Shown: piece after piece, positions 1-61,702 of the stretch
Layout: the number at the start of each line of letters is the position of its first letter
How positions within the stretch are numbered: position 1 is the stretch's first letter
From: Bacilli bacterium
Lineage (GTDB): Bacteria > Bacillota_I > Bacilli_A > RFN20 > CAG-826
Reading direction: 5' to 3'
DNA: 61,702 nt
Assembly: GCA_028705995.1 (NCBI GenBank)
Contig: JAQWCH010000006.1
Location: forward strand, 1 to 61,702
Program-made: the position numbers and the translations under genes
The notes under the pieces: generated by a model
The model's database searches: none
The model's input: only the letters and a program-made list of their open reading frames with translations
What the model was told of the DNA's origin: nothing

Positions 1-1
1 T

Positions 2-664
2 GTCTTACATCCCAAACTTGAATTAGTTAATGGTTCACCAAGCGCAATCGTCGCATCTAATACACAATCCGGCTTAGCGGGTGATTTAGAAACGTTGCTT
101 TTATGGAACGAACTTGATCCAGTTGATCAATATGAGGTCCATCGTAATAATCTAATTTATAACAACTATCAATTGAATCGCAATCCCTTTATTGATCATC
201 CAGAATGGGCGGAAATTATTTATGACCCACTCTATGATGGCCCAGGCGCTTCACTTGCTGATGGTTCATCAACTGCCGCTGGTCTTCCAGATGCTCCGCA
301 TCAACTATCAAGCATTAGCGTTGATCTTCGTGACGATAATCGCAAATTCACATTTTTACAATCAATTAAGGCCGATGATTTTATTGTCACGGCCCATTAT
401 CTTGATGGAACAAGTGCAATAGTTAGTGAAGTTGAAGTTGTCGTTATCAATCAATCAGATTTAATACTTAAAACTGTTGGCGAACAAGTTATTGAAGTAA
501 CGTATCAGGAAGTTGATATTACAAAAACAATGACAATAACAATTAATGTTGAACTCGCAGTATGGCAAATGATTATTATTGGAGTCGTGGGCTTAATTAT
601 AATTGTTATTATTATTTCATCCCCGAAATTATCTAAATTAGCGAAGCGAAAAATTCGCCGCTAA
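2..664 (+). CDS. Membrane-anchored extracellular endonuclease I family protein (partial, C-terminal part)
   Basis: The frame is open to the left edge, so the true start lies outside the window. A TTG at 95 is only an internal leucine codon. Residues around positions 80-220 (GDLETLLLWNELDPVDQYE, then HRNN and NRNPFIDHPEWAE) match the C-terminal part of the endonuclease I family (PF04231), secreted nucleases that cut DNA and RNA without sequence preference. A roughly 90-residue beta-rich segment like a bacterial Ig-type repeat follows. The protein ends in a single membrane helix (about nt 555-620) and a K/R-rich tail, so the enzyme is probably tethered outside the cell. The catalytic His region would lie upstream and cannot be checked. 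Likely role, by inference: scavenging extracellular nucleic acid. Confidence 0.8.
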   Translation, partial: VLHPKLELVNGSPSAIVASNTQSGLAGDLETLLLWNELDPVDQYEVHRNNLIYNNYQLNRNPFIDHPEWAEIIYDPLYDGPGASLADGSSTAAGLPDAPHQLSSISVDLRDDNRKFTFLQSIKADDFIVTAHYLDGTSAIVSEVEVVVINQSDLILKTVGEQVIEVTYQEVDITKTMTITINVELAVWQMIIIGVVGLIIIVIIISSPKLSKLAKRKIRR

Positions 665-693
665 TAAAAAACCTCGCTTACGCGTGCGAGGTT
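665..693 (-). terminator. Intrinsic terminator of the ABC exporter operon
   Basis: An 8-bp perfect stem (AACCTCGC 670-677 with GCGAGGTT 686-693) is followed, in minus-strand reading, by a T-run (complement of the A-run at 666-671). It sits about 35 nt beyond the stop of the minus-strand exporter gene. Confidence 0.8.
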
Positions 694-710
694 AATAAAT
701 CTTGTTTATG

Positions 711-741
711 AGCTTAATCAGAATATTGATTAAGCTTTTTT
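711..741 (+). terminator. Intrinsic terminator of the endonuclease gene
   Basis: A 10-bp perfect stem (711-720 with 727-736) with a 6-nt loop is followed by six T's (736-741) on the plus strand. It overlaps the last codons of the convergent exporter gene, whose stop is at 730-732, so the two genes share this DNA. Confidence 0.8.
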
Positions 742-2664
742 GATTTGTTTTTCGTAGGTGGCAATTTGTTCATCGATGTGGAGTTCCGAAAATTGATTCA
801 TATAAAGACGGTGATAGGCTCCATTTTTTGCCATTAATTCTTGATGACTACCATCTTCAATAATTTTACCATCGACCATCATTAAAATGCGGTCGCTATC
901 CACAATTGTTGATAAACGATGGGCGATAATAATTGATGTTCGGCCGGCGAGAACTGTTTTAATTGCCTTTTGAATCGTTGTTTCTGTTTCAGTATCAATT
1001 GAAGAAGTAGCCTCATCTAATATCATGATTTTTGGGTCACGAATCAAAGCGCGGGCAAACGAAATTAATTGTTTTTGACCAACAGAAAGTGAAGAGCCAC
1101 CATCACTGAGTTTCGTGTCATATTGTTCGGGAAGTCCCATCACAAAATCATCAAGATCAACGATTTTAGCAGCTCGAATAATTTCTTCGTCGGTAGCATT
1201 TAATTTACCATAACGTATATTTTCTTTAATTGTTCCGGTAAATATAAAAGGCGTTTGTTGAACATAGCCAATATTTGAGCGCAACCAACCAACCGAGCGT
1301 TCACGATAATCGACACCATCAATTAAGATATTTCCACCAGTTGGTTCATAAAAACGGCAAAGAAGATTTACTGTTGTCGATTTACCCGAACCTGTTTCTC
1401 CAACAATCGCAATTGTTTGACCTTGCTTAATTGTGAGATTTAAATTACGAATGATTTCAATACCAGGCAAGTATGAAAAATCGACATTTGTAAACTCAAT
1501 GTGTCCATTCACAGTTGGATATTGTTCAACTTTTGGTTGAAGTAGTGTTCCGTATATGGCGCTTACTTCTGGTGAATCTTGAATTGCGGGCTCAGATTCA
1601 ATGAGTGATAGAATTTTTTCGCAACTTGCTTGTGTTGACATTACTTCAGCAAGAATTTCAGCGCTCTCTTGAATTGGATTATAAACCGCGCCAACAAAGC
1701 CAAGGAAAACAGCTAGTAGAGCAATATCGACGGCGCCCCCTGGTGTCGAAGGTAGCAATTGATAAGCAAAGAAGATAATAGCGGCATTTGTTAAGGCGGC
1801 GATAATATTTACACTTGGCTGGAAAAATGATTGCGCACGAGCGCGTTTAAATGTCTTACGGGCAAGATCGGAAATAATCGCGTTAGATTCATCGTATGTC
1901 GTATCCTCAATTGCTAACGTTTTAATTGTTTTTGCCCCGCTGATGCATTCAGCAAGCCAACTTACATAGCTAGAATATGCTGCTCGGGCAATGCGGGATA
2001 GGTTAAGAATCCAACTTTCAAAAATTGGTGAAAGCAACGCGACAAGCGGGGTCGAAGCTAAAATTACCAGAGACATTTTCCAATCCATAGAAAACATTGT
2101 AATTAAAGTAATCACAATATCGAAAGCAATCCACACAACACGAATAATTCCCCACGAAATCATATCCGATATTTTGCTTGTGTCGTTTTGCATCCGCGCG
2201 ATTAACCAACCAGAGGAGTTTTTATCAAAATAGGCAAATGATAATTTTTGTACTTGGGTAAACGAATCTCTTCTTAGATCGACCATAATTTTTACATTTA
2301 AATAATCGGTCAAATAAAACGAAACATAAATTAGTCCAGAGCGAAGAACTAATCCAACAATAAGAATCGTCACATATTGAATGAAATTAACAGAAAAAAT
2401 AAAGCCAATCAGATTAATTGTGATATCGACATCAGCAAGGTTTATTCCCGGCGTTGAACCAAAAGCTTCTACCGCTGAAATTGCCGCACGATTCATAATT
2501 GGTGTAAAAGATGAATCATAAAGCGATGTACCAAAAAGTGTTAATAAAAGGACAATTAAAATCGGCCAATATTTAAAAGAATACCTTAGTACTTTAAACC
2601 AAGCGTTAATATTTATTTTTTTTGGAAGCTTTACTTCCTCTTCCTCATAACCAGCGTAAGCCAT
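730..2664 (-). CDS. Heterodimeric ABC exporter, consensus-ATPase subunit
   Basis: A 644-residue half-transporter with an N-terminal six-helix exporter domain (about residues 25-350) and a C-terminal nucleotide-binding domain. Walker A GETGSGKST is near residue 424, the signature is LSVGQ near 524, and Walker B ILDEATSSID near 548 keeps the catalytic Glu. The family (LmrCD, YheIH, TM287/288, MdlAB) exports drugs, lipids or peptides. The signature deviates from LSGGQ, as expected for the subunit that contributes the signature to the degenerate ATP site. It starts 17 nt after the stop of its partner (2682) with an AGGAGG-like site, so the two form an operon. The substrate cannot be read from the sequence. 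Confidence 0.9.
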   Translation of the reverse strand: MAYAGYEEEEVKLPKKININAWFKVLRYSFKYWPILIVLLLTLFGTSLYDSSFTPIMNRAAISAVEAFGSTPGINLADVDITINLIGFIFSVNFIQYVTILIVGLVLRSGLIYVSFYLTDYLNVKIMVDLRRDSFTQVQKLSFAYFDKNSSGWLIARMQNDTSKISDMISWGIIRVVWIAFDIVITLITMFSMDWKMSLVILASTPLVALLSPIFESWILNLSRIARAAYSSYVSWLAECISGAKTIKTLAIEDTTYDESNAIISDLARKTFKRARAQSFFQPSVNIIAALTNAAIIFFAYQLLPSTPGGAVDIALLAVFLGFVGAVYNPIQESAEILAEVMSTQASCEKILSLIESEPAIQDSPEVSAIYGTLLQPKVEQYPTVNGHIEFTNVDFSYLPGIEIIRNLNLTIKQGQTIAIVGETGSGKSTTVNLLCRFYEPTGGNILIDGVDYRERSVGWLRSNIGYVQQTPFIFTGTIKENIRYGKLNATDEEIIRAAKIVDLDDFVMGLPEQYDTKLSDGGSSLSVGQKQLISFARALIRDPKIMILDEATSSIDTETETTIQKAIKTVLAGRTSIIIAHRLSTIVDSDRILMMVDGKIIEDGSHQELMAKNGAYHRLYMNQFSELHIDEQIATYEKQIKKA

Positions 2665-2681
2665 AATTTTAACCTCCTTTC

Positions 2682-4490
2682 TTAAATAATCCGTGTTTGA
2701 ATATCGTAGATGCGCCGATAAAGGCCATCTTGATTAATTAATTCGTCATGGTTGCCAATTTGGCTAATGCGACCATCTTCAAGCACGATAATTCGATTAG
2801 CATCTTTTGCGGTAGATACGCGGTGAGTAATAATTAATGTTGTTGTATTTTGCGCGCGCTTTTTTAATGCCGAGCGGATATTAATATCCGTTTCGGTATC
2901 GACCGCGGAAAGCGAATCATCAAAAATCAAGATTGGAACTTCATTGATAATCGTGCGGGCAATCGCTAATCTTTGTTTTTGTCCACCCGATAAAGTGACG
3001 CCTTTTTCACCAACTGGCGTATCATAGCCTTTTTCAAAACCAACAATCGTTTGATGAATATCAGCGATTGAAGTTGCCCGAATAATTTCATTTTCCGTTG
3101 CTTTTTTGTTGGCAATTTTTAGATTGTTGAGAATTGTTCGCGAAAATAAAAATGGTTCTTGCAAAACGGTTGCAATATGACTGCGTAGGTGTTTCTTTTG
3201 AATGTTTTTAAGCTCAACACCATCAATCGTGATTGAACCTTCTGTATACTCATACAAACGGCTTAAAATGTGGGCAAGCGTTGATTTGCCAGATCCAGTT
3301 TTACCCATAATTGCAATTGTTTCACCGGGACTAATATCTAAGTTAAAATCGTGAATAACAGCTTCATCATCATCTTCATAATGAAATTTAGCATCTTTAA
3401 AAACTATATGCCCGTGAATTTCCGGTGTTTCACCGCTATCAATATCTTCGATGGGAATCCCAAGAATTAAACGAATTCGATCAACAGAAACGACCGCGCG
3501 GGCCAAATTAGATAAAATTTGGGCAAATTGCCTGACTGGCCAAACTATCATACCGGTATAGGAAACCGCGACAACCAAAGTCCCAGGAGAGATTTCGCCT
3601 GTTAAGCCAAGGTAAACGCCAAAAATGAGCGAAAGGGCGATTTGACCAAAAATAAAAATATCGCTACTTGCATAATAGAATGCAGCAAACTTACGCCACT
3701 TAAGAAACTTGCCTTCATAATCCGTAAGATATTTTTCAAAATCATCTATTTCATATGTTTCGTTATTAAATGCTTTGACGACGCGAACAGCATTGAGATT
3801 CTCTTCGATTTTTGCCGTCATTAATCCTTCGCTATCATCGGTAATGCGGTAAAGTTTTCGTACTTTCCGAATCGTAAAAAATGAGTAGATGGCCATAATC
3901 GGCAAAATAATGATTGTGCTCAAAGCAATCTTTAATGAGATTGTTGATAAAATCAAAAATGAAAAAATAACCATTTCAATTGTATAAGTCATCATATTAA
4001 GTTGCCGAATAATAAAAGCACGTAAAATTTCTTCATCCCGCGTTGCGGTTTGAATGATATCACCATTTTTCATTTTCTTAATCTCGGGATAAGGAAGACG
4101 TTCGAGGTGATAAAAAAGCTTTAATTGCATCTCGCGCATGATTGAAGACTCGAGAGCGCCACGCATAATATTGCGGGCAACATTAATTAATGAGCGTCCA
4201 ACACCAAATCCGAGGATGATGATTGCAAACACCCAAAGATTTGCTCTAAGAAATTCTTGTCCACCAAGAACGTTGGTTAAAAAGCGATCAATTGGTCCAG
4301 TTGGGGGTGAATTTGTTAATGTGTCAACAAGCACTTTGTTTAGTAATGTCGATAGTAAAATAAATGACACAGCAAAAAATTGTAAAAAGAAGCCAAAATA
4401 AAACATGAAGCGATGACCTTTGGTCAAAGCATACATTGTTTTAAAATAACCTTTTTTCTTTTTCTGCCTGCGCGGAATAGCCTTTTCCAT
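2682..4490 (-). CDS. Heterodimeric ABC exporter, degenerate-site subunit
   Basis: A 602-residue half-transporter and the first gene of the minus-strand operon. It has a six-helix membrane domain and a nucleotide-binding domain with Walker A GKTGSGKST near residue 396 and signature LSGGQ near 501. Walker B reads LIFDDSLSAVD, so the catalytic Glu is replaced by Asp. That is the hallmark of the non-hydrolytic site in heterodimeric exporters such as TM287/288 and LmrCD. It pairs with the downstream 644-residue subunit. The 232-nt upstream region carries a promoter overlapped by an inverted repeat (4524-4543), so expression may be repressor-controlled. The family is assigned with high confidence; the substrate is unknown. 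Confidence 0.9.
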   Translation of the reverse strand: MEKAIPRRQKKKKGYFKTMYALTKGHRFMFYFGFFLQFFAVSFILLSTLLNKVLVDTLTNSPPTGPIDRFLTNVLGGQEFLRANLWVFAIIILGFGVGRSLINVARNIMRGALESSIMREMQLKLFYHLERLPYPEIKKMKNGDIIQTATRDEEILRAFIIRQLNMMTYTIEMVIFSFLILSTISLKIALSTIIILPIMAIYSFFTIRKVRKLYRITDDSEGLMTAKIEENLNAVRVVKAFNNETYEIDDFEKYLTDYEGKFLKWRKFAAFYYASSDIFIFGQIALSLIFGVYLGLTGEISPGTLVVAVSYTGMIVWPVRQFAQILSNLARAVVSVDRIRLILGIPIEDIDSGETPEIHGHIVFKDAKFHYEDDDEAVIHDFNLDISPGETIAIMGKTGSGKSTLAHILSRLYEYTEGSITIDGVELKNIQKKHLRSHIATVLQEPFLFSRTILNNLKIANKKATENEIIRATSIADIHQTIVGFEKGYDTPVGEKGVTLSGGQKQRLAIARTIINEVPILIFDDSLSAVDTETDINIRSALKKRAQNTTTLIITHRVSTAKDANRIIVLEDGRISQIGNHDELINQDGLYRRIYDIQTRII

Positions 4491-4523
4491 AAAATCAACT
4501 TCCTTAACTTAATAGATGTTCGC

Positions 4524-4543
4524 TTGATATTATACAATATCAA
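4524..4543. promoter_or_regulatory. Exporter promoter -10 inside a perfect inverted repeat (candidate operator)
   Basis: The minus strand has TATAAT at 4534-4529, about 40 nt upstream of the exporter start at 4490. It lies within a perfect 8-bp inverted repeat, TTGATATT (4524-4531) and AATATCAA (4536-4543), spaced by 4 nt. That is the size and position of a TetR/PadR/MarR-type repressor site. No clear -35 box is seen and no regulator gene is nearby. The repeat is seen directly; the operator role is inferred. Confidence 0.5.
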
Positions 4544-4690
4544 ACATAAAAATGGGCGTAAACACAGGATATTTCAGTAAAAATTATTACACTATTGCTT
4601 GTTTTTTTAACAAATTAGAAAAAGGTGACATTTTCATTTCATTAGAGCAACCAATAAGTAAGATTATTTACCCAAAGCCCAGTGTGTAAA

Positions 4691-4699
4691 TGTTATAAT
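4691..4699 (+). promoter_or_regulatory. Extended -10 promoter of the flippase-glycosyltransferase operon
   Basis: TG at 4691-4692, one base, then TATAAT at 4694-4699, 23 nt before the ATG at 4723. No good -35 is visible, consistent with an extended -10 promoter. An AAAAGG-type ribosome site lies just before the ATG. Confidence 0.6.
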
Positions 4700-4722
4700 A
4701 TCAAGGATAAAAAGGCATTATT

Positions 4723-6063
4723 ATGACGATTGAAGAAAATCAAAAACGTTTGCGGAAGAAAACTCGCAAATATATTCTCAATATGTTATTTGTTCTCGCT
4801 GTAGCAGTTATAGCGGGTTATTTGTCGTTGAAAGATAACTTTCAAGAAGTTGTTGATGCATTTTCTTCATCTGATTGGCGTTATTTAATTGTAATTTTGG
4901 CGGTTGTTTTCTTATATTTTTCAATTGATGGATTAATATTTTTTGTACTTGCGCGCCTATATACAACGCGATATAAATGGCATCGCGGATTAGCGGTTAC
5001 GCTAATTGGGGCATTTTATTCAGGTATCACTCCATCAAGTTCTGGTGGTCAATTTGCCCAGGCATCAACATTAAAAAGACAAAAAGTTGATTTATCATCA
5101 GCGGCCTCAATTCTTGTTATGCATTTTATTATTTATCAAATCGCATTGGTTGGATTTGGAATTGTCGCGATGATTTTTAAATTTGATGTTTTAATTAAGA
5201 ATGCGGCCCCACTTGATATTTTTGGTTTTAAAATTCCCGTTTGGTTATTAGCGTTAGTTGGCTTTCTCATCAATGGAATAGTGATTTCTGCACTTTTATT
5301 TATGTCGAATTCTAAAAAACTTCATAATTTTATCATTGAAAAAGGTATTGGGTTATTAGCAAAAATCAAAATTATTCGTCAACCAGATAAGCAACGGGCG
5401 AAACTGCGCATTTCAGTTGAAAACTTTCGAATTGAGCTCCGGCGTTTACAATCTAATATTCCCGTTTTGATTTTATTACTAATATTATTTTCGCTCAGAT
5501 TTGTTGCACTTTATTCAATTCCTTTTTTAGTTGGAAAAATGATGATGCTACCAATGAATGTTCATATTGTTGATGGAGCTTATGTTACTGGTAAAAGCGT
5601 ATATGCCGACACTGTCTTTCTTAACTCCTTTTTGCAGATGATTACTGGACTTGTCCCGTTACCTGGGGCGGCCGGTGTTTCCGAATACTTTTATGAGCGT
5701 TTATTTGCTAATTTGTTTTTAAACCCAACGCTTAGTGAAGTTAGTTTGTCCGCCAACATTGGTTATCTAAGAGCGGGTCAAATTATGTGGCGGTTTATAA
5801 CCTTCTATTTTGGTTTAATTGTTGGTGGTGGAGTGGCTGCGTTTTATCGCTCGAGTATGGAGAAAGAAATCGATGCCGAATTTGCTAGCAAAACATTTGC
5901 GGAAATTCAAGCTGAAACAATGGCACTTCGAACGGCAACTTCAAATACGATGGTTAATACCTCTACACTTTCTGTCCAAGAAATTCGGCGAAAAATCACG
6001 CAACGCCACACGCGGAAAATTGATAAAAATAGTATCGATGATAATAAAGAGGAAGAGCGATGA
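4723..6063 (+). CDS. YbhN/AglD/MprF-N family polytopic membrane protein
   Basis: A 446-residue integral membrane protein with about 8 hydrophobic segments, matching the lysylphosphatidylglycerol synthase transmembrane family (PF03706). Conserved family stretches are visible: SGITPSSSGGQFAQAS near residues 100-120 and GLVPLPGAAGVSEYF near 310. This family is the flippase-like part of MprF without the aminoacyl-transferase domain, and in other bacteria it often sits beside lipid or glycan glycosyltransferases. The C-terminal 80 residues are charged and cytoplasmic. The TGA stop overlaps the next gene's ATG by 4 nt, so it is translationally coupled to the glycosyltransferase. A role in moving a glycolipid across the membrane is inference. 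Confidence 0.85.
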   Translation: MTIEENQKRLRKKTRKYILNMLFVLAVAVIAGYLSLKDNFQEVVDAFSSSDWRYLIVILAVVFLYFSIDGLIFFVLARLYTTRYKWHRGLAVTLIGAFYSGITPSSSGGQFAQASTLKRQKVDLSSAASILVMHFIIYQIALVGFGIVAMIFKFDVLIKNAAPLDIFGFKIPVWLLALVGFLINGIVISALLFMSNSKKLHNFIIEKGIGLLAKIKIIRQPDKQRAKLRISVENFRIELRRLQSNIPVLILLLILFSLRFVALYSIPFLVGKMMMLPMNVHIVDGAYVTGKSVYADTVFLNSFLQMITGLVPLPGAAGVSEYFYERLFANLFLNPTLSEVSLSANIGYLRAGQIMWRFITFYFGLIVGGGVAAFYRSSMEKEIDAEFASKTFAEIQAETMALRTATSNTMVNTSTLSVQEIRRKITQRHTRKIDKNSIDDNKEEER

Positions 6064-7235
6064 ATATTGGTTTATTTAGTGAAACTTATCCACCCGATAT
6101 CAATGGTGTAGCAACATCGACAAATGCGCTTTTTAATGTGCTTAATGCGCATGGACATCATGCTTATGTGATTACTACGCAACTTTCTGATAAAGAAAAA
6201 GAAGTGACATTTGAAGATAACATAATCCGTATTCCGGGATTCGAATTCAAACAACTTTACGGGTATCGCATCGCCGGCATTTACAATCCGCAAGCGATGA
6301 AAATCATTAAGCAGCTAAAACTCGATGTTATTCATGTACAAACAGAAGCGGGAATCGGTATTTTTGGAAAAACGATCGCCCGCAATTTACAACTTCCAGT
6401 TGTTTATACTTATCACACAATGTATGAAGATTATACATACTATGTTACACGGGGACGTATTGAAGGTTTCGCACGGCAAGTTGTACGTAATTTTTCACGC
6501 GGTGAAGCGGAAAAAGCCACCGAATTTATTACTCCATCCGAAAAGGTTAAAGATATTATTCGCTCATATGGTTATGAAGGCTATATTAACGTCGTTCCGA
6601 CAGGTGTAGACTTCTCGCGGTTTGAAGCGAGTCGCATTAATCACGAAAAACTTTTAGAATTTAAAAAGAAACACAATCTAGAAGACAAGTTTATTTTATT
6701 ATCACTTGGTCGTGTGGCAAAAGAAAAAAGCATTGATGTATTACTTCGCGGATACGCAGATTATTTAAAAAACGAAATCACTCCGACACACTTTCTCATT
6801 GTTGGTTTAGGTCCTGCTCTTGAAGACTTAAAGCTTTTAGCTCAGCAACTAAAAATCGAAGAACACGTGACTTTTCTTGGCCCAGTTCCGCCCGAGGATA
6901 CACCATTTTATTATCATCTTGGTGATTTATTTGTGTCGGCATCAATCAGCGAAACACAAGGCTTAACCTTTATGGAAGCGATGGCGGCTGGGAAACTTCT
7001 TTTAGCGCGTTATGATGAAAATCTCGTTGACGTGATTAAAGACGGCAAAACCGGCTTCTTTTTCCACAACGAAAAAGATTTTGAAACACAACTCAATAAA
7101 GTTATTCTTTTAGAACCTTCAGTTCGTGATGAAATGATCAAAAGTGCCTATCAATTAGTTGAAACTTATTCGTTGCCACGGTTTTATACAAATATCATGG
7201 AAGTTTACCGCCGTGCTGTTCGGCATAATTTCTAA
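6060..7235 (+). CDS. GT4-family glycosyltransferase, diacylglycerol glucosyltransferase-like
   Basis: A 391-residue GT-B glycosyltransferase. The N-terminal half begins MNIGLFSETYPPDINGVA, typical of 1,2-diacylglycerol 3-glucosyltransferases (Acholeplasma MGS, Firmicute lipid-anchor synthases). The C-terminal nucleotide-sugar domain has SLGRVAKEKSIDVLL and the E-x7-E donor motif in ETQGLTFMEAMAAG (about residues 299-312). The expected reaction is transfer of a hexose from a UDP-sugar to diacylglycerol at the inner membrane face. The partner encoded by the overlapping upstream gene may act on the product. The GT4 assignment is firm; the acceptor is inferred from family resemblance. Confidence 0.85.
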   Translation: MNIGLFSETYPPDINGVATSTNALFNVLNAHGHHAYVITTQLSDKEKEVTFEDNIIRIPGFEFKQLYGYRIAGIYNPQAMKIIKQLKLDVIHVQTEAGIGIFGKTIARNLQLPVVYTYHTMYEDYTYYVTRGRIEGFARQVVRNFSRGEAEKATEFITPSEKVKDIIRSYGYEGYINVVPTGVDFSRFEASRINHEKLLEFKKKHNLEDKFILLSLGRVAKEKSIDVLLRGYADYLKNEITPTHFLIVGLGPALEDLKLLAQQLKIEEHVTFLGPVPPEDTPFYYHLGDLFVSASISETQGLTFMEAMAAGKLLLARYDENLVDVIKDGKTGFFFHNEKDFETQLNKVILLEPSVRDEMIKSAYQLVETYSLPRFYTNIMEVYRRAVRHNF

Positions 7236-7236
7236 T

Positions 7237-8016
7237 ATGAAAGTCATTGATATTAAAGTTGGTAAAGTTAAGGTCACAATTAGTTTTGATGAACATCCCG
7301 ATATAGTTCTACCGGTTGATATTTTTTATGAAAACTATTTAGTTGTTGAAGATGAAATAAGTTTAGATAAAATTGAACAATTAACAAAGATATCATCTTA
7401 TGCAAATCTTCAGCGCTATGCTTATAATTTATTCGCTCGTAAAGCTTATACAGAAGCACAAATCACGGAAAAATTAACAATTAAAGGTGCAACAAAGGCG
7501 GATATTGAAAAGATTATTAAAAGACTAAGAGCATCTTATTTAATTGATGATCGACGTTATCTTACTGATTATTTCCACTTAGCGAAAGAGCGGGGATATG
7601 GTAAACATAAAATAATTAAAAAATTAATTGAAGTGGGCATTCCAAATTATTTATTGCAGCAATTAAAGTTTGATGACGTGGATGAACTGCAGCGGGCGAC
7701 CAGTCAGTTAGCAAAACTGTTGAACAAATACCGAAATGTTAATTCACGAAAACAAAAAGAAAAAGTATACCGCGCATTAATTGAAAGTGGTTATGATCAC
7801 GAAATTGTGGCGCAAGTTGTTGAAAATGCAAACTTTAGAAGTCCTGAACGAGATTTTGTTTTATTGCAACAAGACTATGAAAAAGCTCTAAGGCATTATG
7901 TAAAACTAAATGACAACTACGAAAAAAAAGCAAAAATCACCCGATACCTTCTACAAAGAGGGTATAATTATAATGACATTTTAAAAGTCTTGGAGGCTCA
8001 TAATGACAACGATTGA
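7237..8016 (+). CDS. recX: Regulatory protein RecX
   Basis: A 259-residue protein made of repeated three-helix units, as in RecX, the modulator of RecA filaments. The central repeat LFARKAYTEAQITEKLTIKG followed by YLIDDRRYLTDYFHLAKERG is the family core. Length is close to Bacillus RecX (about 264). The start chosen is the ATG at 7237, one base after the upstream stop. A longer in-frame start at 7159 would lie inside the glycosyltransferase gene. No clear SD site, so translation probably depends on coupling. recA itself is 25 kb away at 32505. Confidence 0.88.
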   Translation: MKVIDIKVGKVKVTISFDEHPDIVLPVDIFYENYLVVEDEISLDKIEQLTKISSYANLQRYAYNLFARKAYTEAQITEKLTIKGATKADIEKIIKRLRASYLIDDRRYLTDYFHLAKERGYGKHKIIKKLIEVGIPNYLLQQLKFDDVDELQRATSQLAKLLNKYRNVNSRKQKEKVYRALIESGYDHEIVAQVVENANFRSPERDFVLLQQDYEKALRHYVKLNDNYEKKAKITRYLLQRGYNYNDILKVLEAHNDND

Positions 8017-8938
8017 TCAATTAATAGAAAATATGCGTGTGGAAAGTCCATATTTAGTAATTAACGCAACAAAAGGTACGACCGGTAATAACCAAGCGTA
8101 TATGACGATTACGTTACAAGACAAGACCGGAACAATAGAAGGAAAAAAATGGGACGCTCGTCCCAGCGACGATGAAATTTTTGCTATTGGTAACATTGTA
8201 AATATCGAAGCGGATGTTTTAAATTATCGCGGCAGTATGCAACTTAAAATTCTCTCTGGCACGATTGTTGACGCAAGTAGCGTCGATATAACACAATTTA
8301 CAATTTCTAGTCCGATACCGCAAAGCGAACTTGAAAATAGACTACAACAATTATTATCATCATTCAGTGATAAAGATATCAGTTTAATTGTTAATACACT
8401 GATTAAAAAACATTACGAGCAATTTTTAACTTATCCAGCTGCTGTTCGTAATCATCATGAGTTTACCAATGGCCTGCTTTACCATACACTTTCAATGGCG
8501 GAGTTAGGCGAACGGATTGCTAATTTCTACCCGCAAATCAATCGAGATTTGTTAATTGGGGGTATTTTATTACATGATCTTGGTAAAACAATTGAGCTGT
8601 CGGGGCCAATTATTCCAAAGTACACGACAGAAGGCCGTCTTATTGGTCATATCTCAATGGCCGCTAGTGAAATTCAAAATGTTGCTTCGGAATTAGAAAT
8701 TACTAGTGAAGTTCCAACACTATTAGCGCATATGGTGCTCGCTCATCATGGGAAACTTGAGTTTGGATCGCCAGTATTACCAGAAATTCGTGAAGCATTA
8801 GTTTTATCGATGATTGATGACCTTGATGCGAAGATGATGATGCTTGATAAAGCTTTTAACGGAATTAATGATGGCGAATGGACGCCACGTCTCTGGGCGT
8901 TAAACGATAGTTATTTCTATCTGCCTAAAAAACGATAA
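8003..8938 (+). CDS. yhaM: 3'-5' exoribonuclease YhaM-like (OB-fold + HD domain)
   Basis: A 311-residue protein with an N-terminal OB-fold nucleic-acid binding domain (about residues 10-85, TITLQDKTGTIEGKKWDA) and an HD phosphohydrolase domain (about 150-290). The HD domain shows HHEFTNGLLYHTLSMAE and LLHDLGKTIE. This is the architecture of Bacillus YhaM/CbfA, a metal-dependent 3'-5' exonuclease acting on short RNA and DNA. It starts within the last 14 nt of recX behind GGAGG, so translation is coupled. It ends at a strong bidirectional terminator. Confidence 0.88.
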   Translation: MTTIDQLIENMRVESPYLVINATKGTTGNNQAYMTITLQDKTGTIEGKKWDARPSDDEIFAIGNIVNIEADVLNYRGSMQLKILSGTIVDASSVDITQFTISSPIPQSELENRLQQLLSSFSDKDISLIVNTLIKKHYEQFLTYPAAVRNHHEFTNGLLYHTLSMAELGERIANFYPQINRDLLIGGILLHDLGKTIELSGPIIPKYTTEGRLIGHISMAASEIQNVASELEITSEVPTLLAHMVLAHHGKLEFGSPVLPEIREALVLSMIDDLDAKMMMLDKAFNGINDGEWTPRLWALNDSYFYLPKKR

Positions 8939-8956
8939 TAGTTTAAAAACAATGCA

Positions 8957-8990
8957 AAAACCGCCTCGATTTGAAGGCGGTTTTCTTTTT
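8957..8990. terminator. Bidirectional intrinsic terminator
   Basis: A 10-bp perfect stem (AAAACCGCCT 8957-8966 with AGGCGGTTTT 8975-8984) is followed by TTTTCTTTTT on the plus strand, with an A-run on the other side. It serves both the yhaM operon and the convergent HIT gene. Confidence 0.9.
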
Positions 8991-8999
8991 AAGTGCTAT

Positions 9000-9422
9000 T
9001 TACTCGTCCATTTTTCGTGACAACTTGTCAGCGAGCACAGGCATATTTAATTTTGATTCTTCCGCATGATCAATCATTGTGATCCGTAATCCATCACCTT
9101 TTTCATACCGCGGGATTACGTGCACGTGGAAATGGGGAATAACTTGGCCCGCAATCGGATAACAATTAGTAAGAATATTAACGCCTCGGGCAAGAAGTTC
9201 ACTGATATGAATTTGTCCAACACGTTGAGCGACATCCATGACATGGTGCATGAGTGCTTTCGGAACTGAAAGAAAAGATTCATAGTGTTCTTTTGGAATT
9301 ACCAATGTATGACCCGGTGTGACTTGTGCTAAGTCAAGAAAGGCAATTACCTTATCATCTTCATAAACTTTGTGACATGGAATTTCACCACGTGCAATTT
9401 TGCAGAAAATACAATTGTCCAT
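9000..9422 (-). CDS. HIT family nucleotide-binding hydrolase
   Basis: A 140-residue histidine-triad protein. The triad HFHVHVIP is near residues 97-104, and a CxxC pair (CIFCKI) sits near the N-terminus as in the Hit-like family that can bind zinc. The start at 9422 is preceded by GGAGG at the right spacing; an upstream in-frame start at 9458 would lie inside the terminator of the preceding operon. HIT proteins hydrolyse nucleoside phosphoramidates or AMP-linked substrates in the cytosol. In Bacilli a hit gene is often found next to the foldase lipoprotein gene prsA, and the two genes upstream here are foldase-type lipoproteins. Confidence 0.9.
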   Translation of the reverse strand: MDNCIFCKIARGEIPCHKVYEDDKVIAFLDLAQVTPGHTLVIPKEHYESFLSVPKALMHHVMDVAQRVGQIHISELLARGVNILTNCYPIAGQVIPHFHVHVIPRYEKGDGLRITMIDHAEESKLNMPVLADKLSRKMDE

Positions 9423-9445
9423 AATAATACCTCCTAAATAAATAT

Positions 9446-9472
9446 AAAAGGGAACCAACTGGTCCCCTTAAT
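9446..9472 (-). terminator. Terminator after the lipoprotein pair
   Basis: A 9-bp stem with one G-T pair (9448-9456 with 9461-9469), 4-nt loop, and T's in minus-strand reading (complement of 9446-9449). It separates the lipoprotein operon from the HIT gene. Confidence 0.75.
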
Positions 9473-9492
9473 TATATCATCTAGATTAATAA

Positions 9493-11082
9493 TTATTTAG
9501 CATCTTCGCCGAATAAATCGGGGAATTGCTTAACGAAGAAGTCATAGACAGCTTGATCATGGAATTTAAGATCAGCTTGTTCAATGAAATATTCGGTTGC
9601 TTCAGAGCGTTTGTCTGAACGATTTCCGACGACTTTCGCTACATCAGCGACTATTTCACCGAGATCTTTTCCAAGACCAACATAGTTGGTTTCCGCATCG
9701 TCAGCTTCAAATTTTACACGATTGACAGCTTCTTCAACTTCAACAATGTAATAGGTTTTTGCACCAGAATCATAGTGAATGAAGTTACGATCATCATTTT
9801 CATCGTAAGTCTCAGGCATTAAATAGTATTTACCGTTGATATTACGAATATAAGTTGAACGAGTCTTGTCTTTGTCTTCACCAGCTTCAGTATAGCCACC
9901 GTTTTCGGCGTCACCAAGATCATCGATAACGTAATCAACAGCTTTTTCGACTTTTGAGGAGAAAAGGCGGGTGCGAATTGAATCAGGTAAGGTCTTCAAT
10001 CCATCATATTGGACGTACCAACCATCAACTGTATAGTCGACGATTTTAACTTCGTTAGTTTTGATTTCTAAACCAACTTCTTTTGGATAACTACCTGAAC
10101 TTGTAAATTCTTGTTCAATAGCGGTATCAGTAGTTAAGACATTGTCCTTAATTTTTGCATAATCAGAAAGGACATTACCGAATCCGGTGTGGTCATAAGA
10201 GTATTCAACGTAAGAAGTAGCGGGATCATCGGTTGAATTATCGCCGATTAATCCAGCATCTTGTAATAAAGTTTCTTCATTGTTTGTCCATACGTTTTGA
10301 TCACCCCGCCATGCATTAGCAAGAATTTCTAAGTCCGCTGGTTTGTTAGAGTCATTTGCCAAAATATTTTGATCAATGAACTCATAAAGCAAATATTTGG
10401 CATCAGCTGGATAGTCATCATTAATAGTGATTGAAACGTAGTTAACCTTACGCGCACGCGCAAGATATAAGGAACGATAATCATTTTCGACTAAATATTC
10501 TTCAGTTAGTAATTCACGGTAGATTTCAGGGATCAACTCAAGTTCAATATATTCTTGATAGAAATCTTCATTGAGCAATTCATCCCAAACATTTTCCCAT
10601 GTAATTGCTGGCGTGATGACAACGTCTTCATGCCATAAGGAAGCAGAAATAGTTTCCAAGTCATACGATCCGTTAACTTTATAGAATTGTTTAACCAGCG
10701 CCATCGCAAAATCGTATTCAGAGAATTTATTGCGTGTTTTGTGCGCGGGAAGATTGGCTTTTGCCAAAATTTTTGTTGCAACGCGTTCATTGACTTCACT
10801 TACAAAATCAGCTTTTTCCGCATCGGCTTTAACATCAGTCCATGCGCCAAACTTTGCTTCAGCAAGAAGGAATAAGACTTCATCTAAAACTTCGCTTGCG
10901 CTAGAAGTTTGCAGTTTATCAATAACAACGCTTTCAATGTTGTTGACAACTTCCTCATCAACACCGTTAATAAGGACATTATCATAATCGGTAGGTTTAG
11001 CAATAATTTCTTCGTTATCACAGCCAGTTAAGGCGAGTAACCCTGCTGCACCTAAGGCAAATATTTTTTTATTTAGCCGCAT
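9493..11082 (-). CDS. Lipoprotein, paired with the upstream PrsA-like foldase
   Basis: A 529-residue predicted lipoprotein with signal peptide MRLNKKIFALGAAGLLA and lipobox LTGC. The start at 11082 was chosen because GGAGG lies 8 nt upstream and the signal peptide begins there; it overlaps the upstream gene by 14 nt. The mature protein is acidic and helix-rich, with no peptidyl-prolyl isomerase motif that I can recognise. Its layout resembles its neighbour: an N-terminal helical region and a C-terminal region with a short beta segment (NGKYYLMPETYDEN, then YYIVEVEEAV). It may be a diverged, isomerase-free relative of PrsA/SurA chaperones. Function is inferred from context only. Confidence 0.65.
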   Translation of the reverse strand: MRLNKKIFALGAAGLLALTGCDNEEIIAKPTDYDNVLINGVDEEVVNNIESVVIDKLQTSSASEVLDEVLFLLAEAKFGAWTDVKADAEKADFVSEVNERVATKILAKANLPAHKTRNKFSEYDFAMALVKQFYKVNGSYDLETISASLWHEDVVITPAITWENVWDELLNEDFYQEYIELELIPEIYRELLTEEYLVENDYRSLYLARARKVNYVSITINDDYPADAKYLLYEFIDQNILANDSNKPADLEILANAWRGDQNVWTNNEETLLQDAGLIGDNSTDDPATSYVEYSYDHTGFGNVLSDYAKIKDNVLTTDTAIEQEFTSSGSYPKEVGLEIKTNEVKIVDYTVDGWYVQYDGLKTLPDSIRTRLFSSKVEKAVDYVIDDLGDAENGGYTEAGEDKDKTRSTYIRNINGKYYLMPETYDENDDRNFIHYDSGAKTYYIVEVEEAVNRVKFEADDAETNYVGLGKDLGEIVADVAKVVGNRSDKRSEATEYFIEQADLKFHDQAVYDFFVKQFPDLFGEDAK

Positions 11083-12790
11083 AGCATGCCCCTCCTTCTT
11101 TAAATGCCGGATCATTGGCACCAGAAGTAACGAATTTTACCGCGCAACCTTCGGAGATTAAGCGCGCATCACGCCAATAGTCAGCGTTTTCTAAGAATTC
11201 AATGTAGTTATTCCAATCTTCTTCATAAGTTTTTAAATCATCATACTCACTGGATAAACGTTTAACATTGATGTAATCAGTAATAGCTTGTGATAAATCA
11301 GCGTTTTTAATTGTCACGTTTTGATGTTCGACAAGCATTTCATAAATTGTGTATTTGACATTGACATCAAAGGCTTTAATTTTGTCTTCAATGGCTTTTG
11401 CCCGCACACGATATTCACGATCATCACGAGTGAGGTAATTGACATAAGTGTCAAGATCATCACCAGTTGTACCATCAGTTGGATAGTCAGTGCTACCAGG
11501 GATTTCTGTTGTATAGTAATCGGTTAAAGATACACCATTAACAACATCAACAAGTGCCGAACGTTCAACAACGATAAAGTGAATACCCTCATAGGATGAT
11601 TCCGCGCCAGCACGAACGGCGAGAACTGGGTTACCTTTTTCATCGCACAAAACTTTTTTTCCACCAAGCTCAGCAACTGCTTGGAAACCGGGCATTGCCG
11701 CATAAGTGGGGTTTTCTGTTCCGACTAAATCATCAGGATTAATAGCAGTATCGACTTCGTTTGGAGTGATAACTGACACAATGTGTTTGTTTAAATATTT
11801 GTTGAATACGATATTGCGGGGGAAATATTCCGTTTTACCATCATTGATTTTTAAACCTTCATCATCAGTTTCCACTTCAGCGTATTCTTCTAATTTAAGA
11901 ATTGCGCTATAAGGAATTTCACCAAGACCTTTATCTTCAAGATAATCTTGAGCTTCAACTGTAAGACCAAGCTTATTAGTTGTGTCATTGGTGGAGAAGA
12001 TTGAGTCATAGGCATAAACACCAAGTTTGAATTCTGGAACAAATGAAGTAGAGCGATCCATAATACCTAAATCACCATTTTCACTTGCGGAACCAGTATC
12101 TTCACTTTGTTCAAGGGCGATCGAACCAAATGATTCCGAACTTCTTTGAACCGCGATACGTTTCACAACGCTCGCAATCTTTTTTGCTTCACTGGCACTC
12201 ACAACACCATTATAAATGGAGTTATGTGAATCGGAGACTTTCACTAAGATATGTTTGATGTGATAAGGGAACGATTCAGTTAAATATTTACCAGTAATTT
12301 CATCCCATGCGCCATCGGCCCATGAAACTTCACTATCGTAATATTGTTTTTCAATTTCTTCGGTCATCGCTTCAAAAGCGAATTTTTCCCGAAGTTCATC
12401 AAGATCTTCCACATCATTGGATTCGAGAAGAGCTTCCATTTCTTCATCATAAGTTGACTTGTTTGTCTCTTTGTTACTTTTGGCTGTAGCTTTGATCTCT
12501 TCGACACGTTTATCAGCTTTGTTGTATAGTTCCTTTTCTTTTAAGGTTTGTTCCTTGAAAAGATTGCGGACTAACACTTCATAGACTGCATTAAAATAAG
12601 CATCAAGACCAGTGGTCTTCCGCTTATACTCGTCGTAAAGGTCATCTGCTTTGTATTCCACAACTTCACCGTTTCCATCAGTGAAGGTGAGGACTAAGCC
12701 GTCTTTAGCCGTGACCACATCTCCGCAGCCAGCAAGGGCAGCGATGGAGCCAAGGGTCACTAAACTGAAGGCTAAGCGACGATTCTTCAT
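11069..12790 (-). CDS. PrsA/SurA-like foldase lipoprotein with parvulin domain
   Basis: A 573-residue lipoprotein with signal MKNRRLAFSLVTLGSIAA and lipobox LAGC. Residues about 175-265 resemble the parvulin (PPIC) fold: HIKHILVKV near 180, FGSIALEQSEDTGSASENGD, then LGIMDR and a VPEF motif. The flanking regions are long and helical, as in extracytoplasmic foldases. It is nearly twice the length of Bacillus PrsA (about 290), with an extra C-terminal 300 residues. It acts outside the membrane on secreted proteins. It is the first gene of the minus operon, with a good promoter at 12827-12855 and an AGGAGG site. The catalytic residues look only partly conserved, so isomerase activity is uncertain. 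Confidence 0.75.
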   Translation of the reverse strand: MKNRRLAFSLVTLGSIAALAGCGDVVTAKDGLVLTFTDGNGEVVEYKADDLYDEYKRKTTGLDAYFNAVYEVLVRNLFKEQTLKEKELYNKADKRVEEIKATAKSNKETNKSTYDEEMEALLESNDVEDLDELREKFAFEAMTEEIEKQYYDSEVSWADGAWDEITGKYLTESFPYHIKHILVKVSDSHNSIYNGVVSASEAKKIASVVKRIAVQRSSESFGSIALEQSEDTGSASENGDLGIMDRSTSFVPEFKLGVYAYDSIFSTNDTTNKLGLTVEAQDYLEDKGLGEIPYSAILKLEEYAEVETDDEGLKINDGKTEYFPRNIVFNKYLNKHIVSVITPNEVDTAINPDDLVGTENPTYAAMPGFQAVAELGGKKVLCDEKGNPVLAVRAGAESSYEGIHFIVVERSALVDVVNGVSLTDYYTTEIPGSTDYPTDGTTGDDLDTYVNYLTRDDREYRVRAKAIEDKIKAFDVNVKYTIYEMLVEHQNVTIKNADLSQAITDYINVKRLSSEYDDLKTYEEDWNNYIEFLENADYWRDARLISEGCAVKFVTSGANDPAFKEGGACYAAK

Positions 12791-12826
12791 ATTTAAGTTT
12801 CCTCCTGTATAAATATAGCGTTTATA

Positions 12827-12855
12827 TTGTATCTAAATGAGCAAGGTAATTCAAT
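12827..12855 (-). promoter_or_regulatory. Promoter of the lipoprotein operon
   Basis: Minus strand: -35 TTGAAT (12855-12850), 17-bp spacer, -10 TACAAT (12832-12827), 36 nt before the start codon at 12790. Confidence 0.65.
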
Positions 12856-12947
12856 AAAGAATTACTGTACTTTAATACATATTAAACTCGCTTTGTAATT
12901 ATATACCTTTGTTTGTGTACTTGCACGTGGTTAAATAATCGTTTTAA

Positions 12948-12976
12948 TTGAGAAAACTACTATTATGGTCTAGAAT
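12948..12976 (+). promoter_or_regulatory. Promoter of the suf operon
   Basis: -35 TTGAGA (12948-12953), 17-bp spacer, -10 TAGAAT (12971-12976), 25 nt before the sufC ATG. No obvious operator-like repeat overlaps it. Confidence 0.6.
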
Positions 12977-13001
12977 AATGACGATTTAGGAAGGGCGTTT
13001 T

Positions 13002-13832
13002 ATGAAAAAACTAGAAATTAAAAACTTACATGTTTCAGTTGGTGGCACGCCAATTCTCAATGGTGTTGATTTATCAATCAAATCAGGCGAAACCGTTGCC
13101 TTGCTCGGACCGAATGGTCATGGAAAATCGACATTATTAAACGCCATCATGGGACACCCGTTATATAAAGTGACTGAGGGAGAAATTCTTCTTGATGATA
13201 AAAACTTACTTACAATGAGTGTTGACGCACGTGCTAGATTAGGAATTTTTCTTGGTATGCAATATCCCGCCGAAATTCCCGGAGTGATAAATGCTGATTT
13301 TTATAAGTCGGCACTGAATGCACGTAGTGAAAAACCCATTAGCGTAATGAAATTATATCGACAAGTCGATTTAGCATCTAAAAAATTAAATATACCATTA
13401 GATATGGCTAATCGCGAACTAAATAATGGCTTTTCTGGTGGTGAAAAAAAGCGTAATGAAATTCTTCAAATGCTTTTACTCAGTCCACAATTATCAATGC
13501 TTGACGAAATTGATTCTGGCCTTGATGTTGATGCACTACAATCAGTTGCGCAAGTGATACGTGAAGAGCAAGAAAAAGGCATGGCGTTTTTAGTCATTTC
13601 CCACTATGAACGCTTATATTCATTAATTAAACCGACAAAAGTTGTTGTCTTAATTAATGGTAAAATTTTAATTACGGGTGGCATGGAAATCGTTGAGAAA
13701 ACCGATAAGCTTGGTTATGAATGGCTCCGTACTGAATACGGAATTGATATTGAAAAAGAACGCAAACAAAATAACGTTTCTTCACTCGGTTTCTGTGTAA
13801 CAAAAGAGGCGCTTACACATGATTCGCAGTGA
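13002..13832 (+). CDS. sufC: Fe-S cluster assembly ATPase SufC
   Basis: A 276-residue ABC-type ATPase of the SUF system, cytosolic, powering conformational change in the SufBCD scaffold. Walker A GPNGHGKST is at residues 36-44, signature FSGGEKKRNE near 144, and Walker B LSMLDEIDSGLD near 165; the E-I-D-S-G-L-D form is specific to SufC. It is about 20-25 residues longer than usual at the C-terminus. It is the first gene of a five-gene suf operon and overlaps sufD by 14 nt. Confidence 0.97.
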   Translation: MKKLEIKNLHVSVGGTPILNGVDLSIKSGETVALLGPNGHGKSTLLNAIMGHPLYKVTEGEILLDDKNLLTMSVDARARLGIFLGMQYPAEIPGVINADFYKSALNARSEKPISVMKLYRQVDLASKKLNIPLDMANRELNNGFSGGEKKRNEILQMLLLSPQLSMLDEIDSGLDVDALQSVAQVIREEQEKGMAFLVISHYERLYSLIKPTKVVVLINGKILITGGMEIVEKTDKLGYEWLRTEYGIDIEKERKQNNVSSLGFCVTKEALTHDSQ

Positions 13833-14634
13833 TATTTTCAAGATTGAACATTATCAAGCGGACAATTTTCTTTATCTTAATTTAAATAATCTCAATCTTA
13901 TCAAGGACAATTATCAAATAAATATTCCCAGCAATGTGCATATTAATTTATTAATTGAAGGTGGATATGCTGGTATTTTATCTTTTTTTGTTGAAGAAAA
14001 TTCGAAGATGGAAATCGCTTATGCAACCCTTGATGAAATTAAAGATATTAATTTGCAATTTTTCCTTGCTAAAGATGCGTATGTACAATTTGGGATGGCG
14101 GATTTTAGCCATGGGACAGGACAAGTAACAGTCTTATTTAATTTGAATGCAAGTGGTGCTCATGCTCAATGGAAACTATCCTCATTAGCGCGGGAAAAAG
14201 ATTTTAAAACTTTTACTGTTTCATTCGCCCATTATGCGCCCCATACATATTCAAATATGGAAAATTATGGTGTTGTGACCGATAAAAGCCGCCTCAGATT
14301 CTTAGGAACATCGCACATTTATGAAGACGGGCATCGAGCGGAAGCACATCAAACCGCAAAAATTATGGTGTTTGATGAGCACTGTATTGCCCAAGCTGAA
14401 CCAGTTTTAAAAATTGATCATAATGATGTCATCGCCAGTCATGCCGCTAGCGTTGGTAAAGTAAATGATGCACATTTATTTTATTTGTGTTCACGTGGTC
14501 TCTCTTTACGTGAAGCGAAAAATTTAATTACAGTTGGTTATTTAAAACCGATTATCAATAGTTTTTCAGATGAAGAACTACAAAATCGAATTAGGCAAAT
14601 TATCGAAGAACAAGAGGCAATTATCCATGATTAA
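13819..14634 (+). CDS. sufD: SufD scaffold subunit, short form
   Basis: A 271-residue SufBD-family protein; enterobacterial and Bacillus SufD are about 420-440 residues, so the N-terminal helical region is reduced while the beta-helix core remains. Near the C-terminus HNDVIASHAASVGKV keeps the His that corresponds to the essential SufD His, and FYLCSRGLSLREAKNLI is the family C-terminal signature. It forms the scaffold with SufB and SufC. It overlaps sufC by 14 nt and sufS by 8 nt. SufD is preferred over a second SufB because it lacks the SufB-type Cys motif and a separate sufB is present at 16297. Confidence 0.9.
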   Translation: MIRSDIFKIEHYQADNFLYLNLNNLNLIKDNYQINIPSNVHINLLIEGGYAGILSFFVEENSKMEIAYATLDEIKDINLQFFLAKDAYVQFGMADFSHGTGQVTVLFNLNASGAHAQWKLSSLAREKDFKTFTVSFAHYAPHTYSNMENYGVVTDKSRLRFLGTSHIYEDGHRAEAHQTAKIMVFDEHCIAQAEPVLKIDHNDVIASHAASVGKVNDAHLFYLCSRGLSLREAKNLITVGYLKPIINSFSDEELQNRIRQIIEEQEAIIHD

Positions 14635-15859
14635 TGTAGCAAAAATTCGTGAAGATTTTCCAATGCTCAATCAAAATAAGCAGATGCAAAATCACCCCCT
14701 TGTTTATTTGGACTCGGCGGCGACATCCTTGAAACCACAAACGGTCATCAACGCTGAAATAGACTACTATCAAAATTATTCCGTAAATGCTCATCGTGGA
14801 GATTATGACTTAGCACATCAAGTTGATACGATGATTAACGAAACACGGGAAGCAGTCGCAGATTTTATTAATGGGACGCCGGAAGAAATTGTTTTTACTT
14901 CAGGCACAACAGCTTCAATTAATCTTGTTGCTTTTGGCTACGGAATGAAGTTCTTAACAAGCGAAGATGAAATCTTATTAACTCAAGCTGAGCACGCTAG
15001 TAATGTTTTGCCTTGGTTTAAAGTCGCGGAAATAACTGGGGCGAAAATCAATTATATTCCGCTTGATGAATCAGGGAAATTGACCGCAGAGAATCTTCGT
15101 AAAGCAATATCAAAAAAAACAAAAATAGTTGCCGTCGCACATGTTACTAATGTGCTTGGATATGTTGTTGATATTAAAGAAATAGCCTCGATTTGCCATG
15201 AATTTGGAGCGTTAATCGTTGTTGATGGTGCGCAATCAGTCCCCCATATGCCAATTGATGTGCGAGATACAGATATTGATTTTTTGAGTTTTAGTGGTCA
15301 TAAAATGCTTGGTCCAACAGGTATTGGTGTTCTTTATGGTAAGTACTCATTATTACAAATCACCGATCCATTTATGACAGGCGGTGGACAAACCGCAAAA
15401 TTTGACATGTGTGGCGATGTTAATTTTTTAGCACCACCAATAAAATTTGAAGCGGGAACACCACATATGGCGGGGATTGCTGGTTTAAAAGCCGCGATTG
15501 ATTATTTGAATGCGATTGGTATGGATAATATATATGCCTACGAAAAAGAATTACGAATTTATGCAATGGAAAAACTTGCTAAATTGGATAATTTGACAAT
15601 CTATAATCCAGATGCCGATGGCGGGATTATTTCATTTAATGTTAATGGTGTTTTTGCCCAAGATGTGGCTAGTTATTTTAACTCACGGGGTATTTGTGTA
15701 AGAAGCGGCCAACATTGTGCGCAAATTTTAATCGAATACCTTAATACAGTTTCAACCGTTCGCGCTTCACTGTATTTTTATAACACTAAAGAAGATGTTG
15801 ATGCTTTTGTTGAAGCTTGTCAGGAAGCGGGGAATTTCTTAGATGCCTATTTTGGATAA
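14627..15859 (+). CDS. sufS: Cysteine desulfurase SufS
   Basis: A 410-residue class V aminotransferase-fold enzyme, PLP-dependent, removing sulfur from cysteine as an enzyme-bound persulfide. The PLP lysine is in SFSGHKMLGPTGIG and the active cysteine is in VRSGQHCAQ near residue 362. The start at 14627 overlaps the sufD stop; an upstream in-frame start at 14570 would lie well inside sufD. It is followed by sufU with a 17-nt overlap, matching the Firmicute SufS-SufU pair in which SufU accepts the persulfide sulfur. Confidence 0.96.
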   Translation: MINVAKIREDFPMLNQNKQMQNHPLVYLDSAATSLKPQTVINAEIDYYQNYSVNAHRGDYDLAHQVDTMINETREAVADFINGTPEEIVFTSGTTASINLVAFGYGMKFLTSEDEILLTQAEHASNVLPWFKVAEITGAKINYIPLDESGKLTAENLRKAISKKTKIVAVAHVTNVLGYVVDIKEIASICHEFGALIVVDGAQSVPHMPIDVRDTDIDFLSFSGHKMLGPTGIGVLYGKYSLLQITDPFMTGGGQTAKFDMCGDVNFLAPPIKFEAGTPHMAGIAGLKAAIDYLNAIGMDNIYAYEKELRIYAMEKLAKLDNLTIYNPDADGGIISFNVNGVFAQDVASYFNSRGICVRSGQHCAQILIEYLNTVSTVRASLYFYNTKEDVDAFVEACQEAGNFLDAYFG

Positions 15860-16304
15860 TACGCAAATGATGCGCCAAATTATCATTGATCACTATCAAA
15901 ACCCGCGTAATAAACGGACACCAACTGATCTTGATAATTACCATAAAATTCATATGAATTCGACTTCTTGTGCGGATGATTTTTGGTTTTACTTAAAGGC
16001 AAATCAGCAAAATATCATTACTGATGTTGCTTTTGATGGTGTTGGTTGCACGATATCCACAGCTTCGAGTTCAATTATGAGTGAGTTGTTAATCGGAATT
16101 ACATTGCAACAAGCGCGCTATATCATTGAACAGTATCATCATATGATCGCGGGTGAAGATTTTAATGATGAAGTGCTTGATGATGCTGTTGTATTTATTA
16201 ATACAGCACGCCAGCCAGCACGCATTAAATGTGCGACGATTAGCTATGATGGGATCAAACAATTAATTGAAGAAATTGAAAGAAAAGAAAAAAATCATGA
16301 CTGA
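15843..16304 (+). CDS. sufU: SufU, zinc-dependent sulfurtransferase partner of SufS
   Basis: A 153-residue IscU-fold protein. The conserved ligands are visible: C43 and D45 in TSCADDF, a Cys near 68 in GVGCTIS and a Cys near 133 in RIKCATI. The family binds zinc and takes sulfur from SufS for delivery to SufBCD. It uses a TGA stop overlapping the sufB ATG by 8 nt. Confidence 0.94.
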
Positions 16305-17706
16305 AGATATTAAAAAGAACATTCCGGTGAACGATGAATACGAATACGGTTTTCAAAATGAAGACGTATCGATTTTTAACACAGGAAAAGGTTTGAGCGT
16401 TGACACAATCAAAACCATTTCACGAATGAAAAACGAGCCCAAGTGGATGCTCGATTTTCGGCTTAAATCTTTTAAGATGTTTAACCGAATCTTTTTACCT
16501 AATTATGGACCAAGTCTTGCTTTCTTAGATTTTGATTCATACACCTATTTTGTCCGGCCAAGCGATCATGTTGGGCGCACATGGGATGATGTCCCGGAAA
16601 CAATTAAAAAGACATTTGAAAAGCTTGGAATTCCGGAAGCTGAGCAAAAATATTTTGCGGGAGTTTCGACACAATATGAGTCCGAAGTTGTATATCATTC
16701 AATGCTCCAAGAAGTGGAAGAAAAAGGGGTGATATTTTTAGCGACTGATACGGCTTTGGCACTCTATCCTGATTTATTTAAACAATATTTCAACACGGTT
16801 GTTCCAATGGCGGAACATAAATTCAGCGCCCTAAATGGCGCGGTTTGGTCAGGTGGTTCATTTATTTATGTGCCTAAAGGCGTAAAACTTGAAAAACCAT
16901 TGCAAAGTTATTTTCGAATTAACAACGCAAAAATGGGGCAATTTGAAAGAACACTTATCATTGCCGACGAAGGGTCAGAATTACATTATGTCGAAGGATG
17001 CACAGCACCAATTTATTCTGAAGAATCTTTACACGCGGCCGTTGTCGAGATTGTAGTTAAAAAAGGCGCTAAAGTGCGTTATTCAACTGTACAAAACTGG
17101 TCGACAAATATCTTAAATCTCGCGACAAAACGGGCGTATGTTGAAGAAGATGGTCAAATGGAATGGATTGATGGCAATATTGGTAGTGGCATCAATATGA
17201 AATATCCCGGATGCGTACTCGCCGGACGCGGGGCTAAAGGAACATGTATTTCGGTGGCCGTCGCTAATCACAATCAATATCAAGATGCGGGAGCGCGCAT
17301 GATCCACGTTGCCCCTGAAACATCATCGACGATTATTTCTAAATCAATTGTTCGTAATGGCGGGACCGCTAATTATCGTGGAACAGTGCGTATTTTACCA
17401 AATGCAATAAATAGCAAATCCCATGTTGAGTGCGACACGTTAATTCTCGATCAATTTTCACACTCTGATACAATCCCGAAAAATGATATTCGTAATAATC
17501 AATCTTTTATTGAACATGAAGCGACGGTATCGAAAATCAATGAAGAACAACTTTTTTATCTCATGAGTCGTGGTTTATCAGAAAAAGATGCGACACAGAT
17601 GATTATTATGGGCTTTATTGAACCATTTAGTCGTGAACTTCCAATGGAGTATGCTGTTGAATTAAATCGGTTAATTGCATTGGATATGGAAGGGTCTGTT
17701 GGTTAA
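16297..17706 (+). CDS. sufB: Fe-S cluster assembly protein SufB
   Basis: A 469-residue SufB, the main scaffold subunit on which clusters are built. The key Cys is in [13 protein letters not shown], followed by [10 protein letters not shown] and [17 protein letters not shown], the C-terminal family signature. Length matches Bacillus SufB (about 465). The start at 16297 was chosen over an in-frame start at 16267 that lies deeper inside sufU. The stop overlaps the mnmG ATG by one base, so the suf operon continues into mnmG. Confidence 0.97.
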
Positions 17707-19583
17707 TGAATAATAAATACGATGTCATTGTCGTTGGTGGTGGTCACGCTGGAATTGAAGCCGCGATGGCCGCGGCGCATCTTGGTGTGCCGACACTTTT
17801 AATTACTTTAAATGTTCGTAAAATGGCAAACATGCCGTGCAACCCTTCAATTGGCGGATCAGCAAAGGGAATTGTGGTACGTGAAATTGATGCACTAGGC
17901 GGAATGATGGGAATCGGTGCCGATCACGAGTATTTACAAATGAAAATGTTAAATACTGGTAAAGGTCCAGGCGTTCAATGTCTACGAGCACAAGCGGATA
18001 AATTAACATATCCAGCATACATGCAAGAGCTAGCCTTAAATTGTCCTAATTTAACAATTATTGAAGGAATGGTTACTGGTTTGCTGCATGATGAACAAAG
18101 TGTTTTTGGTGTAAGTTTAGCTAATGGTGATCAATATCATGGGCGCGCGGTGATTCTTACCACTGGAACTTTTATGGAGTCGGTAATTTTGCGTGGTCAC
18201 CATAAAATCTCAGCCGGACCGGATGGAGAAAAACCATCAATTGGTCTTTCTGATTATCTACGTTCAATGGATATCAACCTAATTCGTTTAAAAACGGGTA
18301 CACCACCGCGGATTAAACAAAATAGTATTGATTATTCGCGTCTTACTCCACAATATGGTTCGCCTGGAAAACTCGCTTTTTCTTATACAACCAAGAAATT
18401 TGTTCCACTCGAAGAACAAATTGTTTGTCATTTAACTTACACTAATGAAAAAACCCACCAAATTATTAATGAACATCTTGAAGAATCAGCAATGTATGGC
18501 GGTGTTGTTGAAGGGGTTGGTCCACGTTATTGCCCGAGCATTGAGGATAAAATCGTGCGCTTTGCCGATAAAGAACGGCATCAATTATTTCTTGAACCAG
18601 AATCACTATTAACTGATTCAATTTATGTTCAAGGACTATCTTCATCAATGCCGGAATATGTTCAAGAACAAATTGTGCACTCCATTCCCGGTTTAGAAAA
18701 TGCCATATTTTTAAAATATGCTTATGCGATTGAATATGATTCCTGTGACCCGCTTGATTTAAGACCAACATTAGAAATGATTAAATGGCCAGGACTTTAT
18801 ATTTCTGGTCAAATTTGTGGAACTTCAGGCTATGAAGAAGCTGCGGCTTTGGGTTTAATAGCGGGCATCAACGCCGTGCTTAAAATACGCGGACAAAAAC
18901 CATTAATACTTCGCCGTGATGAGGCTTATATCGGTGTGATGATTGATGATATCGTGACAAAAGGAATTACTGATCCATATCGTTTATTATCATCGCGTGC
19001 GGAATATCGACTCTTACTTCGGCACGATAATGCGGATTTACGTTTAACAGATATCGGTTATCAGATTGGTCTAATCAGTCCAGAACGATATCAAGAATTC
19101 GTCAATAAAAAGAATAATATTCAACAAGCGATGGATATTCTTGCAAAAACATACCTCGGTAATCAAACTCCAATTGTGGATTATTTAGCGAGTGTTGGTT
19201 ATCCAAACTTTAATGGTGGTCTCAATGGCATTGATTTACTTAGACGTCCACGTGTTGAATATCGGGATTTATCTTTATTCTTCGAAGAGTTAAAAACCAT
19301 TGATCTTGATGATGACGCGATTTTTCAACTCGAAGTAGCTGTGAAATACGCCGGGTATATTGCTCGGCAAAAAGAAAGCGCGATGAAGTTTCAAAAACTA
19401 GAAAAAGTTGAGATTCCCGAAGGTATCGATTATCATCAACTAGATGGTTTAGCGTTAGAAGCTCGGCAAAAATTAGCTAAGGTGCAACCATTAACACTTG
19501 GTCAAGCATCGAGAATTAGTGGGGTTAACCCAAGCGATATTTCTATTTTATCTATGTATATTAAGCGAGGTTTTAAAAAATGA
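17706..19583 (+). CDS. mnmG: tRNA uridine-5-carboxymethylaminomethyl modification enzyme MnmG (GidA)
   Basis: A 625-residue FAD enzyme that, with MnmE, modifies the wobble uridine of several tRNAs. The N-terminal FAD-binding motif GGGHAGIEAA is followed by NMPCNPSIGGSAKG; the central part has LRPTLEMIKWPGLYISGQI and GYEEAAALGL. Length is standard. It is translationally linked to sufB (1-nt overlap) and to rsmG (4-nt overlap). mnmG-rsmG-parAB is a conserved replication-origin-proximal order, but here the block is attached to suf rather than to mnmE or rpmH. Confidence 0.97.
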   Translation: MNNKYDVIVVGGGHAGIEAAMAAAHLGVPTLLITLNVRKMANMPCNPSIGGSAKGIVVREIDALGGMMGIGADHEYLQMKMLNTGKGPGVQCLRAQADKLTYPAYMQELALNCPNLTIIEGMVTGLLHDEQSVFGVSLANGDQYHGRAVILTTGTFMESVILRGHHKISAGPDGEKPSIGLSDYLRSMDINLIRLKTGTPPRIKQNSIDYSRLTPQYGSPGKLAFSYTTKKFVPLEEQIVCHLTYTNEKTHQIINEHLEESAMYGGVVEGVGPRYCPSIEDKIVRFADKERHQLFLEPESLLTDSIYVQGLSSSMPEYVQEQIVHSIPGLENAIFLKYAYAIEYDSCDPLDLRPTLEMIKWPGLYISGQICGTSGYEEAAALGLIAGINAVLKIRGQKPLILRRDEAYIGVMIDDIVTKGITDPYRLLSSRAEYRLLLRHDNADLRLTDIGYQIGLISPERYQEFVNKKNNIQQAMDILAKTYLGNQTPIVDYLASVGYPNFNGGLNGIDLLRRPRVEYRDLSLFFEELKTIDLDDDAIFQLEVAVKYAGYIARQKESAMKFQKLEKVEIPEGIDYHQLDGLALEARQKLAKVQPLTLGQASRISGVNPSDISILSMYIKRGFKK

Positions 19584-20284
19584 ATTTTGAAATATTTAGA
19601 GAAAAATTAAATAAAAATGGTATTGAATTAACTGATGAACAAATTAGTCAATTTCAAAGCTATCTACTTTTACTAAAAGATGAAGCGGAGAAAGTTAATT
19701 TAACAGCAATTAAAGATGAAGCCGGAATTATTGAAAAACATTTTTTTGACTCGCTGCTTTTAGCAAAAAGTTTACCGCTTAATAATCAGATCTTACTAGA
19801 TCTTGGAAGTGGTGCTGGTTTTCCGGGCATCCCACTTAAAATAGCTTTTCCAAGTTTAAAAGTTACATTACTTGAACCGACGGTAAAAAAAGCGCGGTTT
19901 CTCGCACAAGTTATTAATCAATTAAAATTACGCGAAATTGTCGTAATTGCCGAACGCGCTGAAACATTTGCTAATCGTGAACGCGAACAATACGATATTG
20001 TTGTTGCGCGTGCTGTTTCGCAATTAAACATTTTGTTGGAATTGGCTTTACCACTTGTTCATCTTGATGGCTTCTTTATCGCATATAAAGGAGCTAAAGC
20101 CGGCGAAGAAATTCAAGATTCGCAAAATGCTTTACGAATTTTAGGTGGTCAAATTCATGAAATTGTCCTCGAAAAACTTCCAACCGAGAGCGATCGTCGT
20201 GCGATTTTAATTATCAAAAAAACTACTAGTACGCCGGTTGAATATCCACGTCAATATGGAACAATAAAAAAACGTCCTCTGTAA
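19580..20284 (+). CDS. rsmG: 16S rRNA (guanine-N7) methyltransferase RsmG
   Basis: A 234-residue class I methyltransferase that methylates G527 of 16S rRNA using S-adenosylmethionine. The SAM motif LDLGSGAGFPGIPLKIAFP lies near residues 73-91, with DIVVARAVSQL downstream. It overlaps mnmG by 4 nt and ends at a strong terminator. Confidence 0.96.
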   Translation: MNFEIFREKLNKNGIELTDEQISQFQSYLLLLKDEAEKVNLTAIKDEAGIIEKHFFDSLLLAKSLPLNNQILLDLGSGAGFPGIPLKIAFPSLKVTLLEPTVKKARFLAQVINQLKLREIVVIAERAETFANREREQYDIVVARAVSQLNILLELALPLVHLDGFFIAYKGAKAGEEIQDSQNALRILGGQIHEIVLEKLPTESDRRAILIIKKTTSTPVEYPRQYGTIKKRPL

Positions 20285-20298
20285 TAAAAAATTTGATT

Positions 20299-20323
20299 GA
20301 CGCGCATCGCGCGTCTTTTTTTT
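20299..20323 (+). terminator. Terminator of the suf-mnmG-rsmG operon
   Basis: A 7-bp G/C-rich stem, GACGCGC (20299-20305) and GCGCGTC (20309-20315), with a tight loop and eight T's (20316-20323). Confidence 0.9.
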
Positions 20324-20335
20324 CCCCCGGACTCT

Positions 20336-20344
20336 TGCTATACT
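20336..20344 (+). promoter_or_regulatory. Extended -10 promoter of parA, implying a leaderless transcript
   Basis: TG at 20336-20337, one base, then TATACT at 20339-20344. The parA ATG is at 20354, only 9 nt after the -10 box, so the predicted transcription start falls on or within about 3 nt of the start codon. No SD site could fit. Confidence 0.6.
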
Positions 20345-20353
20345 AAATCTACT

Positions 20354-21124
20354 ATGTATCGGATCATTGCTGTCGCTAATCAAAAGGGTGGAGTTGGTAA
20401 AACGACTACTGCCATTAATCTCGCCAGTTCATTGGCGCATTTTAATCGCCGTGTCCTTTTAATTGATATGGATCCACAAGGAAATCTCGGTCGCGGATTT
20501 GGCATTGATATCGCGCTCTTAACTAAAACCACACATGAAGTATTACTTAATGACATTACAATAGATCGTGCTATTCGAAGGACAATTATCAAAGGTTTAG
20601 ATATATTGCCAGCTAATCTTAAACTTGCTTCAATTGATGTTGAAGTCGCAAAAATAGATCTTCAACCATTTTTTCTATTAAAAAACGCTTTGAATACAAT
20701 GAGTAAACAATACGATTACATGATTATTGATTGCCCGCCCTCATTGGGATTGTTAAATATTAATGCCTTGATTGCCGCAGATTCAGTACTAATACCAGTT
20801 CAGTGTGAATATTTCGCTATGGAAGCTGTCGCACAAATACTATCTTCAATTTCACAAGTCCAAGCAGCATTTAATCCTAACCTTGAAATCGAAGGTTTTT
20901 TATTAACGATGTATGACTCCAGGACACGACTTGGAACGGAAATATCGACGCAAATCCGCGGTCTTTTTAAAGAAAAAACATTTTTAAGTCAAATTCCCCG
21001 CAATATTTCTGTCGCCGAATGTGCTGCAAAAGGAATGCCTGTTACACTTTATCGTCCATCTAGTGCGGGTTCATTAGCATATTTGAGCCTTGCGAAAGAA
21101 ATCATGGATCATGAAGAAAGATAA
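20354..21124 (+). CDS. parA: Chromosome partitioning ATPase ParA (Soj)
   Basis: A 256-residue deviant Walker-type ATPase. The P-loop KGGVGKTTTA is near residues 11-20, Walker A' is in LLIDMDPQGNLGRGFGI and Walker B is in YMIIDCPPSLGLLN. It acts with ParB to position and segregate chromosome origins and, in Bacilli, to regulate DnaA. The start at 20354 is the only one giving a normal N-terminus; an in-frame ATG-less extension to 20297 would run through the upstream terminator. It overlaps parB by 14 nt. Confidence 0.95.
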   Translation: MYRIIAVANQKGGVGKTTTAINLASSLAHFNRRVLLIDMDPQGNLGRGFGIDIALLTKTTHEVLLNDITIDRAIRRTIIKGLDILPANLKLASIDVEVAKIDLQPFFLLKNALNTMSKQYDYMIIDCPPSLGLLNINALIAADSVLIPVQCEYFAMEAVAQILSSISQVQAAFNPNLEIEGFLLTMYDSRTRLGTEISTQIRGLFKEKTFLSQIPRNISVAECAAKGMPVTLYRPSSAGSLAYLSLAKEIMDHEER

Positions 21125-21941
21125 AATTCTATCAACTTCTCTTAGCAAGCTAATTCTTAAATATTCGCGAAGCGATGTAATTTTTACGATGCAACGCGAA
21201 GTGAGAGATACACCAATATTGCAAATCTTAACCGCAGATATAATTGACAATCATTTTTTAGTTGATTACACTCCTTCGAGTGAGGCAATCGAGCGTTTAG
21301 TTGCCGCATTTGAAACGACGCCAAATATTGAGCCCATTGTTATTCGCAATTTTAATAATTCGTATGAGGTTGTTATTGGTCGGAAACGCCTGATTGCTGC
21401 ACAAAAAGCTGGGATTAAGCAAATTCCGGCACTGATTCGCGAATATACCGATGAGGAAACTCTCCTTGTGCTATTAGCGATTGCCCGTGATGAGCACCAA
21501 ATAAGTCCAATTGAAATAGCGATTATATGTCGTGAACTAATTAAAAACTTTGATTATTCTCAAAAAGCTTTAGCCGAATTATTGCACCTTTCGCGAACAC
21601 AAGTAACCAATATATTGCGTTTATTAACTTTACCAAAAGACGTACTTGCTGATTTAAGCATCGGACGAATTAGTTATGGGCACGCACGAGCGATGATCAC
21701 ACTTCCGCTTGCGGAAATACGCGCTGTTAATAAACAAATTATCAAACAAAAATTAAATGTGCGTGAGACGGAAAACCTTGTTGCAATTATTAAAGGGAAA
21801 AAACAAGATGTGCGAGTAAACGAATTTGAAGAACATTATCATGCAAAATTAATATTAAGTGGGAAAAAAATTGAGATTACTTTTAACACTGATGAAGATT
21901 TGCTAAATTTTTACGAAAAAATATTACGTGATGATAATTAA
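21111..21941 (+). CDS. parB: ParB/Spo0J-family partition protein with altered CTP-site motifs
   Basis: A 276-residue ParB-fold protein: a ParB/Srx domain (about residues 30-115), an HTH (about 140-190, SQKALAELLHLSRTQVTNILRL) and a C-terminal dimer region. The usual GERRxRA motif reads GRKRLIAAQKAG, and the usual ENxQRxxLxPxE segment reads IARDEHQISPIE, so residues normally tied to CTP binding and clamp closure are substituted. The start at 21111 overlaps parA by 14 nt; a TTG at 21090 is in frame but weaker. It is still called ParB because it directly follows parA. A Noc-like or CTP-independent variant is possible. Confidence 0.85.
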   Translation: MKKDKILSTSLSKLILKYSRSDVIFTMQREVRDTPILQILTADIIDNHFLVDYTPSSEAIERLVAAFETTPNIEPIVIRNFNNSYEVVIGRKRLIAAQKAGIKQIPALIREYTDEETLLVLLAIARDEHQISPIEIAIICRELIKNFDYSQKALAELLHLSRTQVTNILRLLTLPKDVLADLSIGRISYGHARAMITLPLAEIRAVNKQIIKQKLNVRETENLVAIIKGKKQDVRVNEFEEHYHAKLILSGKKIEITFNTDEDLLNFYEKILRDDN

Positions 21942-21950
21942 CAAATTTTA

Positions 21951-21978
21951 TTGTAATTTCTCGCTAATTGAATATAAT
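21951..21978 (+). promoter_or_regulatory. Promoter of the ribU leader
   Basis: -35 TTGTAA (21951-21956), 16-bp spacer, -10 TATAAT (21973-21978). The predicted start is just at the 5' end of the FMN aptamer. It begins only about 10 nt after the parB stop. Confidence 0.65.
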
Positions 21979-21984
21979 AAGTTT

Positions 21985-22145
21985 GTCTTCAGGGCGGGGT
22001 GAAATTCCCCACCGGCGGTAAACCCCGCGAGCTTCGGCATGAACTGGTGTAATTCCAGTGGCGACAGTAAAGTCTGGATAAAAGAGGATATTTTAATCTC
22101 TTTTTGCCCCGGAGAAATCCGGATTTTTATTTCCCGAGGTGCAAA
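21985..22145 (+). ncRNA. FMN (RFN) riboswitch controlling ribU
   Basis: The RFN consensus is plain: AGGGCGGGGTGAAATTCCCC from 21991, ACCGGCGGTAAA from 22011, GGTGTAATTCCAG near 22046 and GGCGACAGTAAAGTCTGGAT near 22060-22079. P1 can pair TCTTC (21986-21990) with GAGGA (22084-22088). Downstream, TTTTGCCCC (22102-22110) can pair with GGTGCAAAA (22138-22146), burying the SD (GAGGTG, 22136-22141) and the first base of the ribU start codon. A CCGG-AGAAAT-CCGG hairpin followed by ATTTTTATTT (22109-22132) is an alternative. FMN binding should lower riboflavin uptake; the translation-level mechanism is my inference. Confidence 0.95.
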
Positions 22146-22838
22146 ATGAAAAAAGAATTTGAAAAAGTTCAGGATGAAAAAACATCGGAACAGCCAAAAA
22201 AAGAAACTACCAAGCCTAATCTTGTTGTCGCTGAATTTGATAATTTTCAGAGCTACAAGCGGGCTAAAAAACGCAAAAACACGATTAAATTTATTGCGCG
22301 TGTCGGCATCTTTTCTGCAATATCAGCGATATTGTACTTACTGCCTTTTCCACCTTTTAAATTTTCGATTTTTCCAGCAGTGGCATTTCTTGAAGTCAAT
22401 TTCTCTGAAGTTCCCGCGATGATCGCAGGCTTTGCCTATGGCCCACTTGCCGGATTTCTAGTGATTGTTTTACGATTTTTAATCAAATTGCCGCTTTCAA
22501 ACACCGGATTTATTGGCGAATTCGCTGACTTAATGTATTCTAGTGCGCTTGTTGTGAGCAGTGCAATTATATACAGTCAATCCAAGACATTTAAAAACGC
22601 GATTATCGCGATTGTCATGGGTGGAATTTGTCATATATCAATTGCCATTATTACGAATTTCTATTTCATCATTGATTGGTATAATGTTTATTACGGTGGA
22701 CATTTAATCAATGAGACATTTACTAAAGATGTCTATCTTTCGTGGAATATTCCGTTTAATGTCATCAAAAACATTATTGTCTCAGTTGTCACGTTATTAA
22801 CGTATAAGCGCGTCCATCGTTTAATGGATAAAATATAA
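22146..22838 (+). CDS. ribU: Riboflavin ECF transporter S component RibU
   Basis: A 230-residue membrane protein with about six hydrophobic segments. The RibU stretch FPPFKFSIFPAVAFLEVNFSE is visible in part as PPFKFSIFPAVAFLEVNF near residues 77-94, followed by ETV-like SEVPAMIAGFAYGPLAG. It is the substrate-binding subunit that pairs with a shared EcfAA'T module encoded elsewhere. A charged N-terminal extension of about 55 residues precedes the first helix and is longer than in typical RibU (about 190 residues). The FMN riboswitch just upstream confirms the riboflavin link. The start at 22146 is preceded by GAGGTG. Confidence 0.93.
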   Translation: MKKEFEKVQDEKTSEQPKKETTKPNLVVAEFDNFQSYKRAKKRKNTIKFIARVGIFSAISAILYLLPFPPFKFSIFPAVAFLEVNFSEVPAMIAGFAYGPLAGFLVIVLRFLIKLPLSNTGFIGEFADLMYSSALVVSSAIIYSQSKTFKNAIIAIVMGGICHISIAIITNFYFIIDWYNVYYGGHLINETFTKDVYLSWNIPFNVIKNIIVSVVTLLTYKRVHRLMDKI

Positions 22839-22840
22839 AA

Positions 22841-22867
22841 CAACCGGCAAAAACCGGCTGTTTTTTT
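22841..22867 (+). terminator. Terminator of ribU
   Basis: The stem CAACCGG/CCGGCTG (22841-22847 with 22854-22860, one mismatch) is followed by seven T's on the plus strand. Confidence 0.75.
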
Positions 22868-22876
22868 CATTACAAT

Positions 22877-22900
22877 AAAAAAACCGGGCTTTTTACCCGG
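22877..22900 (-). terminator. Terminator of the ferredoxin gene
   Basis: The stem CCGGG (22884-22888) with CCCGG (22896-22900) is followed in minus-strand reading by a seven-base T-run (complement of 22877-22883), just beyond the ferredoxin stop. Confidence 0.75.
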
Positions 22901-22909
22901 AATTTTTAT

Positions 22910-23107
22910 TTATTCATCGATGATGATTGCTTGTGTTGGGCAATCGGCGGCAGCGCTATCAACGGCATCCGATAAATTTGCAGGGACTTCATCAACGATG
23001 ACGTGGGCTTTACCATCATCATCCCAATCAAACACTTCCGGAACTGTTGCGGTGCATAATCCACAGCCGATACATAAATCTTTTTCGATATGAGTTTTCT
23101 TTGCCAT
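22910..23107 (-). CDS. fer: Single-cluster [4Fe-4S] ferredoxin
   Basis: A 65-residue ferredoxin with DLCIGCGLC (C-x2-C-x2-C, residues about 11-18) and the distal Cys followed by Pro in ADCPTQAI (about 55-61). With only four ligand cysteines it carries one [4Fe-4S] cluster, like Bacillus Fer, and serves as a low-potential electron carrier in the cytosol. A GGAGG site lies 7 nt before the ATG. It is a single-gene unit with its own terminator. Confidence 0.95.
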   Translation of the reverse strand: MAKKTHIEKDLCIGCGLCTATVPEVFDWDDDGKAHVIVDEVPANLSDAVDSAAADCPTQAIIIDE

Positions 23108-23217
23108 AAGACATCCTCCAATTTGATAACCCCATTATAGTCATAATTTACTTTCTTAACAACAGTAAATAAATAATTAAATGTTTCTTGGCACTATCAA
23201 ATAATCAGTTATTTTAC

Positions 23218-23223
23218 TATAAT
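23218..23223 (+). promoter_or_regulatory. -10 box of the small membrane protein-cmk-der operon
   Basis: TATAAT at 23218-23223, 23 nt before the ATG at 23247; the -35 (TATCAA at 23195-23200) is weak. A purine-rich AAGGGG site precedes the start. Confidence 0.45.
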
Positions 23224-23246
23224 GTTTAATGACTTTAAGGGGTGCT

Positions 23247-23615
23247 ATGATTGAAAAAACACGAATGGTGAAATATCGTAAATATCGGCAGCAAATCAAA
23301 AAAATTCGGGTTAATCCGGAAGAGAGTGCTGAAAGTTTTATCACACCACGTGAGGTAATAAAACCACAAGTAGAAGAAAAAACCGTCATATCGCCAACAT
23401 CAACAACAACATCAATGACGGTTGATCAAATTATCGAAGTTCATAACAAAATGTTGCTTCAAGAAACAGAAGATGAGCGTTTGCGAAAAAAAGAAAACGC
23501 AAAAATTAATGAGCGCTGGCGCAAAATTGGTATTATTGTCGTTGTTATTATTGCTGTATGCTTAATTATTGGTCTTGCTGCCTTCTTATATAAAGAATTG
23601 CAAATGGGAGGATAA
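23247..23615 (+). CDS. Small single-pass membrane protein of unknown function
   Basis: A 122-residue protein not recognised. Residues 1-85 are basic to charged and predicted cytoplasmic, with a Ser/Thr-rich stretch (PTSTTTSMT) near 50-60 and a helical charged region before one C-terminal membrane helix (about residues 94-117). The short tail ends KELQMGG. The start at 23247 is preceded by AAGGGG; an in-frame ATG at 23229 lacks a good site. It lies 2 nt before cmk, so the two are co-transcribed. Tail-anchored topology is the only clear feature. Confidence 0.6.
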   Translation: MIEKTRMVKYRKYRQQIKKIRVNPEESAESFITPREVIKPQVEEKTVISPTSTTTSMTVDQIIEVHNKMLLQETEDERLRKKENAKINERWRKIGIIVVVIIAVCLIIGLAAFLYKELQMGG

Positions 23616-23617
23616 CT

Positions 23618-24310
23618 ATGATTGAAAAAATAAAGAAACCGATTAGTGTTGCGATTGATGGACCAGCAGCAGCAGGTAAATCAACAATCGCTAAAAAGGC
23701 GGCAAAAATATTAAATTTCACCTATATAGACACTGGTGCGATGTACCGTGCATTTACTTATTATGTTTTAAAAAGAGGCGTTAATCCTCAAGATGAAAAT
23801 GCCTGCAATGCTTTGATTCCTGAGGTCGATGTTGAATTGTTACCTGATGGTATTGTAAAAGTAAATAATGAGGATGTAACACGCGCTATTCGTGAAATTG
23901 AAATTTCACAAAACGTTTCATATATTGCTAGTTATAAAAATATTCGTTTAGCATTGGTTGAACAACAACGGAATATGGCCAAACATCGTTCTGTAATTAT
24001 GGATGGTCGCGATATTGGCACTTATGTTCTACCAGATGCCGACGTTAAAATTTATCAAGTTGCTTCAGTACATACACGGGCCATTCGACGGTATGAAGAA
24101 AACCTGGAAAAAGGTATTGTTTGCACCCTCGATGAAATTGAGAAAGATCTTATTCGACGTGATTACATTGACTCGCATCGCGATTTCGCTCCGCTTGTAC
24201 AGGCGCCTGACGCTGTGCTTTTAGATACATCGAAAATGAGCATTGAAGAAGTTGTGATTCGTGTATTACAAATTATCAAAGAAAAAACTGGAGTATTTCC
24301 ACATGAATAA
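23618..24310 (+). CDS. cmk: Cytidylate kinase
   Basis: A 230-residue kinase that phosphorylates CMP and dCMP with ATP. The P-loop GPAAAGKST is near residues 14-22, followed by YIDTGAMYRAFTYY, and later MDGRDIGTYVLPDA and RRDYIDSHRDFAPL, all Cmk signatures. A GGAGG-type site precedes it. It overlaps der by 8 nt; cmk-der adjacency is common in Firmicutes. Confidence 0.97.
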   Translation: MIEKIKKPISVAIDGPAAAGKSTIAKKAAKILNFTYIDTGAMYRAFTYYVLKRGVNPQDENACNALIPEVDVELLPDGIVKVNNEDVTRAIREIEISQNVSYIASYKNIRLALVEQQRNMAKHRSVIMDGRDIGTYVLPDADVKIYQVASVHTRAIRRYEENLEKGIVCTLDEIEKDLIRRDYIDSHRDFAPLVQAPDAVLLDTSKMSIEEVVIRVLQIIKEKTGVFPHE

Positions 24311-25616
24311 TGGGGTTGTCGCAATTATTGGTAGTCCTAATGTTGGAAAATCAACGGTTTTTAATCGCTTAGTTGGTGAACGAAACGCCATTGTTCATGA
24401 TGAAGCGGGTGTAACCCGGGATCGTATTTATGCGCGTGCAGAATGGCTAACCAAACAATTTTCTTTAATTGATACTGGTGGTATCGAAATGGTGGAAACC
24501 CCTTTTCAAACCCAAATTCGCGCGCAAGTAGAAATTGCAATTCAAGAAGCTGATGTCATTGTTTTTGTCACTGATGGTAAAATCGGTCTTACAGGTGATG
24601 ATAAGATGGTCGCCCGCATGTTATATAAAGCTAATAAACCGGTCATCTTAGCAGTCAATAAAATCGATGATGGTGATTTACTCTATAACATCAATGAATT
24701 TTATTCTTTAGGTCTTGGTGATCCAATAGCAATTAGTTCCGCTCATGGTATTGGTATTGGTGATTTGCTTGATCAAATTGTCCGCTTATTGCCAGAAAAG
24801 AGTGAAGAAGAACTAATTGATGAAGAACAAATTCGTTTCTGTGTGATTGGCCGGCCTAATGTCGGTAAATCTTCGCTGGTTAACGCCCTTTTAAATCAAG
24901 AACGCGTGATTGTTAGCGATATTGCCGGGACGACACGCGATGCGATTGACACACCCTTTATTCGTAATAATCAAAAATATTTGATTATTGATACGGCCGG
25001 ATTGGTCCGGCGTGGGAAAATATATGAATCAGTTGATCGCTACGCTGCTTTACGTGCGCTACGCGCGATTGAAAAGTCGGATATTGTTTTGCTGGTCCTT
25101 GATGGAAGTGAGCAAATTCGGGAGCAAGATAAACATGTCGTTGGTTATGCGATGGAAGCACATAAAGCGATTATTATTGTTGTCAACAAATGGGATATTG
25201 TTGAAAAAGATGATAAAACGATGAATGAATTTACGAAAAACATACGTAAAGAATTCAAGTTTTTAGATTATGCCCCAATTGTATTTTTGTCGGCCTTAAC
25301 AAAGAAACGTGTTCATGAAATCTTTTCTATTCTCGATGAAGTTAATGCCGCCTATCATTCACGTGTTTCGACTTCGCTTTTAAATGATGTTGTTCAAGAA
25401 GCGCAAATACTTAATCCGGCACCTTATTTTAATAAGGGGCGCGTTAATATTTATTTTGCCTCACAAACAAGCGTGGCTCCACCAACGTTTATTTTGTTTG
25501 TTAATAATCCAAAATTCATGCATTTTTCGTATCAACGTTTTATTGAAAACCGGCTACGGGATTCGTTTAATCTCGCTGGTACGCCGATTAAAATTATTTG
25601 TCGTGAGAGAAAATAA
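24303..25616 (+). CDS. der: Ribosome biogenesis GTPase Der (EngA)
   Basis: A 437-residue double-GTPase. The first G domain has GSPNVGKST and DTGG (about residues 9-60); the second has GRPNVGKSS near 186 and DTAGLVRRG. A KH-like C-terminal domain ends the protein. It assists 50S subunit maturation. The start at 24303 lies inside cmk (8-nt overlap); the in-frame extension to 24261 would overlap cmk by 50 nt. It is followed 3 nt later by gpsA, the classical der-gpsA pair. Confidence 0.97.
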   Translation: MNNGVVAIIGSPNVGKSTVFNRLVGERNAIVHDEAGVTRDRIYARAEWLTKQFSLIDTGGIEMVETPFQTQIRAQVEIAIQEADVIVFVTDGKIGLTGDDKMVARMLYKANKPVILAVNKIDDGDLLYNINEFYSLGLGDPIAISSAHGIGIGDLLDQIVRLLPEKSEEELIDEEQIRFCVIGRPNVGKSSLVNALLNQERVIVSDIAGTTRDAIDTPFIRNNQKYLIIDTAGLVRRGKIYESVDRYAALRALRAIEKSDIVLLVLDGSEQIREQDKHVVGYAMEAHKAIIIVVNKWDIVEKDDKTMNEFTKNIRKEFKFLDYAPIVFLSALTKKRVHEIFSILDEVNAAYHSRVSTSLLNDVVQEAQILNPAPYFNKGRVNIYFASQTSVAPPTFILFVNNPKFMHFSYQRFIENRLRDSFNLAGTPIKIICRERK

Positions 25617-25619
25617 ACA

Positions 25620-26630
25620 ATGAAAGTATTAGTAATTGGAACTGGAACTTGGGGAACAGCACTTGGCCAAACACTAATTGATAATGGTCATGATGTTTTA
25701 CTTTATGGTAATGATCAAAAGCAAATCGATGACATTAACATAAATCATCAAAACCAATATTATTTTGGCAAAGATGTCCAATTGCCTATTAACTTAAAAG
25801 CAACTAACGATATTGCTGAAGCACTTGATGGTCGTTCAGTTGTTATTCTTTCTGTGCCGACAACGGCGTTTCGGAGTGTCCTCCAACAGATTAAAACAGT
25901 TGTTAAAACCAAAAAAATCTATGTTAATACCGCCAAAGGTTTAGAAAAAAATACAAACAAACGCATGAGCGAAATTTTCTATGAAGAAATGCCTGAAAAA
26001 TATGCATATCCGCTTGTTTCATTATTAGGACCAAGTCACGCAGAAGAAGTTATTAAACGCCTTCTAACAGCAATTACCGCGACAAGTCATGACTTGAGAA
26101 TTAGTCGGAAAATTCAAAAATTATTTTCTAATCAATATTTTCGAGTATATACAAATAAAGATGAAATTGGCGCTGAACTTGGAGCGGCATTAAAAAACGC
26201 GATTGCAATTGCCAGTGGGATTCTTGCTGGTTGTGGGTATGGTGATAATGCCCGCGCTGCATTAATTACTCGTGGACTTAAAGAGATGGTCGATTTTGCT
26301 ACTTACTTTGGCGCGCAACGCTCAACCTTTATGGGTCTAAGTGGCATTGGCGATTTAGTTGTTACTTGTACTTCACTTCACTCACGAAATTTCACTGCCG
26401 GGTTTAAAATTGGTCAAAACGATGAAGCAGCGACATTCTTGGCAGAAAACAAGATGACCGTTGAGGGCATAAAAACTGTAGAAGTTGTTTACCATATCGC
26501 CCAAAATATTAAGTTAGAAATGCCAATTATAAATGCAATTTACGCCGTTTTATTTGAAAATGTTAAGCCAAGTAAAATTATTTTTCAATTAATGTTTCGC
26601 CCATTAAAAGACGAAAATCCTCAAGCATAA
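25620..26630 (+). CDS. gpsA: NAD(P)-dependent glycerol-3-phosphate dehydrogenase
   Basis: A 336-residue enzyme that reduces dihydroxyacetone phosphate to sn-glycerol 3-phosphate for phospholipid synthesis. The N-terminal Rossmann motif GTGTWGTALGQ is at residues 7-17; the catalytic Lys lies in GAELGAALKNAIAIASG and RALITRGL is seen as RAALITRGLKEM. It supplies the backbone used later by PgsA (31357). Only a weak A/T hairpin (26657-26675) follows. Confidence 0.97.
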   Translation: MKVLVIGTGTWGTALGQTLIDNGHDVLLYGNDQKQIDDININHQNQYYFGKDVQLPINLKATNDIAEALDGRSVVILSVPTTAFRSVLQQIKTVVKTKKIYVNTAKGLEKNTNKRMSEIFYEEMPEKYAYPLVSLLGPSHAEEVIKRLLTAITATSHDLRISRKIQKLFSNQYFRVYTNKDEIGAELGAALKNAIAIASGILAGCGYGDNARAALITRGLKEMVDFATYFGAQRSTFMGLSGIGDLVVTCTSLHSRNFTAGFKIGQNDEAATFLAENKMTVEGIKTVEVVYHIAQNIKLEMPIINAIYAVLFENVKPSKIIFQLMFRPLKDENPQA

Positions 26631-26708
26631 AAAAACAATATATATTAAAAAAAGGCAAAAAAACAAGTGTTTTTTCTTATTTTATATATTTTTGTGAAAA
26701 CAGTAAAA

Positions 26709-26765
26709 CGGCAAATTAGTCTAAAAAGTCAATGAAAACCGGGCTCATCAAGAGACTAAAAGCCG
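26709..26765. other. Extended inverted repeat upstream of the HU gene
   Basis: CGGC (26709-26712) and TTAGTCT (26716-26722) pair with AGACTAA (26753-26759) and GCCG (26762-26765), leaving an A-rich internal loop; ATGA/TCAT can pair inside. It lies between gpsA and the likely HU promoter (TTGTAT 26774, GATAAT 26795). Function unknown; possibly a structured read-through RNA or a protein site. Confidence 0.4.
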
Positions 26766-26834
26766 ATATTTTCTTGTATTTATCAACATAATATGATAAT
26801 TTTAGGTTGCCGATAAAATCACGGAGGTATCATA

Positions 26835-27107
26835 ATGAACAAGGTTGATTTAATTGATCTCGTCGCCGCCAGAACTCACATTACGAAGAAAGAAGCTGAA
26901 GCTGCCCTTAACGCATTAGTCGAAGGCGCAGAAGAAGCTCTTGTTCGTGGTGAAGACGTCAAAGTCTCAGGTTTCGGTAGCTTCACGGTCAGAGAACGCC
27001 AAGCACGGAAAGGTGTCAATCCAAAAACTGGAAAAGTCATCGAAATTCCATCAGCGAAGGCCGTTGTCTTCAAACCATCCAAACTCTTAAAAGAAAAAGT
27101 TCAATAA
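26835..27107 (+). CDS. hup: DNA-binding protein HU
   Basis: A 90-residue HU-family nucleoid protein. The family signature GFGSFTVRERQARKGVNP is at residues about 46-63, with the DNA-intercalating beta-arm proline in GVNPKTG. It compacts and bends DNA as a dimer. A strong SD (GGAGGT) precedes the ATG. Codon use (AAG, GTC, ATC, CTT) is more biased than in neighbours, as expected for an abundant protein. Confidence 0.97.
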   Translation: MNKVDLIDLVAARTHITKKEAEAALNALVEGAEEALVRGEDVKVSGFGSFTVRERQARKGVNPKTGKVIEIPSAKAVVFKPSKLLKEKVQ

Positions 27108-27123
27108 TTAAGAATTGGACGAG

Positions 27124-27152
27124 AGAGGGTCATAATCATGGCCCTCTTTTTT
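27124..27152 (+). terminator. Terminator of the HU gene
   Basis: A 10-bp stem (27124-27133 with 27138-27147, one G-T pair), 4-nt loop, and six T's to 27152. Confidence 0.9.
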
Positions 27153-27191
27153 ATTACCTGTTTCTTGGTAAAATCGGCTAAAATAAAGAAG

Positions 27192-27866
27192 ATGAAAAAT
27201 TATTATTTACAAACTTACTATGATCTTGTTCCGCTTTTTATGAGCGAAGGTTTTCGTTTATATTTAGTTGGTGGGGCAGTTCGCGATTATTTACTTGGGT
27301 TAAAGCCGCAAGATTTCGATTTGGCGACAAATGCTACACCCGAAGAAATGGCTAATTTTCTGCCAAATGTTCGCGTAACCTTTGCCCGTTTTGGTAATGT
27401 TCAATTTGAATTTGCTAATAAGATTTTTGATGTTACTACACTACGCAAAGAGCGTAATTACCAGGATGCGCGACACCCATCAAAAGTTATCTTTGTTGAT
27501 AATATTGAAGAAGATTATGTTCGTCGCGATTTTACAGTAAATGCGCTTTATTTGGACGAAAAAGGAATAATTCACGATTTTTGTCAGGGGATTAATGATT
27601 TAAAAGCACGAGTAATTCGCATGATTGGTGATCCTAGTGTTCGGCTGCGGGAAGATCCTTTGCGTATTTTGCGCGCATTGCGATTAGTTATCACTTATGA
27701 CTTCACACCTGAAGAAACCTTGAAAGCGGCGATGATAAAGAATGCGCCACTTGTTAGCCAGCTGACACCGGCAAAAGTTAATTTTGAAATAAAGCGGATG
27801 CAATTAATCGATGAAGGAAAAACAAATCAATTACTTGCGGAATATGGGCTAAAAAACCACTATTAA
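27192..27866 (+). CDS. Class II CCA-adding/poly(A) polymerase-type nucleotidyltransferase, short form
   Basis: A 224-residue protein with the class II nucleotidyltransferase head: LVGGAVRDYLLG (about 19-30), DFDLAT with the metal-binding Asp pair (about 35-40), RRDFTVNAL (about 113-121) and the base-selecting EDPLRILRALRL (about 155-166). Family CCA-adding enzymes are about 390-450 residues; here the C-terminal body and tail are missing. The next gene begins 33 nt later with no remnant, so this looks like a natural end. The start at 27192 is preceded by AAAGAAG; a longer in-frame start (27138) lies in the HU terminator. It could be a minimal CCA enzyme or another tRNA-end enzyme. Confidence 0.8.
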   Translation: MKNYYLQTYYDLVPLFMSEGFRLYLVGGAVRDYLLGLKPQDFDLATNATPEEMANFLPNVRVTFARFGNVQFEFANKIFDVTTLRKERNYQDARHPSKVIFVDNIEEDYVRRDFTVNALYLDEKGIIHDFCQGINDLKARVIRMIGDPSVRLREDPLRILRALRLVITYDFTPEETLKAAMIKNAPLVSQLTPAKVNFEIKRMQLIDEGKTNQLLAEYGLKNHY

Positions 27867-27899
27867 TTATGTTAAAATGCTCAAGGTAGGATATTTATT

Positions 27900-28547
27900 A
27901 TGAACATGATTCCCGATGCACTAGATTTCCGTTACATGCTTTTTGATTATTATAAAAAAATCGGCATGAGTGAAGATCAACTTGCAGTTGTTGTTATTAT
28001 TGATCATCTACTTCAACAAGGTAATGGGCTTGTGACCGCCGAACTACTCGCTTTAAAAATGAATTTTCCTGTGGAAAAAATCGATAAAATTCTTGTTAGT
28101 TTACTCAATAAAGGCTTTTTGGATTACGCGAGTTTCAAAGGTGAAATGCAAACTAATCTTTTGCCACTGAAAAAAAGACTTTATCGCGAATTTCAAATTG
28201 ATTTAGCACAAGAACAAGAAATTGGTGAACCAAATTTACAAGGACAAGTGCAAAATGTTTATAGTGTTTATCAAAAAGAGTTTGGTCGCTCATTATCACC
28301 GGTTGAAATTCAGCGCATTCGTGAATGGTTTGCGTATGGTTACTCCGAGCAAATAATTATCGATGCACTGAAAGAGGCACTAAAAAAGAACCGCCATTCA
28401 ATTCGTTCAATTGATAAGATTTTATTACAATGGTCAACGGCAAGTGATCATGAACTAGAAGGTTTTTCTGTTCAAACTGATACATACAAACAAGATGTAC
28501 AATCAACGTTAGAACAAGCAACAAAGAATATTAAAAACGATGAATAA
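27900..28547 (+). CDS. dnaD: DnaD-like replication initiation protein
   Basis: A 215-residue protein with an N-terminal winged-helix region (about residues 15-85) and a C-terminal DnaB2/DnaD domain (about 110-185: VYQKEFGRSLSPVEIQRIREW and IDKILLQW). In Bacilli DnaD helps load the replicative helicase at the origin and at restart sites. It overlaps nth by 8 nt; dnaD-nth is a conserved Bacillus pair. Confidence 0.9.
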   Translation: MNMIPDALDFRYMLFDYYKKIGMSEDQLAVVVIIDHLLQQGNGLVTAELLALKMNFPVEKIDKILVSLLNKGFLDYASFKGEMQTNLLPLKKRLYREFQIDLAQEQEIGEPNLQGQVQNVYSVYQKEFGRSLSPVEIQRIREWFAYGYSEQIIIDALKEALKKNRHSIRSIDKILLQWSTASDHELEGFSVQTDTYKQDVQSTLEQATKNIKNDE

Positions 28548-29178
28548 ACAAGAACGTATCAAGCTTATTTTACAATACTTTGAAGAGCTATTTCCGCATG
28601 CTGGCTGCGAATTGATTTATCAAAAAGATTATGAGTTAGTAATCGCGGTCATGCTTAGTGCACAAACAACTGATGAAAGTGTTAATCGTGTCACTGAAAA
28701 ATTGTTTTTTGATTATCCAACGCTAGTAGCACTGGATGCTGCCCCCCTTAGTGAAATTGAAAACGCGATTCGTACAATTGGTCTTTTTCGCAATAAAGCA
28801 AAAAACATCAAGGGAATTACCAAAAAGTTGTTAGAAAATTTTTCTGGTGTCGTCCCGGCTGACAAAAATCAATTAATGACGTTACCCGGTGTTGGCAACA
28901 AAAGCGCGAACGTAATCCGCGCGGAAATATTTCACATTCCAGAAATTCCTGTTGATACTCATGTTCATCGTGTTTCAAAGCGCTTAAATCTCGTTAAAAT
29001 GGATGATGACGTATTCGTCACTGAAAAAAAACTTCGCGGTTTAATTCCCAAAGACTTATATATCAAATCACATCATCAATTTATTCATTTTGGCCGTTAT
29101 TTTTGTAAAGCGCGTGCCCCGCAATGCACGCAATGTCATTTGCGGAGCATCTGCAAAGAACCAAACAAAAATCTTTAA
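28540..29178 (+). CDS. nth: Endonuclease III (Nth), DNA glycosylase/AP lyase
   Basis: A 212-residue base-excision repair enzyme removing oxidised pyrimidines. The helix-hairpin-helix LPGVGNKSANV (about 110-120) holds the catalytic Lys, and VDTHVHRVSKRL holds the catalytic Asp. The C-terminal C-x6-C-x2-C-x5-C motif (CKARAPQCTQCHLRSIC) binds a [4Fe-4S] cluster, linking it to the suf system. Its stop is one base from the stop of the convergent recU gene. Confidence 0.96.
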   Translation: MNKQERIKLILQYFEELFPHAGCELIYQKDYELVIAVMLSAQTTDESVNRVTEKLFFDYPTLVALDAAPLSEIENAIRTIGLFRNKAKNIKGITKKLLENFSGVVPADKNQLMTLPGVGNKSANVIRAEIFHIPEIPVDTHVHRVSKRLNLVKMDDDVFVTEKKLRGLIPKDLYIKSHHQFIHFGRYFCKARAPQCTQCHLRSICKEPNKNL

Positions 29179-29179
29179 A

Positions 29180-29758
29180 TCAAAAATATACTTGATCAAC
29201 AATCGCAAGATAATCAATCGCCGGATTGATTTTTTCAGGAACAAGAAATCCTTTTTCTTTAATTGTCTGGTAAGTGATTGAACGGCGGTTACTGAAGCGA
29301 TAACATTCGATGACAAAACTCGCATCAAGTAAAAATATTTCTTGACGCACAGCAAAATCAATTAAGAAAAAAGCAATTCCGCCATGTTCAATTACACCAG
29401 ATAAATGCGCAATTTGATGAGCAGTAATGTTTGCAAGCGGAAAAGATGTTTTTGCCTGCGTTGATTTTGTTTCAAAATCGAGATATTTCCCGCGATAAAC
29501 GCCGTTATAATCAGCAGTTGATTGTTTTTCAAAATAAGCATCAGTAATGTGTGCACCATGGGAGTAGTCAACTTTTACAATACGAATTGGTGTTGGACGT
29601 TTTGTAATAATCGCACGATTTTCTGCAACATAATAAGCATTCGCGCGATTAATTGCTGCTTCAAAATTCATTCCACGATTAGCCAGTCCACCTTTTAATG
29701 CCGTGGCTTTCTTGGTCTTTATGCTTAATGGCGCTTTTCCGTTTGGATAATTAATCAT
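29180..29758 (-). CDS. recU: Holliday junction resolvase RecU
   Basis: A 192-residue RecU. Signatures: GLANRGMNFEAAINRANAYY (about 25-44) and, near 83-103, YNGVYRGKYLDFETKSTQAK with the D-x-E/K catalytic core. It cleaves four-way junctions during recombination and works with RuvAB and RecA. In Bacillus recU is next to ponA; here it overlaps the upstream exonuclease gene by 4 nt instead. It uses a TGA stop. Confidence 0.95.
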   Translation of the reverse strand: MINYPNGKAPLSIKTKKATALKGGLANRGMNFEAAINRANAYYVAENRAIITKRPTPIRIVKVDYSHGAHITDAYFEKQSTADYNGVYRGKYLDFETKSTQAKTSFPLANITAHQIAHLSGVIEHGGIAFFLIDFAVRQEIFLLDASFVIECYRFSNRRSITYQTIKEKGFLVPEKINPAIDYLAIVDQVYF

Positions 29759-30504
29759 TTTTTTCCTTTAAACGGAGTGATGTATTGCCGCACCTCATTA
29801 TCAAGGTCGTCAGGTGTTACCGTTTCTCCTTTTAATAAAGTATGAACAATGTTCTTAATTGGTGTCGGTAATTTACGCATATTTTTCAATGTTTCTTTAT
29901 ATTCCTGAAAAACAATATCTTCACGCTTTAAAAAAGCGTCATATAAATAGGCGAGATTAAGTGCATCATAATAGGGATCATGTGGTGTGCCAGTAAAGGG
30001 TATTTCAAATTTTGTACAGTAATTAATCAGCGATAAAGGATTACCATTTTCATCTTTTACGAATTCGGAAATGATGACACTTAAATCGATATAATTACTG
30101 GCAATTTGTTTAACAACTGAAACATCAGCATCCGGTGAATAAACTAAAGATTGATGGAAAATACGCAAATCATGATTACCAAAAGTCACAAAAGCAAGTT
30201 GGTCAAATGTTTCGCGGCCGCCGGTGAAAGCAACTAATTGGTTGAGTGCTTCAGCGTAAGTAACGCCCTTTTCATCTAGTAGTTCACGTGTAATACCTGT
30301 TAGTTTTTTAACATAATGACCAATACGTTGTTGGGGTTTTACAAATACGGTAAATGGCTGAGACATCATCGCAATGGTCCGATTTTTATCAAGAGTAGCA
30401 ATAATAGCACTAAGTGCAATTAGCTCATGTGATTCTTGTGTGCCTTCGAGGTCTAAAAACATTAGCTTTTCATAGGCATTTAGTTGTTTGAGAAATTTCT
30501 TCAT
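29755..30504 (-). CDS. DEDD-type 3'-5' exonuclease (RNase T/KapD/PolIII-epsilon-like)
   Basis: A 249-residue exonuclease-fold protein. Exo I FLDLEGTQESHELI (D and E, about 16-29), Exo II around FGNHDLRIFHQ (about 107-117) and Exo III HDPYYDALNLAYLY (about 176-189, His and Asp) form the DEDDh site. The C-terminal 50 residues are outside the known fold. The family trims RNA or DNA 3' ends; the substrate is not evident. It is the first gene of a two-gene operon with recU, so a DNA-repair role is plausible but inferred. Confidence 0.85.
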   Translation of the reverse strand: MKKFLKQLNAYEKLMFLDLEGTQESHELIALSAIIATLDKNRTIAMMSQPFTVFVKPQQRIGHYVKKLTGITRELLDEKGVTYAEALNQLVAFTGGRETFDQLAFVTFGNHDLRIFHQSLVYSPDADVSVVKQIASNYIDLSVIISEFVKDENGNPLSLINYCTKFEIPFTGTPHDPYYDALNLAYLYDAFLKREDIVFQEYKETLKNMRKLPTPIKNIVHTLLKGETVTPDDLDNEVRQYITPFKGKK

Positions 30505-30525
30505 AGATTATATTCCTGTTTTTTT

Positions 30526-30534
30526 AGTATAGCA
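30526..30534 (-). promoter_or_regulatory. Extended -10 promoter of the exonuclease-recU operon
   Basis: Minus strand TGC (30534-30532) directly before TATACT (30531-30526), 21 nt ahead of the start codon at 30504. Confidence 0.6.
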
Positions 30535-30627
30535 TACAGATAATGGTCGTTTTTGTTTTTTGTAGATTTGCTTTTATTGCTTTAATAGTATATTAAAAGT
30601 ATAATTAATCAATAAAGGAAATGATGC

Positions 30628-30990
30628 ATGAAGAACAAAAATCCGCTAACTAGTCTTGAAATTTTAAATAAAAAATTTGTGGCAAAAGCCCCTGGTTATG
30701 ATCCAGAAGAAGTTGATTTATTTCTTGATGAAGTGCGCGAACAATTTCGCACTTTAGAAAAATCTATCAATGAACAAATGCCATTACTAATTAGCGAGGT
30801 TGAGAAGCTACGCGACTATAAAAAGCGGTATGAGGAACTTCTCGTCCGTTATCAAACGCTAGAAAAGAAAGTACAAGTTCTAGATAAAAGTGCGTATACA
30901 GCAAAGGCAAAATTGGAACTCTTGATGCGAATAGACGCTTTAGAAAAAGCCCTTTATAAACTGGGACGCGATCCCACAAAAATTAAATAG
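30628..30990 (+). CDS. gpsB: Cell-cycle protein GpsB (DivIVA family)
   Basis: A 120-residue coiled-coil protein. The DivIVA/GpsB membrane-binding domain LTSLEILNKKFVAKAPGYDP then EEVDLFLDEV is at about residues 7-37, followed by a coiled coil. In Bacilli GpsB coordinates septal and lateral envelope synthesis. Directly followed by rnpB, as in Bacillus. It implies DivIVA-like division control in this organism. Confidence 0.9.
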   Translation: MKNKNPLTSLEILNKKFVAKAPGYDPEEVDLFLDEVREQFRTLEKSINEQMPLLISEVEKLRDYKKRYEELLVRYQTLEKKVQVLDKSAYTAKAKLELLMRIDALEKALYKLGRDPTKIK

Positions 30991-31333
30991 TTGATATCGA
31001 TCCGGACAACCGCTGGTGGGTAACCATTAGAGGAAAGTCCATGCTCGCACGCACTGTGATGTGCGTAGTGATTACGCTAGCGGAAAAAATAACGCTAGGC
31101 TCGGAGGAGTCCGAGACGGCGGAAGAAACCCTAAACCAATGGCATGGGGGCCTTCCTGAAAGTGCCACAGTGACGGAGTTGCTTGGAAACAAGTAAGTGG
31201 AACGCGGTAAACCCCGTAAGCGAGAAACCCAAATTTTGGTCGGGGAAATCGTCAATGAGAACTGAATCAGCGACGGTATGCATTGCATAGATAAATGATT
31301 GTCTAGAACAGAACATGGCTTATGAGATCGATA
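30991..31333 (+). ncRNA. rnpB: RNase P RNA
   Basis: About 340 nt starting immediately after the gpsB stop. Conserved elements: GAGGAAAGTCC near 31031-31041, AGACGGCGGAAG near 31112-31125, CGCGGTAAACCCCG near 31203-31216 and AACAGAACATGGCTTAT near 31307-31323. The ends pair as helix P1: TATCGATC (30995-31002) with GATCGATA (31326-31333), an 8-bp perfect match. It is the catalytic RNA for tRNA 5'-end maturation. I could not assign type A or B securely; type B is expected in this group. Confidence 0.95.
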
Positions 31334-31356
31334 CTCATTTTAGAAAGTGTACAACG

Positions 31357-31992
31357 ATGAATTTACCAAACAAGATCACCACCTTCCGAATGATCATGGT
31401 CGGCGTTATTGCTATCATGATGCTTTTTCCATATCAAGCATTAGGAATTATAATTCCAAATGTGTTTGCCGAAGTGAATCTAGTTTATTTTATTGTGTTT
31501 TGGTTATTTGTGATTGCCGCCCTTAGTGATTTGGTCGATGGACAATTAGCGCGCAAATATAATCTCGTGACTAATTATGGTAAATTCATGGATCCAATTG
31601 CGGATAAAATGCTTGTTAATAGTCTTTTAATCATTCTTTTGGTCCCAAGTATGACCGCGGCAGCTTCAACTCCCAAGCAAATGGCAATTAACCTAATTGC
31701 TGTTGTTATTATGATTGCCCGTGATCTTGTTGTTGATGGTTTGCGATTAATTGCCGCCAATCAAAAAATTGTGCTTGCCGCAAATATCTTTGGCAAACTG
31801 AAAACAGTTTTACAAATGGTAGCCATCGGAGCAGTTCTTCTTAATGATTGGCCTTTTGCATTAATCTATGGCTATGATGTTGCTATTAATGTGACCGAAA
31901 TATTGGTTTATTTAGCAGCGCTTGCATCATTATTAAGTGGAGTTATCTATGTTGTGCAAAACCGCCACTTACTGAAGGAACACCAGCAATGA
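31357..31992 (+). CDS. pgsA: CDP-diacylglycerol-glycerol-3-phosphate 3-phosphatidyltransferase
   Basis: A 211-residue membrane enzyme making phosphatidylglycerol phosphate. The CDP-alcohol phosphatidyltransferase motif D-x2-D-G-x2-A-R-x8-G-x3-D-x3-D is visible in SDLVDGQLARKY and NYGKFMDPIADK (about residues 63-87), with about five membrane helices. The start at 31357 lies 24 nt after the RNase P RNA end; an upstream in-frame ATG at 31315 falls inside rnpB. It overlaps the next gene by 4 nt. Confidence 0.95.
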   Translation: MNLPNKITTFRMIMVGVIAIMMLFPYQALGIIIPNVFAEVNLVYFIVFWLFVIAALSDLVDGQLARKYNLVTNYGKFMDPIADKMLVNSLLIILLVPSMTAAASTPKQMAINLIAVVIMIARDLVVDGLRLIAANQKIVLAANIFGKLKTVLQMVAIGAVLLNDWPFALIYGYDVAINVTEILVYLAALASLLSGVIYVVQNRHLLKEHQQ

Positions 31993-32462
31993 GAAACGCC
32001 GAATTAATTCACAAACTAGAACGAAAAGGCTTGACGCTTGGTAGCGTTGAATCAATAACTGGGGGCTTATTCGCTGCCACCATTTGTGCAGTGCCGGGCG
32101 CATCAAATGTTTTCAAAGGGGCACTGGTTACCTATAGTAACGAATTAAAGAAGAATCTTGCTCAAGTTTCTAATGAGACAATTGAGAAACACGGAGTAAT
32201 TTCTGGACAATGTGCGCGAGATATGGCAGTTAATGGCCTTCAAAATCTTGGCGTTGAAGTTTGTGTTTCCTTTACGGGTAATGCCGGTCCAACAATGATG
32301 GAAGATAAACCAGCCGGACTTGTCTATATTGGTTTATCAATTTTAAATAAAATGACGATTGTTCAAAAATATCGTTTTGTTGGCGAGCGAAATCAAGTAC
32401 GCGAACTCGCTGTGGCGGCCGCGATTGAACTCGTCTTGGATCATCTTGTCGATACGAAATAA
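31989..32462 (+). CDS. CinA C-terminal domain protein (PncC-type nicotinamide-nucleotide amidase)
   Basis: A 157-residue stand-alone CinA C-terminal domain. SVESITGGLFAATICAVPGAS (about residues 18-38) and FTGNAGP (about 95-101) are the family motifs. It deamidates nicotinamide mononucleotide in NAD salvage. Bacillus CinA has an extra N-terminal MoCF domain (about 415 residues total) that is absent here. The pgsA-cinA-recA order is conserved in Firmicutes. Confidence 0.9.
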   Translation: MRNAELIHKLERKGLTLGSVESITGGLFAATICAVPGASNVFKGALVTYSNELKKNLAQVSNETIEKHGVISGQCARDMAVNGLQNLGVEVCVSFTGNAGPTMMEDKPAGLVYIGLSILNKMTIVQKYRFVGERNQVRELAVAAAIELVLDHLVDTK

Positions 32463-32504
32463 GTTTGAATTTGTTATATATTTATAAAAGGAGAAATTGT
32501 GATT

Positions 32505-33503
32505 ATGGCAAAAGAAGAAAAAGATACGCGTGATGGCGCGTTAGAGGCTGCGTTAAAAAACATTGAAAAAACTTTCGGTAAGGGTTCTGTCATGAAACTT
32601 GGTGATCGCCCTTCAGTAACAATCGATGTTATTCCAACTGGATCGCTTTTATTAGATCAAGCGCTTGGAGTTGGTGGTTATCCTAAAGGCCGGATTGTTG
32701 AAATTTATGGTCCTGAAAGTAGCGGTAAAACAACATTGGCTTTACATGCGATTGCCGAAGCGCAAATGCAAGGTGGTAAAGCTGCCTTTGTTGATGCTGA
32801 ACACGCAATTGATCCCGAATATGCAAGTCATCTTGGTGTCGACATCAAGGAATTAATTCTTTCACAACCAGATTCTGGCGAACAAGCACTAGAAATCGTA
32901 CAAATGTTAGCTTCGTCAGGAGCAATTGATATTATTGTTATCGATTCAGTTGCCGCCTTGGTTCCACAAGCAGAGCTTGATGGCGAAATGGGCGATAGCC
33001 AAGTTGGTTTACAAGCGCGACTTATGTCCAAAGCAATGCGTAAACTGGCGGGCATTTTATCAAAAACTGGAACAACTGTTGTTTTTATCAACCAACTACG
33101 CGAAAAAGTTGGCGTCTTTTATGGTAACCCTGAAACAACTAGTGGTGGTCGGGCTTTAAAATTCTATTCAACAATCCGTCTTGATATTCGTCGGTCAGAA
33201 TCAATTAAAGATGGTCCAAATTTGATTGGTAACACGGTAAACGTTAAAGTTGTAAAGAATAAAGTTGCTCCACCATTTAAAGCTTGTAAATTCGATATTA
33301 TTTTTGGTAAGGGAATTTCTAAAACTGGTGAGTTACTTGATCTAGCAGTTGATTTTGACATTATCAAAAAGAGTGGTTCGTGGTATGAATTTGCTGGCGA
33401 TCGGATGGGACAAGGCCGTGAAGCCGCTAAAATCTTCCTTGATGATCACCCAGATGCTTATCGCTTAGTGAAAGAACAAGTGTCAGCCGCCATTCGCGGA
33501 TAG
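32505..33503 (+). CDS. recA: Recombinase RecA
   Basis: A 332-residue RecA. Walker [10 protein letters not shown] is near residues 67-75, Walker B is in [12 protein letters not shown], and the L2 region has [17 protein letters not shown]. It forms filaments on single-stranded DNA for repair. Two starts are possible: ATG at 32505 and GTG at 32499; AAGGAG at 32489-32494 fits both, and ATG was preferred. It ends at a clear terminator. No LexA-type site was noticed upstream. Confidence 0.97.
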
Positions 33504-33511
33504 TTAATCTA

Positions 33512-33541
33512 AAACTCCAACTTCTTGTTTGGAGTTTTTTT
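33512..33541 (+). terminator. Terminator of recA
   Basis: A 9-bp stem around ACTCCAA/TTGGAGT (33512-33520 with 33529-33537), followed by T's to 33541. Confidence 0.85.
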
Positions 33542-33687
33542 GACAATCAGTAGACACTGTCAAAATAATGTAAATTATTTGCTGATAAAAGCAAAATAAT
33601 GACCCCATTTGTTTGAAATATGGCGGCTATTTAATTAAAATGCTTTTAGCATGGTTGATTAACCACAAAATTAGAAAGGAATTTTTT

Positions 33688-34161
33688 ATGCAAAAATTTA
33701 AAGCCTATCTTCCGCTTATTGCTGGCGTAATCTTAATTATTGCTGCAGTGATGATTTTCTTACCTGGAGTTATTCAAAGAACACCAAGCCCACTTGGTGA
33801 TTTGACGGTTGAATACTCTGGTTTACAAGCAGTTTTCGGACAATCAGAAGATCCAAAATTAAAATTTAATGTTGGTGTTTTTATTGGCTGGATGTTTGTG
33901 CTTGGCGCTGGTGTCATGTCACTAATCGGTGCGCTCAACAAAAAATTAGGTATTCTTGTTTTAGTTGGTGCGGGTGTTGCGATTGCCGGATCCGTTCTTG
34001 TTTTTCTTGAAGCTGTCTTATTTAAATCTGTGAACGATTTCTCTGGCATTCTTAACACAACATATAATTTAGGTGTTGGCCCAATTCTTGGTGGCATTTT
34101 TGCAATAATCGGGGCTTCAGCTGCGGGCTATGCGGGTGTTAAAGCGTTTTTAAGTAAATAA
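33688..34161 (+). CDS. Small four-helix membrane protein of unknown function
   Basis: A 157-residue hydrophobic protein with four predicted membrane helices (about residues 7-27, 64-86, 92-114 and 132-153). A roughly 37-residue extracytoplasmic loop lies between helices 1 and 2. Helices are Gly/Ala-rich. The start at 33688 is preceded by AAAGGA; an in-frame start at 33613 has no site. A monocistronic gene between the recA terminator and its own terminator. I do not recognise a family. Confidence 0.6.
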   Translation: MQKFKAYLPLIAGVILIIAAVMIFLPGVIQRTPSPLGDLTVEYSGLQAVFGQSEDPKLKFNVGVFIGWMFVLGAGVMSLIGALNKKLGILVLVGAGVAIAGSVLVFLEAVLFKSVNDFSGILNTTYNLGVGPILGGIFAIIGASAAGYAGVKAFLSK

Positions 34162-34181
34162 AAAGTTTCTATTTTAATCAT

Positions 34182-34209
34182 AAACCTAGGCAAAACGCCT
34201 AGGTTTTTT
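34182..34209 (+). terminator. Terminator of the small membrane protein gene
   Basis: A 10-bp perfect stem (AAACCTAGGC 34182-34191 with GCCTAGGTTT 34197-34206), 5-nt loop, T-run to 34209. Confidence 0.9.
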
Positions 34210-34260
34210 GTTTTGCCTTATCTAAATATTATAAATATTAAAATATAATTCCCTTTTTCT

Positions 34261-34289
34261 TTGTCAAAGAAATGTAATTAAACTATAAT
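34261..34289 (+). promoter_or_regulatory. Strong promoter at the head of the rny leader
   Basis: -35 TTGTCA (34261-34266), exactly 17 bp, -10 TATAAT (34284-34289). It is the best-matching promoter in the window and lies about 225 nt ahead of the rny start. Confidence 0.75.
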
Positions 34290-34295
34290 GTAAAC

Positions 34296-34521
34296 GTGAA
34301 ACATTATTGTTTCGCTTTAAACCCATTATTTTGCTCGATGAGTAAATCGCATTCCATCATGGAATTTAAATAAACATAACGTTATTTATTGCTATCATAG
34401 GAGTAAAATTGTGGGCCATAAATGGCTCTTTTTGCCTTTTTATGAATTTTAAAACCTGTAATTCCTGGGTTATACGGTTTAGTCCGTAAGGAATCAACTA
34501 CATCACAAGGAGAATGTATTT
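34296..34521 (+). ncRNA. Long structured leader or small RNA upstream of rny
   Basis: This gene-free stretch holds a series of inverted repeats: GAAACA/TGTTTC (34298-34313), ATTCCA/TGGAAT (34351-34365), ATAAC/GTTAT (34376-34385), GGGCC/GGCTC followed by five T's (34413-34433, terminator-like) and ATTCCT with ACGG pairing to CCGT and AGGAAT (34461-34494). AGGAG (34399-34403) precedes GTG at 34411, which opens a 13-codon frame ending at 34452. It may be a regulatory leader with premature termination, or a separate short RNA. No known riboswitch class is recognised. Confidence 0.45.
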
Positions 34522-36084
34522 ATGCCATTAGAGCTAGCCATTTTCCTAATCGTGCTGTCTTTAATATTTGGGATAGTCCTCGGACTCATCGGTTTTTATT
34601 TAATCCCAATATTTAAAGCCAAAAAAGCTTTGTCAAGAGCAGACAAAATCATTCGCGATGCAGATATTAAAGCGGAACATATTATTAAAAACGCTGAATT
34701 AGATGCAAAGCAAAATAGCATTGAAATGCGCAATGAAGCTGACAAGCAGATTAAGGAAAAGAAGGCAGAGATTGCTGTCCTTCAAAATCAGTTATCCCAA
34801 CGGGAACAATCAATCGATCGGCGCGATATCGCGCTACTTGCAAAAGAAACAACGCTGGAACAAAAAGCCGAAGATTTAGCCCGTGAACGCAAAGAAGTCG
34901 AGAAGAAAAATGATCAGTATCAAGAGAAACTTGATGCAATCATTGTCGAATTAGAACACGTTTCACAAATGTCAACAAATGACGCCCGTGATGAAATCTT
35001 CCGGCGTGTTGAAAGCAAATTATCAAAAGAGATTGCCGCTTTCATTAAAAACAAGGAAGAAGAAGCGGAAGCGACCGTCAATGAACGGGCACGTGACTTA
35101 CTTGTTTTAGCGGTTAATCGCTATTCACAAGAAGTGACAACCGAACATACAGTATCAACGGTAACCTTACCAAACGATGAAATGAAAGGCCGGATTATTG
35201 GTCGTGAAGGCCGCAATATTCGGACGCTAGAACAAATGCTTGGTGTTGATTTAATTATCGATGATACACCCGAAGTAATTACTGTAAGTTGTTTTAATCC
35301 AATCCGGCGGGAAATTGCTACGCGCTCTTTAGCTGTTTTAATTAAAGATGGCCGCATTCAACCAGGCCGGATTGAAGAAGTGGTCGCTAAAGTGCAAAAA
35401 GAAATGGATGAAGTTATTACCAAAGCTGGTCAAGATGCCGCATTCCAATTAGGCTTACCAAGAATCAATAAGGCATTACTTAATTATGTTGGTCGCTTAA
35501 AATATCGGACATCATATGGCCAAAATGGTTACATACATAGTATTGAAGTCGCTTCATTAGCCGGCATTATGGCGGCTGAACTTGGGCTTGATGTCAACTT
35601 AGCCAAACGCTGTGGTTTACTACATGACATTGGTAAATCAGTCGACTTTGAAATGGAAGGAAGCCATGTCGAACTTGGAATTCGTCTTGCCAAGAAATAT
35701 GGTGAACCCGATGAAGTTATCGACTCAATTAGTTCGCATCATGGTGATACAGAATCGCGCTTTATATACTCGCAATTAGTAATTGCCGCTGATACATTAT
35801 CAGCAGCGCGCCCGGGTGCGCGGCGTGAGATGCTCGAGAATTATATCAAACGGCTTGAACAACTTGAGTCAATTTGTAATTCTTATGATGGCGTTCAAAC
35901 CTCATTTGCGATGCAAAGTGGACGTGAAGTGCGCGTGATGGTCGTTCCAGAAAAGATTGATGATCTCGCTGCCCATAAACTCTCCCGCGATATCCGTGAG
36001 CGAATTGAAAATGAAATGACTTATCCTGGTCAAATTAAAATATCTGTGATTCGTGAATATCGGGCGCAAGAGACCGCCAAATAG
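34522..36084 (+). CDS. rny: Ribonuclease Y
   Basis: A 520-residue RNase Y, the membrane-bound endoribonuclease starting mRNA decay in Bacilli. It has an N-terminal membrane helix (about residues 3-25), a long coiled coil (about 35-200), a KH domain (about 210-270, GRIIGREGRNIRTLEQ) and an HD domain (about 335-430) with LLHDIGKS near 367-374. AAGGAG precedes the ATG. Gene order rny-ymdB-miaB-ymcA-mutS-mutL is as in Bacillus. Preceded by an unusually long structured leader. Confidence 0.97.
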   Translation: MPLELAIFLIVLSLIFGIVLGLIGFYLIPIFKAKKALSRADKIIRDADIKAEHIIKNAELDAKQNSIEMRNEADKQIKEKKAEIAVLQNQLSQREQSIDRRDIALLAKETTLEQKAEDLARERKEVEKKNDQYQEKLDAIIVELEHVSQMSTNDARDEIFRRVESKLSKEIAAFIKNKEEEAEATVNERARDLLVLAVNRYSQEVTTEHTVSTVTLPNDEMKGRIIGREGRNIRTLEQMLGVDLIIDDTPEVITVSCFNPIRREIATRSLAVLIKDGRIQPGRIEEVVAKVQKEMDEVITKAGQDAAFQLGLPRINKALLNYVGRLKYRTSYGQNGYIHSIEVASLAGIMAAELGLDVNLAKRCGLLHDIGKSVDFEMEGSHVELGIRLAKKYGEPDEVIDSISSHHGDTESRFIYSQLVIAADTLSAARPGARREMLENYIKRLEQLESICNSYDGVQTSFAMQSGREVRVMVVPEKIDDLAAHKLSRDIRERIENEMTYPGQIKISVIREYRAQETAK

Positions 36085-36127
36085 TTACTAAACTGAGGGG
36101 GTTCAATCCCCCTCTTTATCTATAAAA

Positions 36128-36916
36128 ATGATTAAAATTTTATTTATCGGCGACATCGTAGCTAAAGTTGGTCGCCGCATGGTGCAAGAATTACTACCCG
36201 ATTTGGTGAAAAAACACCAAATTGATTTTGTGATTGCTAATGGCGAAAATGCTACGCACGGTAAAGGCATTATTTATAATCATTATCAACAATTAAAGCA
36301 AGCGGGGGTTGATGCTATTACCCTTGGTAATCATTACGATGATCGTGATGAAATTCGCACGTTTTTAGATGCCGCAACCGATATTATACGTCCAATTAAT
36401 TTATTAAATGATTATCCTGGCGTTGGTAGTGCGCTCTTTGATAATGGTCGTATACGTATTCGTGTGACAAACGTGCTGGGAAGTGCATTTCTTTTAGAAA
36501 AAGTTGAAAATCCATTTATTGCCTTTGATCGATTACTAACAACAATTGAACCAGGCGATATCCATATTGTTGACTTCCATGCCGAAGCAACCGCGGAAAA
36601 ACGTTCGTTTGGTTATGCTTTTGATGGTCGCGTTAGTGCGATTATTGGAACGCATACGCATATTCAAACCCGCGATGCCAAAATTTTACCAGCCGGTTCA
36701 GCTTACATCAGTGATGTTGGCATGACTGGAGCGGAAGAAAGCGTCTTGGGTGTGATTCCCGATATTACTATTCGGCGATTTTGGCATGGTGAGAACAAGT
36801 TTTTTGACTATGATGATAAAGCCGCAGGATTACTTTCCGCAGTTGTGATTACAATTGATGAAAATACTAATCTTGCGACAAAAATTACCCCATTATATAT
36901 CTTGGAGCACGAATAA
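36128..36916 (+). CDS. ymdB: YmdB family metallophosphoesterase
   Basis: A 262-residue YmdB-like phosphodiesterase. Metal ligands lie in FIGDIVAKVGRR, ANGENATHGKG, LGNHYDDRDE, VDFHAEATAEKR and GTHTHIQTRD, the family pattern. Bacillus YmdB hydrolyses 2',3'-cyclic nucleotides and affects RNase Y-dependent gene expression. It sits just after rny with a 43-nt gap and no terminator, so it is likely in the same transcript. Confidence 0.95.
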   Translation: MIKILFIGDIVAKVGRRMVQELLPDLVKKHQIDFVIANGENATHGKGIIYNHYQQLKQAGVDAITLGNHYDDRDEIRTFLDAATDIIRPINLLNDYPGVGSALFDNGRIRIRVTNVLGSAFLLEKVENPFIAFDRLLTTIEPGDIHIVDFHAEATAEKRSFGYAFDGRVSAIIGTHTHIQTRDAKILPAGSAYISDVGMTGAEESVLGVIPDITIRRFWHGENKFFDYDDKAAGLLSAVVITIDENTNLATKITPLYILEHE

Positions 36917-36917
36917 A

Positions 36918-38363
36918 ATGAATAAAGATTTAAAAATTATTGCCACCCCCGATATGCGTTCAGCGCGTGATCGGCGGAAAAAGCCAATTGAACTTGTTTA
37001 TCCAGAAATTGAAGTAAGTCACGCGCTTCGCGAATTTGCCCGTGGTAAAACTTTTTATTTACGAACTTATGGCTGTCAAGCCAATGTACGCGATAGCGAA
37101 AATCTTGCAGGTTTACTTGAATATGCGGGTTTCACATATACAAACATTCTTGAAAAAGCCGATGTTATTTTTCTTAATACCTGTGCGATTCGCGAAAATG
37201 CAGAAGATAAAGTTTTTGGCGAAATCGGTAGCTTGAAAGCATTAAAGGTTGAAAACCCAAATTTAATTATTGGCCTTGGCGGTTGTATGCCACAGCAAGA
37301 ACACGTTGTCACAAGTGTAAAAACAAAATATCCACAAGTTGATATTGTTTTTGGAACGCACAATATTCATAAAATCCTAGATTTAATGACAACAGTAATT
37401 GAAGAAAAAACGCGCGTGATTGATGTAGAGAGCATTCAGGGTTCGGTTATTGAAACGCCACTTGTGCGGCGTTTAGATGATAAAAAAGCGTACGTAAACA
37501 TCATTTATGGTTGTGATAAGTTTTGCACTTATTGCATTGTTCCTTACACCCGCGGGCGTGAGCGTTCACGCACAAAAGCGGATATTATAGCGGAATGTCA
37601 AATTTTAATTGATGCGGGTTATCAAGAAATTACCTTATTGGGGCAAAACGTCAACGCATACGGCAAAGATCGTCCAGCAGAAGGTGACTTTGCTGATTTG
37701 TTACGTGAAGTTGCTAAATTAGGTATTCCACGTTTGCGGTTTGTCACTTCGCATCCATGGGATTTTACTTCACAAATGATTGATGTGATTGCATCTTATC
37801 CAAATATTATGAAGGCGATTCATCTTCCAGTTCAATCAGGCAGTGATGAGATTTTGCGGCGGATGGGTAGACGTTACTCCCGGGAACATTATCTTAAACT
37901 TGTCGCTGAAATGCGTGCAAAGATTCCCGATATTGCGATTACGACAGACATTATTGTTGGTTTTCCTGGTGAGACAAAAGAACAATTTGAAGAAACACTG
38001 ACGCTTGTTGACGCTGTTCACTACGATGGTGCGTTTACATTTATTTATTCACCGCGCATGGGCACACCAGCAGCGAAAATGATTGATGATGTTACTGCTG
38101 AGGAAAAACACGAGCGTTATGAACGCCTTATTCAGCACACGGAAGCTTCAACAACCGCTTCATCGCTGAAAATGGTGGGCGGCACATACGCGGTTTTAGT
38201 TGATGGCGTTTCAAAACGCAACAAGAATCGCTTATCCGGATATACGGAAAATGGTAAACTTGTACATTTTGTCGGCGAACCTGCCCTAGTTGGGCAAATT
38301 GTTCAAGTCAAAATTATCGATTCAAAAGTTTATTCTTTACAAGGTGAATATGTCCGAGCTTAA
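36918..38363 (+). CDS. miaB: tRNA-2-methylthio-N6-dimethylallyladenosine synthase MiaB
   Basis: A 481-residue radical-SAM methylthiotransferase. The N-terminal UPF0004 domain has YGCQANVRDSE and two further cysteines in NTCAIREN and GGCMPQQE for the auxiliary [4Fe-4S] cluster. The radical-SAM motif is GCDKFCTYCIVPYTRGRE (C-x3-C-x2-C). A C-terminal TRAM domain follows. It acts on i6A37 made by MiaA, whose gene lies at 43071. The start at 36918 was chosen with GGAG upstream. It overlaps ymcA by 14 nt. Confidence 0.96.
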   Translation: MNKDLKIIATPDMRSARDRRKKPIELVYPEIEVSHALREFARGKTFYLRTYGCQANVRDSENLAGLLEYAGFTYTNILEKADVIFLNTCAIRENAEDKVFGEIGSLKALKVENPNLIIGLGGCMPQQEHVVTSVKTKYPQVDIVFGTHNIHKILDLMTTVIEEKTRVIDVESIQGSVIETPLVRRLDDKKAYVNIIYGCDKFCTYCIVPYTRGRERSRTKADIIAECQILIDAGYQEITLLGQNVNAYGKDRPAEGDFADLLREVAKLGIPRLRFVTSHPWDFTSQMIDVIASYPNIMKAIHLPVQSGSDEILRRMGRRYSREHYLKLVAEMRAKIPDIAITTDIIVGFPGETKEQFEETLTLVDAVHYDGAFTFIYSPRMGTPAAKMIDDVTAEEKHERYERLIQHTEASTTASSLKMVGGTYAVLVDGVSKRNKNRLSGYTENGKLVHFVGEPALVGQIVQVKIIDSKVYSLQGEYVRA

Positions 38364-38667
38364 TTTTGAACAGGCTCTTCAATTACTCAAAGAAGCGCTT
38401 AATGATGATCAACGCGTGCAAGCGTTTTTTGCCTATCAATCCGCGCTAGAAAACGATTTTGAAGTGCAAAAACTTAATCGGGCATTAATTGAAGCACAAA
38501 AAGTCTTAACGCTGGCTTTTCCTTCACCAAGCGCTCATCAAAAGGCGAAAGATGATTACAATCAGGCGAAAGCTGCTTATGAAAATCATCCGCTAGTTGC
38601 CAATTTTATGCAAATTCAAATTGAAATCGCGGATTTATTGGCACAAATTAAAACACAACTTGAATAG
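38350..38667 (+). CDS. ymcA: YlbF/YmcA family protein (RicA-like), cysteine-free
   Basis: A 105-residue all-helical protein of the YlbF/YmcA family; its position after miaB and before mutS matches Bacillus ymcA. YmcA, YlbF and YaaT form a complex that supports RNase Y-dependent mRNA maturation and, in Bacillus, carries Fe-S clusters on cysteines. This protein has no cysteine, so it cannot provide such ligands. The start at 38350 overlaps miaB by 14 nt. Family call is good; the exact paralogue is inferred from synteny. Confidence 0.8.
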   Translation: MSELNFEQALQLLKEALNDDQRVQAFFAYQSALENDFEVQKLNRALIEAQKVLTLAFPSPSAHQKAKDDYNQAKAAYENHPLVANFMQIQIEIADLLAQIKTQLE

Positions 38668-38779
38668 ATGACCAAATCGAGTTAATGCTATTTAGTTGAT
38701 GCTTTTTCATCAATAAAATGAGATTTTTTGCACTATTAAACTATGTTAAAATAACCTTTGGAGAGAAATCTAAACGCAC

Positions 38780-41296
38780 ATGGAAAAAGTTCAATATACG
38801 CCGATGATGATGCAATATCTGGCAATTAAAGAAAAACACCCCGATACTTTAATTCTTTTTCGCTTAGGCGATTTTTATGAACTATTTTTCGATGATGCCA
38901 AACTTGTTTCCAAAGAACTGCAACTCACGCTCACCGGTCGTAATGCTGGACAAAAAGAACGTGTGCCGATGTGTGGTGTTCCTTATCATGCGATTAAAGG
39001 TTATTTAGCACGCTTAGTCGCTAATGGCCATAAAGTTGGCATTGTTGAGCAACTTGAAGATCCCGAAGAAGCTGTTGGTATTGTTGATCGCGATGTCATT
39101 CAAATTGTCACTCCAGGAGCGTTTATGGACGTTGAAGACCAAGATAATAATTTTATTGTCGCTATTGATGAAACGCCGCTATATTACGTAGTCGCTTATA
39201 GCGATTTATCAACTGGTGAACTTGCTGTATTTAATGTTGAGCATGACCGTCCATCACTTTTAAGTGCGATTGATAATCTTGCCGCCAAAGAAATTGTCGT
39301 TACTTCAAGTTTTGATAATTCATTAAGTGAAGATTTAACACGCAGTCGTTCAATTGTTTTTTCAATCGAAGACAACGCCCAAATGGAGATTGAAAACGAA
39401 TATTTATTGAGCGATGTCCAAGATTTATATCAAATGCAGACAATCACTCGCCTAATTAATTATCTAAAGAAAACACAAAAACGCCAATTAGATTATCTCC
39501 AACCAGTAGTCGTGCAAAAAGCGCAAAGCTATCTACAAATTGATGCTTTTTCTCGTTTAAATCTTGAACTCACACGAACAATTCGCAGTGAAGATAAATA
39601 CGGCTCACTATTTTGGCTGCTTGATGAAACGAAAACCGCGATGGGTGCGCGTTTATTAAAAAAATATATTAATCAACCATCCTATGATTTGCAGGAAATT
39701 ACTGCCCGGCAAAGTATAGTTAATGACTTAATTGTTAACTTTCTTTCACGTGAAGATTTACGTAAACAATTAAATGAAATTTATGATTTAGAACGCCTCA
39801 TCGCACGTATTTCTTATGGAAATGCTAATGGTCGTGATTTTTTACAGTTACAAACATCATTACAAACAGTTCCCGCTATCAAAAAACTCATCACCCATTT
39901 AGATAATTCAACGCTCACGCAAATCGCCGATAGCATTGATGATTTTACTGATCTATGCGCTTTATTACTAGAGGCAATATCGCCGGATGCCCCATTAACA
40001 ATTCGCGAAGGGGGAATTTTTAATCGCGGGTATAATCAAGAGTTGGATGAATTAATTGATATTGCGCATAATTCAAAACGCTACATCGCTAATCTTGAAG
40101 CAAAAGAACGGGAACGCACGGGAATTAAAACTTTAAAAATCGGTTTTAATAAAGTTTTTGGTTACTATATCGAAGTAACAAATTCTTACCTTTCGCAAGT
40201 GAAAGATGAATTTGGCTATATTCGTAAGCAAACCCTCACCAACGGAGAGCGTTTCTTTACCGAAGAATTAAAGGAAAAAGAAACATTAATTCTTAATGCC
40301 GATGATCGAAGAAAAAAACTTGAATATGAATTGTTTCTCGCCTTGCGCAATCAAGTACGCGAAGAAACAGTAAAAATTCAAAGACTCGCTAACCATCTAG
40401 CGCGGCTTGATGTTTTGGCATCATTTGCTCTTGTTTCTGCCCGTAATCACTATGTGTGCCCCGCATTTAACTTTCAAAGACAAATATCTATTATTGATGG
40501 TAAACACCCAGTTGTTGATAAAGTATTAAAAGCCAAAAATTATGTTGCTAATTCAGTAAAAATGGAACCAAATGAAGAAGTGCTTTTAATTACTGGTCCA
40601 AATATGGGTGGTAAATCAACTTATATGCGTGAGTTAGCTTTAATTGTAATCATGGCGCAGATCGGCTGTTTTGTTCCAGCAAAATCAGCCGATATTCCGC
40701 TCTTTGATCAAATCTTCACACGGATTGGTGCCAGTGATGATCTCGTGAGTGGGCAATCGACTTTCATGGTCGAGATGAGCGAAACAAATTTTGCTTTACG
40801 GCATGCAACAACAAATTCATTACTGCTTTTTGATGAAATTGGTCGCGGGACATCGACCTTTGATGGAATGGCGTTAGCGCAATCAATCATTGAATATATA
40901 ACTGATCATATCCATGCGAAAACACTATTTTCGACACACTATCACGAGTTAACCAAAATTGCTGATATCAATCAGCTAGTGAAAAATATTCATGTTGAAG
41001 TAGAAGAACATAATCAAGAAGTAACGTTCCTATATCAAGTTAAACCCGGCCCGATGAATCGATCATATGGGATTAATGTAGCTCGTTTAGCGCATTTACC
41101 TGATCAATTGTTGCTACGCGCTGAAACAATTTTGGAACAACTGGAAAAACAAAAACCAGTAACTGTACTTGCTTCAAAGAAAGAACACAAAAACATTGAA
41201 CCAGCATGGATTAATGAAGTGCGGACACTTGATCCATTAGCGTTGACGCCAATGGAAGCACTAAATTTTCTTTTTAACTTAAAGAAGAAGATGTAA
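38780..41296 (+). CDS. mutS: DNA mismatch repair protein MutS
   Basis: An 838-residue MutS. The mismatch-reading Phe-x-Glu is in RLGDFYELFFDDA (about residues 32-44), and the ATPase has GPNMGGKSTYMRELALI near 608 with Walker B in LFDEIGRGTSTFDG. Length and domain order are standard for MutS1. A GGAGAG site precedes the start and an extended -10 (TGTTAAAAT near 38744-38752) lies upstream. Followed 2 nt later by mutL. Confidence 0.97.
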   Translation: MEKVQYTPMMMQYLAIKEKHPDTLILFRLGDFYELFFDDAKLVSKELQLTLTGRNAGQKERVPMCGVPYHAIKGYLARLVANGHKVGIVEQLEDPEEAVGIVDRDVIQIVTPGAFMDVEDQDNNFIVAIDETPLYYVVAYSDLSTGELAVFNVEHDRPSLLSAIDNLAAKEIVVTSSFDNSLSEDLTRSRSIVFSIEDNAQMEIENEYLLSDVQDLYQMQTITRLINYLKKTQKRQLDYLQPVVVQKAQSYLQIDAFSRLNLELTRTIRSEDKYGSLFWLLDETKTAMGARLLKKYINQPSYDLQEITARQSIVNDLIVNFLSREDLRKQLNEIYDLERLIARISYGNANGRDFLQLQTSLQTVPAIKKLITHLDNSTLTQIADSIDDFTDLCALLLEAISPDAPLTIREGGIFNRGYNQELDELIDIAHNSKRYIANLEAKERERTGIKTLKIGFNKVFGYYIEVTNSYLSQVKDEFGYIRKQTLTNGERFFTEELKEKETLILNADDRRKKLEYELFLALRNQVREETVKIQRLANHLARLDVLASFALVSARNHYVCPAFNFQRQISIIDGKHPVVDKVLKAKNYVANSVKMEPNEEVLLITGPNMGGKSTYMRELALIVIMAQIGCFVPAKSADIPLFDQIFTRIGASDDLVSGQSTFMVEMSETNFALRHATTNSLLLFDEIGRGTSTFDGMALAQSIIEYITDHIHAKTLFSTHYHELTKIADINQLVKNIHVEVEEHNQEVTFLYQVKPGPMNRSYGINVARLAHLPDQLLLRAETILEQLEKQKPVTVLASKKEHKNIEPAWINEVRTLDPLALTPMEALNFLFNLKKKM

Positions 41297-41298
41297 TT

Positions 41299-43074
41299 AT
41301 GAGTAAAATTGAAGTTTTATCTGCTGAATTAGCTAATCAAATTGCCGCCGGTGAGGTCATTGAACGACCAGCATCAGTTGTTAAAGAATTGGTAGAGAAC
41401 GCTATCGATGCGGCGAGCACGAGTGTTGTTGTTCGTCTTTTTGATGCTGGACGGACAAAAATCATTGTTGAAGATGATGGCTCTGGAATGGAACAAAGTG
41501 ATGCTGTTTTAGCATTTGAACGCCATGCGACATCTAAACTTCATGATGAATTTGATTTATTCCGCATTAAAACACTGGGTTTTCGTGGTGAAGCTTTGCC
41601 TTCAATTGCCTCAATTGCTAAAGTTACATTAACCACTTCAACTGGTTTGAGTGCGGGGACGAAAGTTATCATTGAAAACAATCAACTTCGGTATGAAAAA
41701 ACATCGAGTCGGCAGGGTACAACTGTTGTTGTTGAAGAATTGTTTTTTAATACACCAGCACGCCTGAAATATTTAAAACAAGACTATACAGAGAATGCGA
41801 ACTCTACCGAAGTCGTTCAACGTCTAGCGCTGGCACATCCAGAGGTGGCGATTCAATTGTATATCGATGATCGGAGCGTCTTTCAAACAACTGGGCGAGC
41901 GGACTTACTGGAAGTGATTATGAACTTATATGGGAGTTTTGTTGCTAAACGGATGCGCCCTTTTGCAATAAAGCATAACGATTTCAGTGTAACTGGCTAT
42001 CTTGGGAAAGCGGAATTAATGAAGAGCAATCGCTATTCAATTATTACACTACTCAACGGCCGTAATGTTTATATGCCACGCATTCAGAAGGCCATAATTG
42101 ATGCTTATCAAGGCTTTATTCCTCCAAGTCGTTTCCCCTTTGTGGTCCTGCATTTTACAATTGATCCGACACTTGTTGATGTTAATGTCCATCCAAGCAA
42201 GCGTGAAGTGCGGTTTTCAAAAGAAAAAGAACTGGAAAATTTGCTTTTAGTAAATATTCCTTTAGCTTTACGCGAAGATGATCAAACAGTGCAATTACAA
42301 CGCGAGCAACCCGCAGCGATAAATACACCATTTAACGATGAACAAATTGCGCTTGATTTAGATTACCATTCATTTAATCAAAAAGACGCGTCGGTAAACC
42401 ATGATGATAGTTTTGAACCAAATCAAAAAACAACAAGAACTTATCTAAGTGATAATAGTAATGATAATGTGGGTTTAGAGTCTAAAGATACGCCTTATAT
42501 CGAACCATTTGCACAAATTGGTCGCACATATATTATCGCCCATGATGGTGAGGGTGGTTTTTATTTAATTGATCAACACGCTGCGGCAGAACGTATTAAT
42601 TATGAAGATTTTCAAAAAACATTAAATGCTACCATGCGTACACGCGAACCACTTGTCCCGCTAGTGATTGACTTATCGAGTGGAGATGTCGCGCGTCTAA
42701 CAGTAGAAAAAATTGCCTTATTGAAAAGTGTCGGTATTGAATTAATTGAATTTGGCCCACATACCTATAAAGTTGTTAGTATTCCTTTATGGGCAAGCGA
42801 ATATGATGAACGACTTTATGTGAATGATCTTATTGACCAAGCAATTAATGATCAAATGCTTAACCTCAACAAGATTCGCACACACGCGATTGCGACGATG
42901 GCATGTAAAGCTTCAATCAAAGCTAATCACCACTTGAATATTGTTGAAATGCAATACTTGATTAAAGAACTTTTAAAATGTGAAAACCCCTTTGCTTGTC
43001 CGCATGGGCGTCCAACAATTATTCATATTGATAGCAATGAACTTGCTAAATGGTTTAAGAGAACCGGTCTATGA
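41299..43074 (+). CDS. mutL: DNA mismatch repair endonuclease MutL
   Basis: A 591-residue GHKL ATPase. N-terminal motifs ELVENAIDAAS, DDGSGM and TLGFRGEALPSIASI bind ATP. The C-terminal domain carries LIDQHAAAERINYE (the DQHA-x2-E-x4-E nicking motif), ACKASIK and CPHGRP, so it is the endonuclease type used by bacteria lacking MutH. The linker (about 340-400) is polar and unconserved. It overlaps miaA by 4 nt. Confidence 0.97.
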   Translation: MSKIEVLSAELANQIAAGEVIERPASVVKELVENAIDAASTSVVVRLFDAGRTKIIVEDDGSGMEQSDAVLAFERHATSKLHDEFDLFRIKTLGFRGEALPSIASIAKVTLTTSTGLSAGTKVIIENNQLRYEKTSSRQGTTVVVEELFFNTPARLKYLKQDYTENANSTEVVQRLALAHPEVAIQLYIDDRSVFQTTGRADLLEVIMNLYGSFVAKRMRPFAIKHNDFSVTGYLGKAELMKSNRYSIITLLNGRNVYMPRIQKAIIDAYQGFIPPSRFPFVVLHFTIDPTLVDVNVHPSKREVRFSKEKELENLLLVNIPLALREDDQTVQLQREQPAAINTPFNDEQIALDLDYHSFNQKDASVNHDDSFEPNQKTTRTYLSDNSNDNVGLESKDTPYIEPFAQIGRTYIIAHDGEGGFYLIDQHAAAERINYEDFQKTLNATMRTREPLVPLVIDLSSGDVARLTVEKIALLKSVGIELIEFGPHTYKVVSIPLWASEYDERLYVNDLIDQAINDQMLNLNKIRTHAIATMACKASIKANHHLNIVEMQYLIKELLKCENPFACPHGRPTIIHIDSNELAKWFKRTGL

Positions 43075-43961
43075 TTTTTGTGATTTGTGGTCCAACTGGC
43101 GCCGGCAAATCGGCATTAGCGTTGCGTTTAGCCCAAGATTTTGATGGCGAAATCATTAATGGCGATGCTTATCAGGTTTACCGGGGAATGGATATTGGAA
43201 CAGCAAAACCGACACCCGATGAACAAGCTTTAGTTCCACATCACCTATTTGATATTCTTGATGTTAATCAACCATTCTCTGTAGCCGACTATCAAAAATA
43301 CTTACGGGAAGTGATTGCTAATCGGGAAAATGATCAACATCCTTTGTTTATTGTTGGCGGCAATGGCTTATATGTGAAAGCGGCGCTTTTTGATTATGAC
43401 TTTCAAACACAAAAAGAATTTGACACCTCAATTTATGATCATTTAAATAACGAAGAATTGCATCGAGAACTAGCAAAAGTTGATTCGCTTTCCGCGGAGA
43501 AATTTCATATGAATAATCGCCGACGCGTGTTACGCGCGCTTGCCATCTATCATCAAACAGGCCTTAGTAAAAGCGCCATAGAATCTCAACAAAAGCATCA
43601 ACTACTTTATCCTGTGCATTTTATTGGCTTGATGAATGATCGCCCAGAACTTTATGAACGAATCAATCACCGCGTTGATCAAATGATATCGCAGGGACTG
43701 GTTGATGAGGTTCTTCATCTATATGATAAATATCCAACGGCCAAACAAGCTTTTCAAGCGATTGGATATAAAGAAATTATTAATGGTTATCAGCAAAAAG
43801 AAGATCTTAGTGAAGTAATTGCTAAAATCAAACAACACACGCGTAATTATGCAAAAAGGCAATTAATATTTTATCGGACACAACTCCCGGTCCAGTGGTA
43901 TCAAACTAGTGAGGAAATCTACAATGCTGTTAAAATATTGATTGAGGAGCAGACAGCATGA
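43071..43961 (+). CDS. miaA: tRNA dimethylallyltransferase MiaA
   Basis: A 296-residue enzyme adding a dimethylallyl group to A37 of tRNAs, the step before MiaB. The P-loop GPTGAGKSALALRLA is at residues about 6-20, with NGDAYQVYRGMDIGTAKP and QAIGYKEI as further family motifs. The donor, dimethylallyl diphosphate, would come from the MEP pathway that includes IspF (52541). mutL-miaA overlap 4 nt, as does miaA with the next gene. Confidence 0.96.
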   Translation: MIFVICGPTGAGKSALALRLAQDFDGEIINGDAYQVYRGMDIGTAKPTPDEQALVPHHLFDILDVNQPFSVADYQKYLREVIANRENDQHPLFIVGGNGLYVKAALFDYDFQTQKEFDTSIYDHLNNEELHRELAKVDSLSAEKFHMNNRRRVLRALAIYHQTGLSKSAIESQQKHQLLYPVHFIGLMNDRPELYERINHRVDQMISQGLVDEVLHLYDKYPTAKQAFQAIGYKEIINGYQQKEDLSEVIAKIKQHTRNYAKRQLIFYRTQLPVQWYQTSEEIYNAVKILIEEQTA

Positions 43962-44182
43962 AATATTTAATTGTTGAGCTTTATGACCTTGTCGAAATGA
44001 AAAAACCTCATCCGTGTTCAACCCACAGTAAGATTTTTCAAGTCATACGACTTGGAACAGATTTAAAAATACAGTGTCAAGGCTGCGGTAATGTAATTTT
44101 GATGGATCGGGATACATTTAACCATCGTGTTAAAAAGTTTATCGAACATGCTGAAGCGCCTTTATTTAAAAAACAAAAATAA
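43958..44182 (+). CDS. DUF951 family small zinc-ribbon-like protein
   Basis: A 74-residue protein with KKPHPCSTHSKIF and CQGCGNVILMDRDTF, the conserved pattern of DUF951 (YyzM-like) proteins of Firmicutes. The three cysteines and a His could bind a metal. The role is unknown; the family often sits near ychF or parB genes. The start overlaps miaA by 4 nt and the gene ends just before a terminator. Confidence 0.85.
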   Translation: MKYLIVELYDLVEMKKPHPCSTHSKIFQVIRLGTDLKIQCQGCGNVILMDRDTFNHRVKKFIEHAEAPLFKKQK

Positions 44183-44201
44183 CGCATATTAAATATTAAT
44201 C

Positions 44202-44232
44202 AATCTCCTATGTATTTTATAGGAGATTTTTT
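44202..44232 (+). terminator. Terminator whose 3' arm contains the next gene's ribosome binding site
   Basis: A 10-bp perfect stem (AATCTCCTAT 44202-44211 with ATAGGAGATT 44219-44228) plus six T's (44227-44232) directly abut the ATG at 44233. AGGAG (44221-44225), the SD of the ABC gene, lies inside the 3' arm, so folding both stops transcription and hides the SD. Confidence 0.8.
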
Positions 44233-46311
44233 ATGTCGCTACTGGTGGCCAAAAATTTATCAAAGCAATATGGTAACAAACTCGTAATCAATAATTTTTC
44301 TTATGTTTTTCCAAAGCGCGGAATGGTGGCAATTATGGGTCAATCTGGAGTTGGGAAAAGCACTTTATTGCATTTATTAGCGGGGATGGAAAAAGCTGAA
44401 CAAGGCGACGTTTATTATCAGAACCAAGCCCTTAGTCAACTATCCCGCAGGCAGTTGACCGGTTATCATCGCTATGCAATGAGTATTATCTTTCAAAATC
44501 ATTATCTTTTTGAATACCTTAGCGTAGAAGAAAATCTATATTTGGCACTAAAAATTAAAGGTTATCAAGCAAAAGAAAGCAAAGATTTAATTAATTTTTT
44601 TCTACATAAATTTAATTTAGATTATTTAGCAAAACACAAAGTTCACACTCTGTCTGGGGGTGAAAAAAGTCGCATTAGTATCATGCGCGCAATTATTCAT
44701 CAACCGCCACTTATTTTTGCTGATGAACCAACAGGGGCCCTTGATGAGCAAACCGCCATGGAAATCATGGATATTTTATCGACCTGTGCTCAACAATCAT
44801 TAGTAATTTTTGTTACTCATAATGAAAAAATTGCAAGAGCTTACGCCACGCAAATTATCAATTTAAATTCTCCGAGAACTTATCAACAAAATTGGCATTT
44901 TATTGAAAGCTCAATAGTCGCTCCAAAATTAGCAAAACGCTCCGATAAATCACTAACGTTTTTATTAATTAAATCACGCGTATTTCAACAGAAAACGAGC
45001 ACTGGTTTCACAATCGGTGCTTTGAGTTTAGCGTTTTTTGCTACGATATTTACCTTAGGGTTTAATCAAGGTGTGCATAAGTTTGCGCAAAATTTACCCT
45101 ATCAATATCTCGATATGAACACCGCGTTAGTCCAAGAAGTTCATACTGTCGAGATGTATAACTCACCACTTGTGTTAAGCCGCGTTGCGTCTCCATCAAA
45201 AGATGTATTAGAGTGGTTATCTAATAAATATCCAAATATTACTTACCGATTTAATTATGACTACATCATTAATCAACATTTAAAAGTTAGTTATGGTCAG
45301 CACGCATTAGAAGAAATTGAAGTTGTAACCATTGATAAATGGCGAATAAATCCTGATCGAGAAAAACTTCTTGTGAGTGGCGTTTATCCTTCGCAAAATG
45401 ACGCTATTGTTATTAATCAAGAGGCAAATCGCTATCTTTTATCGACAATTGAAGAAGACGGTCAAGGGAAATTTCTTGATTTTTCTCTTGGTTTTCAGTT
45501 AGATATACCGCATCCGAAAAAAAATGATGAAATTATCATCGATACATTAGATAAAACTTTTTCTTTAGAGATTAAAGGAATAATCCAAGAGGCCTCCTTA
45601 TTGGAAACACCAAAAATTTTTCTCACGCAAGATTATTTAGAAACTTTAGTACAATCGCCAATGATTAATATGAGTGAAATAATCCAAAAAGATATCACTT
45701 GGGAAGAATATTTGAACACTGAAGAAGATGCCGGCCTTTTCAATTATGCACAAAGAATTATTTTTCCTGATCGATACATCATGAGTTTAATCACTGATAT
45801 ACAAAATTATCAAATTGCCGAAAATACAAAATTAGATTTTATTAATAGTGGCGCGAGCGGTATTAAAACCTTTCAAAGTCTGCAAACTTTTCTTAATATG
45901 GCTTTTCAAGGCTTTTTAATTATCAGCCTTGCAGGTGTTTTGGCAATTATATGCATTATTACTTTTGCAAAACTTGTGACAAACAAAAAACATTTAGCAA
46001 TTTTAAGGAGTTTAGGAGCAAGTGATTACCAATTGCTAGCTGTATTTATTTGTGAAAGCGCGTTGATTATTACGGCGAGTTTATTAACGCTTGTAATTAT
46101 TCCGAATCTTTTACAATACATTAATCCTTTTTTATTAAAGCTTACTGGCATTAAAGAAGCTATTGTGGTGCCCTGGCGATTATTAAATTTTGAGTACGGT
46201 TTAATTATTGGACTAGGGGTAATTACATTTGTTGTTTTCGTAATGATTATTAAACTTACCTTTAATTATTTTTCTCGCCAAATTATTTTAAAAGAGCTAA
46301 TTAGTGAATGA
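44233..46311 (+). CDS. MacB-like ABC transporter, fused ATPase-permease 1
   Basis: A 692-residue fusion. N-terminal ATPase: Walker A GQSGVGKST at residues 36-44, signature LSGGEKSRIS near 140, Walker B LIFADEPTGALD near 162. One membrane helix near 256-276 is followed by an extracytoplasmic domain of about 275 residues. The end is an FtsX/MacB permease with three helices (about 556-575, 600-620, 652-676). Four-helix MacB family members are mechanotransmitters or lipoprotein/peptide handlers. It overlaps the second transporter gene by 4 nt (TGA stop). No periplasmic adaptor gene is present. The substrate is unknown. Confidence 0.85.
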   Translation: MSLLVAKNLSKQYGNKLVINNFSYVFPKRGMVAIMGQSGVGKSTLLHLLAGMEKAEQGDVYYQNQALSQLSRRQLTGYHRYAMSIIFQNHYLFEYLSVEENLYLALKIKGYQAKESKDLINFFLHKFNLDYLAKHKVHTLSGGEKSRISIMRAIIHQPPLIFADEPTGALDEQTAMEIMDILSTCAQQSLVIFVTHNEKIARAYATQIINLNSPRTYQQNWHFIESSIVAPKLAKRSDKSLTFLLIKSRVFQQKTSTGFTIGALSLAFFATIFTLGFNQGVHKFAQNLPYQYLDMNTALVQEVHTVEMYNSPLVLSRVASPSKDVLEWLSNKYPNITYRFNYDYIINQHLKVSYGQHALEEIEVVTIDKWRINPDREKLLVSGVYPSQNDAIVINQEANRYLLSTIEEDGQGKFLDFSLGFQLDIPHPKKNDEIIIDTLDKTFSLEIKGIIQEASLLETPKIFLTQDYLETLVQSPMINMSEIIQKDITWEEYLNTEEDAGLFNYAQRIIFPDRYIMSLITDIQNYQIAENTKLDFINSGASGIKTFQSLQTFLNMAFQGFLIISLAGVLAIICIITFAKLVTNKKHLAILRSLGASDYQLLAVFICESALIITASLLTLVIIPNLLQYINPFLLKLTGIKEAIVVPWRLLNFEYGLIIGLGVITFVVFVMIIKLTFNYFSRQIILKELISE

Positions 46312-49091
46312 TTAAAATTCATAATTTAAAAAAGACTTTTCCTGGGGAGAAAATCTTGCTAAATATCAAATCACAAACTTTTCCTGCCCGCGGCTTATTT
46401 GCCATTATTGGCGATAGTGGCGCGGGTAAATCGACACTACTTAAGCTTATCGCAGGTTTAGATCAAAAATACACAGGTGATATTTTCTTTAATCAGCAAT
46501 CAATTAAATATTTCTCAGCGCGAGAAGCGAGTGATTATCGTGCTTTTCATGTTGGTTTTGTTTTTCAAGACTTTCAACTTTTACCGCTTGATTCAATAAA
46601 AAACAATATTTTATTGCCTTTTTTATATTTGCGTAATTTTGATCAAGAAACGCAGCTTCGCCGCGTGAATGAACTGTTATCAATTGTTGGTCTTGATGTT
46701 GATGCAAAGCGGACAGTCAATACTTTATCCGGTGGTGAAAAGCAGCGTGTGGCCATTGCCCGTAGCTTAGTAATTAATCCAGATTTTATTTTAGCGGATG
46801 AACCAACAGGCGCATTAGATCAAGAAAACAAAGAACAAATTATGCGTCTATTAAGCGACATTGCTCAGCAAAAATTAGTTATTGTTGTTAGTCATGACCT
46901 TGCTTTAATGGAAAAATATGCCAGTAAGATTTTAGAGCTAAAAAACGGGGACTTAATTTTGTTAAATGAACAACCATTAATTGAGAAAGCGCGTTGTCAT
47001 TTATCTATCTTACGGATTAACAAAGAATATCCAAAATTTCATCTTCCGCTTAACTTGATTATTCTCCATCACTATCACACTTTAAAACATAAACGGGGAC
47101 GAACATTACTCGCTCAATTTGCCATGTCACTGGGATTAGTCGCCTTGGGGTTATCATTTTTGATTACCAATAGTGTATCAACGCAAATTCAGATGATGCT
47201 TAATGGCTTATTCGAATCACATCAAATTATGGTTAGCGCTAAAAATCAAAGTGAAAAGGCGCAGACAAAAATTGCTATACCACAAGATCAAGTTCAAAAA
47301 ATAGCGGATACCTATCCCCTAGATGTACAACGGATCGGTGTTAATTATGAGGCGAATTTTGAACAGTTTTTTCCGGATGAAAATAAACTTGTACTCGCAT
47401 CAACTGCGATGAAGATTCCTTTGGTCTCATTTAATATTCGTCATATTAATGATTATTGTTGGCTGCCCGCTGTTCAGGAAGAAATTTATCCATCTTCTCC
47501 CGTTATTATGGAAGAGGACCAATTGATTCTTGGATTGCCAATCAGCGACTTTAACACACTAGTACAGGCTTTGTATTTACATCCGTTAACGACTTTTGCT
47601 GATGTTGGCGAGTATCTAACTCATCATAATGTTCAAGTCGCTTTTGAACTAAAAAATGATAACTGGCATTATGAAGATCAACAAATATTTCAAATTATTG
47701 GCATTTACCCGAGTCTTCACCCACAGGTCGCGCATGATAATCCGCTGTGGAATCAAACGGTTTTTGAAGACAATATGCGATTAAAATCAACACTTGATTT
47801 CATTCAACCGGTAAATTTGCCTTGGACGTTGCGTAAAGCATATTTTCTCGATGTTAAAAATTCTGCAAAATTTCTTGATATGGCTATAAGAAACCCACAA
47901 TTTAATCCGTTTATTCTACATCCACTCCGCAAATCAGAAGAAGAATTGAGCACATTACCAAGTCAAATCCGCGTCTTTCAAAAAAACTCTAATAATGTAA
48001 ATTTTTCTGATATCGAATTAATTTATACATCAAGTAATAATATTATGACTTTTTATCCAACCAGTAATGGTGCATATTTGGCTTTTCCCGAAGCTTTAAT
48101 GGTCGGCTTTACTCGTACGATGCTAATTTCTGCAAGCATTGAAGAGCTATTAGTTATTACTGAAAATAATTTACTAAATGAGACCGCAAAAAAAGAACAA
48201 AACATAATTTTTCCACCGCATGTGGCGGTTGGCTCCTTAAAAGGGCTTTCAGATAATAATGTACGATTTTCCAGCACCTTAAAAAACGTCTATCACGGAG
48301 AACAACCCGAAGATATTCATCAAATTGCTATTTCCACTGCGCTTGCTAAAAAAGTATTTGGGCATCTTGATGTAATTAACACTAATCTCCATATTGCTGT
48401 TTCAGATAATAGTGTTTTTACAACCAATTCAATAATCACGAATAGTTTTAAATTTCAAAGATTGCAGATTACGGGACTAGTTGAGGACAATCAAATGTTT
48501 ATTTATCAAGAGCCATCTTGGCTAATAACTTATTATTCACTAGTTTTAGCAATTGATGCTTTTGAGCTACAACCAACTGGATTTATGCTTAAAGTTAATG
48601 AGCAATGTGAATTAGAAAAATATGTTAGTGAATTGAACGAGCAATTTCCGTATTTAAATTTTGTTATTCCAACAAGCGAATTAACTAAAGCTGTGGTTTT
48701 AACCACCGCGCAAATTGAAAAAATCATTCTTGTTATTGCGAGCACAGCAATTATTATTGCCTTTTTGCTAATCATTGTAGTGAGTTATTTAACAATGCTA
48801 GAAGAGCAAGCGATTGGTCGTCTTTTGCATCAGCTAGGTATTTCTCGCGGTGAACAACAAAGATTTTTTATGTTACTTTCTCCAATAATCGGTGGAATTA
48901 GTTTTTGCATTGCTGCTTTTGAATTACTGATTCTTCAAATAACTTTTCATCAATTATTTCAAACATATTTTCATACAAACGGTCAATATCAATTTTATAT
49001 TAAGCCATTAATTATCATGATTAGTGTGGCCTTTATTCTCAGTTTTTTGAGTGGGAAAGTGGTGACGACATTTTATAAAAATCAAGGATAA
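46308..49091 (+). CDS. MacB-like ABC transporter, fused ATPase-permease 2
   Basis: A 927-residue fusion with the same order as its neighbour. Walker A GDSGAGKST is near residues 33-41, signature LSGGEKQRVAIAR near 140-152, Walker B FILADEPTGALD near 163-174. Membrane helix 1 is near 272-292, a large extracytoplasmic domain spans about 295-800 (nearly twice that of partner 1), and three C-terminal helices lie at about 802-826, 854-874 and 900-918. Both proteins keep a catalytic Glu, so both ATPase sites could be active. The two likely form a heterodimer. Function unknown; a surface-protein or antimicrobial-peptide role is only a guess. Confidence 0.85.
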   Translation: MIKIHNLKKTFPGEKILLNIKSQTFPARGLFAIIGDSGAGKSTLLKLIAGLDQKYTGDIFFNQQSIKYFSAREASDYRAFHVGFVFQDFQLLPLDSIKNNILLPFLYLRNFDQETQLRRVNELLSIVGLDVDAKRTVNTLSGGEKQRVAIARSLVINPDFILADEPTGALDQENKEQIMRLLSDIAQQKLVIVVSHDLALMEKYASKILELKNGDLILLNEQPLIEKARCHLSILRINKEYPKFHLPLNLIILHHYHTLKHKRGRTLLAQFAMSLGLVALGLSFLITNSVSTQIQMMLNGLFESHQIMVSAKNQSEKAQTKIAIPQDQVQKIADTYPLDVQRIGVNYEANFEQFFPDENKLVLASTAMKIPLVSFNIRHINDYCWLPAVQEEIYPSSPVIMEEDQLILGLPISDFNTLVQALYLHPLTTFADVGEYLTHHNVQVAFELKNDNWHYEDQQIFQIIGIYPSLHPQVAHDNPLWNQTVFEDNMRLKSTLDFIQPVNLPWTLRKAYFLDVKNSAKFLDMAIRNPQFNPFILHPLRKSEEELSTLPSQIRVFQKNSNNVNFSDIELIYTSSNNIMTFYPTSNGAYLAFPEALMVGFTRTMLISASIEELLVITENNLLNETAKKEQNIIFPPHVAVGSLKGLSDNNVRFSSTLKNVYHGEQPEDIHQIAISTALAKKVFGHLDVINTNLHIAVSDNSVFTTNSIITNSFKFQRLQITGLVEDNQMFIYQEPSWLITYYSLVLAIDAFELQPTGFMLKVNEQCELEKYVSELNEQFPYLNFVIPTSELTKAVVLTTAQIEKIILVIASTAIIIAFLLIIVVSYLTMLEEQAIGRLLHQLGISRGEQQRFFMLLSPIIGGISFCIAAFELLILQITFHQLFQTYFHTNGQYQFYIKPLIIMISVAFILSFLSGKVVTTFYKNQG

Positions 49092-49268
49092 ATCTATTTA
49101 ATAATTGCCCATTTACATTCAACCATTATAGGTAAGATAGTAATATTTTTAATTTATATCAAATATGAAGATTCATTTTTATAGCGTTAATAGCCAACTT
49201 TGATGGCGTGTATATTTTTCTTTTTCATTTGGCCTTATTATATATAATAGATAAAAATTGAGCGTATC

Positions 49269-50942
49269 ATGCTGGTATTGATTAAAAAGTACGCTTTAAT
49301 TGACCCATTTTATCTCGACCAATTCACGATTTATCTAAATGCGGACATTCTTAAAAAAATCGGATTAATTAAAAAAGCCCAGCCGTTAATTAGCCGGGAA
49401 AAGGCACCCCGGGAAAAAAGTAAAATTATTTGGATTTCCATTTGGATTAGTGTCGCTATCATCTTATTACCATTGCTAGTTTTAGTTACCCAACTTAATC
49501 AATTAATAAATAATGGTAATTTTTTTGCTGATTGGCTCACCTATATTAATAAATATGTTGTTTATTATTTTCTAGCAATTAATTCAATTTATCTTTCTTT
49601 GCTAATTTTTTCTGTGATTGGTAGTGAACAATCACTTAATATGTGGGACATCAAAAAGGCAAACTTTTTATTTGAACACGATTTATTACCGAGCATTTCG
49701 ATTATTGCTCCAGCTTATAACGAGGAAAAATCGATTATTGAAAGCGTTACTTCGCTTTTAAACCTTAAATATCCCAAATATGAAGTTGTGGTTGTTAACG
49801 ATGGATCAAAAGATCAAACAATGCAAGTGCTTATTAATCACTTCAAGCTTGAAAGAAAACATCCGTTTTTTACTCTTCCCCTAAGCACAAAGCCATTACG
49901 GGGCGTTTATGTTTCAACAACAACTCCAAACTTGATTGTGATTGATAAAGTTAATGGCGGGAAAGCAGATGCATTAAATCTAGGAATTAATGCAGCAAAG
50001 TACGAATTCGTTTGTGGGATTGACGCCGATTCATTGCTTGAAGAAGAAGCGTTATTAAAAGTTATGAGCACGACGCTTGATGATGCGCGCGCGCATATCG
50101 CTCTTGGTGGCAACATTGTTCCGGTTAATGGATGTAAGGTTGATCGGGGTAAGGTCGAGCATACGGGCTTAGGGAAAAAAGCGATTGTTCGCTTCCAAAC
50201 ACTCGAATACTTGCGGGCCTTTACTACCGGCCGTATCGGTTGGTCGAAATTAAATTCATTATTAATAATTTCTGGGGCATTTGGATTATTCTCCCGTCAA
50301 TCTTTAGTTAAAATTGGTGGTTATTTAACGATTTCTGGTCAACTAAAAAAAGATACGGTTGGTGAAGATATGGAATTAGTTGTGCGCTTGACATATCGCG
50401 CCTTAAAAGAAAAACAACCTTATCGAGTAAAATACGTTCATCACGCACAATGTTATACCGAACTACCATCAGAGATGCGCAGTTTATTAAAGCAGCGTAA
50501 TCGTTGGCAGCGCGGTTTACTCGATATTTTGAGCTATCATCGGCACATCCTTTTTAATCCGCGTTATAAGCAGCCGGGCCTACTCGGATTCCCATATTTC
50601 TTTATATTTGAAATGCTCGGGCCATTTTTCGAAGCCGTATCTTATTTATCAATCATTATTTCTTTTGCATTTGGACTGCTCAATTTACCAATTGTGATTT
50701 TAATGTCGGTAGCAACTATTCTTTATGGAGTAGTGATTTCTTTATTCTCCGTATTAATTACTGAGCGGAGATCTTCGTTTTTTTCAAACAAAGAAACTTT
50801 GATTATCACTTTTTTAGCAATTTTAGAAAATTTCGGGTATCGGCAAATAATGAGTCTTCATCGTATGGTATCAACTTTCTCTGCTTTAAAAGAAAGTGGA
50901 ACATGGGGAAGTCAAAACCGCCAAGGATTTGTAAAAAAATAA
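49269..50942 (+). CDS. GT2-family processive-type glycosyltransferase
   Basis: A 557-residue membrane glycosyltransferase. Two N-terminal helices (about residues 53-77 and 93-118) precede the GT-A domain: IIAPAYNEEKSII near 146, VVNDGSKDQT, CGIDADSLLEEEA (D-x-D, near 250), GEDMELVVRL and the processive QRNRWQRG motif near 412. Three or four helices follow. This is the layout of hyaluronan, cellulose and poly-N-acetylglucosamine synthases, which polymerise and extrude a glycan. The TATAAT at 49243-49248 is only 21 nt from the ATG and no SD is seen. Product unknown. Confidence 0.85.
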   Translation: MLVLIKKYALIDPFYLDQFTIYLNADILKKIGLIKKAQPLISREKAPREKSKIIWISIWISVAIILLPLLVLVTQLNQLINNGNFFADWLTYINKYVVYYFLAINSIYLSLLIFSVIGSEQSLNMWDIKKANFLFEHDLLPSISIIAPAYNEEKSIIESVTSLLNLKYPKYEVVVVNDGSKDQTMQVLINHFKLERKHPFFTLPLSTKPLRGVYVSTTTPNLIVIDKVNGGKADALNLGINAAKYEFVCGIDADSLLEEEALLKVMSTTLDDARAHIALGGNIVPVNGCKVDRGKVEHTGLGKKAIVRFQTLEYLRAFTTGRIGWSKLNSLLIISGAFGLFSRQSLVKIGGYLTISGQLKKDTVGEDMELVVRLTYRALKEKQPYRVKYVHHAQCYTELPSEMRSLLKQRNRWQRGLLDILSYHRHILFNPRYKQPGLLGFPYFFIFEMLGPFFEAVSYLSIIISFAFGLLNLPIVILMSVATILYGVVISLFSVLITERRSSFFSNKETLIITFLAILENFGYRQIMSLHRMVSTFSALKESGTWGSQNRQGFVKK

Positions 50943-50997
50943 AACAATTTGAGGTTTTCTGTAATTTAAAATAAATTTTTATGTTTCAAAACATTTA

Positions 50998-51028
50998 TTG
51001 ACTATACATTTTAAATTTGTGTTATCAT
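50998..51028 (+). promoter_or_regulatory. Promoter of the cold-shock gene
   Basis: -35 TTGACT (50998-51003), 19-bp spacer, extended -10 TG-T-TATCAT (51020-51028). The transcript would have a leader of about 65 nt, usual for cold-shock mRNAs. Confidence 0.55.
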
Positions 51029-51099
51029 GTATCAGTAAATAGTAGAAATATTAATTTACAACTATCTATTCGCGAAGTTTAGAAGAAAGGTTGTTTCCG

Positions 51100-51303
51100 A
51101 TGAAAGGTAATGTCAAGATGTTCAACAAGGAAAAGGGCTATGGCTTCATTCGTACTGAAGAAGGCCAAGACGTCTTTTTCCACTATTCCTCACTAGTCAT
51201 GGACGGTTTCAAAACCGCCGAAGTGGGCGAACCTGTTGAATTCGACTTAGAAGATTCCGATCGCGGCCCACGGGCAGCGAACATTCGCAGAGCTTCTAAG
51301 TAA
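51100..51303 (+). CDS. Cold-shock protein (CspA family)
   Basis: A 67-residue single cold-shock domain. RNP1 KGYGFIR and RNP2 DVFFHYS are intact. It binds single-stranded RNA and DNA as an RNA chaperone. The start at 51100 follows an AGAAAGG site; a TTG at 51091 is in frame but overlaps the gap to that site. Codon use is strongly biased (AAG, TTC, GGC), as for HU, implying high expression. It has its own terminator. Confidence 0.96.
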   Translation: MKGNVKMFNKEKGYGFIRTEEGQDVFFHYSSLVMDGFKTAEVGEPVEFDLEDSDRGPRAANIRRASK

Positions 51304-51322
51304 GAATTTAATACATGAACAC

Positions 51323-51348
51323 AAAAGCCACTTAAATGTGGCTTTTTC
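51323..51348 (+). terminator. Terminator of the cold-shock gene
   Basis: A 9-bp perfect stem (AAAAGCCAC 51323-51331 with GTGGCTTTT 51338-51346) with a 6-nt loop and T-run. Confidence 0.9.
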
Positions 51349-51415
51349 TTTATCTTTCAAGCATTATCTACTATAATTAGGCGAATAAATCTATGAATTT
51401 TTTTAGGAGCGGTAT

Positions 51416-52525
51416 ATGGGATTAAAAGCCGGAATTGTTGGACTACCGAATGTCGGAAAATCGACACTTTTTAACGCGATTACGGCGGCAAATGTTGAGG
51501 CCGCTAATTATCCATTTGCCACAATTTCTCCAAATACCGGCGTTGTAAAAGTCCCAGATCAACGGGTTGATTGGTTGAGTGCATTATTTGAACCACGCAA
51601 GACAATCTATGCGACATTTGAATTTAACGATATTGCTGGGCTAGTACGTGGCGCTTCGAAAGGCGAAGGACTTGGCAATCAGTTTTTGGCCTACATTCGG
51701 GAATGTGATGCAATTATTGAAGTTGTCCGTTGCTTTGAAAGTGCGGAAATTATTCATGTAGAAAATAGTGTTGATCCACTTCGTGATATTGCCATTATTA
51801 ATCTTGAATTAGTGATGAGTGACTTGGATACATTAAGCAAACGCAAAGGAAAAGTTGAAGCTAAGGCAAAAGTCAGTCATGATAAAGATGCGATAAAAGA
51901 ACTCGCGTTAATTGAATTATTAGAACAACAACTTTTAAGTGAAAAACCCGTTCGTTTACTTGCGACTTTATCAAGCGAACAACGCGAATTCATTAATAAG
52001 AATTATTTTTTACTAACAAACAAACCGATAATTTATGCAGCGAATGTTGCTGATAGTGATTTAGGTCGACCAATTGACAATCTTCATTTTCAAAAAGTGT
52101 CAGCTTTAGCAAAAAGCGAAGGTGCTGCTTGCATTGCGATTTCGGCGGCAATTGAAGCCGAACTAAGTCAGTTGCCCGAAGAAGAAAAAGTGGTTTTTCT
52201 TCAAGATTTAAATGTCACGGAAACCGGACTTGATCGCCTTGTACGGGCAACCTATGATTTGCTTAATCTTGCAACATTTTTCACGGTCGGAAAAGATGAA
52301 GTACGCGCATGGACGTTTACTAATAATATGAGCGCACCAGAATGTGCTGGTGTGATTCATTCTGATTTTCAAAAAGGTTTTATTAAAGCGGAAATCTATA
52401 CTTATAATGATTTACGAAAATATGGTAGTGAATTAGCTGTGAAAGAAGCCGGAAAACTTCGGGTTGAAGGACGTGATTATTTGATGAAAGATGGCGATAT
52501 TGTTTTTTTCCGCTTCAATGTTTAG
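51416..52525 (+). CDS. ychF: Redox-regulated ATPase YchF (Obg family)
   Basis: A 369-residue Obg-like P-loop protein. G1 is GLPNVGKSTLFNAIT (about residues 9-23), followed by DIAGLVRGASKGEGLGNQFL; the C-terminal TGS domain has YTFFTVGKDEVRAW-like FFTVGKDEVRAW. It binds the ribosome and prefers ATP. AGGAG precedes the start. A TATAAT at 51372-51377 is a likely -10. Confidence 0.96.
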   Translation: MGLKAGIVGLPNVGKSTLFNAITAANVEAANYPFATISPNTGVVKVPDQRVDWLSALFEPRKTIYATFEFNDIAGLVRGASKGEGLGNQFLAYIRECDAIIEVVRCFESAEIIHVENSVDPLRDIAIINLELVMSDLDTLSKRKGKVEAKAKVSHDKDAIKELALIELLEQQLLSEKPVRLLATLSSEQREFINKNYFLLTNKPIIYAANVADSDLGRPIDNLHFQKVSALAKSEGAACIAISAAIEAELSQLPEEEKVVFLQDLNVTETGLDRLVRATYDLLNLATFFTVGKDEVRAWTFTNNMSAPECAGVIHSDFQKGFIKAEIYTYNDLRKYGSELAVKEAGKLRVEGRDYLMKDGDIVFFRFNV

Positions 52526-52540
52526 AAAAGGAGAGTAATT

Positions 52541-53023
52541 ATGCGTATTGGTTATGGCGAAGATATTCATCAACTTGGCGCAGATCGCCCACTAGTTCTT
52601 GCTGGTGTGACGATTCCTTTTAATGCTGGCCTTATTGGTCATAGTGATGCTGATGTGGTGATTCATGCGATTTGTGATAGTTTGCTTGGAGCTTTAGCAC
52701 TTGGAGATATCGGTCAACATTTTCCAAATACGGATGTGCGATATTTGAATATTGATAGTGCAATTCTACTTAAAAAAACTTTTGATCTCGTAATAGAAAA
52801 TGCTTATCAAATTCATAACATTGATGTCACCGTTATTTTAGAAAAGCCGCATTTAGCTCCATACATTTTATCAATGCGCGGGCGAATTGCTGAAATTTTA
52901 CAAATTGATGTGCAAAAGATATCAATAAAAGCCGGGACTAATGAAGGATTAGATGCGATCGGTCGCGGGAAAGCGATCAAAGCAATTGCAGTTACGCTTT
53001 TAGAGGAAATTAAACATGACTAA
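52541..53023 (+). CDS. ispF: 2-C-methyl-D-erythritol 2,4-cyclodiphosphate synthase
   Basis: A 160-residue trimeric enzyme of the MEP isoprenoid pathway. Zinc ligands are in GYGEDIHQL (D and H, about residues 4-12) and HSDADVVIHAICD; GALALGDIGQHFPNTD is the family signature. It shows that isoprenoids are made via the MEP route, feeding MiaA. AAAGGAG precedes the start. It overlaps gltX by 8 nt. Confidence 0.96.
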   Translation: MRIGYGEDIHQLGADRPLVLAGVTIPFNAGLIGHSDADVVIHAICDSLLGALALGDIGQHFPNTDVRYLNIDSAILLKKTFDLVIENAYQIHNIDVTVILEKPHLAPYILSMRGRIAEILQIDVQKISIKAGTNEGLDAIGRGKAIKAIAVTLLEEIKHD

Positions 53024-54467
53024 TACTAAAATTCGTGTACGTTACGCTCCATCACCCACAGGGTTTTTACATATTGGTGGGGCCCGTAGTGCATTATTCA
53101 ATTATCTATACGCCAAACATTATCACGGTGATTTCGTTCTTCGAATTGAAGACACCGACATTGAACGCAATGTCGCTGGAGCGGAAGAAAGCCAAATTAA
53201 TGATTTAATATGGCTTGGTATCGTTCCCGATGAATCACCATATCGCCCAAACCCAAAATATGCTCCATATCGGCAAACCGAAAAACTTGCAGTTTATGAA
53301 AAATATGCAAATCAGTTAATTGCTGAAGGCAAAGCTTACAAATGCTATTGTTCTGAAGAAGAACTTGCACTAAGTCGCGAACAACAAATCGCCGCTGGAA
53401 TTGCTGCTCCTCAATATGACGGACATTGCCGTCATCTCACCGCCGAACAAATCGCTGCTTATGAAAAAGAAGGACGTGTTCCAACTATTCGTCTACGCAT
53501 GCCAGACAATCAAACAATTGCTTTTCATGATTTAGTCCGAAATGATGTTATCTTCAACACGAATGATATTGGTGACTGGATTATTGTTAAAAGCAATGGC
53601 ATTCCAACATATAATTTTGCGGTCGTGATTGATGACCACTTAATGGATATTACCCATGTTTTTCGTGGAGAAGAACATTTATCAAACACACCGAGACAAA
53701 TTCAACTTTATCGATATTTTGATTGGCCACAACCAGAATTTGCTCATATGACACTTATCATTAATGAAAACGGCAAGAAACTTTCTAAACGGGACCTCAA
53801 TATTCTCCAATTCATGTCACAATATCGTGATTTAGGATATTTACCCCAAGCGATTTTTAATTTTATTTTACTGCTTGGATGGTCGCCTGCGGACAATCAA
53901 GAATTTTTCACAACGGAAGAAGCAATTACTGCTTTTGATGGACAACGTTTATCGGCATCACCATCAACATTTGATCCACAAAAAATGATGTGGCTTAATG
54001 CGCATTATATTAAGCAATTAAGTGCAGAAGATTATCTAGATTTTATTATGCCTTTTATAAAGCAAGTCGAAGGAATTGAGCGTTACGAAAAAGATCAAAT
54101 AGCGTTTCTCGCTAATTTATTTAAAAATGAAATTAAATTTGGTTCAGAAATAAAAGAGTTGGCGCAACCATTACTTAATTTTCAAGCAACCGCAGATTCT
54201 GATGAGTTATTAATGTTAGAACAAGAAAAAAGTCGGGAAGTCATCGCCTTCTTTAGCGATTTAATCCAAAAAGCGCCCAATCTTGAACCGCTGACAATTA
54301 AAGAAATTTTTAAAACAATCCAAAAAAATCTTGAAGTTAAAGGACCGGCTCTTTATATGCCAATTCGCTTAGCACTTACTGGTCGTAGTCACGGAGTCGA
54401 GTTAGTTAATATCATTAAATTTCTTGGATTGGATGAAACTTTGAAAAGATTAACGGTATATCGTTAG
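53016..54467 (+). CDS. gltX: Glutamyl-tRNA synthetase
   Basis: A 483-residue class I aminoacyl-tRNA synthetase. The HIGH-equivalent is in PSPTGFLHIGGARSAL (about residues 11-26) and the KMSKS-equivalent is KLSKRD near 250. Length is standard. In this group it is usually non-discriminating and works with GatCAB, which I infer but cannot test. ispF-gltX is a common Firmicute neighbourhood. No terminator was seen before argS. Confidence 0.96.
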   Translation: MTNTKIRVRYAPSPTGFLHIGGARSALFNYLYAKHYHGDFVLRIEDTDIERNVAGAEESQINDLIWLGIVPDESPYRPNPKYAPYRQTEKLAVYEKYANQLIAEGKAYKCYCSEEELALSREQQIAAGIAAPQYDGHCRHLTAEQIAAYEKEGRVPTIRLRMPDNQTIAFHDLVRNDVIFNTNDIGDWIIVKSNGIPTYNFAVVIDDHLMDITHVFRGEEHLSNTPRQIQLYRYFDWPQPEFAHMTLIINENGKKLSKRDLNILQFMSQYRDLGYLPQAIFNFILLLGWSPADNQEFFTTEEAITAFDGQRLSASPSTFDPQKMMWLNAHYIKQLSAEDYLDFIMPFIKQVEGIERYEKDQIAFLANLFKNEIKFGSEIKELAQPLLNFQATADSDELLMLEQEKSREVIAFFSDLIQKAPNLEPLTIKEIFKTIQKNLEVKGPALYMPIRLALTGRSHGVELVNIIKFLGLDETLKRLTVYR

Positions 54468-54489
54468 GAATTTATCAAAATTTTGATAA

Positions 54490-54495
54490 TATAAT
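54490..54495 (+). promoter_or_regulatory. -10 box close to the argS start
   Basis: TATAAT at 54490-54495, 18 nt before the argS ATG. The predicted leader is about 12 nt and contains no SD-like sequence. Confidence 0.45.
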
Positions 54496-54513
54496 TACGG
54501 GAAAAACATAGAA

Positions 54514-56145
54514 ATGACAATTGAAGAAACCTTAAAACAAAGAATTAAGTTAGCATTAGCAAAAATTGGTTTGGAAATTCCGCTTGATGCGATTATAATC
54601 GAACGCTCAAAAGACCCGGCTCATGGTGATTTTGCTACGAATATTGCTTTAAAATTTGCTCGTCAACTAAATCTAAAACCGCAAGTTCTCGCTCAGCAAG
54701 TAATTGATGCGATTGATCAAGCCGGGATTAGCAAAATGGAAATTGCTGGTCCAGGATTTTTAAATTTCTTTTTAGAAGAGAGTTCATTAACAAGTGTTAT
54801 AAAACGCATTCAACAACAGGGTGAACGTTATGGCGAGAGTTCTGTTGGTCAACAAAGAACAATTAATATTGAATTTGTTTCAGCAAATCCAACCGGTGAT
54901 TTACACCTTGGTCATGCGCGGGGCGCGGCAATCGGTGATGCGCTCAGCCGTCTTTACCAAGCAGCTGGTTTTTGTGTTACACGTGAGTATTATGTTAATG
55001 ATGCTGGTGTCCAAATCAATAATCTCGGTGCTTCAGTACGGGCGCGTTATCATCAATTGTTAGATGACCCAGTCTCTTTTCCAGAAGACGGTTATCACGC
55101 TGACGACATTAAATATATTGCGCAACTAATGATTAATGAAGTTGGTAACCGTTATTTAGAAGATTCAAGCGAAAGTGAAGAATATTTTACTCGGCGCGGC
55201 ACAGAACTAGAACTCGATAAAATTCGCCGGGATTTAGCAGAATTCAGGGTGGCATTTGATGTCTTTAGTTTTGAAACAAATGTACGGAAGGATAATGCAA
55301 TTGCGCAACTGTTGGAAAAACTCAAAGAGTATACCTATGTTGATGAAGGGGCGACTTATCTCAAAACATCACAATTTGGTGATGATAAAGACCGTGTAAT
55401 TGTGAAATCAAATGGCGAGTACACGTATTTTCTTCCAGATATTGCTTATCATCTTGATAAACTTTCGCGCAATCATCAAAACTTGATTGATGTTCTTGGT
55501 GCTGATCACCACGGTTATATCAAACGGATGCAAGCTGCACTGATGATGTTTGGCTATCCGGCTGACACTTTACATGTAGAATTAATCCAAATGGTTCGAC
55601 TTATTAAAGATGGTGAAGAATTTAAAATGAGCAAAAGGACCGGTAATGCAATTACATTACGCGAACTTTATGAAGATGTTGGTGTTGATGCTGTTCGTTA
55701 CTTTTTCGTTGCACGGGCGGCAAGCAGTCATCTTGATTTTGACCTTGATTTAGCGAAGGAAACAAGCAACGCCAATCCGGTTTATTATGCCCAATATGCG
55801 CACGCACGGCTAGTAGCTGTTTTAGAAAAAGGTAAACTTGAAGGCTATAATCTTGATTTTTCCGGTAATGGTCTAAGCGCGGAAAGCGAAATGCAATTAC
55901 TAAAAGAGTTAGAAGTATTTCCAAATGTGGTTAGTGATGCCGCAATAAATCGTGCACCATATAAAATTACAAATTTTGTGCAAGAGCTCGCTTCAAGAAT
56001 TCATCGTTTTTATACAGAATGTCGAATTATTGACGCGGAAAATCGTTCTTTAACTGAGGCGCGCCTAGCTTTAGTTTTTGTTAGTAAAGTTGTTTTAGCA
56101 AATACTTTAAAACTTATCGGTGTAAGTGCGCCCGATAAGATGTAA
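54514..56145 (+). CDS. argS: Arginyl-tRNA synthetase
   Basis: A 543-residue class I synthetase. N-terminal additional domain (about 1-110, DPAHGDFATNIALKFAR), catalytic HIGH-type FVSANPTGDLHLGHARG near 122-138, KMSK-type FKMSKRTGN near 370, and a DALR anticodon-binding domain ending the protein. Length is standard. No ribosome site is visible before the ATG. rpoE follows 27 nt later, as in Bacillus where argS, rpoE and related genes cluster. Confidence 0.97.
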   Translation: MTIEETLKQRIKLALAKIGLEIPLDAIIIERSKDPAHGDFATNIALKFARQLNLKPQVLAQQVIDAIDQAGISKMEIAGPGFLNFFLEESSLTSVIKRIQQQGERYGESSVGQQRTINIEFVSANPTGDLHLGHARGAAIGDALSRLYQAAGFCVTREYYVNDAGVQINNLGASVRARYHQLLDDPVSFPEDGYHADDIKYIAQLMINEVGNRYLEDSSESEEYFTRRGTELELDKIRRDLAEFRVAFDVFSFETNVRKDNAIAQLLEKLKEYTYVDEGATYLKTSQFGDDKDRVIVKSNGEYTYFLPDIAYHLDKLSRNHQNLIDVLGADHHGYIKRMQAALMMFGYPADTLHVELIQMVRLIKDGEEFKMSKRTGNAITLRELYEDVGVDAVRYFFVARAASSHLDFDLDLAKETSNANPVYYAQYAHARLVAVLEKGKLEGYNLDFSGNGLSAESEMQLLKELEVFPNVVSDAAINRAPYKITNFVQELASRIHRFYTECRIIDAENRSLTEARLALVFVSKVVLANTLKLIGVSAPDKM

Positions 56146-56172
56146 AATAAACACGGAGGATTTTTTTAAATT

Positions 56173-56571
56173 ATGGTAGTTTTACGCTCAAATTTAGATG
56201 TTGCATTTGACTTGTTAAAAAAACAAAACACATCACTTACGTTTAATGAACTGTGGGAACAAGTTGTTGAATCACAAGATTACGATGCGGCAGAAAAAGC
56301 CAAATTAATGTCTCGTTTCTATACAAACTTAACACTTGATGGAAGATTTGTTAATTTAGGCGATAACACTTGGGATCTACGTGAACACAATACGTACGAT
56401 AAAGTTCATATTGATGTTAGTGACGTTTATTCCGATGTTGAAGAAGAAGACGACGATTTAGAAGAAGTTATCGAACGCAAAATTGAAGAAAAGAATGCTT
56501 TATTGATTGATGATTTTGATCTCAGCGAGGAAGATAGTGATGACAATCTTGCCGAAGACGATGAAAAATAA
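56173..56571 (+). CDS. rpoE: RNA polymerase delta subunit
   Basis: A 132-residue protein with an N-terminal HARE-HTH fold (about residues 5-75: LTFNELWEQVV, MSRFYTNLTLDGRFVNLGDN and TWDLRE) and a very acidic tail (about 85-132). Delta displaces weakly bound nucleic acid from RNA polymerase and speeds recycling. The tail is shorter than in Bacillus (about 173 residues total). A GGAGG site precedes it; fba follows 28 nt later. Confidence 0.95.
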   Translation: MVVLRSNLDVAFDLLKKQNTSLTFNELWEQVVESQDYDAAEKAKLMSRFYTNLTLDGRFVNLGDNTWDLREHNTYDKVHIDVSDVYSDVEEEDDDLEEVIERKIEEKNALLIDDFDLSEEDSDDNLAEDDEK

Positions 56572-56599
56572 AGAAAAACATAAATAAAGGAGAAATAAT

Positions 56600-57463
56600 A
56601 TGCCATTAGTTTCAATGAAAGAAATGCTGATTAAAGCAAACAAGGAAGGGTATGCCGTTGGTGCATTTAATATTAATAACCTTGAATGGACACTCGCCGT
56701 ACTTGATACCGCTGAAGCCCTTAAAGCCCCAGTGATTTTAGGAGTTTCATCTGGCGCCGCAAAATACATGGGTGGATTTAATACCGTTGCAAGTCTTGTT
56801 AATGGTTTAATTAAAGACCGCGGATACACAATTCCAATTGCACTTCACCTGGATCATGGAGCTTCATTTGAAATTTGCAAAACAGCAATTGATGCAGGCT
56901 TTACCTCAGTGATGATTGATGCTTCAAAATATGAAGTAGATGAAAACATTCGGATTACCAAGCAAGTTGTTGATTATGCACGCGCCCAAGATCGTTATAT
57001 TTCTGTCGAAGCGGAAATTGGCCATGTTGGTGGTGAAGAAGAAGACATCATTGCGGAAACAATGTATGCGCGTCCTGATGAATGTGTACGCATCGTTAAA
57101 GAAGCCAACCTTGATTGCTTAGCACCTGCTCTTGGCAGCGTTCATGGACCATATAAAGGCGAACCAAAACTTGGCTTTAAAGAGATGAAGGAAATTAACG
57201 ATTTAGTTGGTGTCCCACTCGTACTCCATGGCGGTTCCGGAATTCCTGACTTCCAAATCAAGGAAGCGATTGCCCGTGGTACTGCAAAAATTAATGTCAA
57301 TACCGAATGCCAACAAGCATTCACTGCAATTGTGCGTGAAGTCTTGAAAAAAGATGAAAAAGTCTACGATCCACGCAAAGTTGTTGGACCTGGTATGAAG
57401 GGTATTGCTGATGTCGTCCGTGCCAAATGCGAAGTGTTTGGTTGTGTTGGCAAAGCCGCTTAA
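56600..57463 (+). CDS. fba: Class II fructose-bisphosphate aldolase
   Basis: A 287-residue zinc aldolase of glycolysis, splitting fructose 1,6-bisphosphate. Metal and substrate residues lie in [11 protein letters not shown] (about 80-90), [27 protein letters not shown] (about 178-190) and [16 protein letters not shown] precedes the ATG. rpoE-fba adjacency resembles Bacillus. Ends at a strong terminator. Confidence 0.97.
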
Positions 57464-57483
57464 TTCTTAAACCAATTTTATCG

Positions 57484-57507
57484 AAGGTGGTTGTAAACCA
57501 CCTTTTT
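57484..57507 (+). terminator. Terminator of fba
   Basis: A 9-bp perfect stem (AAGGTGGTT 57484-57492 with AACCACCTT 57496-57504), 3-nt loop, T's to 57507. Confidence 0.9.
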
Positions 57508-57510
57508 ATT

Positions 57511-57538
57511 TTGTGAATAGTGGTCAATAAGGTATAAT
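57511..57538 (+). promoter_or_regulatory. Promoter of the nrnA-cysQ-nucleotidase operon
   Basis: -35 TTGTGA (57511-57516), 16-bp spacer, -10 TATAAT (57533-57538), 37 nt before the nrnA ATG. Confidence 0.6.
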
Positions 57539-57575
57539 AAACTCCTACACAAAAGTAGATAACGAAAGAGAAACT

Positions 57576-58535
57576 ATGAATATTCAAAAAGCGATTTATA
57601 AAAAGATTAAAAATGCTGACACAATTACGATTTTTGGGCATATTAGACCCGATGGTGATTGCTATGGTAGTCAAATTGGCTTGCGCGATGCAATTCGTGC
57701 GACTTTTCCAAAAAAGAAAGTGTACGCTATTGGGCGTGGACGCCCAGATTTACTAACATATTTTGGCCATATGGATGAGGTTGATGACGATGTAATAAAA
57801 AACTCACTCGTAATTACTGTTGATATTGGTGATTTTCCTCGTCTAGAAGATGCCCGTTGCTTAACTGGTCAAGAAATTATTAAAATCGATCATCATGTCT
57901 TTACTGATGATTTTGGTGGACTGGAATGGGTTGATACTGAATATGTTGCTTGTGGCGAGATGGTTGCCGATTTTCTTTTTAACTTTAAATTTAAAATACC
58001 CTCATCAACAGCAAAAGCGCTGTTTTTTGCGATTGCTTCGGATTCTGGTCGTTTCCAATACGGTCCAACAAATACACGAACATTTTTGTTAGCAGCTTAT
58101 TTAACAAGCCGTGGTGCAAATCCTGAAGAAATTTTTCAGACAATTTATGTTTACGATGTGGAGGAAGTCCGTCGTAAACATCGCGTGCTTGTCGAGTTTA
58201 AGTTACGCCCGGGTGTTGCTTATTTAACGCTTAATAAAGATGATTTAGCACGGCTTGAAATTACTAGCAATCAAGTTGGTGGCTATGTAAACGGCTTAGC
58301 AAATATGAAAGGTTATCCAGTATGGGCATACTTTGTTGAAAAGCAAGAAAATGAAATTAGTTGTGAACTACGTTCATCTGGTCCCAATGTTCAAGTTGTT
58401 GCGGCGGAATTTGGTGGTGGCGGTCATCGCAAGGCGAGTGGGGCCCGGCTTAAGTCATGGGAACAAGTGGAAGCAATGCTTGCAAGGCTTGAAGAAATTG
58501 CCCGTATTGAGCCGATCACGGAGGATGCTGAATAA
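57576..58535 (+). CDS. nrnA: DHH/DHHA1 phosphoesterase, NrnA-like (nanoRNase/pAp phosphatase)
   Basis: A 319-residue DHH phosphoesterase. Metal motifs: FGHIRPDGDCYGSQIGL (about residues 19-35), TVDIGD, KIDHHVF (the DHH motif, near 107) and, in the DHHA1 domain, GGGGHRKASGA (near 285-295). NrnA degrades 2-5-nt RNAs and also dephosphorylates 3'-phosphoadenosine 5'-phosphate. The next gene resembles a second pAp phosphatase, and its ATG overlaps this stop by one base. NrnA versus another DHH family member is judged by motif spacing and length only. Confidence 0.88.
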   Translation: MNIQKAIYKKIKNADTITIFGHIRPDGDCYGSQIGLRDAIRATFPKKKVYAIGRGRPDLLTYFGHMDEVDDDVIKNSLVITVDIGDFPRLEDARCLTGQEIIKIDHHVFTDDFGGLEWVDTEYVACGEMVADFLFNFKFKIPSSTAKALFFAIASDSGRFQYGPTNTRTFLLAAYLTSRGANPEEIFQTIYVYDVEEVRRKHRVLVEFKLRPGVAYLTLNKDDLARLEITSNQVGGYVNGLANMKGYPVWAYFVEKQENEISCELRSSGPNVQVVAAEFGGGGHRKASGARLKSWEQVEAMLARLEEIARIEPITEDAE

Positions 58536-59311
58536 TGTGGGAAAAAGAATTACGCGCGGCAATTGACGCAGGTCGTGCCGCGAGTAAAGTTATTTTAGAT
58601 ATCTACCACCGCGACTTTGAAGTTGAAATTAAAGAAGATCAATCGCCAGTAACAATGGCGGATAAATTGGCAGACCAATTAATTCGTAAACTACTTCATG
58701 CCGATTTTCCAACTTATGATTTTCTTACAGAAGAATCCATTGATGATGTTATTCGTTTGGATAGTGATTATGTTTGGATTGTTGACCCAGTTGATGGGAC
58801 AAAGGATTTTGTTAATAAGAAAGATGAATTCACCACGAACATTGCACTTAGTTATAAACATGAAATTGTTGTTGGTGTGATTGTTGTTCCGGTGAGTGGG
58901 CTAATTTATTACGCGACTAAAGGTGGGGGAGCATATCGTATCAACAAAAATACGATTACAAAATTAACAGTCAGTGATCGCGATGATAATCTAACTGTAT
59001 TAGCTTCACGTTTCCACTTAAAAGAAGCTGAAATTGATTTATTTACAAAATATCAATCAACAATTAATCGAGTTGAAACATGTGGTTCTTCACTTAAAGC
59101 CTGTCGCATTGCCGAGGGTAGTGCCGAACTATCTTATCGATTAAGTGATGGGACAAAAGAATGGGATATTGCTGCTAATCAACTGATCGTTGAAGAAGCT
59201 GGTGGCGTTTTGCTCAAACCAGATTTCACTAAATATAAATATAATCGTGCTGATGTCGTTAATCGTGAAGGCTATATAATTGCGAATAAGCAATCGAACA
59301 TCTTGCTATAA
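58535..59311 (+). CDS. Inositol monophosphatase-family phosphatase, CysQ-like
   Basis: A 258-residue lithium-sensitive-type phosphatase fold. Metal-binding motifs are FLTEES (near 66) and VDPVDGTKDFVNK (near 86-98), plus SDGTKEWDIAANQLIVEEAGG (part of the WDxAAxxxIxEEAGG signature) near 205. The DGTKDF form resembles CysQ (3'(2'),5'-bisphosphate nucleotidase) more than inositol phosphatase. Acts on pAp to give AMP if CysQ. It sits between nrnA and a nucleotidase, which supports a nucleotide role. Confidence 0.85.
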   Translation: MWEKELRAAIDAGRAASKVILDIYHRDFEVEIKEDQSPVTMADKLADQLIRKLLHADFPTYDFLTEESIDDVIRLDSDYVWIVDPVDGTKDFVNKKDEFTTNIALSYKHEIVVGVIVVPVSGLIYYATKGGGAYRINKNTITKLTVSDRDDNLTVLASRFHLKEAEIDLFTKYQSTINRVETCGSSLKACRIAEGSAELSYRLSDGTKEWDIAANQLIVEEAGGVLLKPDFTKYKYNRADVVNREGYIIANKQSNILL

Positions 59312-59325
59312 ATTTGGAGGAGCAT

Positions 59326-60807
59326 ATGTTGAAAAAAAATAAAATATTTGTATTTTTACTACCATTAGTTCTTGCTAGCTGTCAAACAACATCGACAGCG
59401 AGTGAAGATCTCACCTCGGTATCATTACCACCGCTTTCTAACTCACAATCTGAAGTTGAACCACTTTATGATGGCGAAGGAAATATTCTTGTGGATATTT
59501 TTGGAATTAACGATTTCCATGGAGCGATTGTCAACCAAGACACAAGCGATGGACTTGAACTTGGTTTTTCAAAGATTGGTGCTTATTTAAAAGCTAAAGA
59601 AGCAGAAAATCCATATGGGACAATCATTACTTCATCAGGAGATATGTGGCAGGGTTCAGCTGATTCCAACCTAACAAAGGGTGCATTAGTGACTGACTTA
59701 ATGAATTATATTGGGTTTGATGCGATGGCTTTAGGTAATCATGAGTTTGATTGGACTGATGAGGCAATTTTTGCTAACAAAGAATTAGCAAGTTTTCCAT
59801 TTTTAGGGGCTAATATTATGGAAAAAGCAACAAACACGCTTAGTGACTTAGCGGACGCCTATACTTTAGTTGATTTAGGCGCTATTCAAGTTGGTATTAT
59901 CGGAACTATTGGATCAAGTTTAGAAAGTTCAATTTTGACAAGCGCGGTAGCCGATTACTCTTTTGAGCCAGAATCGCAGTACGTAATTGCCGCACGTAAT
60001 GAATTGGAACAACAAGGCGCAGATGTTTTTGTTCTACTCACGCATGATTCATGGGTCACGCTTGACTCGGAAGCGCGCGCAATCATCAACGAAGGTAACG
60101 AACCATATGTTGATGCCGTCTTTTGTGGACACCAACATGCTGGTGATCGGCATTTAGAAAATGGTGTACCGGTTTTACAGACAACCGGTATGGGACATGA
60201 ATTGATGCATGTACGGCTCGCGGTAAACCCAGAAACTTTTGAAACTAGCGTTGTTGACTATAATCGCATTAACGCGACAACGATTAATGCGTACAATCCG
60301 GATGCGACTTTGGATCAAGTGTATGACTATTACTATGTAAATTTCATTAAAGATATTAAAGAAGAAGTTTTAGGTTCATTAAAATCCGAAATGGCGGAAG
60401 ATACATTGGGAGTACATACAACAAAAGCGATGTATGAATATGCACAAACAGTTGAACCGGAAGTTGCGCTTGCTGTCCATAACTCGGGTGGAGTTCGGGC
60501 GCCGTTACCCAAAGGAACAATTACTTACGGTGACGTATATAAATCCTTACCATTCGACAACTATACAGCGATCGTAACAATTGAAGGAAACGATCTTGCC
60601 CAACAACTTAGTTGGAACAAATTTTATCCAAAAGATTTTGTGCCACAGGCCGGCGTTGAATATCGCGTGATTTCGATATCTTACCTCTTAGAAAAAGAGG
60701 CTTGGTCATATGTTACAAGTGATACTGCTTATGTTGAGCATCCCGACGGCGGCTACTATTATCCACGTGATATGGTCGCTGAAGCCTTCCGAAATAATAC
60801 TTTCTAA
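59326..60807 (+). CDS. 5'-nucleotidase/2',3'-cyclic phosphodiesterase-type lipoprotein
   Basis: A 493-residue surface lipoprotein: signal MLKKNKIFVFLLPLVL and lipobox LASC. The N-terminal metallophosphoesterase has IFGINDFHGA (about residues 56-65), SGDMWQGSADS, LGNHEFDW and GHQHAGD; the C-terminal 5'-nucleotidase domain has NSGGVRAPLPKGTITYGDVY and SLPFDNYTAI. It would strip phosphate from extracellular nucleotides so nucleosides can be imported. The start at 59326 is 5 nt after GGAGG; a possible 59314 start overlaps that site. Ends at a bidirectional terminator. Confidence 0.9.
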   Translation: MLKKNKIFVFLLPLVLASCQTTSTASEDLTSVSLPPLSNSQSEVEPLYDGEGNILVDIFGINDFHGAIVNQDTSDGLELGFSKIGAYLKAKEAENPYGTIITSSGDMWQGSADSNLTKGALVTDLMNYIGFDAMALGNHEFDWTDEAIFANKELASFPFLGANIMEKATNTLSDLADAYTLVDLGAIQVGIIGTIGSSLESSILTSAVADYSFEPESQYVIAARNELEQQGADVFVLLTHDSWVTLDSEARAIINEGNEPYVDAVFCGHQHAGDRHLENGVPVLQTTGMGHELMHVRLAVNPETFETSVVDYNRINATTINAYNPDATLDQVYDYYYVNFIKDIKEEVLGSLKSEMAEDTLGVHTTKAMYEYAQTVEPEVALAVHNSGGVRAPLPKGTITYGDVYKSLPFDNYTAIVTIEGNDLAQQLSWNKFYPKDFVPQAGVEYRVISISYLLEKEAWSYVTSDTAYVEHPDGGYYYPRDMVAEAFRNNTF

Positions 60808-60826
60808 CAAATAAAATAAACAATAC

Positions 60827-60861
60827 AAAAACGGCCTCTTTTTAAAAAGAAGCCGTTTTTT
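60827..60861. terminator. Bidirectional terminator between nucleotidase and nfu
   Basis: AAAAACGGC (60827-60835) pairs with GCCGTTTTT (60852-60860), and CTCTTTTT/AAAAAGA extends the stem inside. A-run and T-run flank both sides, serving the convergent genes. Confidence 0.85.
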
Positions 60862-60873
60862 ACATAGTTATTT

Positions 60874-61110
60874 TTAAGCGACTAATTCTACGCCAAGCAC
60901 ACCAGGAACTTCATCCATGAGGACGACTTCTAATCCATCGCCAATTGTTTGATCAAGCAATGAGCAGCCCTGGCAAGCACCGAGCATCCGCACATAGACG
61001 ATGCCGTTTTCGAATCTAACAAATTCAACATCACCGCCATCACGTTGAATGAAAGGGCGTATTTTTCCAATTGCAAGTTCAATTTGTTGTTCAATATTTT
61101 TAACTTCCAT
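60874..61110 (-). CDS. NifU C-terminal domain (Nfu-type) Fe-S protein
   Basis: A 78-residue stand-alone Nfu domain. GACQGCSLLDQTIGDGLE holds the CxxC that binds a bridging Fe-S cluster between two monomers, and IRPFIQRDGGDVEF is the family start. It acts as a carrier of clusters from the SUF scaffold (13.0-17.7 kb) to targets such as Nth, MiaB and ferredoxin. Single gene with an AAAGGAGA site. Confidence 0.94.
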   Translation of the reverse strand: MEVKNIEQQIELAIGKIRPFIQRDGGDVEFVRFENGIVYVRMLGACQGCSLLDQTIGDGLEVVLMDEVPGVLGVELVA

Positions 61111-61171
61111 ATTGTCTCCTTTGTTGTAAATATACTAGCATTATTCAAATCTTGATGCTATTGATACGATT

Positions 61172-61198
61172 AAAAAAGAGCCCTAATATTAGGACTCT
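61172..61198 (-). terminator. Terminator of dfx
   Basis: The 11-bp stem AGAGCCCTAAT/ATTAGGACTCT (61177-61187 with 61188-61198; inner pairs open as loop) is followed in minus-strand reading by a T-run (complement of 61172-61177). Confidence 0.8.
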
Positions 61199-61222
61199 AC
61201 ATTCGAATAAAGACGAGAGAAA

Positions 61223-61609
61223 CTAGATGGTTACTTTCCAAAGACCATGGAGGTTACAATATTCATAACCTTCAACAGCAACTTCATCATCAGCAAGAGC
61301 GAATTGGGCAACAGGTTGTTCACCCGGCTTTAAATCAACGCGGTGGACAGCCTTATTTGTGACGAGAATAATCCATTGGATGTAGTGGGCATCAGTCATT
61401 GGGTGAATAACATCACCAACCGTTAAAGTAATTTTGTTGCCTTCCTTTTTCACAACAGGAATGTGTTTTTCGAGAGCAACATTTTCTTGAACATTGGCAG
61501 TGATTTCACGCATTGGCTCATTGCAGCAAAAAGGATTAACACCCGAGTCGATAATCATCTCAATGAAGTTACCGCAAATGTCACACTTATAGAAACGAAC
61601 TTTTGGCAT
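61223..61609 (-). CDS. dfx: Desulfoferrodoxin-type superoxide reductase
   Basis: A 128-residue 2Fe-superoxide reductase. Center I ligands: YKCDICGNF and FCCNEP (C-x2-C and adjacent C-C, about residues 9-31). Center II: EKHIP, DVIHPM, AHYIQW and the C-terminal CNLHGLW supply four His and one Cys. It reduces superoxide to peroxide without making oxygen, typical of anaerobes. The start at 61609 follows AAAGGAG; an upstream in-frame ATG at 61627 overlaps that site. Confidence 0.95.
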   Translation of the reverse strand: MPKVRFYKCDICGNFIEMIIDSGVNPFCCNEPMREITANVQENVALEKHIPVVKKEGNKITLTVGDVIHPMTDAHYIQWIILVTNKAVHRVDLKPGEQPVAQFALADDEVAVEGYEYCNLHGLWKVTI

Positions 61610-61638
61610 AATATATTCTCCTTTCAAAATCTATCTTT

Positions 61639-61658
61639 AGTATATCAAATAGTGATAT
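61639..61658 (-). promoter_or_regulatory. Extended -10 promoter and overlapping inverted repeat of dfx
   Basis: Minus strand TG-A-TATACT (61647-61639). A perfect 6-bp repeat ATATCA (61642-61647) / TGATAT (61653-61658) overlaps it. This could be a redox-regulator site, by inference. Confidence 0.45.
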
Positions 61659-61671
61659 TGTTTGCACAAAA

Positions 61672-61702
61672 AAAGCCCATCAATAGATGGACTAAATTTT
61701 TT
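61672..61702. terminator. Probable terminator at the window edge
   Basis: CCATC (about 61678-61682) pairs with GATGG (61687-61691), flanked by an A-run before and TTTTTT after. It probably ends a gene beyond the window; it is too close to the edge for certainty. Confidence 0.4.

Follow-up and report, generated by a model that had tools for sequence, protein, structure and literature searches.

A conserved leader RNA of the RNase Y gene in an uncultured family of Bacilli, with a predicted transcription attenuator in one lineage

The stretch of DNA analysed here (61,702 nucleotides, hereafter the window) is part of a 1.02 Mb genome (G000) that belongs to an uncultured family of Bacilli. Between positions 31989 and 36916 the gene order is cinA, recA, an ORF of 182 aa, rny and a gene coding for a ymdB-like phosphoesterase. 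The gene cinA is here limited to the CinA domain (157 aa) and the ORF located between recA and rny has no Pfam match. Two known structured RNAs are found elsewhere in the window: a class B RNase P RNA (RF00011, 276.9 bits) at 30998-31327, about 3 kb upstream of rny, and an FMN riboswitch (RF00050, 103.5 bits) at 21981-22093 on the plus strand. The gene situated 3' of the leader studied here is rny, whose product contains the Pfam domains RNase_Y_N, KH_1 and HD. In many Bacillota, mRNA decay is initiated mainly by RNase Y. The features of the leader and of the gene are the following:

34261..34289, plus strand: sigma-A type promoter TTGTCA-17-TATAAT, 11 of 12 matches to the consensus
34296..34315, plus strand: P0, 5'-terminal hairpin GUGAAACA/UGUUUCGC from the inferred +1, 8 pairs in the MFE structure
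34322..34336, plus strand: P1 5' strand CCCAU.AUUUUGCUC, from the MFE structure; homologous P1 helices covary in relatives
34338..34398, plus strand: interior of the P1 domain, with an inner helix pairing 34338-34345 and 34389-34398, predicted by MFE only
34351..34365, plus strand: P3 hairpin AUUCCA/UGGAAU (MFE), followed by the A/U-rich segment UUAAAUAAACAUA
34367..34388, plus strand: P4 hairpin UAAAUAA/UUAUUUA (MFE)
34401..34415, plus strand: P1 3' strand GAGUAAAAU.GUGGG (MFE), whose final three bases belong to the 5' arm of the terminator
34413..34433, plus strand: predicted intrinsic terminator GGGCCA-UAAA-UGGCUC followed by UUUUU, incompatible with the lower part of P1 (terminator scan and folding)
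34411..34452, plus strand: GTG frame of 13 codons with AGGAG upstream, probably incidental, without conserved counterpart in relatives
34461..34494, plus strand: downstream hairpin AUUCC..GGAAU with the inner helix UACGG/CCGUA (sequence and MFE)
34507..34512, plus strand: Shine-Dalgarno sequence AAGGAG of rny, 9 nt before the ATG at 34522
34522..36084, plus strand: rny, coding for RNase Y (520 aa; RNase_Y_N E=3e-37, KH_1, HD), the regulated gene

A preliminary reading of the sequence alone (the sequence-only reading) had placed a near-consensus promoter about 225 nt before rny and had counted at least five inverted repeats in the leader, and both observations hold. The -35 box TTGTCA (34261-34266) and the -10 box TATAAT (34284-34289) are separated by 17 bp, and from the inferred +1 at about 34296 to the ATG of rny the leader measures 226 nt, with at least six hairpins or helices. 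The whole leader has an MFE of -53.8 kcal/mol (z -3.1). For 34296-34415 alone the value is -33.7 kcal/mol (z -5.2), which none of 200 shuffles reached, and this segment ranks second among the 1,028 segments of 120 nt scanned on the plus strand across the window. The repeated ATTCC and GGAAT motifs exist as described earlier, but the predicted fold pairs each copy locally. The decisive alternative, which had not been named, opposes P1 (34322-34336 with 34401-34415) to the terminator hairpin (34413-34428).

A similarity search with the leader DNA in 57 relatives returned only short chance matches. As this search was uninformative, rny was located by its protein and the upstream DNA of the genes was then compared. 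This comparison reveals a conserved element upstream of rny in genomes of the same family. In most of the family's rny leaders, a TATAAT-like -10 box precedes a hairpin by a few nucleotides; this hairpin, P0, is mostly of the form GTAYC..GRTAC and is directly followed by P1. The helix P1, commonly UUACCUA with UAGGUAA, encloses P2 (UUCUC..GAGAA), P3 (CAGG..CCUG, flanked by the conserved segments UUxUC and GUUA-AUAUA) and P4, and thus closes a multibranch domain. P4 varies in sequence, and most relatives have a hairpin there (mean z -1.3). The unpaired positions UAUAxA, UUxUC and GU..AUA are conserved in the domain. In the window, P3 matches in place the conserved hairpin UCAGG..CCUGUUA-AUAUA of the relatives, while a separate P2 is not evident.

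Covariation over homologous rny upstream regions had been suggested by the sequence-only reading as a check, and the paired positions do covary: among 57 distinct sequences, 96.8% of the cells of the alignment are paired and 17 of the 22 pairs have changed on both sides. The double-change cells number 105, as compared with 5 to 15 in controls where the partners were slid, and no covariation measure was reached by any of 500 shuffles. Most leaders of the family have P0 at this position, and this helix also covaries. Fitting of the alignment to the model biases it towards the structure; the signal is nevertheless far above this bias, as judged from the slid controls and from the variety of pair types (one pair of P3 takes GC, AU, UA and CG across the relatives). 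Comparative analysis demonstrates that a predicted P0 hairpin and a predicted P1-closed multibranch domain are conserved in relatives, always directly upstream of rny. Sequestration of the Shine-Dalgarno sequence was tested as a general output of this domain and was set aside at the scale of the family, the accessibility being mixed (median unpaired probability of 0.44).

The covariance model R1 has recovered matches in 71 of the 245 genomes of the order, 70 of which belong to the family of the window, with one copy per genome apart from a few exceptions. The 56 strongest matches are all located 39-127 nt upstream of rny and on the same strand. With the model R2, searched in 395 genomes of the class, matches were found in the family of the window only. 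In the genome G237, the contigs C1 and C18 each carry rny with its leader, probably owing to contamination or to a mixture of strains. The scan of the leader against Rfam, at gathering and at permissive thresholds, gave neither a family nor a credible sub-threshold match; the scan works, as the FMN riboswitch located elsewhere in the window was recovered. The parts of the main text of structured-RNA surveys that were available mention no rny motif, a partial coverage that does not prove absence from the literature. The rny leader RNA is best read as an otherwise undescribed structured RNA, without Rfam family.

Outside this family, inspection of order-wide rny genes (L229-L248) indicates a short hairpin at +1, often GTA..TAC, in several other families; the upstream regions of this type are short leaders with no visible P1 domain. 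Within the genus g7 (L050, L177, L191, L195-L199), the P1 3' strand GGTAATAATC can also pair downstream, as in L050 (AATAATCAC..GTGATTATT-TT), which may provide a further expression platform lacking a strong terminator.

The copy of the window is more divergent. R1 gives no match on its leader, and what R2 returns with filters off is limited to 10.6 bits and misplaced; the nearby genera have leaders scoring 48.5 bits (g4) and 42.0 bits (g15). As the covariance models do not match it, its membership is assessed from place, architecture and phylogeny. Immediately before rny, the leader displays a hairpin at +1 and a multibranch domain closed by P1 and including P3 and P4. The tree of RNase Y unites the window with g20 (support 100/94), then with g3, g10 and g29 (99/98), and this clade adjoins g15 and g4, which are genera positive with the models. 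We infer that the leader of the window is a fast-evolving member, or lineage variant, of the conserved rny leader RNA.

The intrinsic terminator suspected at 34413-34433 is confirmed as a candidate by the scan: the hairpin 34413-34428 is followed by TTTTT, and two terminator-like sites are detected in the region as compared with 0.2 +/- 0.5 in shuffles, the other one (34182-34206) ending the upstream gene. With 6 pairs, -6.9 kcal/mol and five U, this terminator is modest. Its 5' arm shares the bases GGG 34413-34415 with the P1 3' strand. Such a continuity between the P1 3' strand and the 5' arm of the terminator is found in L031 (the window), L032, L033, L034 and L035, where the overlap is built from different sequences in each relative and is weaker in L035. 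In L034 it takes the form ACTCGT...ACGAGT...ACTCGT-TTTTTT, the middle copy being able to pair with either flank. The terminators of L032-L034 were identified by eye, then tested by shuffling and by ensemble energies. When the U-tract emerges, the ensemble containing the terminator lies above the free ensemble by 2.6 (L031), 0.6 (L032), 1.2 (L033), 1.6 (L034) and 1.5 kcal/mol (L035). As these differences are only of 0.6-2.6 kcal/mol, read-through is predicted by default with a stop within reach.

Compared with shuffled upstream sequences, the terminator arm pairs significantly with its upstream region in L034 (0 of 300), at a borderline level in L033 (5%) and unremarkably, taken alone, in the window (22%), L032 (25%) and L035 (10%). 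Since the pairing is mostly not significant in a single copy, the case for a switch rests on its recurrence in related genera. An intrinsic terminator exclusive with an upstream helix, which defines an attenuator, is predicted in the window and recurs in L032, L033 and L034. The variant is limited to the genus of the window, g20 and g3, and doubtfully g4. Few strong terminators were detected across the family outside the clade of the window and g4 by a scan using a strict U-tract rule, which itself missed L032-L034. Attenuation would consequently be a lineage variant and not the rule of the family.

The best reading of the leader of the window is a poised transcription attenuator, as modelled from these predicted folds, included in the rny leader RNA; this would probably make it an internal switch for the amount of RNase Y produced. 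For the direction, the signal and the in vivo effect of this switch we infer the following scheme. During transcription P1 would form first and let the RNA polymerase read into rny; if the P1 domain were opened, bound or cut, the terminator would form and transcription would end about 138 nt from the start. RNase Y is the most likely candidate for the signal, through its KH domain or by cutting the A/U-rich segments next to P3, which are conserved and unpaired. By binding or cutting the P1 domain, excess RNase Y would exert a negative feedback on its own synthesis, RNase Y being the endonuclease chiefly responsible for mRNA decay. In the relatives without terminator, the same domain may act on the stability or the translation of the mRNA. 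A signal tied to RNase Y is favoured over a general metabolite by the exclusive linkage to rny and the single copy per genome. The Bacillus subtilis enzyme prefers single-stranded A/U-rich RNA near structure, as is found beside P3. We give a probability of about 0.45 to this main reading, that is, a lineage variant of an rny-specific leader with a choice between P1 and terminator and with RNase Y as the most likely signal. The wider proposal, that an undescribed class of leader RNA monitors how much RNase Y is present or how active it is, and in this lineage decides accordingly between termination and continuation of rny transcription, is put forward tentatively, the odds being somewhat against it. 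Premature termination in a structured, regulatory rny leader, as supposed by the sequence-only reading, is supported, as a prediction, by the covariation, the competing P1 and terminator and the linkage to rny only; autoregulation of the decay enzyme, as a hypothesis, fits best among the options then listed.

The same architecture may be read otherwise. A P1-closed aptamer for a small molecule or an ion, the binding of which either favours P1 and read-through or releases the terminator, would account for the junction-type fold with conserved unpaired UAUAxA, UUxUC and GU..AUA, for the P1 strand common to the terminator and for the variable expression platforms, all traits typical of riboswitches. 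Metabolite riboswitches for the most part also govern genes for transport or synthesis, whereas this element is found only upstream of rny, in one copy per genome and in a single family, and no known aptamer family of Rfam matches the leader; such a riboswitch is unlikely. We consider equally unlikely, though possible given the 5'-terminal hairpin found at rny across the order without visible P1 domain, that P0 and the P1 domain act as a constitutive stabiliser, shielding the 5' end from RNase J/RppH and pacing the decay by RNase Y, the terminator-like hairpin of the clade of the window being weak or incidental and no switch being involved. The position of P0 at the inferred +1, the similar hairpin found order-wide even without P1 domain and the majority of leaders without terminator agree with such protection, but simple protection needs neither a conserved unpaired junction nor a recurring overlap of P1 and terminator. 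The balance between P1 and terminator might also be set by another RNA-binding protein, for instance a ribosomal protein or a KH-type regulator. The presence of one gene per genome suits this explanation and the architecture is compatible with ribosomal-protein leaders; no Rfam ribosomal-protein leader matches and no candidate regulator was identified, which makes it improbable.

Two further options of the sequence-only reading have lost ground. The AGGAG-GTG frame of 13 codons at 34411-34452 exists and spans the terminator, and L033 has a GTG frame of 12 codons at the same place, as a leader-peptide attenuator would have it. The peptides have no relation to each other and lack a run of any regulatory codon, and L034 has no such frame, nor was any found in L032 by the same scan; this candidate was rejected for the lack of conservation of the frame in relatives and is the least probable of all the explanations. 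An independent trans-acting small RNA, supposed to be of about 135 nt, is hardly more credible. Promoter and terminator do delimit a transcript of about 138 nt, but the conservation is found only in cis upstream of rny and in relatives without terminator rny follows almost immediately on the covarying domain, so that the short transcript would be at most a terminated by-product.

A leader that covaries, occurs only at rny and has a variant with a terminator suggests a dedicated sensor acting in cis. The element, of 120-140 nt, is defined enough for direct tests of the sensing of decay capacity, in a family without laboratory model. If the wider proposal is true, a transcription attenuator governs the main mRNA-decay enzyme of a bacterium.

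The setting of the RNase Y level has been studied in B. subtilis, where the control operates by cleavage of the rny message. It is established there (PMC10303841) that RNase Y autoregulates through its own mRNA, including cleavage of the 5' UTR, and the enzyme is described as preferring single-stranded A/U-rich RNA near structure. The gene is the same, with its own sigma-A promoter and a long 5' UTR (164 nt in B. subtilis, about 226 nt here), and expression is tied to the RNase Y level, which is here only proposed (PMC10303841). The B. subtilis control differs in that it relies on cleavage by RNase Y in the ORF and the 5' UTR with trimming by RNase J1, and the available part of the account describes neither a P1-closed domain nor a terminator (PMC10303841). 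In enterobacteria, RNase E binds a stem-loop of the rne leader (as cited in PMC10303841). The likeness with rny is that the principal endonuclease of decay has a leader which is structured and conserved, and which presumably reads the enzyme encoded after it; the enzymes are unrelated and no Rfam sequence or structure match links the rne 5' UTR to the rny leader. The RNase E leader of the rne5 type, rne5 being presumably the Rfam name of the rne 5' UTR element, gave no match in the Rfam scans of the rny leader, and we know of no terminator switch in the enterobacterial rne leader. Finally, unlike the terminator-coupled riboswitches and protein-responsive attenuators of Bacillota, the rny leader is linked to one housekeeping RNase gene only and has no Rfam family, but it shares with them a P1 strand included in the terminator and a conserved junction domain ahead of it.
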